From Alphaproteobacteria bacterium (GTDB taxonomy: Bacteria > Pseudomonadota > Alphaproteobacteria > Rhizobiales > GCA-2746425), in the NCBI GenBank assembly GCA_024743215.1, contig JANSWZ010000002.1, positions 496,001 through 560,000 on the forward strand: a stretch of DNA of 64,000 nt. The letters run 5' to 3'. Position numbers and translations under genes: made by a program. Under the pieces are notes generated by a model, which saw only the letters and a program-made list of their open reading frames with translations, did not search any database and was not told the DNA's origin. Each line of letters starts with the position of its first letter. The first letter of the stretch is position 1. Shown one piece after another: positions 1 to 64,000 of the stretch.

Positions 1-1097
1 GCCATTGTGGTGATGTCGGCAAAGCAGATTTTGCTGTTACCCTTGTCAGTTTGAACAAGGATTTGTCCCTGATAACTGCCATCATCACTGGCCTGGCTAA
101 GCGCCAGTGGCGTACCCTGCGTATGCTCGGCAATGGTGGTGAACAGAAAATCAAAGTCTTTCAATTGGGCAGGATTTTCCCGTTCAAAGAAAAATGCCGC
201 GGCCTCATTGGCTTCGCTAAGGCGCCCATTTGCATTGAATTTCAAAATTGGAAAGCCGGATTTATGAAAAGCATGCCTCAGTGGCGCCAATTCACTTTCA
301 CGCAAGTAGTGCAGGCGGGCGATTAGCGTATCAATGGCTTTGGCGGTCACACCAATTGTATCACCTCGTCGCCATTTCAATCGAGTAGCCGCAACATTCT
401 TTGAAGTGGAAGCGGCTCTTATCGCTGCCCGTTGAAGATGTCTGTGCGGGCCCACTATCAATGTAAGAAAAAGCAAAGCAACTGCAGTTGCGACAAAAGC
501 GGCAATGATCACATCATTGGTCAAATGACTCGAAAGAGCGATGGCCTCATCCTGCTTGGAGAATGCGTGACCGGGACCGGGAATACTCAAAATGAGTTGA
601 TAGATAAATCCTGTGTCAAACTGTTCGAGGGACACATCGACGGTTTTGTCGTCTGAGTAATGACGATAATTTTCGCCATTCAATTGAACGTCTTGCCAAG
701 TCAGTGATGGTTGGCGGCCAAAACTGGCCAGAATATCACCCGTCGGGCTGAGAACTTTTCCACCCAGAATAATGTCATGCACGATGAACTGTTTACCGAG
801 CGCTGAAATCTGTTGCGCGTTCAAAAAATCCTGAACTGACGCGCCTGCCTGCATGCCCAGCAGGACACGTTCAATTGCAGCATCAACAGTTGCTTTCGTT
901 TTTTGCTCTTGGGTCAGTAAATGCCACCCGGCAAGACCACAGTAGGACACCAGCGCGACGACAATCCACACCCTCATAAACAGACGAATTGCGGGAAGAA
1001 ATTGATGCATTTTAGGTGCAAATGACTTGGGACCTTCAGACTGAACCAGCCCTTCAGTCCTTAGCTTTGGCTCACGAATAGAGGCGTTTGACGCCAT
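1..1097 (-). CDS. Membrane-bound PAS-containing sensor protein (C-terminus beyond window)
   Basis: An open minus-strand frame runs from an ATG at 1097 to the window edge without a stop, giving about 365 residues. It has a hydrophobic segment near residues 36-58, a roughly 135-residue extracytoplasmic region, a second hydrophobic segment near 196-216, a linker, and a PAS-like stretch from about 275. That layout fits the input half of a sensor kinase or cyclic-di-GMP enzyme. The output domain lies outside the window, so the class cannot be named. The gene is divergent from the aminopeptidase gene. Short plus-strand frames inside it are shadows. Confidence 0.7.
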   Translation of the reverse strand, partial: MASNASIREPKLRTEGLVQSEGPKSFAPKMHQFLPAIRLFMRVWIVVALVSYCGLAGWHLLTQEQKTKATVDAAIERVLLGMQAGASVQDFLNAQQISALGKQFIVHDIILGGKVLSPTGDILASFGRQPSLTWQDVQLNGENYRHYSDDKTVDVSLEQFDTGFIYQLILSIPGPGHAFSKQDEAIALSSHLTNDVIIAAFVATAVALLFLTLIVGPHRHLQRAAIRAASTSKNVAATRLKWRRGDTIGVTAKAIDTLIARLHYLRESELAPLRHAFHKSGFPILKFNANGRLSEANEAAAFFFERENPAQLKDFDFLFTTIAEHTQGTPLALSQASDDGSYQGQILVQTDKGNSKICFADITTM

Positions 1098-1254
1098 GAT
1101 GCACCGGTGGTGTTTATGTTACTAATCTACCAATGGTACCCATAATGTGTTGATAAACTATTTCATAAGTAGTTGGGGACGCTGACTTCGGGGCTTTAGG
1201 AATTTCGGGCCAGATGCTAGAGCCAATTCAAGATTTAACTCAGTGGACGCATTT

Positions 1255-2697
1255 ATGACCGATAGATTTGCCTTTCAGACATTTGACCCCGGATTTACAG
1301 ACACCACCCCTCCGGCACATTGCATACCGATTTATCTGCTGACTGCAGACAATGTCATGTTCGAAGATGATCCATTCGAGGCCATAAGTCTGCGTGCAAA
1401 AAACTGGATCAAGGCATCCAATTTCGGCGCAGCGAGTGGCGCACTACTTCTTGTGCCGGATGATGAGGGGTTCCTGTCTTGCATTGTCCTTGGTGTTGGA
1501 CCGACGGATGTCGGGGATCAGGACCCTCTGATTGTCGGTGCGTTACCGCAGGCCCTGCCAGGCGGTGACTATCGGATTGCCTATGGAGAGAACATCACCC
1601 GTGATCGCGCCCGCGACGCGTTAGCATGGGCATTGGGATCCTATAAATTCGACCGCTACAAGAAAATGAGTTCTGCTGAACCGAAATTATGCCTCGATCA
1701 GGATATCACGAACCTGGACGAGGTACGGGCACTTGCCCGTGCCACGGCTTTTGGCCGCGATCTGGTGAGCACCCCGGCCAATGATATGGGACCAAAGGAA
1801 ATAGCGGACGCAGCCCAAGCGCTGGCCAGCGCCTATGATGTTCCCTGCAAAATCACCATTGGTAATGACTTGCTGACGGAAAACTTTCCGATGATCCACG
1901 CTGTTGGCCGTGCCAGTGAGGAAGCGCCGAGGCTGGTTGACTTTTCTTGGGGTGCAACACGTAATCCAAAGGTAACGCTTGTCGGCAAGGGTGTGGCTTT
2001 CGACTCGGGCGGCCTCGACATCAAGTCGGCCGCAGGCATGTTGTTGATGAAGAAAGACATGGGTGGTGCAGCCAATGTTCTGGCGCTGGCTTCGGCCATT
2101 ATGGCAACGGATCTCCCGGTTCGATTGCGCGTCATCATTCCCTGTGTGGAAAATGCCATCTCCGGCTCAGCCTTCCGGCCAGGTGATGTTCTGACCAGCC
2201 GATCTGGCCGCACAATTGAAATTGGCAACACGGATGCAGAAGGCCGCCTGATTCTGGCCGATGCATTGACCCTGGCAAGTGAAGACGAACCTGACCTGAT
2301 TGTTGATATGGCAACGCTGACCGGTGCTTCCCGGGTTGCGCTTGGTACTGATATTCCAAGCATGTTTTCGAACAATGATGCATTCGCAGCCGATTTGCAG
2401 GCAACCTCGCTGGCAGAAGCAGACCCGTTGTGGCAACTGCCTTTGTGGCAGCCCTATAAAAAATCACTCGACAGCAAGATCGCAGATATCAACCATATCT
2501 CCTCCGGAGGATATGGTGGTGCCATTACAGCTGCTCTGTTCCTGTCAAGCTTCGTCGCCGCCGAAATAAAATGGGCACATATTGATCTGATGGCCTATAA
2601 TCTGACGACAAGGCCTGGCAAGCCGGCTGGCGGCGAGACACAGGGAATGCGCGCATTATACGCGTGTCTGAAAAATCTTTACGCACAGGATCAATAA
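1255..2697 (+). CDS. Leucyl aminopeptidase family protein (M17)
   Basis: Cytosolic metallo-aminopeptidase that releases N-terminal residues from peptides. The M17 signatures are present: a metal/catalytic stretch with GKGVAFDSGGLDIK near residue 247 and NTDAEGRLILADAL near residue 325. An Asp in KKDMGG is also in place. At about 480 residues it matches the shorter alphaproteobacterial members. An in-frame GTG lies 12 bases upstream at 1243; ATG 1255 was preferred, though neither has a clear ribosome binding site. The MarR and NlpC/P60 genes follow on the same strand, suggesting a peptide-turnover operon. The family is clear, the exact start less so. Confidence 0.93.
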   Translation: MTDRFAFQTFDPGFTDTTPPAHCIPIYLLTADNVMFEDDPFEAISLRAKNWIKASNFGAASGALLLVPDDEGFLSCIVLGVGPTDVGDQDPLIVGALPQALPGGDYRIAYGENITRDRARDALAWALGSYKFDRYKKMSSAEPKLCLDQDITNLDEVRALARATAFGRDLVSTPANDMGPKEIADAAQALASAYDVPCKITIGNDLLTENFPMIHAVGRASEEAPRLVDFSWGATRNPKVTLVGKGVAFDSGGLDIKSAAGMLLMKKDMGGAANVLALASAIMATDLPVRLRVIIPCVENAISGSAFRPGDVLTSRSGRTIEIGNTDAEGRLILADALTLASEDEPDLIVDMATLTGASRVALGTDIPSMFSNNDAFAADLQATSLAEADPLWQLPLWQPYKKSLDSKIADINHISSGGYGGAITAALFLSSFVAAEIKWAHIDLMAYNLTTRPGKPAGGETQGMRALYACLKNLYAQDQ

Positions 2698-2744
2698 AGA
2701 TACGGTTCCGAAACGAAACCCAATTACGGACTGTATTTTAACCA

Positions 2745-3095
2745 ATGCCGGTCAATCTGCGCCCAGCCCAAGCGCTCTATCTGTGGCACAAGGCCAATCT
2801 GGCCATGGTGCTGGATGACGAGCCCGATCTGTCTCAACGGCAATGGGCTGTGCTGTTGTCGATTTATCTGGAGTCACCGCCCCATACGGTGCGCGGTTTG
2901 GCGCAGAAGCTGGGCGTGACCAAGCCTGTGATCACGCGGGCCCTTGATACAATGGGCGGCTGGGGTCTTGTCTCAAGGCGCAGGGACCCGGAAGACCGAC
3001 GCAATGTGGTGATCCAACGCACGGTTGAGGGATCATTGTTTCTGGAACGTGCCGGCGATGTTATCGCCCGAATGGCTGAAGAGGTGCCCCGATGA
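2745..3095 (+). CDS. Short MarR-family winged-helix regulator
   Basis: A 116-residue protein with a winged helix. The recognition region GLAQKLGVTKPVITRALD lies near residues 46-63 and the wing contains SRRRDPEDRRN near 75-85. This matches MarR proteins but lacks most of the flanking dimerisation helices, so it is shorter than the usual 140 or so residues. Its last codon and stop overlap the start of the NlpC/P60 gene by four bases (ATGA), implying translational coupling. The target is unknown; a cell-wall or peptide function is suggested only by the neighbours. Confidence 0.85.
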   Translation: MPVNLRPAQALYLWHKANLAMVLDDEPDLSQRQWAVLLSIYLESPPHTVRGLAQKLGVTKPVITRALDTMGGWGLVSRRRDPEDRRNVVIQRTVEGSLFLERAGDVIARMAEEVPR

Positions 3096-3979
3096 GTGAC
3101 ATGTCTACACTGGATCGCAGGCTGCACGCCTTTCGCGATGATTTGGCGGATGAGCGGCTGAAGGATCGCGTCGATGCAGCCAAGTATGTGGCTGGTACAG
3201 CATTCATTGTCAGGACGCCGACGGCGCCCATCCACAGAACACCTGATTCTGCATCAACCATGGAAACTGAAGCTGTGATGGGGGAAACCTTCACAGTCTT
3301 CGATCATAGCAGTGATTGGTGTTGGGGGCAGCTACAAAGCGACAATTATGTTGGCTATATGCCGGCTGGCAGCCTTGTAAGCAAAGACCGCGCCGTGTCC
3401 GCCAATGTGCAGATTGTGGTGCAACGCAGTTTTGTCTATCCGAAGGCCGAGCTGCGTGATCCACCCCTGATGCAGCTGTCCATGGGCGCTCAGCTGCGCA
3501 CGACCGGAACCGCCGAAACACGCGGCACGCGATATCAATTGGTCACCTTGCCGGATGGAACTGAGGGCGCTGTAATTGCGCGCCACGTTCAGCCACTGGA
3601 CAAGCGTGACGCGGACTGGGTTTCCTATGCCGAACAGTTTCTTTACGTGCCTTACCTTTGGGGCGGACGATCCAGCATCGGCCTTGATTGTTCTGCCCTT
3701 GTACAAATTGCCCGGCAAACCGCTGGGAAATCCACCTTACGGGATTCCGATATGCAGGGTAAAATGGGGCGCGAGCTGGAGCTCACGGCAGATTTTTCGG
3801 GTCTGCAGCGCGGCGATCTGATTTTCTGGCCCGGCCATGTTGCCATCATGGTGGACGCAACCAATATCATTCATACCAACGGATTTCATATGGCAACCGC
3901 CATTGAGCCGCTTGCGCAGGCAGAAGCGCGGATCGCGGCCCATTACGGAAAAATCAGCCATGCAATGCGGCCAGATTAA
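3092..3979 (+). CDS. NlpC/P60 family cell-wall peptidase with SH3-like region
   Basis: Probable cysteine endopeptidase acting on peptidoglycan stem peptides. The C-terminal NlpC/P60 domain shows the catalytic Cys at about residue 200 (GLDCSAL), a His near 249 (PGHVAIM) and a further polar residue near 261 (IIHTNG). Residues 35-170 look like bacterial SH3-type repeats that bind wall. No signal peptide is obvious, as is common for alphaproteobacterial relatives of this kind. The pairing with an M17 aminopeptidase suggests recycling of murein peptides, which is an inference. Confidence 0.9.
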   Translation: MSDMSTLDRRLHAFRDDLADERLKDRVDAAKYVAGTAFIVRTPTAPIHRTPDSASTMETEAVMGETFTVFDHSSDWCWGQLQSDNYVGYMPAGSLVSKDRAVSANVQIVVQRSFVYPKAELRDPPLMQLSMGAQLRTTGTAETRGTRYQLVTLPDGTEGAVIARHVQPLDKRDADWVSYAEQFLYVPYLWGGRSSIGLDCSALVQIARQTAGKSTLRDSDMQGKMGRELELTADFSGLQRGDLIFWPGHVAIMVDATNIIHTNGFHMATAIEPLAQAEARIAAHYGKISHAMRPD

Positions 3980-4115
3980 ATCTGGAAACTTGCTGGTTTT
4001 GTCAGATATGTTTGCAGCCCTGACCGAAATGACTACATAGGGCACCTACAAACATGTGGTAGCGGATGCGATGCGCCTGTCCGCACTTGGATCGGCTCAG
4101 TTAAATGGAGCATTT

Positions 4116-4673
4116 ATGAGTAAATCAGACGCCATGCCTTTGTGGCATGGGACAACCATTCTGACCGTTCGCAAGGGCGGCAAGGTTGTGATTGCCGGTG
4201 ATGGTCAGGTCAGCCTTGGCCAAACCGTGATCAAGCACAATGCCAAAAAGGTCCGCCCACTTGGTCGCGGTCAGGTTATTGCCGGTTTCGCCGGTGCGAC
4301 GGCAGATGCGTTCACGCTGTTTGAACGGCTGGAAGCCAAGCTGGAGCAGTATCCTGATCAATTGACCCGCGCCTGTGTTGATCTGGCTAAGGATTGGCGG
4401 ACAGATCGCTATCTGCGTCGGTTGGAAGCCATGATGCTGGTGGCTGACAAGTCCGTTTCTCTGGTTCTGACCGGGACCGGCGATGTGCTGGAACCACCAG
4501 CGGGCGTGATGGGCATCGGCTCTGGCGGAAATTATGCACTGTCGGCTGCAAAAGCTCTGATTGATATGGATTTGTCGGCCGAAGAAATTGCTCGCAAATC
4601 CATGGCAATTGCGGCTGATATCTGCGTTTACACCAATGATCAAGTCGTCGTGGAAAGCCTGGACAGCGAGTAG
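4116..4673 (+). CDS. hslV: HslV, proteolytic subunit of the HslVU ATP-dependent protease
   Basis: Threonine peptidase that assembles into a double hexamer capped by HslU and degrades unfolded proteins. Translation from ATG 4116 gives 185 residues. GGAG at 4107-4110 is a good ribosome binding site with five bases of spacing, so the longer in-frame start at 4056 was rejected. The catalytic Thr that becomes the N-terminus is in [12 protein letters not shown] near residue 13, and the conserved lysine pair is near 44-45. HslU lies 1.7 kb downstream, separated by two genes. Confidence 0.95.
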
Positions 4674-4684
4674 ACCCGGCCAAG

Positions 4685-5845
4685 ATGACCCATCAGATTG
4701 ATCTTCCAGCAGCGGTGAAAGCCGGTATCATCAGCCCCGATCAGGCGGCTGATCTGGTTGCGTTCACCAATCGCGATCTGCTGAGAACCGTCGCAGATAC
4801 CAGCCGGGCGACAGATGATCGTGAAACGTTTCGACTAATTGGTGGCTTCAACGATATTTTCGTGACCATCGGCATTGTTCTGCTCCTGACAGGCCTGGCT
4901 TTTTCACTTGGCTCCGTCATGAACCAGTCCATGGTGGCCCAATTTGCCATTATGGGCGCTGTGATCTGGTTGCTGGCTGAGTATATCAGCCGCATCAAGC
5001 GCATGAAGCTGCCCAGCACGGTACTCGCCCTTGGCTTTCTTGTTTGCATTGGCGGACTGTTGCAGATCTGGCTGGATCAAAGGTTTGATTTTGCCGAGCC
5101 TGATAATGCGCTGGCAGCACTGGTGCTGCTGGATCAGGGCCAGACTGCCGGTCTGATAGGGTTTTCGGTAATACTGGCCGTTTCTGCCATCTATTTCTGG
5201 CGGTTCCGTGTGCCTGTGGAAGCGGCCATCATAGCGCTGGCGGCAACTGGTCTTGTCACTGTGGGCGCCAGCGAATTGTTCATGGATGAAGTTGCACAAG
5301 GTCAGGTTCGGCTCTCCAGTGCTTCAGATGTATTGCAACTGCTCCAGCGTTTGCTGGTCTTGCCACTGATCTGTGGTTTGGTGATTTTTGCCACGGGCAT
5401 CTATCTGGATTTCAAGGACCGTAACCGCCTTACAACCATGTCTGATGCAGCCTTCTGGCTTCATCTGATTTCCGCACCCATGATTGTGCATCCCCTGTTT
5501 ATTCTGTCCAGCGGTCAGGATGTCGGCTTTGGTTCCATTGAGCCCGGGACAGCAGCGACGGTTGGTCTTGTTGCCCTGATGGCGGTCATTGTGCTGATTT
5601 CACTGGCCATAGATCGTCGCGCCTTGCTGATCCCCACACTCACCTATTTCGGTGCCCTTGGCATTTATCGCATCGTTGAAAATGCGTCAGACAATACGGG
5701 CATCCCCCCATTTGCCCTGGTGCTGCTGGTGATTGGCGCACTGATCATCATATTCGGCATGGGCTGGCAACGCATTCGGCATATGGTCATTGGCACGTTG
5801 TTGCCCAATCGATGGCTGGCTGCATTGCCACCGATCAAGATTTAG
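4685..5845 (+). CDS. Polytopic membrane protein, DUF2157-like
   Basis: A 386-residue protein with a soluble N-terminus of about 55 residues followed by roughly ten hydrophobic segments. The N-terminus (AVKAGIISPDQAADLVAF) resembles the DUF2157-type start in which a short helical region precedes a membrane domain. No catalytic motif is recognised and the function is unknown. It begins 12 bases after hslV and sits in the hslV-hslU run, so it is probably co-transcribed with the protease. Confidence 0.7.
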   Translation: MTHQIDLPAAVKAGIISPDQAADLVAFTNRDLLRTVADTSRATDDRETFRLIGGFNDIFVTIGIVLLLTGLAFSLGSVMNQSMVAQFAIMGAVIWLLAEYISRIKRMKLPSTVLALGFLVCIGGLLQIWLDQRFDFAEPDNALAALVLLDQGQTAGLIGFSVILAVSAIYFWRFRVPVEAAIIALAATGLVTVGASELFMDEVAQGQVRLSSASDVLQLLQRLLVLPLICGLVIFATGIYLDFKDRNRLTTMSDAAFWLHLISAPMIVHPLFILSSGQDVGFGSIEPGTAATVGLVALMAVIVLISLAIDRRALLIPTLTYFGALGIYRIVENASDNTGIPPFALVLLVIGALIIIFGMGWQRIRHMVIGTLLPNRWLAALPPIKI

Positions 5846-5856
5846 GGCGCCTCAAA

Positions 5857-6381
5857 TTGTCATCTGCTGCACCATCAATCACGTTCCAGCCTTTGACTGA
5901 ATCTGCATTTCCCATGTTGCAGAAATGGCTGAGCACACCACATGTTCGCTTGTGGTGGGGGGAACCTGAGCATGAAATTGAATTGATGCGGCAATCCATG
6001 ACGCATCCGTTTGAACAGGGATTTGTCGCGTCCGCAGATCAACAGGAATTTGGTTATATTCAGCAATGGCGGCCAACCGACTATCCGGACGAGGAACCCT
6101 GGGCTGCGGATTTGCCAATCGATACCGTTGGAATTGATACGTTTATTGGTGACACCACCATGATAGGCAAGGGGCTTGGTACTGCAATGGTACATGCCTT
6201 TTGTGCAAAGCTCTTTGATGAGGGTGCAGCCTATCTGGTGATCGACCCCGATGCCAAAAACATGAATGCTGTCAAAGCATATGGAAAAGCAGGTTTTGAA
6301 CACCTGCTGGATTACACGACGCCAACAGGCGTGACACATTTGATGGACCTAACAAGAAGCCGTTTTCAGAGGACTTTATGA
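5857..6381 (+). CDS. GNAT acetyltransferase, AAC(6')-like
   Basis: GCN5-related N-acetyltransferase. The acetyl-CoA region is [17 protein letters not shown] and the C-terminal half has [14 protein letters not shown], as in AAC(6')/IucB-type enzymes. The sequence [11 protein letters not shown] near the N-terminus also fits that group. A TTG at 5857 preceded by AGGG at 5844-5847 was chosen; an ATG at 5812 would overlap the upstream gene by 34 bases and has no visible ribosome binding site. The stop overlaps the hslU start by four bases. A GNAT gene between hslV and hslU occurs in related genomes; its substrate is not known, and resistance to aminoglycosides should not be assumed. Confidence 0.82.
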
Positions 6382-7685
6382 CTAATTTTTCTCCACGTGA
6401 GATCGTTTCCGAACTTGATCGCCACATCATCGGGCAACAGGATGCCAAGCGTGCTGTGGCTGTTGCGCTGCGCAATCGCTGGCGCCGTATGCAACTGGAA
6501 GGGGTCATGCGCGAAGAGGTGCTGCCCAAGAACATTTTGATGATCGGGCCAACTGGCGTCGGTAAGACCGAAATTGCCCGCCGTCTGGCGAAGCTTGCCA
6601 ATGCGCCCTTCATCAAGATCGAAGCCACCAAGTTCACAGAAGTGGGCTATGTAGGCCGTGATGTGGAACAGATCATCCGCGATCTGATTGAAGTTGCGAT
6701 TGCGCAAACGCGGGAAAAGAGCCGCAAAACAGTTGAAGCCAAAGCGCATTTGCAGGCTGAAGAACGTGTGTTGGATGCTCTGGTGGGTGATACAGCCAGC
6801 CCGTCAACACGTGAATCCTTCCGCAAAAAATTGCGTGATGGCAGCATGGATGACAAGGAAATCGAGATCGAGTTGCGTGACACGTCCAGCCCGCTTGGTG
6901 GCATGGACATTCCAGGCATGCCCGGCGGCAGTGTCGGTGTCATGAACCTCAATGATCTGTTCGGCAAAGCCATGGGCGGGCGCACAAAGAAGCGCCGGGT
7001 GAGTGTGCGGGACAGTTATGGTCTGCTGTTGAGCGAAGAAGCTGACAAGATGCTTGATGAAGAGAAGGTCGTGACAGATGCCATTTCGACGGTTGAAAAT
7101 GATGGCATTGTGTTTCTCGACGAGATTGACAAAATCTGTGCGCGGGCAGATCGCGGCGGTGCAGACGTCTCCCGTGAAGGCGTTCAGCGTGACCTGCTGC
7201 CCCTGATTGAAGGCACAACAGTTGCGACCAAGCACGGACCGATCAAGACAGACCATATTCTGTTTATTGCATCGGGTGCCTTTCATGTCGCCAAACCGTC
7301 AGACCTTTTGCCGGAACTACAGGGACGTCTGCCCATTCGCGTTGAATTGCGCGCTCTGGAACAGAATGACTTTGAGCGTATTCTGACCGAAACTGAAGCC
7401 AGCTTGATAAAACAGTACAAAGCGCTGCTGGCAACGGAAGATGTCACGCTCGAATTTACCGATGATTCCATAACGGAAATTGCCCGTTTGGCCGTTCAGA
7501 TCAACGCTTCGGTGGAGAATATCGGAGCCAGACGATTGCAGACCATTTTGGAGAAGCTGCTTGAGGACATCAGTTTCACGGCAACAGACCGGAGTGGTGA
7601 AACCATCGAGATCAACGCCGAACTGGTGCGCGAAAACGTGGCTGAACTGGCAAAAGACACAGATCTCAGCCGATTCATTCTCTAG
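6378..7685 (+). CDS. hslU: HslU, AAA+ unfoldase of HslVU
   Basis: ATPase that unfolds substrates and feeds them to HslV. Walker A GPTGVGKT is at about residues 57-64, the pore loop GYVG near 90-93, Walker B IVFLDEID near 244-251, and the sensor-2 GARR near 384-387. The protein ends in RFIL, the C-terminal tail that inserts into HslV. The length of 435 residues is normal. It overlaps the preceding acetyltransferase gene by four bases. Confidence 0.97.
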
Positions 7686-7743
7686 CTGGCTATCGCCTGC
7701 AAAGTTTTTCGGGTGGGTGTGCTGCCGCTGAAGCTCTGCCAAT

Positions 7744-7786
7744 AAGGGCCTGTCGTTCAGGGTGTCTCCTTGACAGACAGGCCCTT
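7744..7786 (+). terminator. Hairpin between hslU and glnD
   Basis: A perfect 11-bp inverted repeat, AAGGGCCTGTC at 7744-7754 and GACAGGCCCTT at 7776-7786, encloses a 21-base loop and runs into TTTAAT. It is 60 bases after the hslU stop and probably ends the hslVU transcript. The loop is long and the T run short, so termination may be partial. It covers the in-frame TTG at 7770, which argues against that codon starting glnD. Confidence 0.6.
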
Positions 7787-7805
7787 TAATCTGAAAAGCG
7801 ACACC

Positions 7806-10664
7806 ATGGCTACACAAGTAAAACAGCTTCCGCTGATTGACATCAATGCGCTGAGCGAACAGCTGAACAGCATTGTCGCGAAAAATGGCGGTACCGGTGA
7901 CGCACCGGTCGTGCGCAACAAGGTGCTTGCAACCTTGAAGGAGGCCTACAAGGCCGGTTGCGCAATCGCCAAAGAAGAGTTGAATGAGAATGGCAGTGGC
8001 ACGGCCTGTGCCAAACGTCTGTCAGACATGCAGGATCTGTTGATGCGCTGCATTCTGGAGTTTGCTCTGGCTCATGTTTTCCCGACCGGCACGCCTTCCA
8101 TGGCGGAAAAGCTGTCTGTTGTGGCAGTCGGTGGTTATGGGCGCGGCACCTTAGCGCCGGGGTCTGACATCGATCTGCTGTTCGTGCTGCCCTACAAGCA
8201 GACGCCCTGGGGCGAAAGCGTTGTTGAATATCTGCTGTATCTGTTGTGGGACATGGGCTTCAAGGTTGGCCATGCTACCCGCAACATTGATGAATGTGTC
8301 CGCCTCTCCAAAACCGATATCACAATCCGCACCTCCATACTGGAAGCCCGCCATGTGTGCGGCGACCGCGAGCTGTTTGACGAATTGGAACAGAGGTTTG
8401 AAAAGGATGTGGTGCGCGGCACTGCACGAGAATTTATTGCAGCCAAGCTTGAAGAGCGGGATGATCGCCACAAACGATCCGGCGCGTCACGTTACCGGGT
8501 TGAGCCGAATATCAAAGAGGGCAAGGGCGGCCTTCGTGATCTGCACACCCTGTTCTGGATCGCAAAGTATTTCTACGGCGTTTCCAAGACGGATGAGTTG
8601 ATCAAGCTCGGCGTTTTTACCCGCAAGGAACACAATCGTTTTCTGAAATGTGAAGATTTCCTTTGGGCTGTGCGGTGCCATCTGCATTTCCTGACCGGTC
8701 GGCCCGAAGAACGCCTGTCCTTTGATGTTCAGGCAGAACTGGCGCGGCGGCTTGGTTATCAGGAACATGGCGGCCTGGTAGCGGTTGAGCGCTTCATGAA
8801 GCACTACTTCCTGATTGCCAAGGATGTGGGCGATCTAACCCGTATTTTCTGCGCCCAGCTGGAAGAGGCCGATGCAAAGGATACACCGGATCTCAACCGG
8901 CTGTTTCTCAACCTCACCGGCCGCCGCAGGCGTAAAATTCGCGGTACGACAGACTTTGTTCTGGAGACAAAGCGCATTGCTGCGGCAGATGATACGATCT
9001 TCGAGCGCGATCCGGTCAATCTGATACGTCTGTTCTGGCTGGCAGATAAACACAATCTGGCATTTCATCCAGATACGATCCAACTGGTGCGTCGGTCTCT
9101 GAAGTTCATCACCAAGCAGGTGCGTGAGGACACGGATGCCAATCGCTTGTTTCTGGACATTCTGACAAGCAAAAATCAGCCCGAAACCGTTTTACGACGT
9201 ATGAATGAGGCCGGGGTTCTGGGCCGCTTCATCCCTGATTTCGGGCGTGTCGTCGCGATGATGCAATTCAACATGTATCATCACTTTACAGTTGATGAGC
9301 ACTTGTTGCGATCCATTGGCATTCTGGCCGAAATCGAGCGTGGTGATTTGGAAGCGGAGCACCCGCTGGCCAATGAGATTTTCCCGGAAATCAAAGATCG
9401 CGTCATCCTCTATGTCGCGCTTTTCCTGCATGACATTGCCAAGGGACGTAAGGAAGACCACTCAATTGCCGGAGCCAAGGTTGCCCGTAAACTGTGCCCC
9501 CGCTTTGGTCTGACCCCAGCGCAAACCGAATTGGTGGCCTGGCTGATTGAAGAACATCTCACGATGTCTTCCATCGCCCAGTCACGTGATCTGGCCGACC
9601 GCAAGACCATTCAGGATTTTCATGCTCTGGTTCAAACCACTGAGCGCATGAAAATGCTGCTTATCCTGACCGTCTGCGATATCAAAGCTGTGGGTCCTGG
9701 TGTCTGGAATGGCTGGAAAGGTCAGCTACTGCGCACGCTTTATTATGAAACCGAACCGCTGCTCACCGGTGGCTTTACACAGGTTGCCCAAAGCGAACGC
9801 GTCAATCGCGCCAAACAACAATTGTCCCATGTGCTGATGGAAGAAAAGCGCGAGGGCGAAAAAGCCTGGAGCCAACGCCAGGTCAAGACCTATCAGAAAC
9901 TCCACTATTCGGCTTACTGGATGCGGGTGGATCCAGATGCGATGGCGCGACATGCGCGTTTTATCAATAATGCTGAATCGGAAAAGCAAACCTTTGCGAC
10001 CACTGTTCATACGAAATCATTTGAGGAAATTACCGAAATTACCGTCTATGCGCCGGACCATCCCAGGTTGCTGGCCTATGTGACCGGAGCCTGCGCCGTT
10101 GCCGGCGCAAACATTGTTGACGCACAGATTTTCACGACGACCAATGGCAAGGCGCTGGATTCCATTTTCATCAACCGGGAATTCAATGATGATGCCGATG
10201 AATTGCGCCGCGGCGCGCGCATTGGCGATCTTATTCAAGACGTGTTGAACGGGTCATTACATTTGCCGGGCGTGCTGGCCACCAAAAGCAAGAAGACACG
10301 CCGTCAAAAGGCGTTTTCGCTGGACCCTGAGGTCTCAATCGACAACACCATTTCAAATTTGTTTTCGGTTATTGAAGTCTCGGGGCTCGACCGGCTTGGT
10401 CTGCTATATGATCTGACCACAGCATTGGCTGACCTTAATCTGGACATTGCCTCAGCTCATATTGCGACTTTTGGAGAGCGGGCACTGGATGGATTTTACG
10501 TGACTGATCTGATGGGTGAGAAGATTACCGGCCCTGCCAAACACAAAGCGATCAAGGATCGGTTGATGCGAATTTTCACGACAAAGCCCGGAACGGCCGG
10601 TCATTTGCCAAATAAAAGCAAACGCAACACAACGCCGATGAACAAAAAGAGCCTGACCGTGTGA
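7806..10664 (+). CDS. glnD: GlnD, bifunctional uridylyltransferase/uridylyl-removing enzyme
   Basis: Nitrogen-status sensor that adds UMP to or removes it from PII proteins. The nucleotidyltransferase motif GGYGRGTLAPGSDIDLL is near residue 110, an HD domain with FLHDIAKGR near 540, and two ACT domains near 740 and 855 that sense glutamine. ATG 7806 gives 952 residues, a normal length. The TTG at 7770 was rejected because it lies inside a terminator-like hairpin. The end overlaps the murJ start by four bases (GTGA), the usual alphaproteobacterial arrangement. Confidence 0.96.
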   Translation: MATQVKQLPLIDINALSEQLNSIVAKNGGTGDAPVVRNKVLATLKEAYKAGCAIAKEELNENGSGTACAKRLSDMQDLLMRCILEFALAHVFPTGTPSMAEKLSVVAVGGYGRGTLAPGSDIDLLFVLPYKQTPWGESVVEYLLYLLWDMGFKVGHATRNIDECVRLSKTDITIRTSILEARHVCGDRELFDELEQRFEKDVVRGTAREFIAAKLEERDDRHKRSGASRYRVEPNIKEGKGGLRDLHTLFWIAKYFYGVSKTDELIKLGVFTRKEHNRFLKCEDFLWAVRCHLHFLTGRPEERLSFDVQAELARRLGYQEHGGLVAVERFMKHYFLIAKDVGDLTRIFCAQLEEADAKDTPDLNRLFLNLTGRRRRKIRGTTDFVLETKRIAAADDTIFERDPVNLIRLFWLADKHNLAFHPDTIQLVRRSLKFITKQVREDTDANRLFLDILTSKNQPETVLRRMNEAGVLGRFIPDFGRVVAMMQFNMYHHFTVDEHLLRSIGILAEIERGDLEAEHPLANEIFPEIKDRVILYVALFLHDIAKGRKEDHSIAGAKVARKLCPRFGLTPAQTELVAWLIEEHLTMSSIAQSRDLADRKTIQDFHALVQTTERMKMLLILTVCDIKAVGPGVWNGWKGQLLRTLYYETEPLLTGGFTQVAQSERVNRAKQQLSHVLMEEKREGEKAWSQRQVKTYQKLHYSAYWMRVDPDAMARHARFINNAESEKQTFATTVHTKSFEEITEITVYAPDHPRLLAYVTGACAVAGANIVDAQIFTTTNGKALDSIFINREFNDDADELRRGARIGDLIQDVLNGSLHLPGVLATKSKKTRRQKAFSLDPEVSIDNTISNLFSVIEVSGLDRLGLLYDLTTALADLNLDIASAHIATFGERALDGFYVTDLMGEKITGPAKHKAIKDRLMRIFTTKPGTAGHLPNKSKRNTTPMNKKSLTV

Positions 10665-12238
10665 AACTCTTTTCCAATTTCTTCACTGTCGGTTTTGCGA
10701 CGCTTTTAAGCCGAATACTTGGCTATGTGCGCGACCTTCTTATGGCGGCCTTTGTTGGCACCGGCCCGGTTGCAGATGCTTTTCTGGTGGCTTTTCGACT
10801 GCCAAACCTGTTTCGCAGATTGTTTGCTGAGGGCGCATTCAATGCAGCCTTTGTGCCGCTGTTTGCGCGCTCTCTGGAAGAGGGCGAGGCGGAGAAGAAC
10901 CCCGAAAAGGCCAGTAATTTCGCCAGTGAAATTCTGGCCGTGTTTCTCTTCACCTTGCTGCTTCTGACAGCGCTTGCGGAAATTGCGACCCCGTTTTTCG
11001 TATCCGTTCTTGCGCCCGGTTTCCTGGATGACACCGTCAAATTTGAACTGGCGGTTTGGCTGACACGCATCACCTTTCCCTATCTGCTATGCATGTCGTT
11101 GATTGCGATGTTGAGCGGTATGCTCAATACATTCGGTCATTTTCGTGCAGCAGCCTATGGCCCCATCCTTTTGAACGTCATCATGATTGGTGTGCTGGCT
11201 GTCATTGGTTTGCGGGGTTTTGGCGACACACCCATTTCCGGTTTCTGGCTGGCATGGGGCGTTTTCGTGGCCGGGTTTGTACAGTTGGGCGTGCTGTATT
11301 GGATGTTTCGGAGAACCAAATTCAATCTTCGGCTCAAACGACCGCGCCTGACGAAATCCGTCAAACGCCTGCTGGCGTTGGGTGTTCCAGGCGTCATTGC
11401 CGGGGGCATTACCCAGATCAACATTCTTGTTGGCACCATCATCGCCTCCACCCAGGACAGTGCGGTTTCGTTTCTGTATTACGCAGATCGGCTTTATCAG
11501 TTTCCGCTGGGCATTGTTGGTATTGCCATGGGCGTGGTTCTGCTGCCAGTCCTGTCGCGGCACATAAGACGCGATGAACTGCAGATCGCCAGTGACACCC
11601 AGAACCGTGCAATGGAACTGGCACTGGCTTTGACCCTGCCTGCCGCGATGGCTCTGTTTCTGGTGCCGGATGCGGTTATCCGGTTAATGTTCGAGCGCGG
11701 AAATTTTACGCCAGAAGCAACCATTCAAACCGGTGCTGCTCTGGCTGCTTTTGCCTGGGGCCTGCCAGCCTTTGTTCTGATCAAAGTCTTTTCTCCAGGT
11801 TATTTTGCCCGTGAAGATACCAAGACGCCGATGTATTTTGCAGGCATTGGTGTGGCCGTGAATGTCGCCTTTTCCCTGGCATTGTTCCCTCTGTTTCAGC
11901 ATGTCGGTATTGCCATTGCCACGTCTCTTGCCGGTTGGGCCAATGCCGGCTGCCTTGGATTCATACTGTGGAAACGCGGTCACTTCGTCTGGGATGACAG
12001 TTTGCACCGGCGGGTACCGCGTCTGGTGCTGGCAACGCTTCTGACTGGCGTCTGGATCTATTATGGCGCCAATTGGCTAAGCCCGTTTTTGACCGATGCT
12101 GCCTTCCTGGTGAAATTCTTTGGCATGGGTGTTCTGGGCACGGTCAGCCTCGCCATTTTTGGCATGGTGTGCCAATTGACGGGGGTCTTCAACGCATTGA
12201 CCATTGCACAACGGATACGGAGCCGCTCCAAAGGTTGA
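10661..12238 (+). CDS. murJ: MurJ (MviN), lipid II flippase
   Basis: Inner-membrane flippase that moves lipid II to the periplasm for peptidoglycan synthesis. The 525 residues form about 14 membrane segments. The N-terminus carries the family pattern SRILGYVRDLLMAAFVG followed by AFRLPNLFRRLFAEGAFN, both highly conserved in MurJ. GTG at 10661 overlaps the glnD stop, so the genes are translationally coupled. Confidence 0.96.
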   Translation: MKLFSNFFTVGFATLLSRILGYVRDLLMAAFVGTGPVADAFLVAFRLPNLFRRLFAEGAFNAAFVPLFARSLEEGEAEKNPEKASNFASEILAVFLFTLLLLTALAEIATPFFVSVLAPGFLDDTVKFELAVWLTRITFPYLLCMSLIAMLSGMLNTFGHFRAAAYGPILLNVIMIGVLAVIGLRGFGDTPISGFWLAWGVFVAGFVQLGVLYWMFRRTKFNLRLKRPRLTKSVKRLLALGVPGVIAGGITQINILVGTIIASTQDSAVSFLYYADRLYQFPLGIVGIAMGVVLLPVLSRHIRRDELQIASDTQNRAMELALALTLPAAMALFLVPDAVIRLMFERGNFTPEATIQTGAALAAFAWGLPAFVLIKVFSPGYFAREDTKTPMYFAGIGVAVNVAFSLALFPLFQHVGIAIATSLAGWANAGCLGFILWKRGHFVWDDSLHRRVPRLVLATLLTGVWIYYGANWLSPFLTDAAFLVKFFGMGVLGTVSLAIFGMVCQLTGVFNALTIAQRIRSRSKG

Positions 12239-12305
12239 GTCTTGCCAGCGCCGCCCGGCTTCGTCATAAGAGCGCAGCATTCAATTCCAGTCACAAGAGT
12301 GAAAC

Positions 12306-13364
12306 ATGACTTCGGCAGCTTCCGGTTTTGAACCACGGGTGTTTTCCGGCATCCAGCCTAGCGGCAATGTACATCTTGGCAATTATCTGGGCGCGATCAA
12401 GCGCTTCGTTGCCATGCAGGAAAGCCACAATTGCGTTTATTGCGTGGTTGATCTGCATGCCGTCACCGTGTGGCAGGACCCCATTGTGCTGCGGCAGAAA
12501 ACACGGGAAGTGACGGCGGCGTTTCTGGCTGCGGGCATTGATCCATCGAAACACATTGTTTTCAATCAAAGTCAGGTAAAAGAACATGCCGAACTGGCAT
12601 GGCTCTTTAATTGCGTTGCCCGTATGGGGTGGCTCAGCCGTATGACCCAATTCAAGGACAAGGCTGGCAAGAACCGCGAAAATGCATCTGTTGGCCTGTT
12701 TGCCTATCCCAGCCTGATGGCCGCTGACATTCTGGCTTACCGCGCCACCCATGTGCCGGTGGGCGAGGATCAGAAGCAGCATTTGGAATTGACGCGCGAC
12801 ATTGCGCAGAAATTCAATATGGATTTTGCTGGTGAAATTGATCGTCTCGGATTGGGCATTGGGCCGGACAAGACATATTTTCCGCTGCCGGAGCCGTTGA
12901 TTACGGGCGCGGCGACACGGGTCATGTCATTGCGCGACGGTTCGAAGAAAATGTCGAGTTCTGATGCTTCCGATCTGTCGCGGCTGAATCTGACGGATGA
13001 TGCTGACGATTTGGCGAAGAAGGTTCGTAAAGCAAAGACGGACCCAAACCCGCTGCCGGATAATCTCGATGATCTGGCTGACCGGCCGGAAGCGCGCAAT
13101 CTCATCAACATCTATTCCGGCCTGTCTGACAAGGCCCCGCAGGATGTGCTGACAGAATATGCCGGGGCCGAGTTTTCAAAGTTCAAACCGGCCCTGGCCG
13201 ATTTGGCTGTGGAAACCCTGTCTCCGATCACATTGGAGATGCGCCGTCTGATGGATGATACGGATCATGTGGACGCAGTGCTGCGTAACGGCGCTGAACA
13301 GGCGCGCGTGCTGGCACAACCGGTTCTGCGGGATGTCAAAGCCATATTCGGCTTCGTTTCCTAG
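12306..13364 (+). CDS. trpS: Tryptophanyl-tRNA synthetase
   Basis: Class I aminoacyl-tRNA synthetase charging tRNA-Trp. The HIGH-type motif is in [16 protein letters not shown] near residues 15-29 and the KMSKS-type loop is [10 protein letters not shown] near 214-223. The length of 352 residues fits the alphaproteobacterial enzymes. The start is 67 bases after murJ, in the common murJ-trpS order. Confidence 0.96.
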
Positions 13365-13447
13365 TGCACATGTCATGAGTGTTGCATCGGAATGAGTGCG
13401 CTGACAAAATACTTGCCGCGACGCGCAACCAATGGCAGCATCCGCAC

Positions 13448-13939
13448 ATGATGAAGCAACGAAAAAGTAAGGAAGAGGGTCACCGCCGCAAGTTTCTGGT
13501 GGTGATTGATGACACGCCCGAGTGTCATCGAGCCCTGATCTATGCCGCACGGCGCGCAGAGAGCACAGGCGGTGGGCTGGTGCTGCTCTATGTGATTTCC
13601 ACCGGGGAGTTTCAACACTGGATTGGTGTGGAAGACATCATGCGGGCCGAAGCGCGCGAAGAGGCCGAAGGCATCCTTGCGCGCTACGAAAATGAGGTCA
13701 ATTCGGTCTCCACGATGCGCCCGGACCTGGTTATTCTGGAAGGTCAGCGCGCACCGCAGATTTTGGAACTGATCGAGGAAGACGAAGACATCGCTGTGCT
13801 CGTTCTGGCAGCAGCCTCCGGAACAGAAGGGCCCGGCCCTCTTATTGCCTCGCTTGCAACAAAAACCAATGCATTTCCAATTCCAGTGACCATCGTTCCA
13901 GGTGATCTGACAGATGAAGACATGGATGCAATCGTCTGA
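13448..13939 (+). CDS. Universal stress protein (UspA family)
   Basis: Small cytosolic nucleotide-binding-fold protein. After a basic N-terminus (KQRKSKEEGHRRKF) comes the Usp strand FLVVIDDTPECHRAL; the C-terminal part has VLVLAAASGTEGPGPL, resembling the Usp nucleotide-binding loop. The frame is open from 13379, but related proteins begin near MKQRKSKEEG, so ATG 13448 or 13451 is likely. The trpS-usp-nfuA order is conserved in related genomes; here a minus-strand operon is inserted after usp. The biochemical role is undefined. Confidence 0.85.
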   Translation: MMKQRKSKEEGHRRKFLVVIDDTPECHRALIYAARRAESTGGGLVLLYVISTGEFQHWIGVEDIMRAEAREEAEGILARYENEVNSVSTMRPDLVILEGQRAPQILELIEEDEDIAVLVLAAASGTEGPGPLIASLATKTNAFPIPVTIVPGDLTDEDMDAIV

Positions 13940-13967
13940 ACCTGAATTGCTTAGCTCAATTCGGTTC
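13938..13967. terminator. Hairpin between convergent usp and SRPBCC genes
   Basis: GAACC-T-GAATTG at 13938-13949 pairs with CAATTCGGTTC at 13957-13967, an 11-bp stem with one bulged T and a seven-base loop. It spans the usp stop and the last codons of the minus-strand gene. No T run follows on either strand, so a bidirectional terminator is plausible but not proven. Confidence 0.4.
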
Positions 13968-14376
13968 GCAAGCTGGCCAGGTGATCGTCCCAGCCCTTGT
14001 CGAGTGCCAGTATCAGACCCATTGCGGCTTCGCCCGCAGCCTGGCTGATGCCTTCATGGGTGAGTGACAGTTTTGTGCCGCCCTCAAGGGCCTCCAACTC
14101 CCAGATTACGATGGTGCTGGCCCCATTCAATGGTTTGATGGTGAATGAGTATTTCAGGCGGCTCGGTGGGTCCATCTCCAGCACTGTGCCCCAACATATT
14201 TTATTTACAGAGCCATCATCACCAGTCGAAACAAGCGCATAATCCTGCTTGTCCGCAAGATCGGCCTCAGCGGGTTGAAACCACAATTTGAGTTTGTCTT
14301 TCTCAGTCAGAAAAGACCAGACGGTCTCGCGTGATGCGGGCAGGAAGATGGATTTGTTCAATGTGTCATTGCTCAT
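13951..14376 (-). CDS. SRPBCC (AHSA1-like) domain protein
   Basis: A 141-residue START/AHSA1-like fold that binds small hydrophobic ligands or acts as a co-chaperone. It begins with IFLPASRETVWSFLTEKDK and has GTVLEMDPPSRLKYSF in the middle, both typical. It is translated last in a three-gene operon and overlaps the ArsR gene by four bases. ArsR-SRPBCC pairs are common in bacteria and the SRPBCC partner is often proposed to sense or modulate; the ligand here is unknown. Confidence 0.88.
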   Translation of the reverse strand: MSNDTLNKSIFLPASRETVWSFLTEKDKLKLWFQPAEADLADKQDYALVSTGDDGSVNKICWGTVLEMDPPSRLKYSFTIKPLNGASTIVIWELEALEGGTKLSLTHEGISQAAGEAAMGLILALDKGWDDHLASLRTELS

Positions 14377-14714
14377 GGCTGTTTTTCGCTTTCATTGCGT
14401 TGTTCGTTTTCAATTGCAGATTGCAGTGCGCTCAGTTTTTCGTCCCAGAAGCGGTTGAAGTAATTGAGCCAGTCAGCGGCGGCCCTGATGCCTTCCGGTG
14501 CCAGCCGGTTAATCCGCTCTCGCCCCTTGGGATGCACCGAGATCAGGTTGCCTTCTTCCAGAATGGTCAGATGTTTTCGGACCGCGCCTCTGGTCATGTC
14601 GAAATGATCAGATACCTGGGCAATGGTCATGTCGGACGATCCCAAATGCATCAGAATCTGTCGACGCGTTGGATCTGCGAGGGCGCGGAAAGCCCCCTGC
14701 TCTGCCGACATCAT
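14373..14714 (-). CDS. ArsR-family winged-helix repressor
   Basis: A 113-residue helix-turn-helix regulator. It starts with EQGAFRALADPTRRQILMHL and has the recognition region ISVHPKGRERINRLAPEG in the wing. The metal-binding ELCVC-type motif of classical ArsR is absent, as in the SRPBCC-linked subgroup. It overlaps both neighbours by four bases, so all three genes are coupled. It probably binds the repeated sites at 15194-15240 and controls its own operon. Confidence 0.88.
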   Translation of the reverse strand: MMSAEQGAFRALADPTRRQILMHLGSSDMTIAQVSDHFDMTRGAVRKHLTILEEGNLISVHPKGRERINRLAPEGIRAAADWLNYFNRFWDEKLSALQSAIENEQRNESEKQP

Positions 14715-15178
14715 TGGTCAATTGGCAGGAAATCAAACCTGCCATCCTGATAAAGAAAGGTGACGCAATCGACGGCGGATACGCATTTGCTGATATGAGC
14801 GAGACCCGCCGGAATTTTGTAGTATGAGCCGGCAGGAAGTGCGACCTCATCATCCGGCCCGAGCGCCACCGCATGGTGTGTGATCGTACCACTGACGACC
14901 AGACCATACATGTTTGCAGATTTGATATGTGCTGGGCTGGTCAGGCCCGCAGGCAGTCTCACCATCGCCATATAGGCTTCAGAGAATCGGTCCCCCTGCA
15001 GTGCGGCAAATTGAACGCCCTCACCGGTTACCTCCCAATTCAACTGCGCGGATGGCTTGTTGATAATCCGCCCTTTGCTTTCTCCAATTTCGACACTGGC
15101 ACCGGCGGCAGCAGCAGAGCTTGCGATAAGGGCCGCAGACGCAAGAATTGTGAGACGCATCGCTAATTTGTAAAACAC
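14711..15178 (-). CDS. Exported cupin-domain protein (DUF4437-like)
   Basis: A 155-residue protein with a signal peptide (hydrophobic stretch TILASAALIASSAAAAG) and a single cupin fold. The sequence SPAHIKSANMYGLVVSGTITHH matches the first cupin motif and LPAGSYYKIPAGLAHISK the second. GTG 15178 is preferred because AAGGAG lies eight bases upstream (15192-15187 on this strand). It is the first gene of the cupin-ArsR-SRPBCC operon. A periplasmic sensor or detoxifying enzyme is possible, but no function can be assigned. Confidence 0.75.
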   Translation of the reverse strand: MFYKLAMRLTILASAALIASSAAAAGASVEIGESKGRIINKPSAQLNWEVTGEGVQFAALQGDRFSEAYMAMVRLPAGLTSPAHIKSANMYGLVVSGTITHHAVALGPDDEVALPAGSYYKIPAGLAHISKCVSAVDCVTFLYQDGRFDFLPIDQ

Positions 15179-15193
15179 ACCGTGAACTCCTTT

Positions 15194-15240
15194 AATAACA
15201 CCAAAAGGTATTATTTAAATATGACACCAAATGGTAATAT
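15194..15240. promoter_or_regulatory. Two tandem ArsR-type operator sites
   Basis: Two palindromic elements sit just upstream of the operon's ribosome binding site. Site 1 (15194-15215) has ATAACACC and GGTATTAT around AAAA. Site 2 (15219-15240) has CACC and GGT around AAAT in a weaker palindrome. Their centres are 26 bp apart. The CACC-AAAW-GGT core resembles sites described for SRPBCC-linked ArsR proteins. Occupancy would block initiation of the cupin-ArsR-SRPBCC operon. Confidence 0.6.
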
Positions 15241-15286
15241 GTCAAGTTGTATGTGGAATTGTGGTCTGATCTTCCAAAATCCGAGA

Positions 15287-15324
15287 TTGCGAAACATCGC
15301 ATTCCAGTCTAGAATAATTCTAAA
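15287..15324 (+). promoter_or_regulatory. Promoter with an Irr (ICE) box upstream of nfuA
   Basis: TTGCGA at 15287-15292 and TAGAAT at 15310-15315 form a sigma-70-like promoter with 17-base spacing. The sequence TCTAGAATAATTCTAAA at 15308-15324 covers the -10 element and matches the alphaproteobacterial iron control element bound by Irr, differing at one palindromic position. Irr would repress here when heme or iron is low. This rests on motif similarity. Confidence 0.6.
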
Positions 15325-15419
15325 TTAGACCTTTTACATTGTCGGAATATGCTTATATCGGTATTCAACGATGATGTTTTCTTCGGTGCACTCAAGCACT
15401 GTTTCGGGAGTTCGTTTCC

Positions 15420-15983
15420 ATGTTTATTCAGACAGAAGCTACGCCAAATCCAGCCACGTTGAAGTTCCTTCCGGGACAGACCGTCCTGGCAAAGGAAACG
15501 CGCGATTATCGCAGTGCTACAGATGCTGAAGATTCTCCGCTTGCCCAGAAGTTGTTTTCTGTCGAGGGCGTGGACGGCGTGTTTTTTGGTCAGGAATTTA
15601 TCTCGGTTACCAAATCGGATGTGGAATGGGCTCATATCAAACCGGCCATTCTGGGTGCGATAATGGAGCATTTCCTGTCCGGACAGCCGGTGCTTGATGG
15701 CACGGGTGATGCAGACGGCGAGACCAGCGGTGAGTTTTTTGAAGAAAGCGACGCGGAAACGGTGAAGGTCATCAAGGAATTGCTGGAGACGCGTGTGCGC
15801 CCGGCAGTGGCCAATGATGGTGGCGACATCACGTTCCAGGGCTTCAAGGACGGGGTTGTCTTCCTTCATATGCGCGGTGCCTGTGCAGGCTGCCCGTCAT
15901 CCACAGCAACACTGAAGCACGGTATTGAAAACCTGCTGCGCCATTTTGTGCCCGATGTGCAGGAAGTACGCCCGGTCACCTGA
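15420..15983 (+). CDS. nfuA: NfuA/NifU-family iron-sulfur cluster carrier
   Basis: A 187-residue Fe-S scaffold or carrier. The N-terminal domain begins MFIQTEATPNPATLKFLPGQ, the Nfu_N signature. The C-terminal NifU-like domain has GACAGCPSST near residues 153-162, whose CxxC pair binds the cluster at a dimer interface. It lies downstream of an ICE-like element and is followed by a strong terminator, so it is probably transcribed alone. Its role is delivery of Fe-S clusters to client enzymes; MiaB, encoded about 3 kb away, needs such clusters. Confidence 0.94.
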   Translation: MFIQTEATPNPATLKFLPGQTVLAKETRDYRSATDAEDSPLAQKLFSVEGVDGVFFGQEFISVTKSDVEWAHIKPAILGAIMEHFLSGQPVLDGTGDADGETSGEFFEESDAETVKVIKELLETRVRPAVANDGGDITFQGFKDGVVFLHMRGACAGCPSSTATLKHGIENLLRHFVPDVQEVRPVT

Positions 15984-16023
15984 TCGCTTGCGAAATACCC
16001 GCGATCAAAAAACAGCAATTTGT

Positions 16024-16052
16024 AATGCCGGGCAAATTCGCTCGGCATTTTT
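16024..16052 (+). terminator. Intrinsic terminator after nfuA
   Basis: AATGCCGGGC (16024-16033) pairs with GCTCGGCATT (16040-16049), ten pairs with one G-U, enclosing AAATTC and followed directly by TTT. It lies 41 bases after the nfuA stop and separates it from tsaB. Confidence 0.8.
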
Positions 16053-16109
16053 GTTGAAACTGTGATCTTAGACTTGGCAGCGCCACAAAAGCCTTTTAAC
16101 GAACGGTCC

Positions 16110-16835
16110 ATGGTTCAACTCAGTATAGACACCTGTAATGCACTTTGTGCGGTCGCGGTTTCCAAATGGGAAGACGGCCGTGTTCAGCCTATTGCGCAAA
16201 ACACTCAGGACCTGGGACGGGGCCATGCGGAAATTCTGACTGGGCAGATTGCCACACTGCTCTCGTCAAGCGGTCTCGTACCTGCTGATATTGACCGAAT
16301 TGCCGTCACAAAAGGCCCCGGCTCCTTCACCGGTCAGCGGGTTGGGCTTTCAGCAGCCAGGGTTCTGGCTGCAACCCTAAAAATTGATGCCATAGGAGTT
16401 GGCGTGCTGGACGCATTGCTGCTGGAAGCAAGTGCGCTCAATCGTGATTCGCTGGCCTTCTGCGCCATCAATGATGCCCGACGGGGAGCTGCCTATGTCA
16501 AAGCTGTGGATCATTCTGGAACCGTGCTGATAGATGACAGCCTGATCCCGGTTGACGCACTTCCAGACGCGGTGGCAGCGTTACCCGTGCCACTCTGCCT
16601 GATTGGCTCAGGTCTTTCCTTGCTGCCAGCTGAAAACGCAGAAGACCAGATGATCATCGACACTGCTTTACCGAATATTCTCAGTATAGCCGAGCTTGGC
16701 CACACGCTGGCCGTTGAAACCAACCCGGCAGCGCCACTTTACCTGCGCGGTGCTGATGCAAAACCCCAATCTGCAAAACATGTGCTGCGGCCCGCTGCGC
16801 AAGACAGTGGCAGAGCGACAGGGGCTGCGCTGTGA
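16110..16835 (+). CDS. tsaB: TsaB, tRNA threonylcarbamoyladenosine biosynthesis protein
   Basis: Partner of TsaD in the t6A37 modification of ANN-decoding tRNAs. It has the ASKHA-fold start LSIDTCNALCAVAV and GPGSFTGQRVGLSAARVLA near residues 70-88, the hallmark of YeaZ/TsaB. ATG 16110 is chosen since the family starts directly before this strand; the frame is open further upstream to 16062. It overlaps rimI by four bases (GTGA), a very common pairing. Confidence 0.93.
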   Translation: MVQLSIDTCNALCAVAVSKWEDGRVQPIAQNTQDLGRGHAEILTGQIATLLSSSGLVPADIDRIAVTKGPGSFTGQRVGLSAARVLAATLKIDAIGVGVLDALLLEASALNRDSLAFCAINDARRGAAYVKAVDHSGTVLIDDSLIPVDALPDAVAALPVPLCLIGSGLSLLPAENAEDQMIIDTALPNILSIAELGHTLAVETNPAAPLYLRGADAKPQSAKHVLRPAAQDSGRATGAAL

Positions 16836-17347
16836 TCTCATTCCTCAATCCGGCACGCCTTATAAACCGTGAAATTCTGTTGCGTCCTTTGGAAGAGCAG
16901 GATTGCGTGGCCATGTCTGACATTCACGCCACCGGCTTTGATCCTGCCTGGGGACCTGAGGACATGATGGGCCTGCTGCGCCAGAACAATGTGTTCGGTT
17001 ATCTGGCGCTTGAAACCGGCCCGCTAACCCGGAACCGACCGGTTGGTTTTGTATTGTTGCGCCACGCTACAGATGAAGCTGAAATTCTGACAATTGCGGT
17101 CGCGGCTCAGACCAGAGGCCGGGGTGTTGGCCGTAAGCTGATGGCTGAGTCTCTCAGAAAACTCTATGCTGACCGCATCGGCAGACTGATCCTGGAAGTT
17201 GATGAGAACAATCAGTCCGCATTGCATCTCTATCGGCAGCTCGGCTTTGAGCAGGTCGGGGTGCGCAAGGGATATTATACCCATGCTGAAAAGCGCAAAG
17301 GCGTATCTGGCGGGACAGCGCTTGTCATGGCCTGCAATGTTCGGTAA
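16832..17347 (+). CDS. rimI: RimI-type ribosomal protein N-acetyltransferase
   Basis: GNAT enzyme that acetylates the N-terminus of ribosomal protein S18 in E. coli; the substrate is inferred here from the pairing with tsaB. The acetyl-CoA site is ILTIAVAAQTRGRGVGRKLM and the C-terminal half has LEVDENNQSALHLYRQLGFE, both typical of RimI. It starts with GTG inside the tsaB stop. Confidence 0.92.
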   Translation: MISFLNPARLINREILLRPLEEQDCVAMSDIHATGFDPAWGPEDMMGLLRQNNVFGYLALETGPLTRNRPVGFVLLRHATDEAEILTIAVAAQTRGRGVGRKLMAESLRKLYADRIGRLILEVDENNQSALHLYRQLGFEQVGVRKGYYTHAEKRKGVSGGTALVMACNVR

Positions 17348-17385
17348 TCGACAGTGAAGATTCCTGTCTTTGGCGGACGGCTGAC

Positions 17386-17856
17386 ATGGCACAAAAACTG
17401 ATTGAGGCCGACAAGAAATCCCTGCTTGAGCAGCAATGCAGCGAAAAGGGCTTGCGATTGACGGAACAACGCCGGGTCATTGCCCGCGTTCTGGAACAAT
17501 CAGATGATCATCCTGATGTGGAAGAACTTCACAAACGCGCGTCAGCCATTGATGCAAATATCTCTGTTTCAACGGTGTATCGCACCACGCGGCTGTTTGA
17601 AGAACAGGGCATTATTGAACGCCATGAGTTTCGCGATGGCCGCTCTCGCTATGAAACGGTCCCTGATGAGCATCATGATCATCTGATTGATGTGAAAAGC
17701 GGACACGTTATCGAATTTCGCAATGAACGCATCGAGCAATTGCAGGAGTTGATTGCAAAAGAGCTTGGCTATCGGCTTGTCGACCACCGGTTGGAACTTT
17801 ACGCAGTTCCGCTGCCCAATCTCGACAAAGACACCGACCAAGATCAACCGGACTGA
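17386..17856 (+). CDS. Fur-family metalloregulator (Mur/Fur type)
   Basis: A 156-residue regulator with the Fur DNA-binding region (LRLTEQRRVIARVLEQ, VSTVYRTTRLFEEQGII) and the metal-sensing run EHHDHLIDVKSGHVIEF near residues 97-113. The CxxC structural zinc pairs are absent and only one Cys (QQCSEKG) is present. This fits the alphaproteobacterial Mur group, which responds to manganese, better than classical zinc-containing Fur. It lacks the heme motif of Irr. The rimI-fur-plsC-miaB context is that of the rhizobial mur/fur gene. The exact metal is an inference. Confidence 0.88.
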   Translation: MAQKLIEADKKSLLEQQCSEKGLRLTEQRRVIARVLEQSDDHPDVEELHKRASAIDANISVSTVYRTTRLFEEQGIIERHEFRDGRSRYETVPDEHHDHLIDVKSGHVIEFRNERIEQLQELIAKELGYRLVDHRLELYAVPLPNLDKDTDQDQPD

Positions 17857-17864
17857 TTCACATC

Positions 17865-18647
17865 ATGTCCTCCTTTCTAGCTGGCATCCGGATTGTTCTG
17901 CTGGCGCTGTTCACATTGCTGCTGTTGCCGTTCCATCTGGTGTTTCTGGCCATTGCACCCAAACGCGCCAATCAGTCAGCCTACCTATGGCACTTTGTAT
18001 CCCGATGGGTGGCTGGCGTGCGCGTCACCATAGAGGGCACACCGCAACCCGGCCCGGTGCTGTATCTTTGTAACCACGTATCCTGGATGGACATTCTTAT
18101 TCTGTCACAGGCTGCACCCTTGTCATTTGTTGCCAAAGCGGATGTGGCCAAGTGGCCGGTGTTTTCCTGGCTGGCGAAATGGCAACGCACCATCTTTGTA
18201 GAACGCGACAAGCGCAGTAAAACCGGCATTGCCGTTGGTACCATGACGAAGCGGCTTGAAAGCCGCGATGCGCTGGTGCTGTTTCCCGAAGGCACCAGCA
18301 GCGAGGGATGGGGCGTTCTGCCCTTCAAAAGCGCCTTGATTGGCGCTGTTGTGGCCACAGCAACCCGCATGGAAGACCATAATGTCGATCTGTTCGTACA
18401 GCCGGTTGCCCTGGCCTATACAAGCCTGCGCGGTATCGCCCTTGGCCGCATGGAGGCGGATCGCACGGCCTGGATCGGCGATATCGATCTGCTGCCGCAT
18501 TTATGGTCGGTCATTACCACCGGCGGATTTGAAGCCAAAATCGTGTTTGGCGCGCCGGTTGAAGTAAACCCGGATACAAACCGCAAAACTTTGACCAAGA
18601 TGATGGAATTGGAAGTGCTGGCCTTGTTGGAAGAGGCACGATCTTAA
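17865..18647 (+). CDS. plsC: 1-acyl-sn-glycerol-3-phosphate acyltransferase
   Basis: Membrane acyltransferase making phosphatidic acid from lysophosphatidate. The N-terminus is a strong membrane anchor. The HX4D motif is NHVSWMDIL near residues 69-77, and the substrate-binding motif FPEGTSSEGWGVLPFKSAL is near 139. The start is eight bases after the Fur-family stop. Sinorhizobium-type genomes place plsC at this site; the related ornithine-lipid enzyme OlsA is an alternative that cannot be excluded from sequence alone. Confidence 0.9.
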   Translation: MSSFLAGIRIVLLALFTLLLLPFHLVFLAIAPKRANQSAYLWHFVSRWVAGVRVTIEGTPQPGPVLYLCNHVSWMDILILSQAAPLSFVAKADVAKWPVFSWLAKWQRTIFVERDKRSKTGIAVGTMTKRLESRDALVLFPEGTSSEGWGVLPFKSALIGAVVATATRMEDHNVDLFVQPVALAYTSLRGIALGRMEADRTAWIGDIDLLPHLWSVITTGGFEAKIVFGAPVEVNPDTNRKTLTKMMELEVLALLEEARS

Positions 18648-18747
18648 CTCCGGCCTTTGCCCGCGCTAAAAAACGCGCTAGAACGCCCGCAAATAGCATC
18701 CAGACATGATTTAGAGGCGCAACAGCGCCGCACTGCAGGACATTCGC

Positions 18748-20187
18748 ATGGTTGATACCAGCACTGAGCAGACACAAATGATCCCTACGCCGGAACACGG
18801 CACAGAAGAGGGCAGAGACGGCGGTTCAAAAAAGGTTTTTGTCAAAACCTATGGCTGCCAGATGAATGTTTATGATTCCACGCGCATGACCGACGCGCTG
18901 GCGCCGGAAGGCTATGCCGAAACCAAAGTCATTGAGGATGCCGATCTGGTCATTCTCAACACGTGTCACATTCGCGAAAAGGCCGCGGAAAAGGTTTATT
19001 CGGAGATTGGTCGTATCCGGAAAATACGCGATGCCCGTGGGGAAAATGCCAAGCCGATGAAGATTGGCGTTGCTGGTTGCGTAGCGCAGGCTGAAGGCGA
19101 AGAGATCATGCGCCGCGCACCGGTTGTCGATCTGGTGTTTGGCCCGCAAAGCTATCACCGTCTGCCGGGCCTGTTGAAAAGCGTCGAAGCCGGGGAGCAG
19201 GTGGTCGAAACCGAATTTCCCGAAGAAGACAAATTTCAGCATTTGCCTGCCGCGAAACCAGCCATCACCAAAGCCCGTGGTTACACATCCTTTTTGACCG
19301 TGCAGGAAGGCTGCGACAAGTTCTGCACCTTCTGTGTCGTGCCTTATACACGCGGCGCAGAGGTCTCGCGTCCGGTGCGCGATATTGTAGCAGAAGCCCG
19401 CTCTCTGGTTGCTGCCGGTGTGAAGGAAATCACGCTGTTGGGGCAAAACGTCAATGCCTATCATGGCAAGGGCGACGATCAGACCAGCTGGGGGCTGGGC
19501 CGCTTGCTGGAAGAATTGTCCGGCATCTCAGGGTTGGCACGATTGCGCTACACGACAAGCCATCCAAGAGATATGGATGATCGGCTGATCGCGGCCCATC
19601 GCGATATTCCATCGGTAATGCCGTATCTTCATCTGCCGATCCAGTCCGGCTCTGACAGCATTCTGGCAGCGATGAACCGGCGGCATACACGGCGCGACTA
19701 TGTAGAGCTGATTGAGAAAATCCGCGCCGGCCGCCCCGATCTGGCGCTTTCCGGCGACTTCATTGTTGGCTTTCCTGGAGAAACAGAGGCCGACTTTGAG
19801 GACACCATGTCGGTGATACGGGAGGTTGGTTATGCACAAGCCTATTCGTTCAAATACAGCCCTCGGCCCGGAACACCTGCGGCTTCCCATGAAGAACAAG
19901 TGCCGGAAGAGGTGAAATCTGAGCGGCTGCAACGGCTGCAGACCTTGCTGAATGAACAGCAGATTGCCTTTAATGCATCAAAAGTCGGAACCACGATGGA
20001 CGTGCTTCTGGAGCGCAAAGGACGGGAACCGGGTCAATTGGGCGGTCGTTCACCATGGCTTCAACCGGTGCATCTGATGGCATCTGACGATCTGATCGGC
20101 ACATTGCAGAGCGTCCTGATAACGGGTATCACAAAATTCAGCTTGTCTGCGGAGCTGATCGCGCCTTCTAATGCAGATGCGGCCTGA
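18748..20187 (+). CDS. miaB: MiaB, tRNA-2-methylthio-N6-isopentenyladenosine37 synthase
   Basis: Radical SAM methylthiotransferase for A37 of tRNA. The N-terminal UPF0004 domain has Cys at about residues 37, 73 and 111; the radical SAM cluster motif CDKFCTFC is near 189-196, within the diagnostic [23 protein letters not shown] domain follows at the C-terminus. A short GC-rich hairpin (GGCGC-AACA-GCGCC) precedes the gene. miaB-phoH-ybeY-corC-lnt is a classic conserved block. Confidence 0.97.
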
Positions 20188-20228
20188 ATGCCGGTCTGTG
20201 AGTCGCCCACAAACAGCGAGATTTTGAT

Positions 20229-21305
20229 TTGATTCCAAAGCCTCTCTTCGCCCCAGCAGATATGCGTGGCGATGCGATTAGTGATTTGACAATTCCGGAA
20301 ACGGAACTCGATCAGATTGTTCTGGTATTTGACGACAACCGTTTGGTCGGAGATCTGTTCGGCCAGTTTGATCAAAACCTTGCCATGCTTGAGCAGTTGT
20401 TAAGTGTGGAAGCACTTGCACGCGGTAATCAGGTAACTTTGCGCGGCAGCAAGGATGCCTGTGCTGAGGCACGCGACGTGCTTGAAACCCTGTATCAGCG
20501 TCTGGCCGCCGGTGATGAATTATCACCAGGTGATGTCGATGGTGTGATCCGGATGGTTCGTGCGGAAGCTGCGCAGCCTTCCCTGCCGACATTGGAAGAA
20601 GACAAGAACGGCAAGGGCAGCCGCGTGGCGATGTCGCAAATCTCGACGCGCCGCAAAACCGTGATTGCCCGCACGCCGACACAGGATGCCTATATCCGTG
20701 CCATGCAACGCAATGAGCTGGTGTTTGGCCTTGGGCCAGCCGGTACCGGTAAAACCTATCTCGCTGTTGCCTATGCGGCAGCTTTGCTGGAGCGCGGTGA
20801 GGCTTCCCGGCTGATCCTGTCACGTCCTGCTGTGGAAGCTGGCGAACGGCTTGGCTTTCTACCCGGTGACATGCGCGAAAAGGTCGATCCTTATCTGCGT
20901 CCGCTTTACGATGCGCTCTACGACATGATGCCGCCGGAGCGAGTGGAGCGAGGCTTGCAATCGGGCATGATTGAGGTCGCACCACTTGCATTCATGCGTG
21001 GACGGACTTTGGCCGATGCGATTGTCATTCTGGATGAAGCCCAGAACACCACTTCGATGCAGATGAAAATGTTTCTTACCCGCCTTGGTGAAAATTCGCA
21101 GATGATCGTGACCGGTGATGCCAGCCAGGTTGATTTGCCGTCCGGGCAGGTTTCAGGTCTGGTGGAAGCCACAAAATTGCTCGACGGTGTTGAGGGTGTC
21201 TCCATGATCCGCTTCAATGACCGGGATGTGGTGCGCCACCAACTCGTTGCCCGCATCGTGCGCGCCTATGACAAGGCCGGCGCCGCTGCGGCGGCACGCC
21301 GTTAG
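20229..21305 (+). CDS. phoH: PhoH-like ATPase (YbeZ)
   Basis: P-loop ATPase linked to RNA metabolism and to the YbeY endonuclease. Walker A GPAGTGKTYLAVA is near residue 170 and Walker B IVILDEAQNTT near 265. The N-terminal KH-like region precedes it. Two starts are possible: TTG 20229 (used) or ATG 20262; neither has a strong ribosome binding site. ybeY begins four bases after the stop. Confidence 0.94.
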   Translation: MIPKPLFAPADMRGDAISDLTIPETELDQIVLVFDDNRLVGDLFGQFDQNLAMLEQLLSVEALARGNQVTLRGSKDACAEARDVLETLYQRLAAGDELSPGDVDGVIRMVRAEAAQPSLPTLEEDKNGKGSRVAMSQISTRRKTVIARTPTQDAYIRAMQRNELVFGLGPAGTGKTYLAVAYAAALLERGEASRLILSRPAVEAGERLGFLPGDMREKVDPYLRPLYDALYDMMPPERVERGLQSGMIEVAPLAFMRGRTLADAIVILDEAQNTTSMQMKMFLTRLGENSQMIVTGDASQVDLPSGQVSGLVEATKLLDGVEGVSMIRFNDRDVVRHQLVARIVRAYDKAGAAAAARR

Positions 21306-21309
21306 ACCG

Positions 21310-21804
21310 GTGGCAGGAACATCATCGCCAGAGTTTGCGCTGAATTGTGTCATTGAGGATGCACGCTGGGACGCCGTTCCTGATACGAGCCAGCTTTGCA
21401 CCAGAATTGCCGCAGCCTGCCTGCCGACCATCAATCATGATACCGCACTCGCAGCGACGGTTTTGCTGACCGATGACACACATCTTCAGGATTTGAATGC
21501 GCGGTTTCGGGGCCAGAACAAGCCGACCAATGTGTTGTCATTTCCCAATGATGATGAAGAACCGGACCCGGAGACCGGCGCGCTTTATCTTGGCGATATT
21601 GCGGTCAGTTACGAAACAGTGTTGCGGGAAGCTGCGGAGACTGACAAATCACTGCAGAACCATTTGTCTCATATGATTGTCCACGGAATTTTACATCTGG
21701 CTGGATTTGATCATGAAGATGATGCGGAGGCTGAAGAAATGGAGAGTCTGGAAACAGACATTCTGGCAGGACTTGGAATTTCCGATCCGTATACCCAAAT
21801 CTGA
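21310..21804 (+). CDS. ybeY: YbeY, rRNA maturation endoribonuclease
   Basis: Zinc-dependent single-strand endoribonuclease for 16S rRNA 3' end processing and ribosome quality control. The metal motif HGILHLAGFDHEDD lies near residue 124. GTG 21310, four bases after phoH, gives 164 residues, normal for alphaproteobacteria; the frame is open to 21217 inside phoH, and that extension is rejected as a shadow. Confidence 0.95.
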   Translation: MAGTSSPEFALNCVIEDARWDAVPDTSQLCTRIAAACLPTINHDTALAATVLLTDDTHLQDLNARFRGQNKPTNVLSFPNDDEEPDPETGALYLGDIAVSYETVLREAAETDKSLQNHLSHMIVHGILHLAGFDHEDDAEAEEMESLETDILAGLGISDPYTQI

Positions 21805-21895
21805 ACACGGAAACAGAAAACTGCCATAAAGCACGTGTCAAAAGGCGTGAAACAGGCTATAATAAGTTGAACAATTTACATTGAGAACCGCAGAA

Positions 21896-23149
21896 ATGCC
21901 CGCCTCTTCCAATACTGCCAATCCGACTGCCAGTTCAGCTGACAGTCAATCTGACAGTCCGTCTGACAGCTCTTCTGAGAATTCCTCAGATCAATCCAGC
22001 GAAAATTCTGGTGATGAATCCGGCGATGAGTCCGGCGATTCAGGGCCCAGTCTGGGCACATCGTCGCATACTCTCCAGCACAATGATGCCCCACAGGAAC
22101 CGGTGAACGGCACAAACCGGGACGGATTCATCAACCGGCTCAAGAAAATTCTGGGCATCAAGAATGGCAGTATCCGTCAGGATTTGCAGTTTGCGCTGTC
22201 TGAGGACAGTTTTGATGCAGGCCACTTCAGTGCTGATGAACGCATCTTCCTTGGCAATATTCTGGCCTTGCGTGATGTGCGTGTTGAGCATGTCATGGTG
22301 CCACGCGCCGATGTTGATGCGGTTTCGATCACGACAAACCTTGCGGAGTTGCTGCATTTGTTTCGCAATGCAGGTCATTCACGCATGCCGGTCTTCGGCG
22401 ATACGCTGGATGATCCGCGTGGCATGATCCACATCAAGGATGTGTTGGTCTATATGACCAAAACCGCACAATACAGTCCTGGACCTGAGGTCAAACGGCG
22501 ACGGAAAATGGCTGGCGATCTGGATTTGCGTCAGATTGATCTTGGTATGTCGCTGGAAGACACTTCACTCATTCGTCCGGTGCTGTTTGTACCGCCTTCC
22601 ATGAAAGCCTCCGCGCTTCTGGCCAAAATGCAGGTTGCCCGCATTCAGATGGCTCTGGTCATTGATGAATATGGCGGAACCGATGGTCTGGTATCGCTGG
22701 AAGATCTGGTAGAAACCATTGTCGGCGACATTGAAGATGAGCATGACGAGGACGAAAAACCGACCATTATTGCAGAAAGCGAGACGAGTTTTGTTGCGGA
22801 TGCAAAAACGGATCTGGATGAGGTTGTGGGCGTTATCGGCCCCGAATTCACCCTTGGTGAGTATTCCGAAGATGCTGATACGCTTGGCGGTCTGGTCTAT
22901 GGTCTGGTTGGACGAATTCCCATTCGCGGTGAACTTATTCCAGCGCCGGGGCCATTTGAAATTGAAGTTCTGGAGGCCGATCCAAGACGTATCAAGCGGT
23001 TGCGCATTCACCGCAGACGCCGGAAGGCCGGCAGCAAGATTGCAGCCAATCGCAGCCGTGATCAAACCGGATTTGAGCAAATCGCAACAGATGGGACCCT
23101 GTCTGATCCTGTCAGCCAGCCCTCTGCTGACCCTCAGAACCAGCCTTAG
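21896..23149 (+). CDS. CorC/TlyC-type CBS-domain protein with acidic Ser/Asp-rich N-terminus
   Basis: Soluble member of the CorC/hemolysin-C family, thought to act in divalent cation efflux or homeostasis. Two CBS domains occupy about residues 100-280 (RMPVFGDTLDDPRGMIHIKD marks the first) and a transporter-associated domain follows. No DUF21 membrane domain is present. ATG 21896 is preferred over TTG 21881. The first 55 residues are a low-complexity Ser/Asp/Glu tract with repeated SDS, SEN and GDES units, encoded by imperfect 9-base repeats. The lnt gene follows after 18 bases. Confidence 0.9.
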   Translation: MPASSNTANPTASSADSQSDSPSDSSSENSSDQSSENSGDESGDESGDSGPSLGTSSHTLQHNDAPQEPVNGTNRDGFINRLKKILGIKNGSIRQDLQFALSEDSFDAGHFSADERIFLGNILALRDVRVEHVMVPRADVDAVSITTNLAELLHLFRNAGHSRMPVFGDTLDDPRGMIHIKDVLVYMTKTAQYSPGPEVKRRRKMAGDLDLRQIDLGMSLEDTSLIRPVLFVPPSMKASALLAKMQVARIQMALVIDEYGGTDGLVSLEDLVETIVGDIEDEHDEDEKPTIIAESETSFVADAKTDLDEVVGVIGPEFTLGEYSEDADTLGGLVYGLVGRIPIRGELIPAPGPFEIEVLEADPRRIKRLRIHRRRRKAGSKIAANRSRDQTGFEQIATDGTLSDPVSQPSADPQNQP

Positions 23150-23167
23150 TCATTCGGGTTTGGCAGC

Positions 23168-24853
23168 GTGATGCGCTCAACCCTTGATTTCATGCTTGGG
23201 CTGCGTGGTAAATCACGTGCGGCTTTTGTATTTTTATTGGGTGCTTTGGCAGCTCTTGCCATGGCGCCCATTCATTTTTCACCGATCCTGTTCATCTCGT
23301 TTTCCGGCTTCTTTCTGATTTTGAACGAAAGCCTGGTTGGCAAGACTTCGCGTCAGCAACGGTGGATGGCCGTCTGGCTTGGCTGGAGTTTTGGGTTTGG
23401 CTATTTTCTGGCTGGTCTGTGGTGGATTGGTGCTGCGGTTCTGGTCGATGGACCGACCTTTGCCTGGGCACTTCCCTTTGCCGTCGCCGGACTTCCGGCC
23501 GTGCTTGCTCTTTTTTGGGGAGGTGCCTGCGCAATTGCCTTGATGTTCTGGCGGTCTAACCCGCTGAAGATTATCAGCCTCGTCTTCTTTCTTACCTTTG
23601 CTGAGTATTTCCGTGGTTTCATTCTGACCGGGTTTCCCTGGAATGCGATTGGCTACGGCGCCATGCCCAATGCGCTGTTCATGCAAAGCGCCAGTGTCGT
23701 TGGCCTATGGGGCGTGACCGCTTTTACGTTTCTGGCGGCCTTCAGCCCTGCTCTTTTGGTACTGCCCCGATCCGGTAACGAACGCACTGGCAAGGAGCGT
23801 GTCCACAGAAAGGCACTGCTCATATGTGTGGGGCTCAGTCTGGCCGCTCATACCGGTTTTGGTGCGCTCCGATTGTTACAGGCAGAGCCCGGCATTGCCT
23901 CTGAAGATCCGGTAATGCTGCGCTTGCTTCAGCCGAATATCAGCCAGCAGGACAAATGGCGCCAGGGCAATGAGGAGGCCGTCTTCCAGACCTATCTGGA
24001 TCTCAGTTCTGCGCCGGGCCTTGATGAGGTTGACGCATTGATCTGGCCGGAGTCGGCCTTTCCGTTCCTCGTGATGCAGAGGCCAGATGCCCTGTCACGC
24101 ATTGATGCCCTGTTGCCCGATGGTGTGAGGCTGCTGAGCGGTGCGGTGCGGGTCAAGCCACCGGAGATGACTTTTTCGAACACACCGCCCAAGCTTAAAT
24201 TCTACAATGCCCTGATAGATTTCAATGATCGCGCCATGCCAGTAGGGTTTTACGACAAGCAACACCTTGTGCCATTCGGAGAGTTTATCCCGTTTGGAGG
24301 ACTTGTAGAGCGTTTTGGCATTTCCAATCTGGTGAATATGCCTGGGGGTTTTGCTCCGGGTGTTGGCGGTAACATGATGCGGTTTGATGTGCCTGAAGGG
24401 GCAGAGAGCAATCTGCCCCCTGCGCAAGTCCTGATCTGTTATGAAGTCATTTTTCCGAACTTTTCATCACGCGCGCCCCTCCCGGAAGATGAGCCAAGCC
24501 ATTCAAACAGTCCTGCACAATGGATTTTGAACATCACCAATGATGCCTGGTTTGGCAGCCTTACCGGGCCCTATCAGCATTTTCATCAGGCACGCGTGCG
24601 GGCTGTCGAAGAAGGCCTGCCCCTGATCAGGGTCGCCAATACCGGCATCAGCGCTTCGGTTGATCCGTTTGGCCGTATTGAGAAAAGCCTGCCACTGGGC
24701 ACAGCTGGCATCATCGATACTGTGTTGCCATCAGCACTGCCGCCCACCTTCCAAAAACGTTTCCCCGACATCTCTTTTGCCATCGTCATGGCCATTTTGG
24801 GACTCATCCTTCTCATCGGCCAGATATTTATCAAGCCAAAAGACGCAGTTTAG
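23168..24853 (+). CDS. lnt: Apolipoprotein N-acyltransferase (Lnt; ActA in rhizobia)
   Basis: Inner-membrane enzyme that adds the third acyl chain to lipoproteins. Six or so membrane segments precede a periplasmic nitrilase-like domain. The catalytic triad is visible: Glu near 295 (IWPESAFPF), Lys near 364 (YDKQHLVPFGEF) and Cys near 424 (LICYEVIFP). A final membrane segment closes the protein. In Sinorhizobium the orthologue is the acid-tolerance gene actA and lies next to phrR, as here. GTG 23168 and ATG 23171 are adjacent start choices. Confidence 0.96.
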   Translation: MMRSTLDFMLGLRGKSRAAFVFLLGALAALAMAPIHFSPILFISFSGFFLILNESLVGKTSRQQRWMAVWLGWSFGFGYFLAGLWWIGAAVLVDGPTFAWALPFAVAGLPAVLALFWGGACAIALMFWRSNPLKIISLVFFLTFAEYFRGFILTGFPWNAIGYGAMPNALFMQSASVVGLWGVTAFTFLAAFSPALLVLPRSGNERTGKERVHRKALLICVGLSLAAHTGFGALRLLQAEPGIASEDPVMLRLLQPNISQQDKWRQGNEEAVFQTYLDLSSAPGLDEVDALIWPESAFPFLVMQRPDALSRIDALLPDGVRLLSGAVRVKPPEMTFSNTPPKLKFYNALIDFNDRAMPVGFYDKQHLVPFGEFIPFGGLVERFGISNLVNMPGGFAPGVGGNMMRFDVPEGAESNLPPAQVLICYEVIFPNFSSRAPLPEDEPSHSNSPAQWILNITNDAWFGSLTGPYQHFHQARVRAVEEGLPLIRVANTGISASVDPFGRIEKSLPLGTAGIIDTVLPSALPPTFQKRFPDISFAIVMAILGLILLIGQIFIKPKDAV

Positions 24854-24856
24854 AGC

Positions 24857-24870
24857 GATCAGCGCTGATC
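24857..24870. repeat. 14-bp palindrome downstream of lnt
   Basis: GATCAGCGCTGATC is a perfect palindrome four bases after the lnt stop. A run of T occurs 13-20 bases later, not adjacent, so it is at best a weak terminator. The 325 bases between lnt and the Xre gene hold this site, the 21-bp palindrome and the leader described next, but no gene I can support. Confidence 0.4.
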
Positions 24871-25037
24871 AAGTCTGTGCCATCTTTTTTCAAAACGAAT
24901 CACTTTCTTTGAGACTCTGTGTCTCGCTGAGGGGACAATCAGTGAACATCACACTTAAAAGGTGCAATTTTGGCACATCCGTATCAAAAGATGCATATTA
25001 GAGGTTGATAATTGCCAAAATCGCAGTTTTTTAATTG

Positions 25038-25058
25038 ATCGTGCGAAATTCGCACGAT
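25038..25058. promoter_or_regulatory. Perfect 21-bp palindrome, probable operator of the Xre gene
   Basis: Ten-base arms ATCGTGCGAA and TTCGCACGAT flank a central A. It lies 120 bases upstream of the Xre start. Such long perfect symmetry in an otherwise AT-rich leader suggests a dimeric regulator site, most simply autoregulation by the Xre protein. Confidence 0.6.
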
Positions 25059-25086
25059 AGACATACACCTCAAGATCAAATCTTTC

Positions 25087-25164
25087 CTCTTAGTCCTAAG
25101 AGTTTCCTTTCAGCGAAACCTTTGCGCAGGATCTTAGGAGGGCGTTTTGACATCACGGACCTGA
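25087..25164 (+). promoter_or_regulatory. Leader with mutually exclusive pairings and a mini-ORF
   Basis: CTCTTA (25087-25092) can pair with TAAGAG (25097-25102) around GTCC. Alternatively TCCTAAGA (25094-25101) pairs perfectly with TCTTAGGA (25132-25139), which covers most of the consensus ribosome binding site AGGAGG at 25136-25141. That site is five bases before a TTG (25147) opening a five-codon frame that ends at 25164, just ahead of the Xre start at 25179. The two folds cannot coexist. A switching leader is an inference. Confidence 0.4.
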
Positions 25165-25178
25165 GAAGTGTGTGCCAG

Positions 25179-25610
25179 ATGGAAACCAAGCCAAAACCGA
25201 TCAACAAGAAACGTCCCAACCCAATTGACGCTCATGTGGGCAGCCGTGTGCGGTTGCGCCGAATGATGCTTAATATGAGTCAGGAAAAACTTGGCGAGCA
25301 GCTTGGTATTACCTTTCAGCAGGTCCAGAAATATGAAAAAGGGACCAACCGGATTGGGGCCAGCCGTCTGCAGGCAATTGCCAATATTCTTCAGGTGCCT
25401 GTTGCCTTTTTCTTTGAAGATGCACCTGACGTTTCGCCGATAGCCAAAGAAGGCTTTGTTGAGTCCGGAGCCACAAGTCATGTGATGGAGTTTCTGTCGA
25501 CCAATGAAGGGCTTCAGTTGAACCGGGCTTTTGTAAAAATCAAAGACCCAAAACTGCGCAAGAGTGTTGTCGATCTGGTGCGCTCAATGGCCGGCGATAT
25601 TGACGAGTAG
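25179..25610 (+). CDS. phrR: Xre-family regulator, PhrR-like
   Basis: A 143-residue HTH_3 regulator. The helix-turn-helix lies near residues 25-75 (MSQEKLGEQLGITFQQVQKYEKG, in two parts), followed by GASRLQAIANILQVPVAFFFE. The start METKPKPINKKRPNPID fits the well-conserved alphaproteobacterial relatives, although the frame is open to 25035. In Sinorhizobium the low-pH-inducible gene phrR lies next to actA (lnt), and this gene has the same position and fold. The symbol is by analogy and pH control is not shown here. Confidence 0.88.
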   Translation: METKPKPINKKRPNPIDAHVGSRVRLRRMMLNMSQEKLGEQLGITFQQVQKYEKGTNRIGASRLQAIANILQVPVAFFFEDAPDVSPIAKEGFVESGATSHVMEFLSTNEGLQLNRAFVKIKDPKLRKSVVDLVRSMAGDIDE

Positions 25611-25698
25611 CAGCGTATGGTCGGATTCTCTCAATCGGATCAAACATAGCAGTTACTGGGGCTCATCTGGCCTTGACGATTCATATAAAAACCTCCAC

Positions 25699-25794
25699 AT
25701 AAGGAATTCCTTATATGGCCTCGCATGTCCTGTGCGAGGCTGAATTCTTATGTGCGCGCCAAATCGGCTGCGAGGAACGCAAAGGCAGCGATTT
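25699..25794 (+). promoter_or_regulatory. Structured 5' region of metK
   Basis: Three potential stems precede metK: the perfect 16-bp palindrome ATAAGGAATTCCTTAT (25699-25714); an 8-bp hairpin GCCTCGCA/TGCGAGGC with a seven-base loop (25718-25740); and AAATCGGCTGC (25761-25771) pairing with GCAGCGATTT (25785-25794) with one bulged G. The metK start is 25 bases further. A possible -35 element TTGACG lies at 25673. It does not match the SAM-II or SAM/SAH riboswitch patterns I know, so no riboswitch is claimed. Confidence 0.45.
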
Positions 25795-25818
25795 CGTATC
25801 TCTGGTTTCTGAGAAATT

Positions 25819-26982
25819 ATGAAAAACTATCTTTTCACAAGTGAATCCGTGTCCGAGGGCCATCCCGACAAAGTCTGCGATCGCATTTCTGATGAGATCG
25901 TTGATGCTTATCTGGGAGCTTACGACCAATCCCGCGTGGCAGTGGAAACACTTGCGACCACGAATAAAGTTGTCATTGCTGGAGAATCGCGCGGCCCGGA
26001 AGACGTCAACAGCGAGATGATGTCAGCGCTCGCGCGCGAGGCAATCCGCGATATTGGCTATGAGCAGGACGGATTTCACTGGGAATCCTGCAACATTGAG
26101 GTTCTGGTCCACAAGCAGTCTGATCATATTGCCCAAGGCGTCGACGCCGGGGACAATAAGGAAGAAGGTGCAGGCGATCAGGGCATCATGTTCGGCTATG
26201 CCTGCACTGAAACACCCGATTTGATGCCAGCGCCCATCTACTATTCCCACCGGGTTCTGCAAAACCTGGCTCATGCACGCAAAAGCGGCGCTGCTTCGGT
26301 GTTGGGACCAGATGCAAAGACTCAGATTACACTGGCCTATGAAGATCACCGTCCGGTCCGCGCAACTTCTCTGGTTCTCTCGACCCAGCATCTGGACGAA
26401 AGCCTGTCATCACAGGATGTGCGTGGCATTGTGGAGCCCTACATCCGCGACACGCTGCCAGATGGCTGGATTACCGATGCAACCGAATGGCATGTGAACC
26501 CGACGGGTAAATTCGTTATTGGTGGTCCCGATGGTGATTGTGGACTGACAGGTCGCAAGATCATCGTCGATACCTATGGCGGTGCAGCTCCCCATGGTGG
26601 CGGCGCATTCTCCGGCAAGGATCCCACAAAAGTTGACCGTTCGGCGGCCTATGCTGCACGCTATCTGGCAAAAAATGTGGTCGCGGCTGGTATGGCCGAA
26701 CGCTGCACCTTGCAAGTGGCCTACGCCATCGGCGTCTCCCATCCGCTGTCACTTTACGTCAATTTGCACAATACCGGCGAAGTGGATGAACAAAAGCTGG
26801 CAGATGTCCTGCGTGAATTAATGGATTTGACACCACGTGGCATTCGCGAACATCTGGCCCTCAACCGCCCGATCTACGCCCGGTCTGCTGCCTATGGTCA
26901 CTTTGGCCGCACACCGGACAGCGATGGGGGCTTCTCCTGGGAGCAGACTAATCTCGTGGACGCATTGAAATCTGCCTTTTGA
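25819..26982 (+). CDS. metK: S-adenosylmethionine synthetase
   Basis: Makes SAM from methionine and ATP. Motifs seen: [17 protein letters not shown] near residues 9-25, [12 protein letters not shown] near 118-129, and [16 protein letters not shown] near 258-273. The 387-residue length is normal. It is followed after seven bases by trmB, a SAM-using enzyme, in the order found across Rhizobiales. Confidence 0.98.
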
Positions 26983-26989
26983 TATCCAA

Positions 26990-27688
26990 ATGACCCGCCG
27001 GACAAAGAAGAGTGACTTTATTGGGCGGCGTAAAACCAAGCCGCTCAAGCCCGGCCCTGCTGCGCTGGTCAAAAATCTGCTGCCTGACTTGAGGCTTGAT
27101 ACGTCTCAGCCAGCGCCAGATGATCTTCGACTTCTCTTCAATGAAGTCGAAGACGTCTGTCTGGAAATCGGTTTTGGCGGTGGCAAACATCTTGTGCACC
27201 GCGCCGCATCCAATACAGAGACCGGTTTCATCGGGGTGGAACCCTTTATCAATGGACTGGCCCAGGCTCTCATGCAGGTGAAAGCTGCTCAACTCACCAA
27301 TATCCGCTTCCATGATGATGATGCAGGTGCGTTGCTTGACTGGTTACCGGCAGCATCCATTGAGCGTGTGTTTCTGCTCTATCCTGACCCCTGGCCCAAA
27401 TTCAAACATTGGAAACGGCGTTTTGTATCGCCGCGCAATCTGGATCGCATTGCACGGGTGCTAAAGCCCGGCGGGCTGTTTCTGTTTGCCAGCGACATTG
27501 AGCACTATGTTGGCTGGACGCTTGAGCACTGCCACAAGCATGCTGCTTTTTCATGGACCGCGACACGCTCTGACGACTGGATCAGCACGGAAGGTGGCGC
27601 ATTTTCTGACTGGCCTGGAACCCGTTATGAGGCCAAGGCGCAGGAGGCTGGGCGCCTTCCCACATATCTGACTTTTCAACGGATTTGA
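26990..27688 (+). CDS. trmB: tRNA (guanine-N7-)-methyltransferase
   Basis: Forms m7G46 in tRNA. The Rossmann SAM site is [15 protein letters not shown] near residues 60-74 and the family motif [16 protein letters not shown] lies near 130-145. The 232-residue length is normal. It is probably co-transcribed with metK. Confidence 0.96.
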
Positions 27689-27751
27689 CGAAAGAAGTCC
27701 TGCGGCACAAAAACCTTTGCTGATATCATTAGCCGGTGCTAATTAGCGCCC

Positions 27752-29569
27752 ATGACAACACCTATCGAAACCATCAGAAATTTCTCAATCGTTGCCCATA
27801 TCGATCACGGCAAATCGACCCTTGCTGACCGGCTGATTCAGCTCACCGGCGGGTTGGAAAATCGTGAGATGAAGGCGCAAGTTCTCGACAGTATGGATAT
27901 TGAGCGCGAGCGCGGTATTACCATCAAGGCGCAGACAGTTCGGCTGACATACAAGGCTGACGATGGCATCACCTACATCCTCAATTTGATTGATACACCA
28001 GGGCATGTGGATTTTGGCTACGAAGTCAGTCGTTCACTGGCTGCGTGCGAAGGCTCGCTTCTGGTCGTTGATGCCAGTCAGGGCGTGGAAGCGCAAACGC
28101 TGGCCAATGTCTATCAGGCGATTGAAAATGACCATGAAATCGTTCCCGTACTCAACAAGGTCGATCTGCCGGCAGCAGATGTAGATCGGGTCAAAGAGCA
28201 GATTGAAGAAGTCATCGGCCTTGATGCTTCTGACGCCATCGAGATTTCCGCCAAAACGGGTATGGGTATCGACAAGGTTCTGGAAGCCATTGTCAAACGT
28301 CTGCCCTCACCAGCAAAGGGCAAGCTTGCAGGCAATCCGGATGCCACACTGAAAGCCATGCTGGTGGACAGTTATTATGACGCCTATCTGGGCGTTATCG
28401 TGCTTGTGCGTATTGTCGATGGTAAGCTGAAAAAGGGCCAGAAGATCCGAATGATGGGCACAGGTGCTGCCTATGATGTGGACCGTGTGGGCGTATTCAC
28501 GCCCAAGCTGGTGACTGTGGATGAGTTGGGCCCAGGCGAAATCGGGTTTCTGACAGCATCCATCAAGGAAGTTGCTGATACCCGCGTTGGCGACACGATT
28601 ACGGAAGAGCGCCGACCAACCGCAAAAGCACTTGATGGCTTCAAGCCTGCTCAGCCGGTGGTTTTCTGTGGCCTGTTTCCGATTGATGCCGGCGACTTTG
28701 AAGACCTTCGGGCGGCCATGGGTAAACTGCGCCTGAATGATGCCAGTTTCTCCTTCGAGATGGAAACTTCGGCAGCGCTCGGATTTGGCTTTCGTTGCGG
28801 CTTTCTTGGCCTGTTGCATCTTGAAATCATTCAGGAGCGTCTTGAGCGCGAATTCAATCTGGACCTCATCGCAACCGCGCCAAGCGTGGTGTATGAGCTG
28901 ACCATGATTGATGGCACGGAAACCCATTTGCACAATCCGGCAGATTTACCGGATGTCATGAAGATTGAAGAAATTCGAGAACCATGGATTCATGCCACAA
29001 TCATGACGCCCGACGAGCATCTCGGCCCTATTCTGAAACTCTGTCAGGATCGTCGCGGAATACAGACTGATCTGTCCTATGTGGGCAGTCGTGCCATGGT
29101 TCAATATGATCTGCCCCTTAACGAGGTGGTGTTTGATTTCTATGATCGGCTGAAATCCATCTCCAAGGGCTATGCCAGCTTTGATTATCAGATCACCGAT
29201 TATCGCGCAGGCGATCTGGTCAAACTGTCCCTGTTGGTGAATGCAGAGCCGGTTGATGCTCTGGCCATGCTGGTTCACCGAACGCAGTCTGAACGACGCG
29301 GCCGCGATATGTGCGAGACACTGAAAGAGCTGATCCCGCGCCACATGTTCAAGATTCCCATTCAAGCGGCTATCGGCGGCAAAATCATCGCCCGTGAGAC
29401 AATTGCCGCCCTGCGCAAAGATGTCACCGCCAAATGCTATGGCGGCGATGTGACCCGAAAACGCAAGCTGCTGGAGAAGCAGAAAGCGGGTAAGAAGAAA
29501 ATGCGCCAGTTCGGAAAAGTGGATATTCCACAAGATGCGTTCATCGCTGCACTCAAGATGGGCGACTGA
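27752..29569 (+). CDS. lepA: Elongation factor 4 (LepA)
   Basis: Ribosome-associated GTPase that back-translocates or remodels stalled ribosomes. G1 [10 protein letters not shown], switch region [13 protein letters not shown]3 DTPGHVDF and G4 NKVDLP are all present near the N-terminus, and the C-terminus carries the LepA-specific [15 protein letters not shown]. The 605-residue length is normal. A small palindrome, GCTAATTAGC, sits just before the start, and a strong terminator follows the stop. Confidence 0.98.
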
Positions 29570-29578
29570 CACCACACT

Positions 29579-29607
29579 CTGATCTCCGGGCCAAACCCGG
29601 AGATCAG
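29579..29607 (+). terminator. Intrinsic terminator after lepA
   Basis: CTGATCTCCGGG (29579-29590) pairs perfectly over 12 bp with CCCGGAGATCAG (29596-29607) around CCAAA, followed by TATTTTC. It starts ten bases after the lepA stop. Confidence 0.85.
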
Positions 29608-29791
29608 TATTTTCAGGCCCAAAATCCGCAAAAACCAGCCATTTTGACACTTTTACTGCGCTGTATTGTCGCAGTACGAGGTTGATAAATTGCCGTCGTC
29701 AGTTTGCGCCATATAACAAGTTATAGTGTTGCATTTCGCGACGTGGTTTGGCGCAACCAGGATGAGACCATTGGACTTTACGAAAGAAGAA

Positions 29792-30334
29792 ATGACCTTG
29801 AACAAGCAGTCACTCGGCAATCTGTTGCTGGTGGATGATGATACAATTTTTACAAGCCGCATTGCCCGCGCGCTTGAAGGTAATGGCTTCTCCGTAAAAC
29901 CGCTCGAAACCATGGCGCTAGCCATGGCAAGCATCGAGAAGAATGCGCCCCATTTTGCAGTGATCGACATCAGACTGCCAGACGGCAATGGTCTGGATTT
30001 GGTTGAACGGCTGCTTACGGTGAACGCAGAGGCCCGGGTCATCATCCTTACCGGATATGGTAACATCGCCACTGCAGTTGCAGCGATAAAGATGGGCGCT
30101 TTTGACTACCTGGAAAAACCGGCCACGGCAGAGCAACTGTTCGACACGCTGACCAGAACCCAAGATCAGAAGCCACAACCACCCGCAAACCCAATGTCTG
30201 CGGATAGGGTGCGCTGGGAACATATTCAGCGCATATTTGAAACCTGCGACAGGAACGTGTCGGAAACTGCACGCCGACTGTCGATGCACCGCCGCACGCT
30301 GCAACGCATTCTGGCAAAGCGCGCGCCGCGCTGA
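29792..30334 (+). CDS. actR: ActR/RegA/PrrA-type response regulator
   Basis: Two-component regulator of the RegA group that controls redox and acid responses in alphaproteobacteria. The receiver begins NLLLVDDDTIF and carries the phospho-acceptor Asp in AVIDIRLPDGNG near residue 57. The C-terminal Fis-type helix-turn-helix is NVSETARRLSMHRRTLQRIL, almost invariant in this family. ATG 29792 gives 180 residues, the usual size; upstream in-frame starts at 29726 and 29762 exist. The partner kinase ActS/RegB is not in this window, although it is often adjacent. Confidence 0.9.
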   Translation: MTLNKQSLGNLLLVDDDTIFTSRIARALEGNGFSVKPLETMALAMASIEKNAPHFAVIDIRLPDGNGLDLVERLLTVNAEARVIILTGYGNIATAVAAIKMGAFDYLEKPATAEQLFDTLTRTQDQKPQPPANPMSADRVRWEHIQRIFETCDRNVSETARRLSMHRRTLQRILAKRAPR

Positions 30335-30340
30335 TTTTCG

Positions 30341-30823
30341 CTAGATTCCGCTCAGCCCCGGATCATTGAGGTGATGAAGCCGGTTTGCGGCCAACGTCGC
30401 AAATCGTAACATTACCGCCTTGCGACGGGCCGCAGACAAACGATGCTCCGGCGCATCACGCAGAATATCTGCACCAAATGAATCCGCCATAATCAGACCC
30501 TGCTCTGCGGGAAACAAATCTGCGGGAACCTCTTCATGGCTGGCAAAAAACATGCGGTCGCAATAATCCTTGTAGTCCGGCCATTTATTGTCAGACTTAA
30601 AGTCTGCCACTGAGGACTTGATCTCGATAATCCAGAAATCACCCTTGGGTGACAACGCCATGAGATCGGCCCTGCGGCCGGAGGCAAGCGTTAATTCGCT
30701 CAAGACCGAGAAACGCTGGGTGAACAGCATACGCCCAACACCGCGCTGTATCATCAGCGCAGTCTCACTTTGGCGGCCATCGGCAAGTTGCCGTGCCAGC
30801 GAATCTTCTCCCCGGACAAGCAT
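30341..30823 (-). CDS. mmcB: MmcB-family DNA repair protein
   Basis: A 160-residue PD-(D/E)xK-like protein. The putative nuclease core is GRRADLMALSPKGDFWIIEIKSS near residues 49-71, with Asp, Glu and Lys in the expected order. MmcB is SOS-linked in Caulobacter. It is convergent with actR, six bases apart, as in other Rhizobiales. I saw no LexA box (GTTC repeats) just upstream, so regulation is open. Confidence 0.85.
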   Translation of the reverse strand: MLVRGEDSLARQLADGRQSETALMIQRGVGRMLFTQRFSVLSELTLASGRRADLMALSPKGDFWIIEIKSSVADFKSDNKWPDYKDYCDRMFFASHEEVPADLFPAEQGLIMADSFGADILRDAPEHRLSAARRKAVMLRFATLAANRLHHLNDPGLSGI

Positions 30824-30841
30824 CTGCCAAGTCTAAGTCAG

Positions 30842-32890
30842 CTAGGCTGCGCTTTGAAGACCCCGTTTTTCCAGCAATGCGTCAATGGCAGGCATACGGC
30901 CCCGGAACCGGGTGTACAACTCCGCTGGATCAGCACTGTTTCCCGCGCTGTAAATGTGCTGCTTCAGCTTGCTCGCCAATTCAGGATCAAAGGCATCACC
31001 GGTCTCCTCAAACGCAACAAAAGCATCTGCATCCATCACTTCTGACCACAGATAGGAATAATACCCCGATGAGTAGCCATCGCCGGAAAACACATGCATG
31101 AAATGCGGACTGGCGTGGCGCATGGTGATCTGTTTCGGCATGCCGATATCGGCCAATGTCCTGGCCTGGAATGCCAATGGGTCCTTTGCAGCTTCCGGCG
31201 CATTCAAATGCATTTCCAGATCGACCAGAGCTGATGACACATATTCAACCGTGGCAAACCCCTGGTTGAAGGTGCTGGCTGCAAGCAGCCGTTCCATCAA
31301 ATCCTGCGGCAGGGGCTCACCTGTCCGGGCGTGGATGGCGTATTTGGTCAGAATTTCCGGTGTCGTCAGCCAATGCTCAAACAGCTGGCTCGGCAGTTCT
31401 ACGAAGTCGCGGGCAACACTGGTGCCTGATACAAGTGGATAGGTGACGTCTGACAGAAGACCATGAAGCGCGTGTCCAAATTCATGAAACAAAGTGTGTG
31501 CATCATCAAAAGTCAAAAGGCTAGGTTCGCCAGCCGGGGCCTTGGCGAAATTCATGACGTTGACAATGATCGGACGAATATCACCAGCCAGCTTCTCTTG
31601 TGACCTGAACGCACTCATCCAGGCCCCAGAGCGTTTAGAGGCGCGCGCAAAGTAATCACCCAGGAAAAGGCCGACATGGTGACCTGCAGCATCCTTCACC
31701 TCCCAGGCCCGTACGTCCGGGTGATACAATTCCAGATCAGTCACTTCCCGGAACCAGACACCAAACAGGCGATTGGCTGCGGCAAAGGCCGCTTCAATCA
31801 TTTTTTCCAGTTGGAAATAGGGTTTGATTTCAGACTCATCCAGCGCATGGTCCCGCATGCGCAGCTTCTCTGAAAAGTAGCGCCAGTCCCACGGTGCTAT
31901 TTCTGAATTGTCTCCCAGATCGCGCGCAAGTTCCGACAGGGATTGCGCCTCACGTTCCGCACGACTTTTTGCAGGCGCCCAGACATTTTCCAGAAGCTCG
32001 CGAACAGCCTCTGGCGTTTTCGCCATCTGATTGTCCAATTTGAAATGGGCAAATCCGTCAAAACCCAACAGCTTGGCGCGTTCATCACGCAAGGTCAGAG
32101 TTTCGGTGATGATGTCCCTATTGTCGTTCTCATCACCGTTTTCACCGCGGGCGATCCACGCCTTGAAGGCGGCTTCCCGCAAGTCGCGACGGCTGGAAAA
32201 TTGCAGAAAAGGCTCAATCAGAGAACGCGACAGCGTAATGACATGCTTGCCTTCATGCCCGCGCTCCTCGGCCGCAGAACGGGCAGCAGACACCAGAAAA
32301 TCGGGCAGTCCCGCAAGATCGGACTCATCGTCCAGAACCAGTTGAAACGCCTTTTCATCTGCCAGAACATTTTGCGAGAATTGCGTCCCCAGTTCTGACA
32401 GTCGTGCAGAAATTTCTGCCATGCGCTCACGTGCATCCCCGGACAGGGCTGCGCCGGCACGCACAAAATTCTCATAATATTTGGTCAGGACCCGGCTTTG
32501 TTCGGTGTCCAGATCAAGACTGTCAATTTGCTCGAACAAGGTCTTGATGCGCGCGAACAGTTTTGCATTCATGACTGTTGCGCTGGAGTGCCGTGACAGT
32601 TTGGGAGCAATCTCGCGTTCGATTTTCTGCAGTTCATCATTTGTATTTGAACCGGACAGATTGAAGAAAGTGCTGGCAACCTTGCTCAGATCATCACCGG
32701 ACCCTTCCAATGCACCAATCGTATTGTCAAAGCTCGGCGCGTCCGGATTTTCCGCTATGGCGTCAATCTCTGCCCGGTTGGTGGCCATGGATTTTTCAAA
32801 ACCGTCGCTGAAATGCGCCATTTCAATGCGATTAAAAGGAGGGATCTCGAAAGGCGTTGTCCATTTGGCGAGAAGCGGATTGTCGGACAT
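30842..32890 (-). CDS. M3-family zinc metallopeptidase (oligopeptidase A/Dcp-like)
   Basis: Cytosolic oligopeptidase. The zinc motif FHEFGHALHGLLSD is near residue 470, followed by the family stretch SGTSVARDFVELPSQLFEHW. ATG 32890 has AGGAAC six bases upstream and gives MSDNPLLAKW, typical of the family; the frame is open to 32920. At 682 residues it is close to PrlC and Dcp. It is followed by mmcB after 18 bases. Confidence 0.93.
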   Translation of the reverse strand: MSDNPLLAKWTTPFEIPPFNRIEMAHFSDGFEKSMATNRAEIDAIAENPDAPSFDNTIGALEGSGDDLSKVASTFFNLSGSNTNDELQKIEREIAPKLSRHSSATVMNAKLFARIKTLFEQIDSLDLDTEQSRVLTKYYENFVRAGAALSGDARERMAEISARLSELGTQFSQNVLADEKAFQLVLDDESDLAGLPDFLVSAARSAAEERGHEGKHVITLSRSLIEPFLQFSSRRDLREAAFKAWIARGENGDENDNRDIITETLTLRDERAKLLGFDGFAHFKLDNQMAKTPEAVRELLENVWAPAKSRAEREAQSLSELARDLGDNSEIAPWDWRYFSEKLRMRDHALDESEIKPYFQLEKMIEAAFAAANRLFGVWFREVTDLELYHPDVRAWEVKDAAGHHVGLFLGDYFARASKRSGAWMSAFRSQEKLAGDIRPIIVNVMNFAKAPAGEPSLLTFDDAHTLFHEFGHALHGLLSDVTYPLVSGTSVARDFVELPSQLFEHWLTTPEILTKYAIHARTGEPLPQDLMERLLAASTFNQGFATVEYVSSALVDLEMHLNAPEAAKDPLAFQARTLADIGMPKQITMRHASPHFMHVFSGDGYSSGYYSYLWSEVMDADAFVAFEETGDAFDPELASKLKQHIYSAGNSADPAELYTRFRGRMPAIDALLEKRGLQSAA

Positions 32891-32926
32891 GTTTTGTTCC
32901 TGAAACTGTTGAAGTATCAATGTAGG

Positions 32927-34132
32927 TCAGGCGTTGGCCTGTGCAAGGAATTCTACAGCGCCCTGCCCGGCACGGCGACCTGACGCAAGCGCAGCCTGCA
33001 ACAGGTAACCACCTGTAGGCGCGTCGAAATTGAGCATCTCACCGGCTGCAAAGAGGCCGGGCTGCCCGGAGAACATAAAATTCTCCGTAAGGTCATTTTC
33101 ACTGATGCCCCCAGCGGTTGATATGGCGCGCTCCAATCCCTGAAAACCATCGACCCTGAGCGGCAATTGTTTGATGCGGGATGCAAGGTTTTCCAGGTCT
33201 TTTGGCAACGGCCCTGACTCATGCAACAAAGCGCGCTCGGCTGGGGAGAGTTTCAACGCGCGACGCAGCCGGTTGGCAACAGACTGTTTCGCCGGCACGT
33301 GTGACAAGCGGTCCAAAATGGCTTTGTGTGACAATGCCGGGCGCAGATCCATATGGATCGTCGTCAATCCCTGAGCCAGCGACTGTCGCAGGCGCGCGCT
33401 GAGCGCATAAACAGCGGTGCCCTCAAGTCCGTAACGGGTAATCAGGGCCTCTCCGGCGACTTTTGTGCCATCAAGATGCAGACGAATTGCCTTTAACGGC
33501 GCACCTGCAAAGCCGGATTTGATGAAATCCGTCCAACCAATGTTGATGCCCATATTGGAGGGCAGCATTGGCTCGATCTGTGCCAAGGCTCCAAGATGAT
33601 CTGCCCAGGCACCATCGCTGCCAAGGCGGGGCCAGCTTGCACCACCCATGGCAAACACTGTGGCGGCACTTGGGACAGCAATCTGCTCACCATTTTCATT
33701 TTGCATCAGCAACGCGCCGCTGCCGTCAAACCCTACCCATACATGCCGCGTCAGCAGCCTGACATTCTGACTCTCCAACCGGCGCAGCCAAGCGCGCAGA
33801 AGCGGAGACGTTTTGAAGCTGTGTGGGAAAATCTTGCCGCTGGACCCTGTGAAAGCCGGCTCACCCAGACCGGCCATCCAATTTACAACGGCATCTGGCG
33901 GGAATGCATCAATTGCATCGCGCAAAGCCGGGGATGCGTGAAAGTAAGCATCTTTCAGCGCCTCCACGGACCCGGAATGGGTGATGTTCAAGCCACCCAG
34001 ACCAGCCATGAGAAATTTTCGCGCCGGACTGGGCATTTTTTCGTAAATAGTGACCTGATGGCCGGCGGTAGCCAAGACCTCGGCGGCCATCAATCCGGCA
34101 GGGCCTGCGCCAATAATGGCAATCCCGGGCAC
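32927..34132 (-). CDS. Flavoprotein, TIGR03862/BaiN (HI0933) family
   Basis: FAD-dependent oxidoreductase of unknown substrate. The Rossmann dinucleotide site is IAIIGAGPAGLMAAEVLA near residues 4-21, followed by MPSPARKFLMAGLGGLNITH, the family marker. The C-terminus has FAAGEMLNFDAPTGGYLLQ, also typical. The 401-residue length fits. It lies between DUF2333 (six-base gap) and the M3 peptidase on the same strand, so may share their transcript. Confidence 0.88.
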   Translation of the reverse strand: MPGIAIIGAGPAGLMAAEVLATAGHQVTIYEKMPSPARKFLMAGLGGLNITHSGSVEALKDAYFHASPALRDAIDAFPPDAVVNWMAGLGEPAFTGSSGKIFPHSFKTSPLLRAWLRRLESQNVRLLTRHVWVGFDGSGALLMQNENGEQIAVPSAATVFAMGGASWPRLGSDGAWADHLGALAQIEPMLPSNMGINIGWTDFIKSGFAGAPLKAIRLHLDGTKVAGEALITRYGLEGTAVYALSARLRQSLAQGLTTIHMDLRPALSHKAILDRLSHVPAKQSVANRLRRALKLSPAERALLHESGPLPKDLENLASRIKQLPLRVDGFQGLERAISTAGGISENDLTENFMFSGQPGLFAAGEMLNFDAPTGGYLLQAALASGRRAGQGAVEFLAQANA

Positions 34133-34137
34133 GCGGT

Positions 34138-35271
34138 CTAGCGATCAAGAATTGAGCGTAGTTCAACCAGATTGGACCGAACGCGCAAAATGTAGAAGCC
34201 GATGGTGGTCAAATGGGTTGGCATCAGCCAGCCATCTTCCTTGCCGTTGGACACAATAAAGGGATTCAGATTGATAGCGCTCAGAGTCTGAGCCTCCATC
34301 TCGGTCCATAAGGTGCCCAGCCCGCGAGAATCAATAATATCTGAAAAGTCGGCGCGGGCGCCTTTCAAGATGCCGTAATAGGCATAAAGCTGTCCTTTTG
34401 CATTCCAGAAAATATCATCGGCACGGGTGTCAAACCAACCGGCATTGTAGGCTTCCGCACGCGTCTTGAGACTTGCAGAGGTTGAACCGATATCATTGGC
34501 AATGCGGTCGATGAACTGCATCAGATTATCGGCCCGGGCGTCAAATGTGGCGTCGCAGGCAATCAGATCATCCTGATAGGCTTGCAAAGACTTGATGCCA
34601 TTGCGGTAATAGGTCTGGCTTCTGGTAGTGGGACCAAAAGGCTGGTCGCCGAACGGGTTGATGAACCATGTATATTGATTGAATTGCAGCGATCCACGTG
34701 CTGACTTCAAATTTGGATCAATCTGCGACGTGCCACGAACCCGCCCCAGCCGATCAGACATTTCAATGGCGGTACGGCCAATGGCCTGATGAATGCCGCG
34801 CTGGAATGCCGCCTTGTTGTCCATAATCCAGGTACGATCCCAGTCGATACCAAAGAAGCCAAGCTTGTAGAGCGGATTGCTGGACATCCAATTGTTGGTA
34901 TTGACGTTGAAATCAATCAGATAGCTTACCGCATCAAGGGTATAGGAACGGCCGCAGGTCAATGTCGTGTCGCTTGCGCCCTCCACTGTAACCTGATCTC
35001 CGGCCGGAACCGAGTTTGTGCTCGTTGCAAAATTGTCCGGGTAGGCTGTGTCATAGCCCCGGATCCAGGCTGCATTCCAGATCAGAAGCGCATAGCCAAT
35101 CAGAATAGGGAACACAAACAGACCCAGCGCAATACGAATCCAGAGCTTGCGCCGCATGACGAATTGATGGGCGGAACGAAACGGCCACAAAAATGCCAGC
35201 CACAAGCCTTTGGCCAATGCCACAAGACTGGCGATCAAGCCTTTAAACCCTTCAATCAATGGGTCCAGCAT
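34138..35271 (-). CDS. DUF2333-family membrane-anchored protein
   Basis: A 377-residue protein with one strong membrane segment near residues 48-70 (ALGLFVFPILIGYALLIW) and a large predicted periplasmic domain. It is conserved in alphaproteobacteria as DUF2333, with no known function. It is the first gene of the minus-strand run DUF2333-flavoprotein-M3 peptidase-mmcB. Confidence 0.75.
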   Translation of the reverse strand: MLDPLIEGFKGLIASLVALAKGLWLAFLWPFRSAHQFVMRRKLWIRIALGLFVFPILIGYALLIWNAAWIRGYDTAYPDNFATSTNSVPAGDQVTVEGASDTTLTCGRSYTLDAVSYLIDFNVNTNNWMSSNPLYKLGFFGIDWDRTWIMDNKAAFQRGIHQAIGRTAIEMSDRLGRVRGTSQIDPNLKSARGSLQFNQYTWFINPFGDQPFGPTTRSQTYYRNGIKSLQAYQDDLIACDATFDARADNLMQFIDRIANDIGSTSASLKTRAEAYNAGWFDTRADDIFWNAKGQLYAYYGILKGARADFSDIIDSRGLGTLWTEMEAQTLSAINLNPFIVSNGKEDGWLMPTHLTTIGFYILRVRSNLVELRSILDR

Positions 35272-35577
35272 CAGTCTGTCTTCCTTTTTCGATCAATGGC
35301 AAAGCCATGTGCGGCTTACTTACAGCTTCCGCATATATGGGTGTCGTTGAAGACATAGGATTTTTGCCAGAGATACACAAGAAAAGCCAACAAGCCCCCG
35401 CACCATTCCTTCCAGCGCAGATAGGATTGACTATAAGTTCACAGATTTAAACATAGTCGATCAAAAATGACGATTTATCGGTATTCCTGATCGTAAAAAG
35501 CGCAAAATGACTGAATCAGGCGTGCGAAATCAGTTTTGTATTGCGTCAGTTTCTGTCAAATTCCAAGGAGTTTGTTT
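35272..35577. other. Divergent intergenic region, no gene seen
   Basis: About 306 AT-rich bases between DUF2333 (minus) and the AraC gene (plus). It must contain both promoters, but only weak elements are visible, for example TTGACT at 35427. The ribosome binding site AAGGAG for the AraC gene is at 35565-35570. No RNA gene or strong palindrome is evident. Confidence 0.5.
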
Positions 35578-36462
35578 TTGAATGCCCATCACATGTATGA
35601 AAAACCCAACGCCGTCATTGACGAAAACCTTCTGAAACCGAGCGGGCCCGGCACGCATTTGCGGCAGAGCAGGCGCGCCTGCTTTCATAATATAATAAGC
35701 CCCATTCCGGCAATCGTCTGGATAACAAGCGGCACAAAGCGGGTTTCTGGTGCTTGCGCCAAGCGTGACATCCCATGCGGATCTTTAACATTGCTACCAG
35801 AACACCAACCAATCACGGTCGAGAATATTCCTCATGGCAACAAACCCTATGAGGCACAGGTTCTAACCATTGAGCGCAGAATTTTTGAAGCCGCCTATGA
35901 GCGGCTGATCGTTTCGGAAGAGGCACGCAAGCAAACCTTCCAGAGCGTGATGGTGAAAGACCAGATTGAAGAGGCTTTTCTGAGCGCGCGTCTGGCACTT
36001 GCCCAGCGCCACACTCTACCTGACGGCATTGTGCAAAACCGCTGCGAGGAGTTAATCCTGTGGTTGGCAGACAGTGGAGTGTTTCTGTCTTGGCCAACGG
36101 CCATTTCCTTTGCTGATCGTATCCGAAGTCTGGTGGCCGCCGATCCCGGGCGCAGATGGACATCCGCGGACGCCGGGCATGCCCTGTCACTGAGTGAAGC
36201 AAGTTTGCGCCGCAAATTGCGTGCAGAAGGGAATTCCTTCAAAGTGATTCTGCTGGAAATCCGAATGCTCATCGCGCTGTCGCTGCTTCAAACCACAAGC
36301 CACAAGGTTGCAACGATTGCGGAACAGGTGGGCTATCAATCCCAGTCGAGATTTTCCCATCGTTTCAAACAAAGGTTCGGACTAAATCCAGGCCTGTTGC
36401 GCCAACCCATTTCGACAACACCGATCCACAGCAGATCTTTAACCAAGGAACCCCAATCATGA
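35578..36462 (+). CDS. AraC-family transcriptional regulator
   Basis: A 294-residue regulator. The C-terminal double helix-turn-helix includes SLSEASLRRKLRAEGNSFK and VATIAEQVGYQSQSRFSHRF, the classic AraC signature. The N-terminal part is not a recognised sensor domain but could be a divergent cupin-like fold. TTG 35578 was chosen for the AAGGAG seven bases upstream; an upstream ATG at 35536 lacks one. It overlaps the cupin gene by four bases. Confidence 0.85.
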   Translation: MNAHHMYEKPNAVIDENLLKPSGPGTHLRQSRRACFHNIISPIPAIVWITSGTKRVSGACAKRDIPCGSLTLLPEHQPITVENIPHGNKPYEAQVLTIERRIFEAAYERLIVSEEARKQTFQSVMVKDQIEEAFLSARLALAQRHTLPDGIVQNRCEELILWLADSGVFLSWPTAISFADRIRSLVAADPGRRWTSADAGHALSLSEASLRRKLRAEGNSFKVILLEIRMLIALSLLQTTSHKVATIAEQVGYQSQSRFSHRFKQRFGLNPGLLRQPISTTPIHSRSLTKEPQS

Positions 36463-36938
36463 GCCAACCAGTTACGAAACCAGCAATTGCAGCAGTGGAT
36501 GTGGCGACTCGCTCGAAACCGTCGGTCTATCCCGACCCATTTGGTGCGCGTGTGGCAGGCCGTATCAAACGGCAATTAGGGGACTTCTTTGGCCTGCAAA
36601 ATTTTGGTGTCAATCTGACAGAATTATCGCCCGGTGCGCAGTCTGCATTGCTGCACCGCCATTCGCGGCAGGATGAGCTGATCTATATCCTCGATGGCAC
36701 ACCGACTTTGCGTACAGAGGATGGCGAACAGCTTTTGCAACCCGGCATGTGCGCAGGCTTTCCAGCTGGCGGCACGGCACATCATCTGATCAACAGAACG
36801 CAGACCATTGTGCGCTATCTTGAAATTGGGGACCGGAGCCCAGGGGATGAAGGGTCCTATCCTGAGGATGATCTGCAAGCCATCATGGAAGAGGGCAAAT
36901 GGGTGTTCAAGCACAAGGATGGCCGCGCATACGACTAG
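36459..36938 (+). CDS. Cupin-domain protein
   Basis: A 159-residue single-domain cupin. The first motif is LHRHSRQDELIYILDGTPTL and the second FPAGGTAHHLINRT, with the His and Glu metal ligands present. It is translationally coupled to the AraC gene (ATGA overlap), so it is likely that regulator's target or ligand-processing partner. Substrate unknown. Confidence 0.85.
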   Translation: MSQPVTKPAIAAVDVATRSKPSVYPDPFGARVAGRIKRQLGDFFGLQNFGVNLTELSPGAQSALLHRHSRQDELIYILDGTPTLRTEDGEQLLQPGMCAGFPAGGTAHHLINRTQTIVRYLEIGDRSPGDEGSYPEDDLQAIMEEGKWVFKHKDGRAYD

Positions 36939-36953
36939 GAGGATGAGCGGGCT

Positions 36954-38234
36954 TCAAACACCGAACAATCTCTGCCAGTGCACTTCCTTGTCCCGGAAAT
37001 AGGTGCTCTCGATCAGCGCCACGACGTAATCACGCAGATTTTCCGGATAAGTTTCATAGTCGCGGTAAAAGGCCTCCTTGTTGACCATGAAGCGCAGCAC
37101 GAAATCAAAAGGGATAAATTCTGCAATAAGGCGATTGATCAACCCGGCATCATCGTGAGCCGGGTTGGCCCGCTGCAGCAGGAAGCGCAGATCGGGGGCA
37201 ACCTTGTACAAATCGACGCTCTCTTTTGCCAACAACGCTTTTTTTGTGCGGTTGAGGAAAGACAAAACCCGGTCATTCGCCATATCGGTCGCATGAGCAT
37301 GCACCCATTTTCGTACATTGGCAGGGGTCAGCTTGCCCAAATCCGCACCGTTGCCCGACAGAGCCATGACAGCCCTCATATGCTGGTCAATGCGGTTTTC
37401 CAATACGCCTGAGTCCAGCAGCCAGTCCGGGTTCAAAGGTTCCAAACGGTCCGTCGATGTCAGATAGGCGTGGAGTGTCTTGGGGTCTGCCAGAGACAGA
37501 TACCAATTTACAGCTCGCTTTTTGCTTGGAAAAGGCGGTTCTTCAGGTTCACCCAGAACCATGTGGCCGTCCTCATCGCGCAGAATATAGACCCCGCCAA
37601 AATGGTCTGCCCAAAAGGCGTTTTTGGTAAAGCGCACATTGCGCGGCACCGGATCATTCTTGCGAATATCTCCAGTCAGCGCGGCCAGATCGATGATCTG
37701 GTCCATCAGCTTTTCATTGTTCCAGGACGTGGTTTCCCGCTCAAAACGCGCAATCAGACCCTCCAGCCTATTGGCCGCTTCCAGCACGCCATTGGCACTG
37801 TTCAAATCAAAAACAACATGGCGAATGGACAGCAGATCATCGATGGTCGTGACTGTATAGGTGTCGTCTTCGATCTCCCCGAACACCACATCCTTCAAAG
37901 TCAGAATATCAAGCGCAACGCGGTTGGTCTGGAAAAAGGACCGCATGAACTCCGGTGTTGAGGAGAAGGACACCTGCGTATAGGGCAAATCATGTTGCTT
38001 GGGGGACAGTATGATAAAGCGCGGATTGACCCGGTGCGGGTTGAGGTAATGCTGGTCGTCCAGAATATCCGCGACCTGTGGTGAGAACCCCATGGCATCA
38101 ATGAAGAACGTGTCCGGCGCCACCGGCTTGAAGCCAAACTGGGTCAACGCAGTGTTGTAATTCTTCACCAGATGAGGCTGGGAGACTTCCATCAATCCCC
38201 CATAAATCATCTTGCTGGCAATCAGGCGCTCCAT
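36954..38234 (-). CDS. DUF6638-like uncharacterised protein
   Basis: A 426-residue soluble protein without signal peptide. Its start (LIASKMIYGGLMEVSQPHLV) and the region NPRFIILSPKQHDLPYTQVSFS resemble the DUF6638 family as I recall it from Rhizobiales. No catalytic motif is recognised. Its start lies inside the end of the AAA ATPase gene (13-base overlap), so the two are co-expressed, and it is the last gene of the four-gene operon. Confidence 0.72.
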   Translation of the reverse strand: MERLIASKMIYGGLMEVSQPHLVKNYNTALTQFGFKPVAPDTFFIDAMGFSPQVADILDDQHYLNPHRVNPRFIILSPKQHDLPYTQVSFSSTPEFMRSFFQTNRVALDILTLKDVVFGEIEDDTYTVTTIDDLLSIRHVVFDLNSANGVLEAANRLEGLIARFERETTSWNNEKLMDQIIDLAALTGDIRKNDPVPRNVRFTKNAFWADHFGGVYILRDEDGHMVLGEPEEPPFPSKKRAVNWYLSLADPKTLHAYLTSTDRLEPLNPDWLLDSGVLENRIDQHMRAVMALSGNGADLGKLTPANVRKWVHAHATDMANDRVLSFLNRTKKALLAKESVDLYKVAPDLRFLLQRANPAHDDAGLINRLIAEFIPFDFVLRFMVNKEAFYRDYETYPENLRDYVVALIESTYFRDKEVHWQRLFGV

Positions 38235-40138
38235 TTGCCGTCCCGCTTCAATTGCTCCATTTCACGTTGTGCACGTTCGCGCACCCGTTGATCGCGCAAA
38301 ATTTTCTCGGTTGCCGCTTCGTCCGATTTATCGGAATAGCGGAATTCGGACGATGCATAACGATTGATCTCCTGCATCACCATTTCCATCGTGATCGGGC
38401 TTTGCAATTCCTTGATCATGGACAGCTTTTCATCATAGGGGCGATGCATGAAGCGATCCGGTGAATCAAACCACTCATCGGGCAATTCCACATCGAAGGC
38501 CCGCATCTTGATGGCGTCGGTCACGTTCTTGATGGCGCGTCCGGTGAAGCGCGGCTGTGCTTCCTTGATGGCGTGGAGATAGCGCCCGATATCTGCCATT
38601 GTCTCGGGCGTTCCATTGACCGAAATGATGTGGTCAAACACCTGCTTCAGCCCCTCTTCCTGAGGCACCATCAGATCACCATAGGCTTCTTTGGCGGCAC
38701 GCTGAATGTTCTGATTGGCATAAAGCTCGTGGTCACCCAGTTCCAGCGCGTGGTTTTTGCCCAGAAGCAGCGTGAAGATATCGACATAATCTTCGCGGGT
38801 TTGCGGTCCGTCCACCAGCCAACGCGCACCGGCCCGCTGGCGCAAGGCATCATCCACCATTTCAGGATAATTGGAGAACATGCCGAATGAGCAATTGCCG
38901 CGCACCACTGTGTTTGCGCCTGAAAAGGCATCCATCAGAACAGCGGTAATTTCCTGCTGTCCGGCAGAAGTATTATTGGCGTCAGACCGTTTTGCTGCCA
39001 CCTGATCAATATCATCAACGGTCCCAAAGCCGATGCTGCGCGGATCCAAAACCGCTTCCACAAAAGCGCGGCAGTTCTGGCCGGATTTGCCTTGATAAGA
39101 GGAAATCTGGTCGACGCCAAAATTCTGGTAGTGGAACCGGTAGCCGCCAATCTGGGCATAATCATTCATCAGACCGGCGATCATTTGAATGAGCGTGGTC
39201 TTGCCGGTACCGGGAAATCCATCGCCGATAAAGGTGAAGATGAAGCCGCCCAGTTCGACAAACGGATTCATCTGCTTGTCGAAATCATAAGCCATCAGCA
39301 TCTTTGACAGCTTCACGGCCTGATATTTAGCGATGTGATTGCCCACGACCTCATGGGTTTTCTTGAAGCTCATGGTCAGTGGTTTGCTGGCCTTGGACGG
39401 GCCGGTTTCCAGACCATCCAGTGTGAAATCATCCGCGTCGAGGCGGATATGCATTGCCTCAAAAACACCGATTTCATCAAAGCGTTGTGCGCGTTCCGAC
39501 AGGGCTTCCAGAAAGTTCTGGGCACTGGCTCTTGCGTTGGATGTCATGACGACATCGCTGTCTGCCCCATCCAGCGCTTCGTCCAAGGTTGCGACCAGAC
39601 CTTTCAGGGCATCGCGAACCGTATCGAATTGCAGGATTGGCTCGGGCTGATCGCTCTGGTTTTCGCCATTGGCAGGCAAGGCATCCAGCAAGAAGCGTGC
39701 AGCTGTGAAGGCGGCAACAAAGGAAGCGGTGTTTTGCAGATTATGGAAATGCTGGGCTGCTTCCCCGCTCAAGGCACCCGCGCGGTTTTGCTGCTGCAGC
39801 TTTTCCAACTCAGTCTGCCGGGCAAAGACATCGGCGACCGCCTGGCCAACGGCCATTCCACGGCGCAATTTATACACCAGCGCATGTTCTTCCGGCGTCA
39901 GCAGCGTATCATTTGGGTGAATGGCCTGCAGTCGCTGCAAAAAACGGATATCCCGCGCCTGTCGCTGCGGCGCTGTTGAGACCGTGCTGACAAAACGGCG
40001 CCGTGTGCCTGCAATTTCAGTCTTGGATCGGCTGCGGTCCTCAATCACCAACACACTGGTGCGTTCCAGCAAAGCCTGCATGGTGCCGACATGTTTGGTG
40101 ATGTCCTTTTCGGACAAGGTGGTTAAGCCGATATCCAT
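38222..40138 (-). CDS. Classic-type AAA ATPase with long N-terminal domain
   Basis: A 638-residue ATPase. Walker A GFPGTGKTT is at residues 307-315, a Walker B-like acidic strand GTVDDID at 372-378, and sensor-1 Asn in MFSNYPEM near 423. Arginine-finger candidates ALRQRAGAR follow at 431-439. About 290 residues precede the ATPase core and may form a partner- or substrate-binding domain; the last 40 residues are highly charged and helical. It is not FtsH, ClpX, MoxR or RuvB. It sits third in a compact operon with two unknown proteins and a coiled-coil protein. Role unknown; a remodelling ATPase is the likely class. Confidence 0.82.
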   Translation of the reverse strand: MDIGLTTLSEKDITKHVGTMQALLERTSVLVIEDRSRSKTEIAGTRRRFVSTVSTAPQRQARDIRFLQRLQAIHPNDTLLTPEEHALVYKLRRGMAVGQAVADVFARQTELEKLQQQNRAGALSGEAAQHFHNLQNTASFVAAFTAARFLLDALPANGENQSDQPEPILQFDTVRDALKGLVATLDEALDGADSDVVMTSNARASAQNFLEALSERAQRFDEIGVFEAMHIRLDADDFTLDGLETGPSKASKPLTMSFKKTHEVVGNHIAKYQAVKLSKMLMAYDFDKQMNPFVELGGFIFTFIGDGFPGTGKTTLIQMIAGLMNDYAQIGGYRFHYQNFGVDQISSYQGKSGQNCRAFVEAVLDPRSIGFGTVDDIDQVAAKRSDANNTSAGQQEITAVLMDAFSGANTVVRGNCSFGMFSNYPEMVDDALRQRAGARWLVDGPQTREDYVDIFTLLLGKNHALELGDHELYANQNIQRAAKEAYGDLMVPQEEGLKQVFDHIISVNGTPETMADIGRYLHAIKEAQPRFTGRAIKNVTDAIKMRAFDVELPDEWFDSPDRFMHRPYDEKLSMIKELQSPITMEMVMQEINRYASSEFRYSDKSDEAATEKILRDQRVRERAQREMEQLKRDGKWSA

Positions 40139-40164
40139 GATACTTATTCCCTATATTCTGTCGT

Positions 40165-41352
40165 TCAGACCTGCCGGATTATATCGTCTTCACTGACAAT
40201 GGAGCACTGATAGCGCCCAAAAACCTCAGCCGCCATGCCGCTGGCATAGACCGCCTGGTAAGCTGCATGCGGGACCAGCGCATGATATTCCACCGCACTG
40301 ACGCCCTGTTGGACACAATCAATATCATCGGTGTTGATGTGAAAAATCTGTTCTGGCGGGCTCTGGCTCCAGAACCGTCGCTGGCCGGGTTTTTCGCTTT
40401 CCGAAAACAGCTCCTGCATGGTCCAGGTCAGAAGCCAGCTGTCACCTGTGGCATCCACCTTGTCCAACAATCCCTGCACCAGTTCATTGTGCTTGGTAAT
40501 ACCACCGGCATAAAAGGGTCCCAACACAAAGCGGCGCAATTGTTTGGGATGCAGATTGTCAAAGGCATTGTCCAGCGCCGTACCGATGGTGGTCAGCGTC
40601 AGGCTGTAAGAGGAATTGGCTTCCAGAAACTTTGTGAATTCCGCCGAGAGTTCCCTGTTTGGCAGCCCATCCATGCCTTGCTCCGCCTTGCTGCGCAAAG
40701 GTTTGCCCGAAGGGGGACGAATGGCTTCGTTGAATATGAGCGCTGCCTTACCAGCAGCCACTTCCCTGGAGGAATCCTCCACCACCATTGTGTAGAGCAA
40801 AGGCATATTGGCGGTGCCATCATAAGTGGACCAATAGACCACATAATAGGGTCGATCATTTTTCGGGTTTTTGGAAATGCGGATGGTTTTGGGGGGTGTG
40901 AATGCAGGGAAAATTCCATCAAGTGCCGCCACGCGACGCAGTTCCTGATAAAACAGTCGCTCGGCCATCTGCTTTTGCAACGCTTCCGGCTTCTTGCGGG
41001 CCGACAACATCTGATCGACCATCTTGCGTTTGATCGTGGTCGGGTTTGGCAGGGCTTTCAGCCGTTCCTGGGCCTGATTTTCGGCTTCGGAAAGTGCCAT
41101 GATTTCCTGCAAGACAGGAAACCCGCTTTCATTGAGATCGATGCGAAACCGATCCTGATAGCGGGCCTGCAACGCAAAGGCGTTGGTGGAATTTTCCAGC
41201 CGTGTCAGATTGGCGGTCATGACCGCGCCCAGAATGTCGTGAGGCCGTGCGCCCCATGGACCCTGATCGCGCGATACGACAGCGCGTTCCAGAAAGACAA
41301 TGGCCGATTTCAACGCATTGAAATAGCGCACCAGAACCGATTGCGAACTCAC
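40165..41352 (-). CDS. Uncharacterised operon protein
   Basis: A 395-residue soluble protein that I do not recognise. The N-terminal third is helical (LKSAIVFLERAVVSR), the middle has a likely beta-rich part (RPYYVVYWSTYDGTANMPLL) and no cysteine-rich or P-loop motif is seen. It starts 22 bases after the coiled-coil gene and ends 26 bases before the AAA gene, so it is part of the operon. No function is proposed. Confidence 0.7.
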   Translation of the reverse strand: MSSQSVLVRYFNALKSAIVFLERAVVSRDQGPWGARPHDILGAVMTANLTRLENSTNAFALQARYQDRFRIDLNESGFPVLQEIMALSEAENQAQERLKALPNPTTIKRKMVDQMLSARKKPEALQKQMAERLFYQELRRVAALDGIFPAFTPPKTIRISKNPKNDRPYYVVYWSTYDGTANMPLLYTMVVEDSSREVAAGKAALIFNEAIRPPSGKPLRSKAEQGMDGLPNRELSAEFTKFLEANSSYSLTLTTIGTALDNAFDNLHPKQLRRFVLGPFYAGGITKHNELVQGLLDKVDATGDSWLLTWTMQELFSESEKPGQRRFWSQSPPEQIFHINTDDIDCVQQGVSAVEYHALVPHAAYQAVYASGMAAEVFGRYQCSIVSEDDIIRQV

Positions 41353-41374
41353 AGAGAACCCCTAAAAGTCTCGA

Positions 41375-42460
41375 CTAGGACGCGTTGTATTCTGCGGCCT
41401 GATGCTTGTCCATAACGTCGGAGAAGCGCCGTGTAAACGCATCATCAGCCAGTTGCTTGCGGCGCTGGATTTCCGCGGAATTGACCATGGACTGCTCATG
41501 CATCTCCAATAGGTCGGCAATGTGAGACTGCGCCGCAGCGCCAATGCCAGCCATGGTCTGTTCTGCGGCCAGATCAACCTTGGACCCCAGCGTGTTGATC
41601 TTGTGAGCAACATCCTGCTGGGCAGCTGTTTTCAACGAGTCTTCCAGCGATTTGTACAATACAATGCGCTGTTCCGTATCGATTTTCAGCTTGTTGATCA
41701 GCGTGTTCTGTGCGGCAATCTGATTGTTCAGACTGTCGATGAAAGTCTGGAACATCGACGTATAGCGCTCCAGGGTCTGGGAGGCCGCCAGCAATTCCTG
41801 CTCCTTGGCCTGTGCCTGATTGTAATCGGTTGCCATTTCAGAGCGTTTTGTTTCCAGTTCTGTCCGCTCCTGCTGGTCGGTGGTGGCCGCAATCTGATTC
41901 TCAAGATCCATCAGCGCCGGGTTCAGATCTTCAATCTTCTGCTGGGTTTCCTGCAGAGCATCGGTGGTTGCCTGACGGCGATCCAGCACAGTACGCAGGC
42001 TGGATTCCGACGTCTCATAGCGGGTTTCCAGAACCGATTTCTGGTTGGTCAGAATGCCAACAATCGTATCTGATTTTGACAGAAGATCCTGCAGATTACC
42101 GCCCAGAGACGTGGTGCGCACCCGCTCATTGCGCATGGATTTGGCTTTGTTCTGAGAGAACATGCCAATGAATTTTTCCATGCCGGTAAATGTCTGCATG
42201 TTCTTGAATTCAGCGCCGAAAGAGTTGGTGACATCTTCAAGACTCAGAATAAGGTCAGCAATATTGCCTTCCATCACCTTCTGCTGGCCCAGGACATCCT
42301 GAATGCGGGCATTCTCGATGTCGAAATCGACTTCCATGACACTATCACTGGCTGCCATGGTGTCCAGCACTTCGGAAGACTGATCAATCTTCGAGCGCAT
42401 CTCTTCCACCATCTCACGTGTTTTTTCAATTTCCTGATCAAACTGCTGAATACCGGCCAT
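41375..42460 (-). CDS. Coiled-coil protein, TelA-like
   Basis: A 361-residue, largely helical protein. Heptad-rich segments span roughly residues 1-60 and 130-320. The middle MRNERVRTTSLGGNLQDLL and the closing RRKQLADDAFTRRF are reminiscent of the toxic-anion-resistance (TelA) group, but the match is by eye. ATG 42460 follows GGGGG at a five-base spacing; the frame is open to 42493. First gene of the operon. Confidence 0.7.
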   Translation of the reverse strand: MAGIQQFDQEIEKTREMVEEMRSKIDQSSEVLDTMAASDSVMEVDFDIENARIQDVLGQQKVMEGNIADLILSLEDVTNSFGAEFKNMQTFTGMEKFIGMFSQNKAKSMRNERVRTTSLGGNLQDLLSKSDTIVGILTNQKSVLETRYETSESSLRTVLDRRQATTDALQETQQKIEDLNPALMDLENQIAATTDQQERTELETKRSEMATDYNQAQAKEQELLAASQTLERYTSMFQTFIDSLNNQIAAQNTLINKLKIDTEQRIVLYKSLEDSLKTAAQQDVAHKINTLGSKVDLAAEQTMAGIGAAAQSHIADLLEMHEQSMVNSAEIQRRKQLADDAFTRRFSDVMDKHQAAEYNAS

Positions 42461-42651
42461 ATAGTCCCCCTGAAACGCGGATAGAATTGTCAAAATCTGT
42501 ATGTGTTGGGTTCAATATAGCGGTTCACGCCAAAAACGCACGCAGAAGATGGTAAACACGCCGAATGAGCCGAGACGGTGCGTGTATTCGACTTATCCCG
42601 GCATTGAGACAGAAGTTGCAATGCTGATGCAGTAGCCAGAGGCCACAAGCT

Positions 42652-43716
42652 TTACAGGCGCTGACCGCTCTGACTGTCGAATACATGAAGACGCCCTTCA
42701 CGCACTGTGAATGACGCATCATTTGCCAGCTTCATCTCCCGATAGATTTCATGATCTACCACAGCCTTGAACGCAGAACCGTTTTCCGTTTGCAAATGGA
42801 TAATGGCGCGCACACCCAGAAGTTCGGACAGTTGCACCTGTCCCGTAACTGTATTGTCGCCCGGCTCAGCCGGAAGCAAGTCGTCTGGCCTGATACCAAT
42901 TTCGACCTTCTGTCCCGCTTTGACTTGCGGAAAGCCTTTGAAAATTCCGACCGGCGTTTCAATGTTTCCGTCTGCCGTGCCGACACCATCGAAAAAGTTC
43001 ATCACCGGGCTACCGATAAACGCGGCAACCATGCGACTGGCCGGGTGAAAGAAAACATCTTCCGGTGTACCCTCTTGTTCGATCACACCCTGGTTCATGA
43101 TCACAATCCTGTCAGCCATGGTCATGGCCTCTTCCTGATCGTGGGTGACATAGATAGTCGTGGCGTTGAGACGCTTGTGAAGGTTCAGGATCTCCGCCCG
43201 GGTTTCCACACGCAGTTTCGCATCGAGGTTTGACAGCGGCTCGTCAAAGAGAAACAGCTTTGGCTGACGGACAATCGCACGTCCGATCGCGACACGTTGT
43301 TGCTGTCCGCCAGAAAGAGCGCCCGGTTTGCGTGCAAGCAACGGAGTTATGTCGAGCAAATCTGCGGCCTTGTGAACGGCTGTGCGAATTTCAGATGCAG
43401 GCACATTCTTGGCCTTCAGACCGAAGCCCATATTCTGCTCGACCGTCATTGTCGGATAAAGCGCGTAGTTCTGAAAGACCATCGCAATGTCGCGTTCGCG
43501 CGGCTCCAGCATCGTTACATCCTGCCCGTCAATAAAGATTTGCCCGTCGCTGACTGGCTCCAACCCTGCCACCAGCCGCAGCGTTGTGGATTTACCGCAG
43601 CCTGAGGGCCCAAGCAAAACTGTAAATTGATGACGCCCGATATCAAGGTAAACGCCTTTGAGAACCTCAACAGCGCCGAATTTTTTTCTTACGGACTTCA
43701 GTGAAACGTAGCTCAT
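42652..43716 (-). CDS. ABC sugar importer ATPase (MalK/UgpC type)
   Basis: ATP-binding subunit of a carbohydrate importer. Walker A GPSGCGKST is at residues 36-44, the signature LSGGQQQRVAIGRAIVRQP near 134, and Walker B LFLFDEPLSNLDAK follows. A TOBE-type regulatory domain forms the C-terminus. ATG 43716 starts the conserved MSYVSLKSV; the frame is open to 43860 inside the upstream permease gene. Last gene of the SDR-binding protein-permeases-ATPase operon. Confidence 0.94.
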   Translation of the reverse strand: MSYVSLKSVRKKFGAVEVLKGVYLDIGRHQFTVLLGPSGCGKSTTLRLVAGLEPVSDGQIFIDGQDVTMLEPRERDIAMVFQNYALYPTMTVEQNMGFGLKAKNVPASEIRTAVHKAADLLDITPLLARKPGALSGGQQQRVAIGRAIVRQPKLFLFDEPLSNLDAKLRVETRAEILNLHKRLNATTIYVTHDQEEAMTMADRIVIMNQGVIEQEGTPEDVFFHPASRMVAAFIGSPVMNFFDGVGTADGNIETPVGIFKGFPQVKAGQKVEIGIRPDDLLPAEPGDNTVTGQVQLSELLGVRAIIHLQTENGSAFKAVVDHEIYREMKLANDASFTVREGRLHVFDSQSGQRL

Positions 43717-43724
43717 GCAGAACC

Positions 43725-44546
43725 CTAATATTTGACCGCGCCACCGCCAATACCGCGGACCAGATGTTTTTGAATGAAAAAAGACAGGATCAGTACAGGG
43801 ATGACTGCGATCAGGATGGCAACAGCCATCTTGCCCATGTCCACACCTCGAAAAGTCCAATAGCCCGCAATTGCAACAGGCAGTGTTCGGCTTTCGCCCC
43901 CCGTCAGAAGCAATGCGTAAAACAAATCGTTCCAGGACAGGACAAAGCCGAAGACGCCAGCAGCGCCGATTCCGGGCCTGACAGCTGGCAGGATAACTTT
44001 ATAGAACGCCTGAAAGCGCGTGTATCCGTCGACCATGGCCTGATGTTCAAGGTCTCTCGGCACTTCATCAAAAAAGCCGATCATGAACCACGTCACCACA
44101 GGCACCACGAACGACAGATGCGCTGCAATGACGCCCGCAAGCGAGTCGATCATCTGCAAGTGATACAGCACCAGAAAGAACGGCAGGATGAGGATGGCCG
44201 GTGGCATCATCTCTGCTGCCAATATGGAGTAACGCGCGCCATGATAGCCACGGAAACGGGAAAAGGCATAAGCCGCCGGACATCCCACCAACAGCGCAAT
44301 AGCAACCGTTGCAAACGCCACAAAAAATGAATTCAGGATGTTGCTGGGGACATCGGACTGAAACAGAACGTTGTTCCAATTGTCACCTGTAGGCGGGAAT
44401 ACCCAAACATCAGGTCTGCCGCCCAATGAGGGCGGCTTGATGGATTCCAGAAAAACCCAGACAAACGGGAACAGAACCACCACAAGCGCCAGAACAATGG
44501 CGAAGAATGCGGCAATCCGGGCTGGGCGGGTGGAAAAACTAAACAT
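43725..44546 (-). CDS. Carbohydrate ABC permease (MalG type)
   Basis: A 273-residue inner-membrane permease with six segments. The EAA loop MVDGYTRFQAFYKVILPAVRPG contacts the ATPase. It overlaps the MalF-type permease gene by eight bases. Confidence 0.93.
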   Translation of the reverse strand: MFSFSTRPARIAAFFAIVLALVVVLFPFVWVFLESIKPPSLGGRPDVWVFPPTGDNWNNVLFQSDVPSNILNSFFVAFATVAIALLVGCPAAYAFSRFRGYHGARYSILAAEMMPPAILILPFFLVLYHLQMIDSLAGVIAAHLSFVVPVVTWFMIGFFDEVPRDLEHQAMVDGYTRFQAFYKVILPAVRPGIGAAGVFGFVLSWNDLFYALLLTGGESRTLPVAIAGYWTFRGVDMGKMAVAILIAVIPVLILSFFIQKHLVRGIGGGAVKY

Positions 44547-45402
44547 CGTTTGGCGCTTCGGTGTTGCTCTTGGTTGCTTTCACAAGGGCGATGACAAGAA
44601 CGAGAATAACAACGATCAGCAGGAAGGCGGCGGCGGCGGCCTCCCCCATCCGGAAGAACCGAAAACCGGCCTGATAAATATAATACATTATGGTTTCTGT
44701 GGCGTCGCCTGGCCCGCCACGGGTAATCGCAAACACATATTCAAATACTTTGAAGGCATCAAGCGCGCGAATAATGATTGCAACTGTGATCACTGGCCGC
44801 AGCATCGGCAGAGTGACTGACCGAAAGGTCAGCCAGGCGCTGGCGCCATCGATGCGGGCTGCTTCAAAAGGGGCTTTTGGCAATGATTCCAGACCGGCCA
44901 GAAACATCAGCACCATGAAGGGCGTCCACTGCCACACATCAATCAGAATGATCGAAAACAACGCCAGTTGCGGGCCAAACCAGTCAATACTGATCCCGAT
45001 TTCGCCAAGGTAATGGGAGATCACGCCGAGTTCCGAATTCAACAGAAAACGGAACATCAAACCAACGGCGATTGGCGTTATGAACATGGGGGCGAGCAAT
45101 GTCGACCGAATGAAGTTTTGAAAACGCACCAGTCGTTGCAGCAAAATCGCCAGGCCCAGACCCAGTATCAGCTCCAGAGTCACAGCCCCAATCACAAATG
45201 TGATTGTGTTGCCCATGGCATTCAGAAAACCAGGATCTGTGGCGATGAAGGTGTAGTTATCCAGACCAACCCAGCGCACGTCATTGAGGCGTGTGAGGCG
45301 GTAATCATGCAGTGAAATCCAAGCCGAAAATGCAACGGGATAAAGCATCACAGCCGAAAGCACGAGAGCGAGCGGCAGGACGAATCTGTGTTTCAACTGC
45401 AT
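44539..45402 (-). CDS. Sugar ABC permease (MalF type)
   Basis: A 287-residue permease with six membrane segments. The EAA loop is FEAARIDGASAWLTFRSVTLP. It follows the binding-protein gene, from which it is separated by a hairpin, and overlaps the MalG-type gene. Confidence 0.93.
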   Translation of the reverse strand: MQLKHRFVLPLALVLSAVMLYPVAFSAWISLHDYRLTRLNDVRWVGLDNYTFIATDPGFLNAMGNTITFVIGAVTLELILGLGLAILLQRLVRFQNFIRSTLLAPMFITPIAVGLMFRFLLNSELGVISHYLGEIGISIDWFGPQLALFSIILIDVWQWTPFMVLMFLAGLESLPKAPFEAARIDGASAWLTFRSVTLPMLRPVITVAIIIRALDAFKVFEYVFAITRGGPGDATETIMYYIYQAGFRFFRMGEAAAAAFLLIVVILVLVIALVKATKSNTEAPNDV

Positions 45403-45432
45403 CAGGCCCTCTCAGGAACGTCTGGAACTGCC

Positions 45433-45458
45433 GCGGCGCTCGAAGGTTCGCGCGCCGC
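45433..45458 (-). promoter_or_regulatory. Hairpin between binding-protein and permease genes
   Basis: GCGGCGC (45433-45439) pairs with GCGCCGC (45452-45458); inside, CGA and TCG close an AGGT loop after a mismatch. It lies in the 69-base gap after the binding-protein gene. No T run follows on the coding strand, so it more likely protects the upstream mRNA than terminates. Confidence 0.55.
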
Positions 45459-45471
45459 AGCTGTTTTGAAT

Positions 45472-46713
45472 TTAGCGGTTTGCCCGTTTTACCGCAGCTG
45501 CGGCATCATCAAGCGCCTCTTGGGGTGATTTCTGCTCCGAGACGGCAGCGCTTAGCTCTGTACCAATGATTTCGATCAGCTCTTCAGCATTGGTGCCAGA
45601 TGTCAGTGGCGCGGCATCCTCAAGTATGCCCGAGAGCGCTTTGTAGTAAGCTTCACCATAGCCGTCTTTCCAGACAGTTTCATCATTGAGCACACTGGTC
45701 CGTACCGGTGCCCCGCCCATGATTGCGCGACGCTTGGCAACTTCTGGGCTGGATATCCAGGAAACAAAGTCCCAAGCCGCATCCTTGTCTTCAGCGTTTG
45801 CCGGCACGCCCCAGGACCATGTACCCAACACGGCCTTGCCACCAGGCACCTCGTGTAGGGTGAAATTGCCAGCAAGATCGCCAGACATGCCACCCTCGGC
45901 GTTCAGGGCTGGAAGCATCCAGTTATAAGAAAGCATGGTCGCCGCCGTGCCTGAAGATACGGCGCGCAATGCTTCATCAAAACCCCAATTGAGCGAGTTT
46001 GCCGGCGCTGCAGATTTATAGGTTTCAATGTATTGGTTAAGTGCCTTTACCGCCGCCTCATTGTTGATGATGATGTTGCCGTCTGTGTCGAACACATCAC
46101 CGCCATTTGCATAGAGCCAGTTCTTCCATTCTTCCATGATCTTGTAGCCCTTCTGGGGCTGCATCGCCGCACCGAACATGTCGTCAGTGGTCAGCGACTT
46201 GACTGTTTCCATGTAGTCTTCGATCGTCGTGGGGATTTCCAGGCCTTCCTTGTCAAAGATATCCTGACGCACGATCAGGCCAAGTGCGTAATTGTAGTAC
46301 GGCACACCATAGGTTTTACCATCTACGACACCAATCGAGCTGACCGCACCAACAAAATCATCAAAATCATAACCGTCGCTGGATGCGATGTAATCATCCA
46401 ACGGCGCCAGATAGCCAGCTTTTGCAAACTCCTCCATCCACGGATTATCGATGATGATCACATCGTAAGTCGCTGATGGCGCAAGGGAGGACGTCAGGAT
46501 TTTATCACGCATTGCATCAAAGGGCATGGCGTCAAACGTGACGGTCACATCCGGGTTGGCCGCCTCATATTCTTCCGTCAGTTTCTTGATGATTTCGTAA
46601 TCGGGTACTTCTTCGATGATAATGTTCAAATCTGCGGCACTTACCAATGCCGTGCTCAAAAACGTCGCTGACAAAAAGGTAGTGACAGCCGGTAGAGAAT
46701 TGAATTTTTTCAT
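45472..46713 (-). CDS. Extracellular sugar-binding protein (family 1)
   Basis: A 413-residue periplasmic binding protein. A signal peptide is clear (FLSATFLSTALVSA followed by ADLN), then DYEIIKKLTEEYEAANPDVTVTF typical of family 1 solute-binding proteins. It delivers an unidentified carbohydrate to the two downstream permeases. Confidence 0.93.
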   Translation of the reverse strand: MKKFNSLPAVTTFLSATFLSTALVSAADLNIIIEEVPDYEIIKKLTEEYEAANPDVTVTFDAMPFDAMRDKILTSSLAPSATYDVIIIDNPWMEEFAKAGYLAPLDDYIASSDGYDFDDFVGAVSSIGVVDGKTYGVPYYNYALGLIVRQDIFDKEGLEIPTTIEDYMETVKSLTTDDMFGAAMQPQKGYKIMEEWKNWLYANGGDVFDTDGNIIINNEAAVKALNQYIETYKSAAPANSLNWGFDEALRAVSSGTAATMLSYNWMLPALNAEGGMSGDLAGNFTLHEVPGGKAVLGTWSWGVPANAEDKDAAWDFVSWISSPEVAKRRAIMGGAPVRTSVLNDETVWKDGYGEAYYKALSGILEDAAPLTSGTNAEELIEIIGTELSAAVSEQKSPQEALDDAAAAVKRANR

Positions 46714-46750
46714 GTCATTGCACTCCTGCTTCAGTTGATTTTCTGATGGT

Positions 46751-47509
46751 TCAAGTCATGTAGACGCCGCCGGTCACGTTCACGGCCTGGCCGGTCATGA
46801 ACCGGGCGCTCTCCGAGGCGAGGAAAACCACAACGTCGGCAACATCCTCTGGCTCCTCAAGTCGCCCGAGTGGCGTCTGGTCAATGTAGGATTGAAGCAC
46901 CTTCTCAGGCGTTGTCCCCAGCAGCTCAGCTTCCCAGGCAATTTCACGCTCCTGCATGGGCGTTCGCACAAAACCGGGGCAAACTGCATTGACGCGAATG
47001 CCGTCCTTGGCGTGCTCGCGCGCCAGCGCCTGCGTCCACCCAACAACAGCAAATTTGCTGGCCGAGTAATGAGCCAACAGAGGCGCACCCACTTTTGCAG
47101 CGAGCGATGCGGTGTTGACGATCACACCTTGTCGACCATGATCCAGAAAGTGCTGAACGGCGCACTGATTGGTGAAGAAGACGCCCTTCGCGTTCACATC
47201 CAGATTGAAATTCCAATCCGCCTCGGACAAATCCAATGCGCGCTTCATGTTTGATACGCCCGCATTGGCATGGACAATATCCACTGGGCCAAACACAGAC
47301 CGGGCCTTGTCGAACACGGCTTCGATTTCAGCCTTGTTCCGCACATCCACCTGACAGCCGAAGGCACGCTCACCCAAAGACGCAGCGGCTTCTTTCGCCA
47401 GATTTTCATCCAGATCTGCAATCAAGACGGCATGCCCAAGCCTGTGAAAGGCACGCGCCGAAGCCAAGCCTATGCCGCCTGCAGCCCCCGTGATCAAAAC
47501 TGTTTTCAT
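46751..47509 (-). CDS. SDR-family oxidoreductase
   Basis: A 252-residue NAD(P)-dependent dehydrogenase. The cofactor motif TGAAGGIG is near residues 7-14, NAG at 82-84, and the catalytic Ser135, Tyr148 and Lys152 are present (YSASK). ATG 47509 has GGGA upstream and starts directly before the first strand; the frame is open to 47704. It is the first gene of the importer operon and divergent from deoR, so it probably oxidises the imported polyol or sugar. Confidence 0.9.
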   Translation of the reverse strand: MKTVLITGAAGGIGLASARAFHRLGHAVLIADLDENLAKEAAASLGERAFGCQVDVRNKAEIEAVFDKARSVFGPVDIVHANAGVSNMKRALDLSEADWNFNLDVNAKGVFFTNQCAVQHFLDHGRQGVIVNTASLAAKVGAPLLAHYSASKFAVVGWTQALAREHAKDGIRVNAVCPGFVRTPMQEREIAWEAELLGTTPEKVLQSYIDQTPLGRLEEPEDVADVVVFLASESARFMTGQAVNVTGGVYMT

Positions 47510-47575
47510 TACAATTCCCAAGAAACCACAATTTATAACAATAAAACACGAAAAAAACATCATTACAACGGAAAA

Positions 47576-47623
47576 TTGTTCTTTTATGTTCGCTATAATT
47601 CCGATATAAACAAAATAGAACAA
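47576..47623. promoter_or_regulatory. Inverted repeat between divergent SDR and DeoR genes
   Basis: TTGTTCT (47576-47582) and AGAACAA (47617-47623) form inverted half-sites 34 bases apart in an AT-rich 152-base divergent promoter region. They are plausible binding sites for the adjacent DeoR regulator on both operons. Confidence 0.4.
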
Positions 47624-47661
47624 ATTTACCTGCGCTTTGGCGAAACTGGGAGGCGAGTAAC

Positions 47662-48453
47662 ATGAAGGCAGCGGCAAAATTACATGCAGCGCAGCGGTAT
47701 TCACTTATTCTTCAGGCGCTGGATGAATCTGGTTTTGTAACGGTCCCCGAGATGGCGGAGGCATGCAATGTTTCAGAGATGACAATGCGTCGCGATCTTG
47801 ACTTTCTGTCGGAAAAAAAGAGGCTTGAAAGAACTCATGGAGGGGCCAGCAAGCTGGATTCCGCCGGGGCTGTCATCGTCGATTTGGTGGAGCCGAACAT
47901 TGCAGCGCGATCTGTCGTCAACAGCGAGGGCAAAAGTGCCATAGCACGCAGCGCAGTCGGGCTCATTCAGCCCAACCAGACGATTGCGCTGGATATTGGA
48001 ACCACTGCCCTGTGCCTTGCCGATCTTCTGCTCGACCACGACGTCAATATCTATACGAGCAGCCTGAAGATCGCCGGAGTGCTTTCAGGCCAAAAGCCAA
48101 GTGTTTTTGTTCCGGGCGGTCGCATATTCGGTTCTGAGCCTTCAGTTGTCGGACCGCAAGCCGTCAAAGGCCTGAGCGATCTTTGCTTTGATGTGGTGTT
48201 CATCGGCGCGTCCGGAATCACGGATGCGGGTTTTTACGACTACTCGCTTGAGGACACGCATATCAAACGCGCTCTGATCGAAGGATCTCAGAAGGTTGTT
48301 GCGCTTATCGACAGCACAAAATTCAACCGCATGTCAGTCGCCAAAGTATGCGCGCTGAAAGACGTTGACATGCTGGTGACGGATGCTGAGCCGCCAGAAC
48401 AATTGTTGGAAACACTCAAAGCTGCCGGCGTCACGGTTCAAATTGCTGCATAG
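47662..48453 (+). CDS. DeoR-family sugar-phosphate regulator
   Basis: A 263-residue repressor. The N-terminal helix-turn-helix includes VTVPEMAEACNVSEMTMRRDL and the DeoR hallmark RTHGGA follows. The C-terminal domain has the ISOCOT sugar-phosphate fold (ALDIGTTALCLADLL). GGGAGG at 47648-47653 sets the ATG. The inducer is probably a phosphorylated sugar made by the FGGY kinase encoded downstream. Confidence 0.93.
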   Translation: MKAAAKLHAAQRYSLILQALDESGFVTVPEMAEACNVSEMTMRRDLDFLSEKKRLERTHGGASKLDSAGAVIVDLVEPNIAARSVVNSEGKSAIARSAVGLIQPNQTIALDIGTTALCLADLLLDHDVNIYTSSLKIAGVLSGQKPSVFVPGGRIFGSEPSVVGPQAVKGLSDLCFDVVFIGASGITDAGFYDYSLEDTHIKRALIEGSQKVVALIDSTKFNRMSVAKVCALKDVDMLVTDAEPPEQLLETLKAAGVTVQIAA

Positions 48454-48478
48454 CTCTCAACTGCAAAAGGAAGACCCC

Positions 48479-49282
48479 ATGATATTCGACTTTCTTGGTG
48501 ACAAGCAAAAGGCCGTTATTTCCATGGCCCATATCGGCGCGATGCCGGGCTCACCGCTGTATGACGCTGATGGCGGCATGGGGAAACTCGTTGAAGATGT
48601 CCTTTCGGATATTGAAAAGCTGCAGGCCGGCGGTGTCGATGCGATTATGTTCGGCAATGAAAATGACCGGCCATATCTGATGAAGGCGACCACCGAAAGC
48701 GTCGCGGCCATGACGAATATTATCACGGCTGCAAAGCCTGTTCTGAAAGTGCCTTTTGGCGTCAATTATCTGTGGGACCCTGCAGCGAGCGTGGCGATTG
48801 CCGCCGCGACAGGTGCCTCCTTTGTGCGCGAGATTTTCACAGGTGTATTTGCCTCCGACATGGGCGTCTGGGCCCCCGATTGCGCAACGCCTTTGCGCAT
48901 GCGCCGCAATCTGGGCTGTGACCACATGAAGCTGCTGTTCAACATCAATGCGGAATTCGCCCATTCTCTGGATCAACGCCCCATCGGCCTTCGTGCCAAG
49001 TCAGCTGTTTTCTCTTCACTGGCAGATGCAATACTGGTCTCCGGCCCCATTACCGGCCAGCCCGCAGAAGGGTCTGACCTGCGCGATGTTGTTGATGCGA
49101 TCGACGGCGCCGTTCCCGTGTTTGCAAATACCGGTGTCAACATCGACAATGTGGATGATGTGATATCGATTGCTTCCGGCTGCATCATCGGCACGCATTT
49201 CAAAGTTGACGGGGATACATGGAACCCGGTTGATAGTGACCGCGTCAAACGCTTCATGGACAAAGTCAACGGATTGCGTTGA
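48479..49282 (+). CDS. BtpA/SgcQ-family TIM-barrel protein
   Basis: A 267-residue TIM barrel. The start MAHIGAMPGSPLYDADGGM and the middle FGNENDRPYLMKATTESVAAM are the BtpA/SgcQ signature. BtpA was named for photosystem I assembly, but the bacterial members sit in sugar operons like this one and are probably lyases or epimerases. AAGGAAG at 48467-48473 precedes ATG 48479. The reaction is unknown. Confidence 0.88.
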   Translation: MIFDFLGDKQKAVISMAHIGAMPGSPLYDADGGMGKLVEDVLSDIEKLQAGGVDAIMFGNENDRPYLMKATTESVAAMTNIITAAKPVLKVPFGVNYLWDPAASVAIAAATGASFVREIFTGVFASDMGVWAPDCATPLRMRRNLGCDHMKLLFNINAEFAHSLDQRPIGLRAKSAVFSSLADAILVSGPITGQPAEGSDLRDVVDAIDGAVPVFANTGVNIDNVDDVISIASGCIIGTHFKVDGDTWNPVDSDRVKRFMDKVNGLR

Positions 49283-49292
49283 GACAACTGGC

Positions 49293-50819
49293 ATGAACGA
49301 GCACATCGATTGCGTCCTGGGTCTGGACATCGGCACCACGTCGACGATTGGCATTCTGATCGAATTGCCTGACAAGGTGCTTGCGAAAGCCTCACGCCCG
49401 GTCACTCTTTCCTCACCAAAGGTTGGATGGGCAGAGGAAAATCCGGAAGACTGGTGGACCAACGTCACCGCGATTGTTCCCGAGCTTCTCAAGCGCTCAG
49501 GCGTTGATGCAGATGCGATCAAGGCCATCGGTATCACAGGCATGCTCCCGGCCCTCGTAATCCTTGATCAGAACGACACGGTCATTCGGCCCGCCATCCA
49601 GCAAAGCGATGGCCGCTGTGGCGCGCAAGTCGCTGAGATTGCGTCTGAAATTGACGAGGCAAAATTTACACAGGTCGCTGGCAATGGCATAAACCAACAA
49701 CTCATCGCCGCGAAACTGCGCTGGCTGGAACAGAACGAGCCTGACAATTTCAAGCGTATCACCACTGTGTTCGGGTCTTATGATTTCATCAATTGGAAGC
49801 TGACCGGCAAAAAGGCGATTGAGCAGAACTGGGCTCTTGAGGCAGGGTTTGTGGACCTTGAAACCCATGAGCTTTCCGATGAACTCATTGCGTTAGGCCA
49901 TGTTTCGCGCGCATGTATTCCGGACAAAATCCGTTCGGAGCAAATTCTCGGGCAGGTCACACACTCTGCCATGCAAGCGACAGGTTTGCGCGTTGGCACA
50001 CCTGTCGTAGGCGGCGCAGCAGATCACATCGCTTCGGGACTGGCAGCAGGCGTTACGCAAGCTGGCGACATGCTTCTGAAATTCGGCGGCTCTATAGATG
50101 TGCTCATTGCCACTGAGACCGCATCGCCGGACCCCAGAATGTTCCTCGACTACCATTTGATACCCGGATTGTTCATGCCCAATGGATGCATGGCGTCGGG
50201 CGGGTCATCTTTAAACTGGTTTGCAGACAGGTTTGCTGGTGGTGAATCCGAGGCTGCGGACAAAGCTGGCATCACATTGCATCAACATCTCGACAAGATC
50301 GCAGCGACCACCCAGCCCGGCGCGGACGGTGTTCAGATAATTCCGTATTTTCTTGGAGAGAAAACACCGATCCATGATACCGACGCCAGAGGCATCATTC
50401 ATGGCCTGAGCCTCAGTCATGATGTGCGCCATGTGTGGCGTGCAATGCTGGAGGGATATGCCTATGCGCTGCGTCATCATGTGGACGTGTTTGAAGAGAT
50501 GGGCCACCCTTCGCGCAGATTTCTTGCATCAGACGGTGGCGCAAATTCGCTGTTGTGGATGCAAATTTGTGCCGATGTTCTGCAACAACCAGTGCAGTTG
50601 CTAAAAGGACATCCCGGTTCATGTCTGGCTGCAGCCTGGGTTGCAGCTATGGGCGTTGGCCTCAGTGATGATTGGGCTGGTATCAACCGCTACGTCACTT
50701 ACGGCAAGCTGATACAACCTGCGCCCGAGACCGCCGGACTATACGACATCGGATACCGAAAGTTTCGTGACACCTATAACGCCCATCGTGTGATCAGGGA
50801 TGCAATCCGTGAGCATTAA
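49293..50819 (+). CDS. FGGY-family carbohydrate kinase
   Basis: A 508-residue sugar kinase. The ATP-binding phosphate-1 motif GLDIGTTSTIGILIE is near residue 9, the sugar-site region ITGMLPALVILDQ near 77, and GGAADHIASGLAAG in the second half. It resembles xylulokinase or ribulokinase-like members; substrate unresolved. Ten bases separate it from the btpA-like stop. The frame extends upstream to 49170 but that part is a shadow of btpA. Confidence 0.92.
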   Translation: MNEHIDCVLGLDIGTTSTIGILIELPDKVLAKASRPVTLSSPKVGWAEENPEDWWTNVTAIVPELLKRSGVDADAIKAIGITGMLPALVILDQNDTVIRPAIQQSDGRCGAQVAEIASEIDEAKFTQVAGNGINQQLIAAKLRWLEQNEPDNFKRITTVFGSYDFINWKLTGKKAIEQNWALEAGFVDLETHELSDELIALGHVSRACIPDKIRSEQILGQVTHSAMQATGLRVGTPVVGGAADHIASGLAAGVTQAGDMLLKFGGSIDVLIATETASPDPRMFLDYHLIPGLFMPNGCMASGGSSLNWFADRFAGGESEAADKAGITLHQHLDKIAATTQPGADGVQIIPYFLGEKTPIHDTDARGIIHGLSLSHDVRHVWRAMLEGYAYALRHHVDVFEEMGHPSRRFLASDGGANSLLWMQICADVLQQPVQLLKGHPGSCLAAAWVAAMGVGLSDDWAGINRYVTYGKLIQPAPETAGLYDIGYRKFRDTYNAHRVIRDAIREH

Positions 50820-51444
50820 AGCGGTACTTTGGGATATCGATGGAACGCTGGTCGACAGTGAGCCTCTGCATCTCAAAGCGCTGCTTGCGGTCTGCATGCA
50901 GTACAAGGTTGATATTTCGGATATCCCGGATGACACATTCATTGGTGTAAACCTGAACGGTGTATGGGACGCTCTCAAGCGTCGGTTTCCAGCACCTTTA
51001 ACCCGAGACATATGGACATCAGCGATAGACGAACACTATGTGCGCCAGTCTGAAACGCTTCATGCCATGCCGGGGGCCATTGAGACCATCCAAAGCCTGA
51101 ATGCACTGGGAATCCGGCAGGCGGCGGTATCAAATTCGGGACGCCAGGTTGTGGATACCAACCTTGCTTTCCTTCGCACCAATGGCATTTTCGAGTTCAG
51201 CATCAGCCTTGATGATGTCAGCAAAGCGAAACCTGATCCCGAGCCCTATTTGCAGGCTTTGACCAGAATGGAGATTGAGCCTTCTCAGGCTCTGTCGGTT
51301 GAAGACAGCCATTCTGGCGCGAAAAGCGCACAGGCAGCCGGGCTTACACTTGTCGCTTATAACAATCGCGGATTACCTGCCGATCTGTGGATAGACGATC
51401 TCAAGGATTTGCCGTCGCATCTGCCAAATTTTCCCATGAAATAA
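50809..51444 (+). CDS. HAD-family phosphatase
   Basis: A small HAD hydrolase with the nucleophile motif DIDGTLVDSE near residue 9, VSNSG and a closing VEDSHSG. It resembles phosphoglycolate phosphatase or beta-phosphoglucomutase-like sugar phosphatases. GTG 50809 is preferred over ATG 50800 because AGGGA precedes it. It overlaps the kinase stop, so it is coupled. It could dephosphorylate a pathway intermediate or detoxify a by-product. Confidence 0.88.
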   Translation: MSIKAVLWDIDGTLVDSEPLHLKALLAVCMQYKVDISDIPDDTFIGVNLNGVWDALKRRFPAPLTRDIWTSAIDEHYVRQSETLHAMPGAIETIQSLNALGIRQAAVSNSGRQVVDTNLAFLRTNGIFEFSISLDDVSKAKPDPEPYLQALTRMEIEPSQALSVEDSHSGAKSAQAAGLTLVAYNNRGLPADLWIDDLKDLPSHLPNFPMK

Positions 51445-51476
51445 AGCATCCGATTGTAAATCTGTACAAGATAACA

Positions 51477-52391
51477 TCACCGTCGGGACTGCCGCTGTTC
51501 TCTCAATTGTTTGAACTTGTTCAGTGCACGCATGGTCCGGCCACCGTCAATCGAAGCAAGGTCGAGGATAATCGTATTGGTGACGGTCATGGGCACGACG
51601 AGAGACTGGGATTCTCCGGCGCCCCCGCGTGAAACGCAGATTTGAAGATCCGGTTGGGGCTGGATTTGTGATTCATTGGTATCTGTCAGCAACAAACACG
51701 TCGCGCCGCGCTCAGCAGCCAATTCTCTCAAATCCTTCAATTGGCCATACGTTTTGCGGAACCCAATCAGCCACAGCACATCCTGCTCGGTCATGGCGTA
51801 AGTCCATTCGAGCTGCTGTTGTTCCGCTGCGCCGAGGTCTACCGCGTCATACCCGGATCGCCGCAGCCGCATGGCAACAAGCTTTGCCAGTGCCGCGCCG
51901 TGGCTTGTTCCAATCATGAAAATGCGGCGCGCCTTCAGCAGCGCCTGCGAAAAGTCGCGTAGTGCCTCGTCAGAGACCTGATCGCGTAAATGTTCCAGTG
52001 CTGCAATTTCACTGCCCACAATCGAGGACAACAATCCGCCCTCGCCGGCGCGGGCCAGACGCGCCGCAATCCGGGCAGTGGGGTCGGCAAATTCGCCCTG
52101 TCCTTCAACAAGGCTGTTTTGAAGGAAGGTACGAAACTCTGGATATCCCCTGAATCCCAGACGCCGTGCCAGACGCACCGCCGAGGCCGGGTGAACGCCT
52201 GCACGCGACGAGATTTCCTTGCCGTTTTCAAATGCGCTGCGAACAGGATCACCGGTCAGAACTTTTAACAACCGCGTATCGGCATCAGTCAGTTGCGCAA
52301 AATGCCGGGTAATCAGCGCACCCAGATCGTCGGCAAAAACGCCTGCCAGACTACCAGACAGATAACCGGGCTGGGCAAATGTGTCGTCCAT
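51477..52391 (-). CDS. RpiR/MurR-family regulator (HTH + SIS)
   Basis: A regulator with an N-terminal HTH_6 (EISSRAGVHPASAVRLARRLGF) and a C-terminal SIS sugar-phosphate domain with IFMIGTSHGAALAKLVAMRL. ATG 52391 follows GGGGGAA at good spacing; an ATG at 52412 is possible. It is the last gene of the ugp-like operon, whose ATPase gene stops four bases before the 52412 option. Confidence 0.88.
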   Translation of the reverse strand: MDDTFAQPGYLSGSLAGVFADDLGALITRHFAQLTDADTRLLKVLTGDPVRSAFENGKEISSRAGVHPASAVRLARRLGFRGYPEFRTFLQNSLVEGQGEFADPTARIAARLARAGEGGLLSSIVGSEIAALEHLRDQVSDEALRDFSQALLKARRIFMIGTSHGAALAKLVAMRLRRSGYDAVDLGAAEQQQLEWTYAMTEQDVLWLIGFRKTYGQLKDLRELAAERGATCLLLTDTNESQIQPQPDLQICVSRGGAGESQSLVVPMTVTNTIILDLASIDGGRTMRALNKFKQLREQRQSRR

Positions 52392-52415
52392 GAGGGTTCC
52401 CCCGGCCTGCATCGT

Positions 52416-53495
52416 CTACGCAGCCCCTCGGGCGAGCACTGCTCTGCATTGATCAGGAGAGGTTTGTGGCATGTCCAAACGCACACCTGTCACCGGATCA
52501 AAGCATAGTGCCTGGCTGGGCTCGAGAGCGAGCCAGATTTGATCTCCCTCGACAGGCAAAGCCTCACCTCGGGGAACAACCGCACACATCCTCCCGCCAG
52601 GACTGTCACAATGGAGAATGAAGGCTGAACCGGTCATTTCAGTGAGGGCAACACGCGCCTCAATGGCCGGCTGGGCAGGCCGGGCATGATGCAGTGTCAG
52701 CGCCTCGGGGCGGAACCCGATCTCGACATCAAGCGGCGCATCCCAACCACCCAACTGCTCTGCCGAGACGAAATTCATGGCCGGAGCGCCCAGAAAACCC
52801 GCAACGAAGCGATTGGCAGGCTGGTCATAAATCACATCAGGCGTGTCGAATTGCTGCAGATGCCCGTCCTTCATGACCGCAACGCGATCTGCAAGCGACA
52901 GCGCCTCGGTCTGATCATGTGTCACATAGACAATCGTCGCGCCCAGTTGCCGATGCAAATCCTTGATTTCGGTCCGCATGGCAACCCGCAGGGAATTGTC
53001 GAGGTTTGACAGCGGTTCGTCCATCAGGAAGGTCGAGCTGTTGCGTGCCATCGCCCGCCCCATCGCCACGCGCTGGCGCTGCCCACCAGACAGGGCTCCG
53101 GGTTTGCGGTCGAGATAGGGGGTCAATTGCAATGTCTCCGCCACGTCCCGTGCGCGGGCAATGCGCTCAATCTTTGGAACTTTTCGTAGTTCCAAACCAA
53201 AAGCGATGTTTTCCAATACGGTCATATGCGGATAGAGCGCATAGTTCTGAAAGATCATCGCAATGTCGCGGTCCTGTGGCGGCAGATCATTGGCACGACG
53301 ACCATCAATCAGCAATTCGCCTTCTTTGCAGGGGTCCAGCCCGGCCAGCAGGCGCAGCAGTGTGGATTTGCCGCAGCCGGACGGGCCAACAATCACAATA
53401 AACTCGCCATCGCCAATATCCATGGAAACCCCATGCAAAACCTGCGGCCCATCATCATAAGACTTGCGAATGTCTTTCAGGGTGATCGCGCTCAT
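52416..53495 (-). CDS. ugpC: UgpC-type ABC ATPase
   Basis: A 359-residue ATPase for glycerol-3-phosphate or glycerophosphodiester import. Walker A GPSGCGKST is at residues 37-45, the signature LSGGQRQRVAMGRAMARN and Walker B FLMDEPLSNLDNS are in place. It overlaps the phosphodiesterase gene by four bases. The symbol rests on the linked UgpQ-like gene, since MalK, MsmX and UgpC are alike in sequence. Confidence 0.85.
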   Translation of the reverse strand: MSAITLKDIRKSYDDGPQVLHGVSMDIGDGEFIVIVGPSGCGKSTLLRLLAGLDPCKEGELLIDGRRANDLPPQDRDIAMIFQNYALYPHMTVLENIAFGLELRKVPKIERIARARDVAETLQLTPYLDRKPGALSGGQRQRVAMGRAMARNSSTFLMDEPLSNLDNSLRVAMRTEIKDLHRQLGATIVYVTHDQTEALSLADRVAVMKDGHLQQFDTPDVIYDQPANRFVAGFLGAPAMNFVSAEQLGGWDAPLDVEIGFRPEALTLHHARPAQPAIEARVALTEMTGSAFILHCDSPGGRMCAVVPRGEALPVEGDQIWLALEPSQALCFDPVTGVRLDMPQTSPDQCRAVLARGAA

Positions 53496-54241
53496 TGCCC
53501 CGCCTCCCGCGCAAAACTGGTTCGCAGCGCGATGGCAAGGCTCGGACGATCGGTGGTAAAGACCTTCACCTTCAGTTGCAGCGCCTTGGTGATTTGCGCC
53601 GCATCATGGGCGGCCCAGCAGCCAAATTCGATGCCAGCCTGCTCGACCTGCGCCATGACCTGAGTGTCAGCACGGTCGATGTTCAGGCCAATTTCAGGAA
53701 TGCCATGCGCCTGCGCCACTTCAATCACCGCTTTAAGGCCAAGCTGCGTTTGAACGGCTGGACTGACCAGCCACAATCGCGTGCTGTCAGTGTGGCGCGC
53801 AAGCTCGTCCAGCGTGGCGAGGAGGAAAGACGAGAAACCGGTGCGTTTCAACATATTGTGGTGCTTGAGCACTTTTATCGCTTTTGGAACAAAGTCGGAA
53901 TAAGGCACGCCGTTACAATCAGGCTTGAATTCACAACGGAAATCAACCGCGCTATCTGCATAGAGTTCGCAAAGCTCTGCCAACGAGACCGGATGCTCGC
54001 CAACGCTGTAATTGATCCGAGCCGCGCGAATTTCAGCTTCGGTCAACTTGCAGATTTCACCACTCTTATCGGTGGTCCCATCCAGTGTGGGATCGTGATG
54101 CACCATGATCGCCCCATCGATGCTGGGGTGGAGGTCAAACTCAACCTCTTCCAACGGCAAACGTGCTGTGCTGCGAAACCCGGTGGGCGTGCTGTCGCCA
54201 AATTCCAGCGTGCCGCCACGATGAGAAGCGATACGTGTCAT
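53492..54241 (-). CDS. ugpQ: Glycerophosphodiester phosphodiesterase (UgpQ-like)
   Basis: Cytosolic enzyme that releases sn-glycerol-3-phosphate from glycerophosphodiesters. The GDPD motifs are IASHRGGTLEFGDSTPTGF near residue 3, VEFDLHPSIDGA and MVHHDPTLDGTTD. The first motif has GDS where many members have PEN, so Asp replaces the usual metal-binding Glu. AAGGAG precedes ATG 54241; the open frame above it lies inside the permease gene. Its place among importer genes makes glycerophosphodiesters the likely substrate. Confidence 0.88.
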   Translation of the reverse strand: MTRIASHRGGTLEFGDSTPTGFRSTARLPLEEVEFDLHPSIDGAIMVHHDPTLDGTTDKSGEICKLTEAEIRAARINYSVGEHPVSLAELCELYADSAVDFRCEFKPDCNGVPYSDFVPKAIKVLKHHNMLKRTGFSSFLLATLDELARHTDSTRLWLVSPAVQTQLGLKAVIEVAQAHGIPEIGLNIDRADTQVMAQVEQAGIEFGCWAAHDAAQITKALQLKVKVFTTDRPSLAIALRTSFAREAGQ

Positions 54242-54261
54242 GTCATGTCTCCTTTTTTCCA

Positions 54262-55071
54262 TCACTTCACTGCGCCCATCATGATCCCGCGCACCAGATG
54301 GCGCTCGACGAAGATGAAGCCCAGAAGAACCGGCAAAATAGTGATCGTGGAGGCCGCCATCACAAGCGGCCAGTTGATGACCCCCTCGCCCGGATCTATC
54401 CGGTACAGTCGCGCCAGCCCGATTTGCAGGGTGTAAAGATCCTCTCGCCCCACCGCGACCAGCGGCCAGATGTAATTGTTCCATTCGGTGATGAAGATGT
54501 AGAGCCCCATGGACAGGATCGCCGGTTTTGCAATTGGTACAATCACCCGCCAGAGCACCTGAAGCGGCGTCGCGCCATCCATGTAAGCAGCCTCGTCCAG
54601 CGCACGGGGAATGCCGCGAATGTATTGGCGCAGAAAGAAGGCGGCAAAGCCGTTTGAAATCGCTGGCAGGATCAACCCGGCATAGGTATCCAGCAAGCCT
54701 GCATTGGCCAGTGTCAGATAATTGGGAATGAGTGTGATGTGGCTGGGGATCATCAGCGTTGCCACCACTGCGCCAAACATCAAATTGCCACCGGGAAAGC
54801 GGTAACGTGCAAAAGCAAAGGCCGCCATTGTGGCAACCGCCAGGCCGACAATTGTCACCAATCCAGACACAATGACGGAGTTTAAAAGATAGCGCGCAAA
54901 ATTATACTGCCCGATCGCCATCTCATAATTGCTCAAGGTGAAATCCAGCTTGCCGGTGTAGTAGGCATCCGCAGTCTGGAACGACATCCAGATTGAATAA
55001 AGCACCGGCGACAGAAACAGCACACCCGCTGTCAAAGCGAGCAAGGCAAGCAGTGGGTTTTCAGGCTTCAT
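54262..55071 (-). CDS. ugpE: UgpE-type ABC permease
   Basis: A 269-residue permease with six segments and the EAA loop MDGATPLQVLWRVIVPIAKPA. It overlaps ugpA by 11 bases and precedes the phosphodiesterase. Confidence 0.88.
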   Translation of the reverse strand: MKPENPLLALLALTAGVLFLSPVLYSIWMSFQTADAYYTGKLDFTLSNYEMAIGQYNFARYLLNSVIVSGLVTIVGLAVATMAAFAFARYRFPGGNLMFGAVVATLMIPSHITLIPNYLTLANAGLLDTYAGLILPAISNGFAAFFLRQYIRGIPRALDEAAYMDGATPLQVLWRVIVPIAKPAILSMGLYIFITEWNNYIWPLVAVGREDLYTLQIGLARLYRIDPGEGVINWPLVMAASTITILPVLLGFIFVERHLVRGIMMGAVK

Positions 55072-55930
55072 AGTGAACTTTCCGGCCGAGGACGCGCGCC
55101 TTGAAAATCGCCAGCGCTATGAGGAAGATGAAGAGCAACACAGCCAGGGCCGAACCCAGACCGATATCGAAGAGCGTGAAGCCCACGCGATACAGCATAT
55201 TGACGAGCATATCGGTCGCGCCGGCAGGTCCGCCGCCGGTCATCACATCAACAATGGTGAAGACCTGAAACGCTTCGATCACCGAGATCATCAAGAGGAA
55301 ATAGGTGGTGGGCATAACCAGCGGCACCGTGACGCGGCGAAAGACATGACCACGCTTCCCACCATCAACCGCAGCTGCATCATATAGCTCACCGGGAATG
55401 GCCTGAAGGCCCGCAATATAGATGATGATGTCGTAACCGAGCTGCTTCCATGTATTGACGAAAATCAGCACCCCGAGCGCCAGCTGCGGCTCTTGCAGCC
55501 AGGCCACTTTTGAAAAACCAAGACCGGTCAGAAGCGCGTTCATCATGCCGTAATCAGTTGAAAAAACCCATGAAAACACCACGGCAATTGCGACGGTAGA
55601 TGTTACCGATGGGAGGAACAGCGCGCCGCGCATGAGCCGGGAAACCAGCGTTTCGCGCAACAGGCGGCTTGCGATGAAAAGCGCCAGCAACAAGCGCAAC
55701 GGAACAGAGATCACAGCGAAAATCGATGTGACGGTCAGCGCGTTCCAGAATTCGCGACTGTCGAGCAACAGGCGGTAATTGTCGAGCCCCACAAAAGGTT
55801 TGGTGGGCGACAGAAAATCCCATTCGCGGAAGCTGAGATTCAGACTTTGAAGAATGGGAATGTAAGTGAAGACCGCAATGAAGCTGAGAAGCGGCAGCGC
55901 GAACAAATAAGGGGTGAGACGGCGAAGCAT
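55061..55930 (-). CDS. ugpA: UgpA-type ABC permease
   Basis: A 289-residue permease with six segments and EAA loop AAVDGGKRGHVFRRVTVPLV. ATG 55930 starts MLRRLTPYLFAL, the normal length; the frame extends to 55978 but that covers the hairpin. It follows the binding-protein gene across a 65-base gap. Confidence 0.88.
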   Translation of the reverse strand: MLRRLTPYLFALPLLSFIAVFTYIPILQSLNLSFREWDFLSPTKPFVGLDNYRLLLDSREFWNALTVTSIFAVISVPLRLLLALFIASRLLRETLVSRLMRGALFLPSVTSTVAIAVVFSWVFSTDYGMMNALLTGLGFSKVAWLQEPQLALGVLIFVNTWKQLGYDIIIYIAGLQAIPGELYDAAAVDGGKRGHVFRRVTVPLVMPTTYFLLMISVIEAFQVFTIVDVMTGGGPAGATDMLVNMLYRVGFTLFDIGLGSALAVLLFIFLIALAIFKARVLGRKVHYEA

Positions 55931-55949
55931 AAGCGCTCGTTCAAAAATG

Positions 55950-55976
55950 GGCGGAGCCTGACACACAGGCTCCGCC
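55950..55976 (-). terminator. Strong hairpin between ugpB and ugpA
   Basis: GGCGGAGCCTG (55950-55960) and CAGGCTCCGCC (55966-55976) form a perfect 11-bp stem with a five-base loop. On the minus strand it is followed by CATTTTTGA, so it could be a leaky intrinsic terminator as well as an mRNA stabiliser. It would give more binding protein than permease. Confidence 0.7.
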
Positions 55977-55995
55977 ACAGGATCTTGAAGAGTGA

Positions 55996-57255
55996 TTATC
56001 TTTTCAAACGTTCCGCTTCTGCGCGGGTACGCTCGGCGAACTCGGTCAGAACCTCGGAGACGTCACGTTGTCCCAGAGCCATGGCCTGCCACATGTCATA
56101 CTCAGACGCGCGCATCCAGGTCACGACTGGTGGACGCGGACGGCCACGGGCGAAATCAAGTTGGCCAATGGCCACACCAATGCCAGGCTTTTCAGCCAAT
56201 GCCGCTGCCGCAAGCGGCTGTTCCGGCGTGTATTTGTTGATTGGCATGTAACCGGTTTCGGAAAACCACAGAGCGTTTGATTCCGGAGAGGCAGCAAAGC
56301 TGACAAATTTGTATGCCGCGTCCTGAACCTCTTTTTCAGATGTAGACAGGATACCGATGCCTGCACCACCGATGGGCACTGCGCAGACCTTGTTGCAGGG
56401 CATCGGCAAGACCACCAGATCATCGCCCAATGCCGACGTCGAACGACCATAATTGCCCGTCGAGTTGATCATCATGCCAACCTTGCCCGCTAGAAATGCA
56501 TCACGGCCATTGTTTTCCTTGGTCACACCGTCGGGCGATGCAACCTTGTGTTCATGCACCAGCGAGGCCATGAATTCATAAGCTTCGATTGTGTTCGGGG
56601 CATCAAGCAGAATTTCACCGGAGACGCTGTCGATCAGGTCGCTGTCATTATCCATGATCAGGCCCCAACGCGCGAATTGTCCCGGCGCAGCAATTCCTGT
56701 GATTCCGTCATCACCCAGCTTTTCTGTAATCTGTTTTGAAGCCGCCAGCAGATCATCATACGTTTTAAGCGGCGTATGGGTGCCAAGACCTGCCTGCTCA
56801 AAAATGGCCTTGTTGTAATACAGAACCGGCGTGGAGGAGTTGAACGGAACGATGTAGTTTTTGCCTTCAAACACGCCAACTTCACGCGCGAAATTGTAAA
56901 GATCGTCCTTCAATGGATCAGCTTCGACATAATCGGTCAGGTCCAGAAGCACATCCCGATCCGCGAACAGACCATAGCGTGTGACTTCCATGATAACCGC
57001 GTCCGGTGCGCGCCGGGCCGGGATTGCGGCTTGAAGCTTGGTTACGATGTCGTTGTAGTTTCCAATCTCTTGCGCCTCGATAGTGATATCGGGATTTTCC
57101 GCCTCGAAATTGTCGATGATCTGGTCCAACGCAGCGCCAGCGACTCCACCGAAACTGTGCCAGAATTCAACCTTGATCTCGGCAGACGCCAGGACCGTAG
57201 AACCGAGCAACGCAACAAGCGCTGCCACTGATATCTTGTACTTGTTTGCAATCAT
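55996..57255 (-). CDS. ugpB: UgpB-type periplasmic binding protein
   Basis: A 419-residue binding protein with a signal peptide (VAALVALLGSTVLASA) and IKVEFWHSFGGVAGAALDQI, characteristic of the UgpB group. AGGAG lies seven bases before ATG 57255. It is the first gene of the operon. The ligand is inferred from the linked UgpQ-type gene. Confidence 0.88.
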   Translation of the reverse strand: MIANKYKISVAALVALLGSTVLASAEIKVEFWHSFGGVAGAALDQIIDNFEAENPDITIEAQEIGNYNDIVTKLQAAIPARRAPDAVIMEVTRYGLFADRDVLLDLTDYVEADPLKDDLYNFAREVGVFEGKNYIVPFNSSTPVLYYNKAIFEQAGLGTHTPLKTYDDLLAASKQITEKLGDDGITGIAAPGQFARWGLIMDNDSDLIDSVSGEILLDAPNTIEAYEFMASLVHEHKVASPDGVTKENNGRDAFLAGKVGMMINSTGNYGRSTSALGDDLVVLPMPCNKVCAVPIGGAGIGILSTSEKEVQDAAYKFVSFAASPESNALWFSETGYMPINKYTPEQPLAAAALAEKPGIGVAIGQLDFARGRPRPPVVTWMRASEYDMWQAMALGQRDVSEVLTEFAERTRAEAERLKR

Positions 57256-57268
57256 TTTCTGCTCCTAT

Positions 57269-57284
57269 TGCAATTTAAATTGCA
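57269..57284. promoter_or_regulatory. 16-bp palindrome, probable RpiR operator for the ugp operon
   Basis: TGCAATTTAAATTGCA is a perfect palindrome placed 14 bases upstream of the ugpB start codon, next to the ribosome binding site. The AT-rich dyad fits RpiR-type sites. Confidence 0.55.
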
Positions 57285-57574
57285 GTTGTGATGAGCAATG
57301 ATTACAGGCGGAATACAAAGGTTATCGGACGAATACATGAACTTTGGATGACGGGGCAAACGCCATATTCAGCTTGTGGAGTCCAATTGCCTGCAACTAA
57401 AAAACTTAGCCTATTTCGCAGACCGTCGAACGGAACAGAGCGCATTCAGGGTCGTTTGAACGCGAACACGGCATCCAATCTGAAAGGCTCAGGGGTCATG
57501 TCGCAGGCGCTGTTCCATGCATGCTGCCTGGCGCAATTTCAGGCCACTTCAAATCCATGAGATTTTTGACTGAC
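57285..57574. other. Intergenic region, no gene seen
   Basis: About 290 bases between the ugpB promoter region and the end of the HpaI aldolase gene. It must hold the minus-strand ugp promoter near its left side. A 90-codon plus-strand frame starting at 57288 has no protein-like features and no ribosome binding site, so it is not called. Confidence 0.5.
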
Positions 57575-58348
57575 CTAGTCGGTAAATTTCTGTGCGAGCG
57601 CTTCAGCGCCATTCAGCAACAGACCCATATCACTGCCAACGGCCGTAAAGCGCGTTCCAAGATCCATGCAACGCTGCGCGAATTCCACATTGGGTGTCAG
57701 AATGCCGGCAGGTTTTCCGGTCGCTGTGATACGACCGATTGCCGCTTCAATGGTTTGCACGACTTCCGGGTGAAACGGATCGCCCCTATGGCCAAGGCTG
57801 GCGGCCAGGTCCGACGGACCGATGAAAATTCCATCAACCCCATCCACATCCGCAATCGCCTCAATCTGCTCAACAGCCTCTTTTGATTCCACTTGCACCA
57901 ACAGGCACAATTCCTCTTCGGCGCGCTGCAGATAGTTTTCGGCGCGGCCAAACCGGGAGGCACGGGTCATGGTGGCCACGCCGCGTATACCGGCAGGCGG
58001 ATACCGCATGGCAGATACGGCCGCTCTGGCTTCGTCTGCTGACTGGATCATCGGTAACAACAATGTCTGCGCGCCGATATCCAGATATTGCTTGATCAGG
58101 ACCGGGTCATTGACCTGTGGGCGCACAATCAGCGTGCTGGGGCCAGCGCGTCCGGCCTGAAGCTGGAGCATCATCAGTCTTATATCAGTTGGCGAATGTT
58201 CTGAATCCAGCAACAGCCAGTCAAAGCCTGCACCAGATAGAATTTCGGTCAGATATGGGTCGGGTATTGTAGACCAAAAGCCGATTTGCTGACGCCCCTC
58301 GCGCAGCGCCTGCTTGAAGGCATTCTTTGGAATCTCGACCATCATCAC
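57575..58348 (-). CDS. HpaI/HpcH-family 2-keto acid aldolase
   Basis: Class II aldolase acting on 2-keto-3-deoxy acids. Motifs seen are DWLLLDSEHSPTDI near residue 38, VQVESKEAVEQIEAIA near 150 and IGPSDLAASLGHRG near 175. Such enzymes cleave 2-keto-3-deoxy-glucarate or similar to pyruvate plus an aldehyde. GTG 58348 overlaps the dehydratase stop; two in-frame ATG codons follow at once. Confidence 0.9.
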   Translation of the reverse strand: MMMVEIPKNAFKQALREGRQQIGFWSTIPDPYLTEILSGAGFDWLLLDSEHSPTDIRLMMLQLQAGRAGPSTLIVRPQVNDPVLIKQYLDIGAQTLLLPMIQSADEARAAVSAMRYPPAGIRGVATMTRASRFGRAENYLQRAEEELCLLVQVESKEAVEQIEAIADVDGVDGIFIGPSDLAASLGHRGDPFHPEVVQTIEAAIGRITATGKPAGILTPNVEFAQRCMDLGTRFTAVGSDMGLLLNGAEALAQKFTD

Positions 58349-59250
58349 CCTCTTCCCTTGATCAATTGCCGCATCATGTCGTCCTCTTCCGCAGTCAGGT
58401 CTATCAAGGGTGTTCGCACAGGGCCAGCAGCAAAACCACGCATGCGCACACCCGCCTTGATCGCGGCGACTTCATATCCCGTCTTGCGGTCCCGAATGGC
58501 AGTGAAGGGATAGTAGAACTCGGTCAGAAGCTTGTTGCAGGTGGCATCATCTCCCGCGATAAATGCTTTATGGAAAGCCAGTGCTGTTTCGGGGACGAAA
58601 TTGAATACAGCGGAGGAATATGTCGCCATCCCGGCACCGCGGTAGGCCTGAGCGAATAATTCATGTGTCGGCATTCCGCCAATATAGGCCAGACGGTCGC
58701 CCATTGTCAGTGTCACCCGACGCACCGTGTTGATATCACCAGTGCCGTCCTTGAAGCCGATCAAATTGGGACATTCCTCAGAAAGCCGTGCCAGCGTATC
58801 GACTGATACACGGCTTGTGCCGCGATTATAGACAATGACCGCCATGTTGGTGGATTTGCAGACTGCACGGATATGCGCCTCAATACCGTCTTGGGGTGCC
58901 CCGATCAGGTAATGCGGTAATAGCAGGATACCGTCACCGCCCGCCGCCTCGATCCCCTGCGCCATTTCACACGCCAGTCTTGTGCCATAACCACAGCCGG
59001 AGATGATCGGCGCATCGCCTGAAACGGCCTTGGCAGTGCGGACGATTTCCACAATCTCGGTCGGGGTCAGTGAGAACATCTCTCCGGTTCCACCAGCCAC
59101 GATCAATCCTGCAACCGGATATCCGGACAACCACTCCAAGTGAGAGCTGAAGGCCGCAGCGTCCACATTGTTGTCGGCATCGAATGGAGTTACCGGAAAC
59201 GACAGGAGGCCGGTACGGATGATGGATTTCAGATCATTTGGGGCTATCAT
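58345..59250 (-). CDS. 5-dehydro-4-deoxyglucarate dehydratase (KdgD-like, DapA family)
   Basis: A 301-residue TIM-barrel lyase of the DHDPS family. The Schiff-base Lys is in NLIGFKDGTGD near residue 167 and the Tyr in VIVYNRGTS near 141; GGTGEMFSLTPTE near 53 resembles the KdgD type that decarboxylates and dehydrates 5-keto-4-deoxy-D-glucarate. Substrate assignment is by family resemblance and by the HpaI neighbour. It overlaps the aldolase gene by four bases. Confidence 0.85.
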   Translation of the reverse strand: MIAPNDLKSIIRTGLLSFPVTPFDADNNVDAAAFSSHLEWLSGYPVAGLIVAGGTGEMFSLTPTEIVEIVRTAKAVSGDAPIISGCGYGTRLACEMAQGIEAAGGDGILLLPHYLIGAPQDGIEAHIRAVCKSTNMAVIVYNRGTSRVSVDTLARLSEECPNLIGFKDGTGDINTVRRVTLTMGDRLAYIGGMPTHELFAQAYRGAGMATYSSAVFNFVPETALAFHKAFIAGDDATCNKLLTEFYYPFTAIRDRKTGYEVAAIKAGVRMRGFAAGPVRTPLIDLTAEEDDMMRQLIKGRG

Positions 59251-59304
59251 TTCAGGTCCAACTTATTGTTCTGATGCCGCCGGAAATGGCACGCTTTGCT
59301 TCTA

Positions 59305-60027
59305 TCAACGACCTTTTGCGGCGCGCCATTCTGCAAACAGTTTCAGGTTCTTTTCCTGAGTGGCCGGATAAAGCCCGATGATTGTTGCGCCCGCCAAAAC
59401 CATCTCGGAAACAAAGTCCTCATAGACCGTCATCTCAACCGCCTCATCGGCGACTTCGTCAACGATGTGTGCCGGGATCACGATGATGCTGTCATCATCA
59501 CCAACCAGAGTATCACCGGGAAAAACAGCCACGTCACCGCAGCCAATCGGACCATTGATCTCAATCGCCTCGTGCAGCGTCAGATTGGTCGGGCTGGACG
59601 GGCGGGAATGATAGGCCGGAATGTCGAGTTCGCCGACTACCATGCTGTCACGGAAACCACCATCTGTGACGACACCGGCGGCACCACGCACCATCAGCCG
59701 CTTGATCAGAATATCCCCCGACGAGGCAGCACGGGCATCCTTGCGACAATCCATGATCAACACACAGCCTGGCGGACATTGCTCAACAGCCTGGCGCTGC
59801 ATGTGCATTGGGTTGCGAAACTCAGCCAGCGTGTTGCGATCTTCCCTGGCTGGCATATATCGAAGGGTAAAGGCTGGACCGACCATATTGCGGCCTTTGC
59901 GAGCCACCGGGCGGACTTCCTGAATGACCTGATTGCGCAAGCCTCTTTTGTAGAGCGCCGTTGCAAGTGTCGCGACCGATACGTGCATCAGTTTTTCTTT
60001 CGTCTCGTCAGACAAATTTTCAGCCAT
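59305..60027 (-). CDS. RraA/HMG-aldolase family protein
   Basis: A 240-residue protein of the RraA-like fold, which includes 4-hydroxy-4-methyl-2-oxoglutarate/4-carboxy-4-hydroxy-2-oxoadipate aldolases. The stretch GVVTDGGFRDSMVV and GDVAVFPGDTLVGDDDSIIVIP are typical. In this sugar-acid operon an aldolase or decarboxylase role is more likely than RNase E inhibition. It lies 54 bases ahead of the dehydratase gene. Confidence 0.88.
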   Translation of the reverse strand: MAENLSDETKEKLMHVSVATLATALYKRGLRNQVIQEVRPVARKGRNMVGPAFTLRYMPAREDRNTLAEFRNPMHMQRQAVEQCPPGCVLIMDCRKDARAASSGDILIKRLMVRGAAGVVTDGGFRDSMVVGELDIPAYHSRPSSPTNLTLHEAIEINGPIGCGDVAVFPGDTLVGDDDSIIVIPAHIVDEVADEAVEMTVYEDFVSEMVLAGATIIGLYPATQEKNLKLFAEWRAAKGR

Positions 60028-60074
60028 TTCGGTCCTCGTTTTTCTTTCTGATGTTTGGGTCTGGTCTCAATTCA

Positions 60075-60314
60075 TCACCAATTCGGGCACGGGATGCCGG
60101 TTGCCAAAGTGAGAAAATCAAAGTCACAGCCCTTGTCGGTTTGCGCCACATGCAGAGCGATGGCCCTGCAGGGTGTTCCCGGCATGCGTGGTTCGTATAA
60201 TCTGGTCATGTTGCGCTTTACCCAGTCAGTCCCGTTGCCGTCTGCTCTGTCACATAATTCTTCTCGTGCGAACCAGCGAGCAGACCGCAGTTTTTGATAG
60301 GTTTCTCGTGCCAT
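60075..60314 (-). CDS. Small ORF heading the sugar-acid operon, possible dehydratase remnant
   Basis: A 79-residue frame, first after the promoter-palindrome region and 47 bases before the RraA gene. It contains KLRSARWFA near residue 8, which resembles the start of IlvD/Edd-type dehydratases, but the rest does not match and it stops early. It may be a small genuine protein or the remnant of a sugar-acid dehydratase. Existence is supported mainly by its place in the operon. Confidence 0.4.
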   Translation of the reverse strand: MARETYQKLRSARWFAREELCDRADGNGTDWVKRNMTRLYEPRMPGTPCRAIALHVAQTDKGCDFDFLTLATGIPCPNW

Positions 60315-60378
60315 GGAGTTTTTCCGAATGGGGTCGCAATAAATCGTGATAAGTTGCTATTGTGTTTCTACCGCGTAG

Positions 60379-60398
60379 AGCACTAATATATTAGTGCT
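60379..60398. promoter_or_regulatory. 20-bp perfect palindrome, probable GntR operator
   Basis: AGCACTAATATATTAGTGCT is fully symmetric and sits in the divergent promoter region, 57 bases from the GntR start and 65 from the small ORF. FCD-type GntR regulators often bind such TAATATATTA-like dyads, so it can control both directions. Confidence 0.65.
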
Positions 60399-60454
60399 TT
60401 AGTAAAAACAACAAAAAACCGGTCTGACGTTGATTTGTTTCGGGAGATTGCTGT

Positions 60455-61198
60455 ATGGGGCAAACAAAAGGAATTGGTATGAATTTCCCGACCTTGGATA
60501 TGCAGGGCTCCCCCTTTTCAGCATCAGTTGGGGGTTCAGCTGCGACCCGGATTTATCTGGACCTTCGGCAAAGGATCATTGATCTTCATTTGCCACCGGA
60601 TACAACGCTTTCCCGTGCTGACCTGACCGACCGATATAAGGTCAGTCAGACACCCGTGCGCGAAGCATTGCAGCGGCTGGAACAGGACGGATTGGTCAAG
60701 ATTTTTCCGCAGTCGCGGACACTGGTTACGCGCATTGATGAAAACCAGATGTTTGAAGCATATTTTCTGCGGATTGCCGTTGAAACCGAAGTGGTTCGCC
60801 GTCTGGCCAATGATTGTGATCCATCAGTGCTGTCCAAAGCCAAGTCTATCCTGCGCATGAAGCACGCAATCGTTCACGACGCTGAACAAGTCGATATGTT
60901 CTATGACTTTGATGAAGCCTTCCACAAGACACTTTTCGACGGTGTGAGACAAAGCGGACTTCACCAATTGCTGCAATCCAAATCAGGCCATCTGGGCCGC
61001 ATAAGGCGCCTTGGCCCACCACCGGAAGGCAAGTTCGATCTCATTCTCGAGGGGCATGCCAATATCATTGCCGGGATTGAATCCGGCGATGAAAACCAGG
61101 CAATTGCCGCTATCAGGGACCACCTGAAAGACACCGTATCAATCTCACGTGTCGAAGCGCTTCGCAGCCAGTTCCCGGACTATTTCAACGTCGTCTGA
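60455..61198 (+). CDS. GntR-family regulator (FCD subgroup)
   Basis: A 247-residue regulator with the GntR winged helix (LSRADLTDRYKVSQTPVREAL) and a C-terminal FCD domain with the helices and Asp/His ligands expected (DEAFHKTLFDG, EGHANIIAGIESGD). GGGAG lies eight bases before ATG 60455. Divergent from the sugar-acid operon, which it most likely controls in response to a sugar acid. Confidence 0.9.
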   Translation: MGQTKGIGMNFPTLDMQGSPFSASVGGSAATRIYLDLRQRIIDLHLPPDTTLSRADLTDRYKVSQTPVREALQRLEQDGLVKIFPQSRTLVTRIDENQMFEAYFLRIAVETEVVRRLANDCDPSVLSKAKSILRMKHAIVHDAEQVDMFYDFDEAFHKTLFDGVRQSGLHQLLQSKSGHLGRIRRLGPPPEGKFDLILEGHANIIAGIESGDENQAIAAIRDHLKDTVSISRVEALRSQFPDYFNVV

Positions 61199-61235
61199 GC
61201 TGACCTTTTCATCCCCACAGTTTTTAAGCCAATGA

Positions 61236-62276
61236 TCAACCGCTGATCAGGTGCTTCTTGTAGCGGATCGACGAGTAAAGCGATGCGCCAATCAAGCCCG
61301 CACCCAGCGCGCCTGTGATAAACTCTGAAATGTGAAACAATGATTGTGCGAACATGATCACGGATAGCGCCAGAATCGAGTAAAACGCCCCGTGCTCCAG
61401 ATACCGGAATTGTGCCAGTGTCTCGCGTTCGACCAGCATAATGGTCATTGAGCGCACATACATCGCCCCGATCCCCAATCCGATTGCAACCAGAAACAGG
61501 TTCTGCGTTAAAGCAAAGGCGCCAATGACGCCGTCAAAGCTGAAGCTTGCATCAAGCACCTCAAGATACATGAATGCACCCAATCCGCCGACACGCGCTA
61601 CATCGCGTGCTTCCTGGGAAGCATCCAGTACGTGACCCAGCAGATCAACCGCCACAAATGTCAGCAATCCCAACAGGGCAGAAAACAGGAAGGTTGTGCC
61701 GTCTTCCTTTGACAGGCAACTGGCGAAAACCATAACCAGGGCAAGAACGAGCCCCACCTGCAACCCGCGCACGGCCGCGCATTTGCGCAATTGGCATTCC
61801 AGCGCGCAGAACCAATCCACTTCCTTGCTGTCATCAATGAAGTAGGTGAGCCCGACCATCATCAGGAATGTGCCGCCAAACGCTGAAATCGACATATGTG
61901 CCTCTCCAATCAGGCGCGCATATTCAGCTGGTTCCGTTGCCGCCAGATGGATGGCTGCGAATGGCCCGATTTGGGCCGCAATTGCAACAATGGCCAGGGG
62001 AAAGACAATGCGCATTCCGAAAACTGCAATCAGAATACCCCAGGTTAAAAACCGTTTCTGCCAAACAGGTGACATATCCTTCAGCTTGTTCGCATTCACG
62101 ATGGCATTGTCGAAACTCAGCGATATCTCCAACACAGCCAGGACGGCGCCAATCAGAAAGAAGGTCAATGCGCCAGATCTTGTTCCGGTGGTGTGCCAAC
62201 CCAGCCAAGTGGCCAGAATGAGCCCCAGGGCAGTCACGAGAAAAGGCCAGCGAAAAAACCAGAGTGACGATGCCAT
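61236..62276 (-). CDS. DUF475 (TerC-like) membrane protein
   Basis: A 346-residue polytopic protein of the DUF475 group, related to TerC. It has about nine membrane segments, an early acidic motif EISLSFDNAIVNA near residue 50 and a second EVLDASFSFDGVIGAF in the C-terminal half, which suggest metal binding. A cytosolic loop has CALECQLRKC (three Cys). TerC-like proteins are tied to tellurite and manganese handling. Confidence 0.85.
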   Translation of the reverse strand: MASSLWFFRWPFLVTALGLILATWLGWHTTGTRSGALTFFLIGAVLAVLEISLSFDNAIVNANKLKDMSPVWQKRFLTWGILIAVFGMRIVFPLAIVAIAAQIGPFAAIHLAATEPAEYARLIGEAHMSISAFGGTFLMMVGLTYFIDDSKEVDWFCALECQLRKCAAVRGLQVGLVLALVMVFASCLSKEDGTTFLFSALLGLLTFVAVDLLGHVLDASQEARDVARVGGLGAFMYLEVLDASFSFDGVIGAFALTQNLFLVAIGLGIGAMYVRSMTIMLVERETLAQFRYLEHGAFYSILALSVIMFAQSLFHISEFITGALGAGLIGASLYSSIRYKKHLISG

Positions 62277-62297
62277 AATTTACTCTCCGTCAGCTTC

Positions 62298-62603
62298 TCA
62301 GTTGACCGGTGTCAGGACTGGTTGACCCTGGAAAAAAGCAGCAAGATTATCGACAACCAATTGTGCAATGGGACCGCGGGTTTCAATTATATCGGTAGCA
62401 AGATGCCGATCAGGCACGGCGTTTTCGAACTGCCAAAGCTCCGAGTTGATTTTCGGCTCGTTGCAATAGAAGTCCAGTCCTGCGGATCCCAGATCCGACG
62501 ACTTCAGTGCGGCAATCACAGCCTCTTCATCAACCAGACTTCCGCGCACAATGTTGACCAAGGTACCCTGTCGCCCAGATGCAGAAATGATATCGGGCTT
62601 CAT
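62298..62603 (-). pseudogene. C-terminal fragment of a 2-hydroxyacid dehydrogenase
   Basis: Only about 100 residues remain of a normally 310-330-residue NAD(P)-dependent D-2-hydroxyacid dehydrogenase. It holds LVNIVRGSLVDEEAVIAAL (with the catalytic Arg), an Glu in CNEP, and the His in RHLATD, then LVVDNLAAFFQGQPVLTPV. The N-terminal substrate domain and the cofactor glycine motif are absent, and the upstream DNA is the ABC ATPase gene, so the missing part is lost. The frame begins with ATG 62603 overlapping the ATPase stop by four bases. Confidence 0.7.
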
Positions 62604-64000
62604 GGGCGCAAGACCTCCAGTTCAAGACGAGCTGCGCGGCGTTTCGCCTGCACTTCGGGGTCCGGGTCCAGGCTGGCAGCCAGCAATGCACGCGTATAGT
62701 CATTGCGCGGAGCCTCGAATATCTGACGCACCGTTCCCTCTTCGACGATCCGCCCGCCCTGCATCACCACAACCCGGTCCGCAAAGTCTCGGACCACAGG
62801 CAGGTCATGGGCAATGAAAATGTAGGAAAGCCCAAAGTCACGACGCAATCCGTCAAGCAGGTCAATCACCTGCGCCTGAATGGATACATCAAGCGCCGAA
62901 ACGGCTTCATCGCAAACCACCAGTTTGGGTTCCAGCGCCAAGACCCTGGCAATCGCGATGCGCTGCCGCTGGCCGCCGGAGAACTGATGCGGATAACGAC
63001 GTGCATGATCCGGCGACAGACCGACCAGGCCCAACAATTCAGCCACCCGCTCGCGCCATTTCGGTTTGGGCAAAATTTCAGGATGGATAACCCAGGCCTC
63101 GGAAATCAGATCATAGACCGACATGCGGGGGTTGAGCGATTGCGTGGGATCCTGAAACACCATCTGGATATCGCGGCGCATGCCAAACAGCTCTTTCTGC
63201 GACATCTTGAACAAATCACGCCCCTTGTAGAAGGCTTCGCCGCTGGTCGGTTCTTCCAATCGCAAAAGGGTTTTCGCCAGGGTGGACTTGCCCGATCCAC
63301 TTTCACCAACAATTGCAACAATCTCGCCGGGCATGACAGTCAGGCTTGCATCCTTGAGTGCTTCGAATTTCCCGAAACTCTTGCTAAGGCCTTCAAGCCG
63401 CAACAGGGGCTCACCGGGTGCTTTAACAGGTTCTGCCATCTCGCCGCGACCAGGCGCTGACGCAATAAGGCGTTTGGTATAGGGATGCTGCGGATTGGCA
63501 TAAACTTCGCCAGCCGGACCGGATTCAACGATCTCACCCGCATTCATGACGACGACATTGTCAGCCACTTCAGCCACGACACCAAGATCGTGTGTGATCA
63601 GCAGCAATCCCATGCCGGTTTCGGCCTGCAACTCCTTCAGCAACGCCAGAATTTGAGCCTGGACCGTGACATCAAGCGCCGTTGTCGGTTCATCCGCTAT
63701 CAGGATATCGGGTTTCAGGGCCAGTGCCATTGCAATCATCAGACGCTGACGTTGGCCACCGGAAAACTGATGCGGATAGGCCCGCATTCTGCTTTCCGGA
63801 TCCGGAATTCCGACACGCAGCAACAATTCAATCGCGCGCTGCTTTGCCTGATCTGATGGCATGCCATGGGTCGTCATCATTTCAATGATCTGCCAGCCGA
63901 CGCTGTAGACCGGATTGAGGTGGGCCAGCGGGTCCTGAAAGATCATCGCGATCTTGGCACCATTTATGGCGCGCCGCTCTTCGCCGGTCATATCCAGCAG
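62600..64000 (-). CDS. Dipeptide/oligopeptide ABC ATPase with two nucleotide-binding domains (N-terminus beyond window)
   Basis: The frame stays open to the right edge (467 codons). The first domain lacks its Walker A, which lies outside, but has FSGGQRQRLMIAMALALKP and LIADEPTTALD. The second domain is complete: Walker A GESGSGKST, signature FSGGQRQRIAIARVLALEP and Walker B LVVCDEAVSALD. This double layout matches GsiA/YejF-type peptide or nickel importers. The substrate cannot be told. The internal Met at 63991 is not the start. Confidence 0.9.
   Translation of the reverse strand: MLDMTGEERRAINGAKIAMIFQDPLAHLNPVYSVGWQIIEMMTTHGMPSDQAKQRAIELLLRVGIPDPESRMRAYPHQFSGGQRQRLMIAMALALKPDILIADEPTTALDVTVQAQILALLKELQAETGMGLLLITHDLGVVAEVADNVVVMNAGEIVESGPAGEVYANPQHPYTKRLIASAPGRGEMAEPVKAPGEPLLRLEGLSKSFGKFEALKDASLTVMPGEIVAIVGESGSGKSTLAKTLLRLEEPTSGEAFYKGRDLFKMSQKELFGMRRDIQMVFQDPTQSLNPRMSVYDLISEAWVIHPEILPKPKWRERVAELLGLVGLSPDHARRYPHQFSGGQRQRIAIARVLALEPKLVVCDEAVSALDVSIQAQVIDLLDGLRRDFGLSYIFIAHDLPVVRDFADRVVVMQGGRIVEEGTVRQIFEAPRNDYTRALLAASLDPDPEVQAKRRAARLELEVLRP

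Follow-up and report, generated by a model that had tools for sequence, protein, structure and literature searches.

A conserved AAA ATPase operon with a membrane-protein gene and a variable cargo slot, a candidate conflict or defence module of Alphaproteobacteria

A four-gene operon in the window (the whole 64,000-nucleotide stretch of DNA analysed here) belongs to a conserved module with a fixed gene set and order, an ATPase with invariant motifs and a gene for a membrane-protein partner. In relatives one of its junctions is a slot of variable content, and three of its genes are absent together from four genomes. The conserved order, the co-occurrence of its first gene with its fourth, the cargo of the slot, an unrelated last gene in a second branch, a patchy distribution and a phage-like carrier lead us to prefer the reading that a modular system of conflict or defence has this module as its core; this reading is unproven, and we hold it tentatively, at slightly less than even confidence.

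Results

Layout and conservation of the operon

The four genes encode a coiled-coil protein (CC), a 395-residue protein (U395), an AAA ATPase (AAA) and a DUF6638 protein. An earlier note had described them as a compact minus-strand operon, and its positions were all reproduced (Table 1), together with the gaps of 22 and 26 bases that separate CC, U395 and AAA and the overlap of the last two genes. That the operon is real, and not a chance assembly, is confirmed by its relatives: CC, U395, AAA, DUF6638 and a fifth gene, DUF2333, lie on one strand and in this order in all 69 fully flanked Hyphomicrobiales loci. These are the loci with enough flanking sequence among the best 80 of at least 467 relatives of the ATPase, a sample that leans to close relatives and in which the gene calls are mechanical open reading frames (ORFs). 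The remaining 11 of the 80 have every gene that is present on the sequence examined in order.

Co-occurrence, which the earlier note had named as a check, was also found across genomes. In a sample of the phylum, 26 of 398 genomes have DUF6638 and CC accompanies it in all 26, some of which contributed sequences to the CC search model. DUF6638 is rare in a sample of the class, with scores over the cutoff in 5 of 289 genomes.

Table 1. Features of the operon and its surroundings in the window, and of the ATPase (residue numbers)
Feature	Position	Strand	Remarks
DUF2333 membrane protein (PF10095)	34138-35271	minus	Pfam 71.1 bits, cutoff 22; fifth member, displaced in the window
AraC-type regulator	35536-36462	plus	between DUF6638 and DUF2333
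Cupin	36459-36938	plus	between DUF6638 and DUF2333
DUF6638 protein (PF20343)	36954-38234	minus	426 aa
AAA/DUF6638 junction	38222-38234	minus	overlap of 13 bases; cargo slot, variable in relatives and empty in the window
AAA ATPase	38222-40138	minus	638 aa
U395	40165-41352	minus	395 aa; GTG start
CC	41375-42460	minus	361 aa from ATG at 42460; first gene; listed frame opens at TTG, 42493
AAA N-terminal region	about 270 aa		no family match
AAA Walker A, GDGFPGTGKTT	residues 305-315		invariant in 25 aligned homologues
AAA SYQGKS	around Y348		Y348-Q-G-K invariant in 25 aligned homologues
AAA Walker B, DDID	residues 375-378		D375, D376 and D378 invariant in 25 aligned homologues
AAA sensor Asn, arginine fingers, R534	N423; R433/R435/R439; R534		invariant in 25 aligned homologues

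The ATPase

The ATPase matches the Pfam AAA family (PF00004; 43.7 bits, cutoff 21.2, E 4.8e-11), and the columns that are invariant among 25 homologues bear out the earlier identification of a Walker A, a DDID motif, a sensor asparagine and arginine fingers. Tyrosine 348 occupies what we take to be the pore-loop-1 position, and a GR motif lies presumably at the sensor-2 position. The best matches among solved structures are VCP-like and proteasomal ATPases. The aromatic residue at the pore-loop position, the invariant motifs and these structural matches together fit a substrate-threading enzyme, and threading would be its predicted activity. The protein shares with the classic AAA unfoldases and remodellers (VCP/Cdc48-like, proteasomal Rpt, TRIP13/Pch2) the AAA domain itself, the Walker A, the sensor asparagine, the arginine fingers, the aromatic residue at the pore-loop position and the GR motif. 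It differs from them in its long unmatched N-terminal region, in a Walker B with DD in place of DE (the catalytic glutamate is an aspartate in all 25 homologues) and in having dedicated partners in U395, DUF6638 and CC.

The partner proteins

The DUF6638 protein, so labelled by resemblance in the earlier note, is a clear member of PF20343 (212.4 bits, cutoff 27, E 1.4e-62). Its predicted structure (AF2 mean pLDDT 88.6) gave no convincing match in the PDB, and a literature search by family name turned up no paper. U395, previously described as unrecognised, indeed has no Pfam, NCBIfam or PADLOC match at E ≤ 1, and its two PHROG matches are at chance level; it is predicted to consist of a helical N-terminal part and a C-terminal part of beta-beta-alpha-alpha-beta-beta order that is weakly T-fold-like. 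Profiles of CC, U395, DUF6638 and DUF2333 found no significant match among PDB sequences. The five module proteins showed at most weak AAA or coiled-coil similarity in NCBIfam, PADLOC and PHROGs, and an Rfam search of three loci (L094, L014 and L007) gave no matches.

CC is a predicted coiled-coil protein in which no hydrophobic segment was detected and for which no Pfam family scores above its cutoff. It had been labelled TelA-like, with a suggested role in toxic-anion tolerance. As a candidate TelA (PF05816) member it was rejected: there is no TelA match at E ≤ 1 in Pfam, and the profile-profile probability is just 4-9%. CC does resemble TelA in being a long helical protein with a faint profile similarity, scoring 27.9 in a profile comparison with 14 TelA proteins against at most 23.9 for all 16 controls. 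With divergent CC added, its profile scores 31.0 against at most 29.4 for 40 shuffles, a thin margin, and an unrelated DUF2333 alignment reaches 24.4 in the same type of comparison. Moreover, no TelA was found in the window's own genome, and in genomes with the module TelA is present as a gene apart from it. As TelA membership is not supported, the suggestion of toxic-anion tolerance is without basis here, and a TelA-type toxic-anion or envelope-stress system is very unlikely.

A membrane protein as last gene

The count of four members in the earlier note missed DUF2333, the fifth member in this branch. In the window it is displaced by an AraC/cupin pair on the opposite strand, which is probably outside the module, since a relative with a 93% identical ATPase (L014) has just a single 159-aa opposite-strand ORF at that place. 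In Sinorhizobium meliloti Ak57, the DUF2333 gene follows DUF6638 directly and closes the operon. The protein has two hydrophobic N-terminal stretches and then a domain with two cysteines, C106 and C239, that are nearly invariant in Rhizobiales and with which a periplasmic location of this domain would fit. Outside the module DUF2333 is common, being found in 98 of the 398 genomes of the phylum sample, mostly without DUF6638. Fourteen such loci (L164-L177) have DUF2333 without the other four genes nearby, and their neighbours include no partner common to all.

A second branch is represented by 53 loci, 50 of them from family f24 and three from other families. In 51 of these the same four genes are accompanied by DUF1523, a membrane protein unrelated to DUF2333. 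DUF1523 has hydrophobic segments near the N-terminus and, in three of four proteins checked, also near the C-terminus. Among the first 13 loci of this branch, all have DUF1523 and 10 have a protein of about 88 residues, with two hydrophobic segments in both of the two checked. The two loci without CC, U395 and AAA are L195, which stops at a contig end, and L213, which does not. The latter, from an 85%-complete genome, has DUF6638 and DUF1523 with no CC, U395 or AAA within 9 kb upstream; either the module is incomplete there or the assembly is faulty.

Reduced operons and a possible CC-ATPase contact

Four genomes from family f161 (loci L160-L163; genera g226 and g237) have CC next to DUF2333 and lack U395, AAA and DUF6638 in the examined stretch; DUF6638 is absent from the whole genome in each case. 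These reduced operons look as if they lie at the same chromosomal address as the complete ones, with a thymidine-kinase-like ORF before them and, after them, a 559-aa ORF that resembles the usual downstream gene, both identified by eye. The f161 CC proteins align to about column 273 and then lack, or have lost, a block (about 271-310, SLKTAAQQxVAHKIN...) whose conservation is high wherever the system is complete. As the block is missing where U395, AAA and DUF6638 are all missing, the simplest reading is that residues 271-310 serve the ATPase complex and the remainder of CC the membrane side. Natural operons of CC and DUF2333 only make the proposed contact directly testable.

Distribution, and plasmid and phage-like carriers

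The module is patchily distributed (59 of 129 genomes in family f24). Its four-gene core is found, with no DUF2333 within 19 kb, on three megaplasmids of Vibrio and on a plasmid of Rhizobium leguminosarum (L012). All five genes are present on a 359-kb phage-like contig from IMG/VR (L094), with DUF2333 upstream of CC and with SmpB, DnaJ, peptide deformylase and a phage-type exonuclease as neighbours. The phage identity of this contig rests mainly on gene content, because the terminase model phrog_2 matched nothing in the record and the match to a T4-type capsid protein (gp23) is short, at 41 positions. Single-domain FliG-middle-like and FliM-like genes also lie near the module on this contig (515-1422; Pfam E 5e-17 and 3e-22). 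Scans of viral contigs with the ATPase, CC and DUF6638 returned L094 and one other CC match, at the end of contig L143, which may be host flank; a comparison of AAA with phage records gave no match.

Together, these data strongly contradict the view that the four genes only happen to lie side by side and function separately. The frequent occurrence of DUF2333 without DUF6638 and, in L213, a DUF6638 with no CC, U395 or AAA nearby agree with that view; the gene order of the fully flanked loci, the presence of CC in every DUF6638 genome of the phylum sample and the intact four-gene core on the Vibrio megaplasmids and the phage-like contig speak against it, and make it most improbable.

A variable slot between AAA and DUF6638

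The junction at which the last two genes of the window overlap is at least 250 bp long in 38 of the 69 complete Hyphomicrobiales loci, and holds a typed cassette in 36: a DUF559 nuclease in 23, ParE with a helix-turn-helix (HTH) protein in four, ParE with an RHH protein in four, PIN with Phd in three, and HicB and PLD in one each. One further DUF559 gene (L064), in the slot by its midpoint and unassigned in a later search, is counted in the tree labels, which therefore include 24. The cargo types were confirmed by Pfam on representatives. All cassettes but HicB and PLD, 34 of 36, are co-directional with the operon. A search for such genes gave 47 ORF matches in 27 kb of slot against one weak HTH match in 983 kb of flanks, with models built from slot genes, which other kinds of toxin in the flanks would escape. 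The slot has no cassette in 31 of the 69 complete systems, nor in the window; thus, cargo is not required. Its state changes at least 21 times on the ATPase tree of 69 rows, a quick tree in which 17 of 66 inner branches are weak.

The earlier note had seen no adjacent toxin or nuclease gene and had on that account not called a defence system. The observation stands for the window, whose slot is empty; it does not extend to many relatives, in which toxin-antitoxin pairs, nucleases or proteins of the Abi type occupy this position.

At the other junctions of the 69 loci, cargo is rare. The U395-AAA junction holds four Fic genes and one DUF559, and the two others hold no typed cargo. Fic-type genes at the U395-AAA junction were noted in L042 (9207-9998) and L036, by Pfam, and in L045, L046 and L064, by sequence. 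In Rhizobium setariae (L076), an SPFH/Band 7 protein (7636-8577; PF01145, E 3e-29) is encoded between CC and U395.

Lengths of 250 bp or more are reached in the DUF1523 branch by 40 of 51 AAA-DUF6638 junctions but by only two of 51 U395-AAA junctions; the corresponding counts are 22 of 51 for CC-U395 and 49 of 51 for DUF6638-DUF1523, the latter owing partly to the 88-aa gene. Among ORFs of 90 aa or more, the longest one in the slot is on the operon strand in 33 of the 40 loci and on the opposite strand in three; four slots have no such ORF. Same-strand slot ORFs of this size, present in 36 of the 51 loci, fall into 22 sequence clusters; 23 of the 36 have a family match or recur, and 13 do neither. 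Among the slot proteins are one putAbiC protein (E 3.4e-16), from a cluster of four whose other members align outside that domain, one AbiJ_NTD4, a DUF3825, a DrmA-like protein, one HNH-like protein (under the Pfam cutoff), two with DUF4145 similarity (likewise under the cutoff) and a small membrane protein that recurs in eight loci. Many of the slot proteins match no family.

Mobility of the cargo and the housekeeping alternative

Terminal inverted repeats were found at all 23 DUF559 cassettes tested, with scores of 52-116 against at most 31 for shuffled sequence. The distances of DUF559 correlate poorly with those of the ATPase (r 0.40, against 0.99 for DUF6638). These two properties indicate that the DUF559 cassettes are probably mobile. 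Repeats of this kind are lacking at the 13 other Hyphomicrobiales cassettes and in 28 of the 32 slots examined from the DUF1523 branch; in the remaining four (L186, L191, L196 and L203) the repeat score tops the shuffled maximum by 1-10 points. Examples of DUF559 genes with long terminal inverted repeats are those of L032 (11908-12471), L054 (9091-9653) and L059 (11908-12456). Two slots without a DUF559 gene, in L027 and L056, have kept similar palindromes.

The probable mobility of DUF559 makes hitchhiking a serious rival. The AAA-CC-membrane complex may be a housekeeping or stress machine for the upkeep of the inner membrane or envelope. The junction would then be a permissive hotspot for small selfish cassettes, such as DUF559 nucleases with flanking repeats and toxin-antitoxin pairs, that are kept through expression of the operon. 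The inverted repeats of the DUF559 cassettes, the many empty slots and a possibly common rhizobial neighbourhood render this explanation, itself short of even odds, nearly as likely as the conflict or defence reading. It accounts less readily for typed Hyphomicrobiales cargo that is nearly confined to a single junction out of four and nearly always co-directional, for the cassettes without inverted repeats and for the unrelated genes that fill the same slot in the second branch; the patchy distribution also argues against a housekeeping role.

Many rhizobial copies may indeed lie in one common housekeeping neighbourhood. In S. meliloti the operon is preceded by thymidine kinase and followed by formate-THF ligase, and a cluster of downstream genes of the same size, presumably the same gene, is found in 46 of 77 loci. 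The Ak57 record (L008, 3.7 Mb) is labelled pSymB and holds a trpE leader, a hemoglobin receptor and fhs genes; it may be mislabelled. We take these genes to be chromosomal in S. meliloti strain 1021. The hemoglobin-receptor gene of the Ak57 record lies three genes beyond DUF2333. The housekeeping explanation also draws on a ChvI-binding DNA fragment, one of 27, that is placed inside S. meliloti SMc02733 in the consulted sections of PMC3687685, which report no ChvI regulation of this gene. Gene numbering from SMc02726, identified as shmR in PMC8343143, and the position of the hemoglobin-receptor gene suggest that SMc02733 is probably within this operon.

Discussion

The proposal of the earlier note, a dedicated remodelling machine built from the AAA ATPase, a helical partner and uncharacterised proteins, gained support from the co-occurrence of the genes and from the membrane partner that has been added. 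In the preferred reading, the conflict or defence one, the module would be a machine of the inner membrane that uses ATP to remodel protein. The ATPase and its two partners, U395 and DUF6638, would act on the coiled-coil CC and remodel it, and CC would in turn be linked to the membrane protein DUF2333, or to DUF1523 in the other branch. This core may have a sensing or executing role at the envelope. Interchangeable accessory toxins that serve it as effectors, as opposed to hitchhikers, may be carried in the AAA-DUF6638 slot. Against an effector role, the toxin-antitoxin pairs in the slot look self-contained. Further points against the preferred reading are the empty slots, the repeats and poor co-variation of the DUF559 cassettes with the ATPase, the absence of more than weak PADLOC similarity, the slot ORFs of the DUF1523 branch with neither family nor recurrence, the looseness of other junctions in that branch, the loci that depart from the gene set (L213, L012 and the three Vibrio loci) and the aspartate in place of the catalytic glutamate. 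The wider proposal of an unrecognised and widespread alphaproteobacterial immune or conflict system, in which a membrane-linked AAA machine controls or backs up an interchangeable toxin in a fixed slot and whose core has also been acquired by a jumbo phage and by Vibrio megaplasmids, is possible and is advanced with more reserve.

Among known systems, none of the system-specific models of PADLOC-DB 2023 matched the five proteins, which gave weak AAA or coiled-coil similarity only. In type I restriction operons a gene for an anticodon nuclease such as PrrC may be embedded, and the module is similar to them as a conserved operon with an optional embedded toxin gene; however, no restriction, modification or DNA-recognition family is found in the module core, and the resemblance is one of layout only. 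The PADLOC IetA and TRIP13 models show weak similarity to the AAA domain (E about 1e-4). IetAS and TRIP13-containing defence systems have subtilisin, HORMA or CD-NTase partners, whereas none of these was found in the module core. ESCRT-III/Vps4 also combines an AAA enzyme, a helical partner and a membrane, but no MIT or Snf7 family is among the module's Pfam matches; it is named here as an analogy for a possible mode of action, with no claim of membership.

The analysis ties five families, four of them without a significant match to solved structures, into one machine that occurs in Alphaproteobacteria, on Vibrio megaplasmids and on a phage-like contig, and the function of this one operon would therefore bear on hundreds of unannotated genes. 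If the slot holds hitchhikers, it would be a striking insertion hotspot inside an operon; if it holds effectors, the module would represent a new architecture of toxin-carrying defence.
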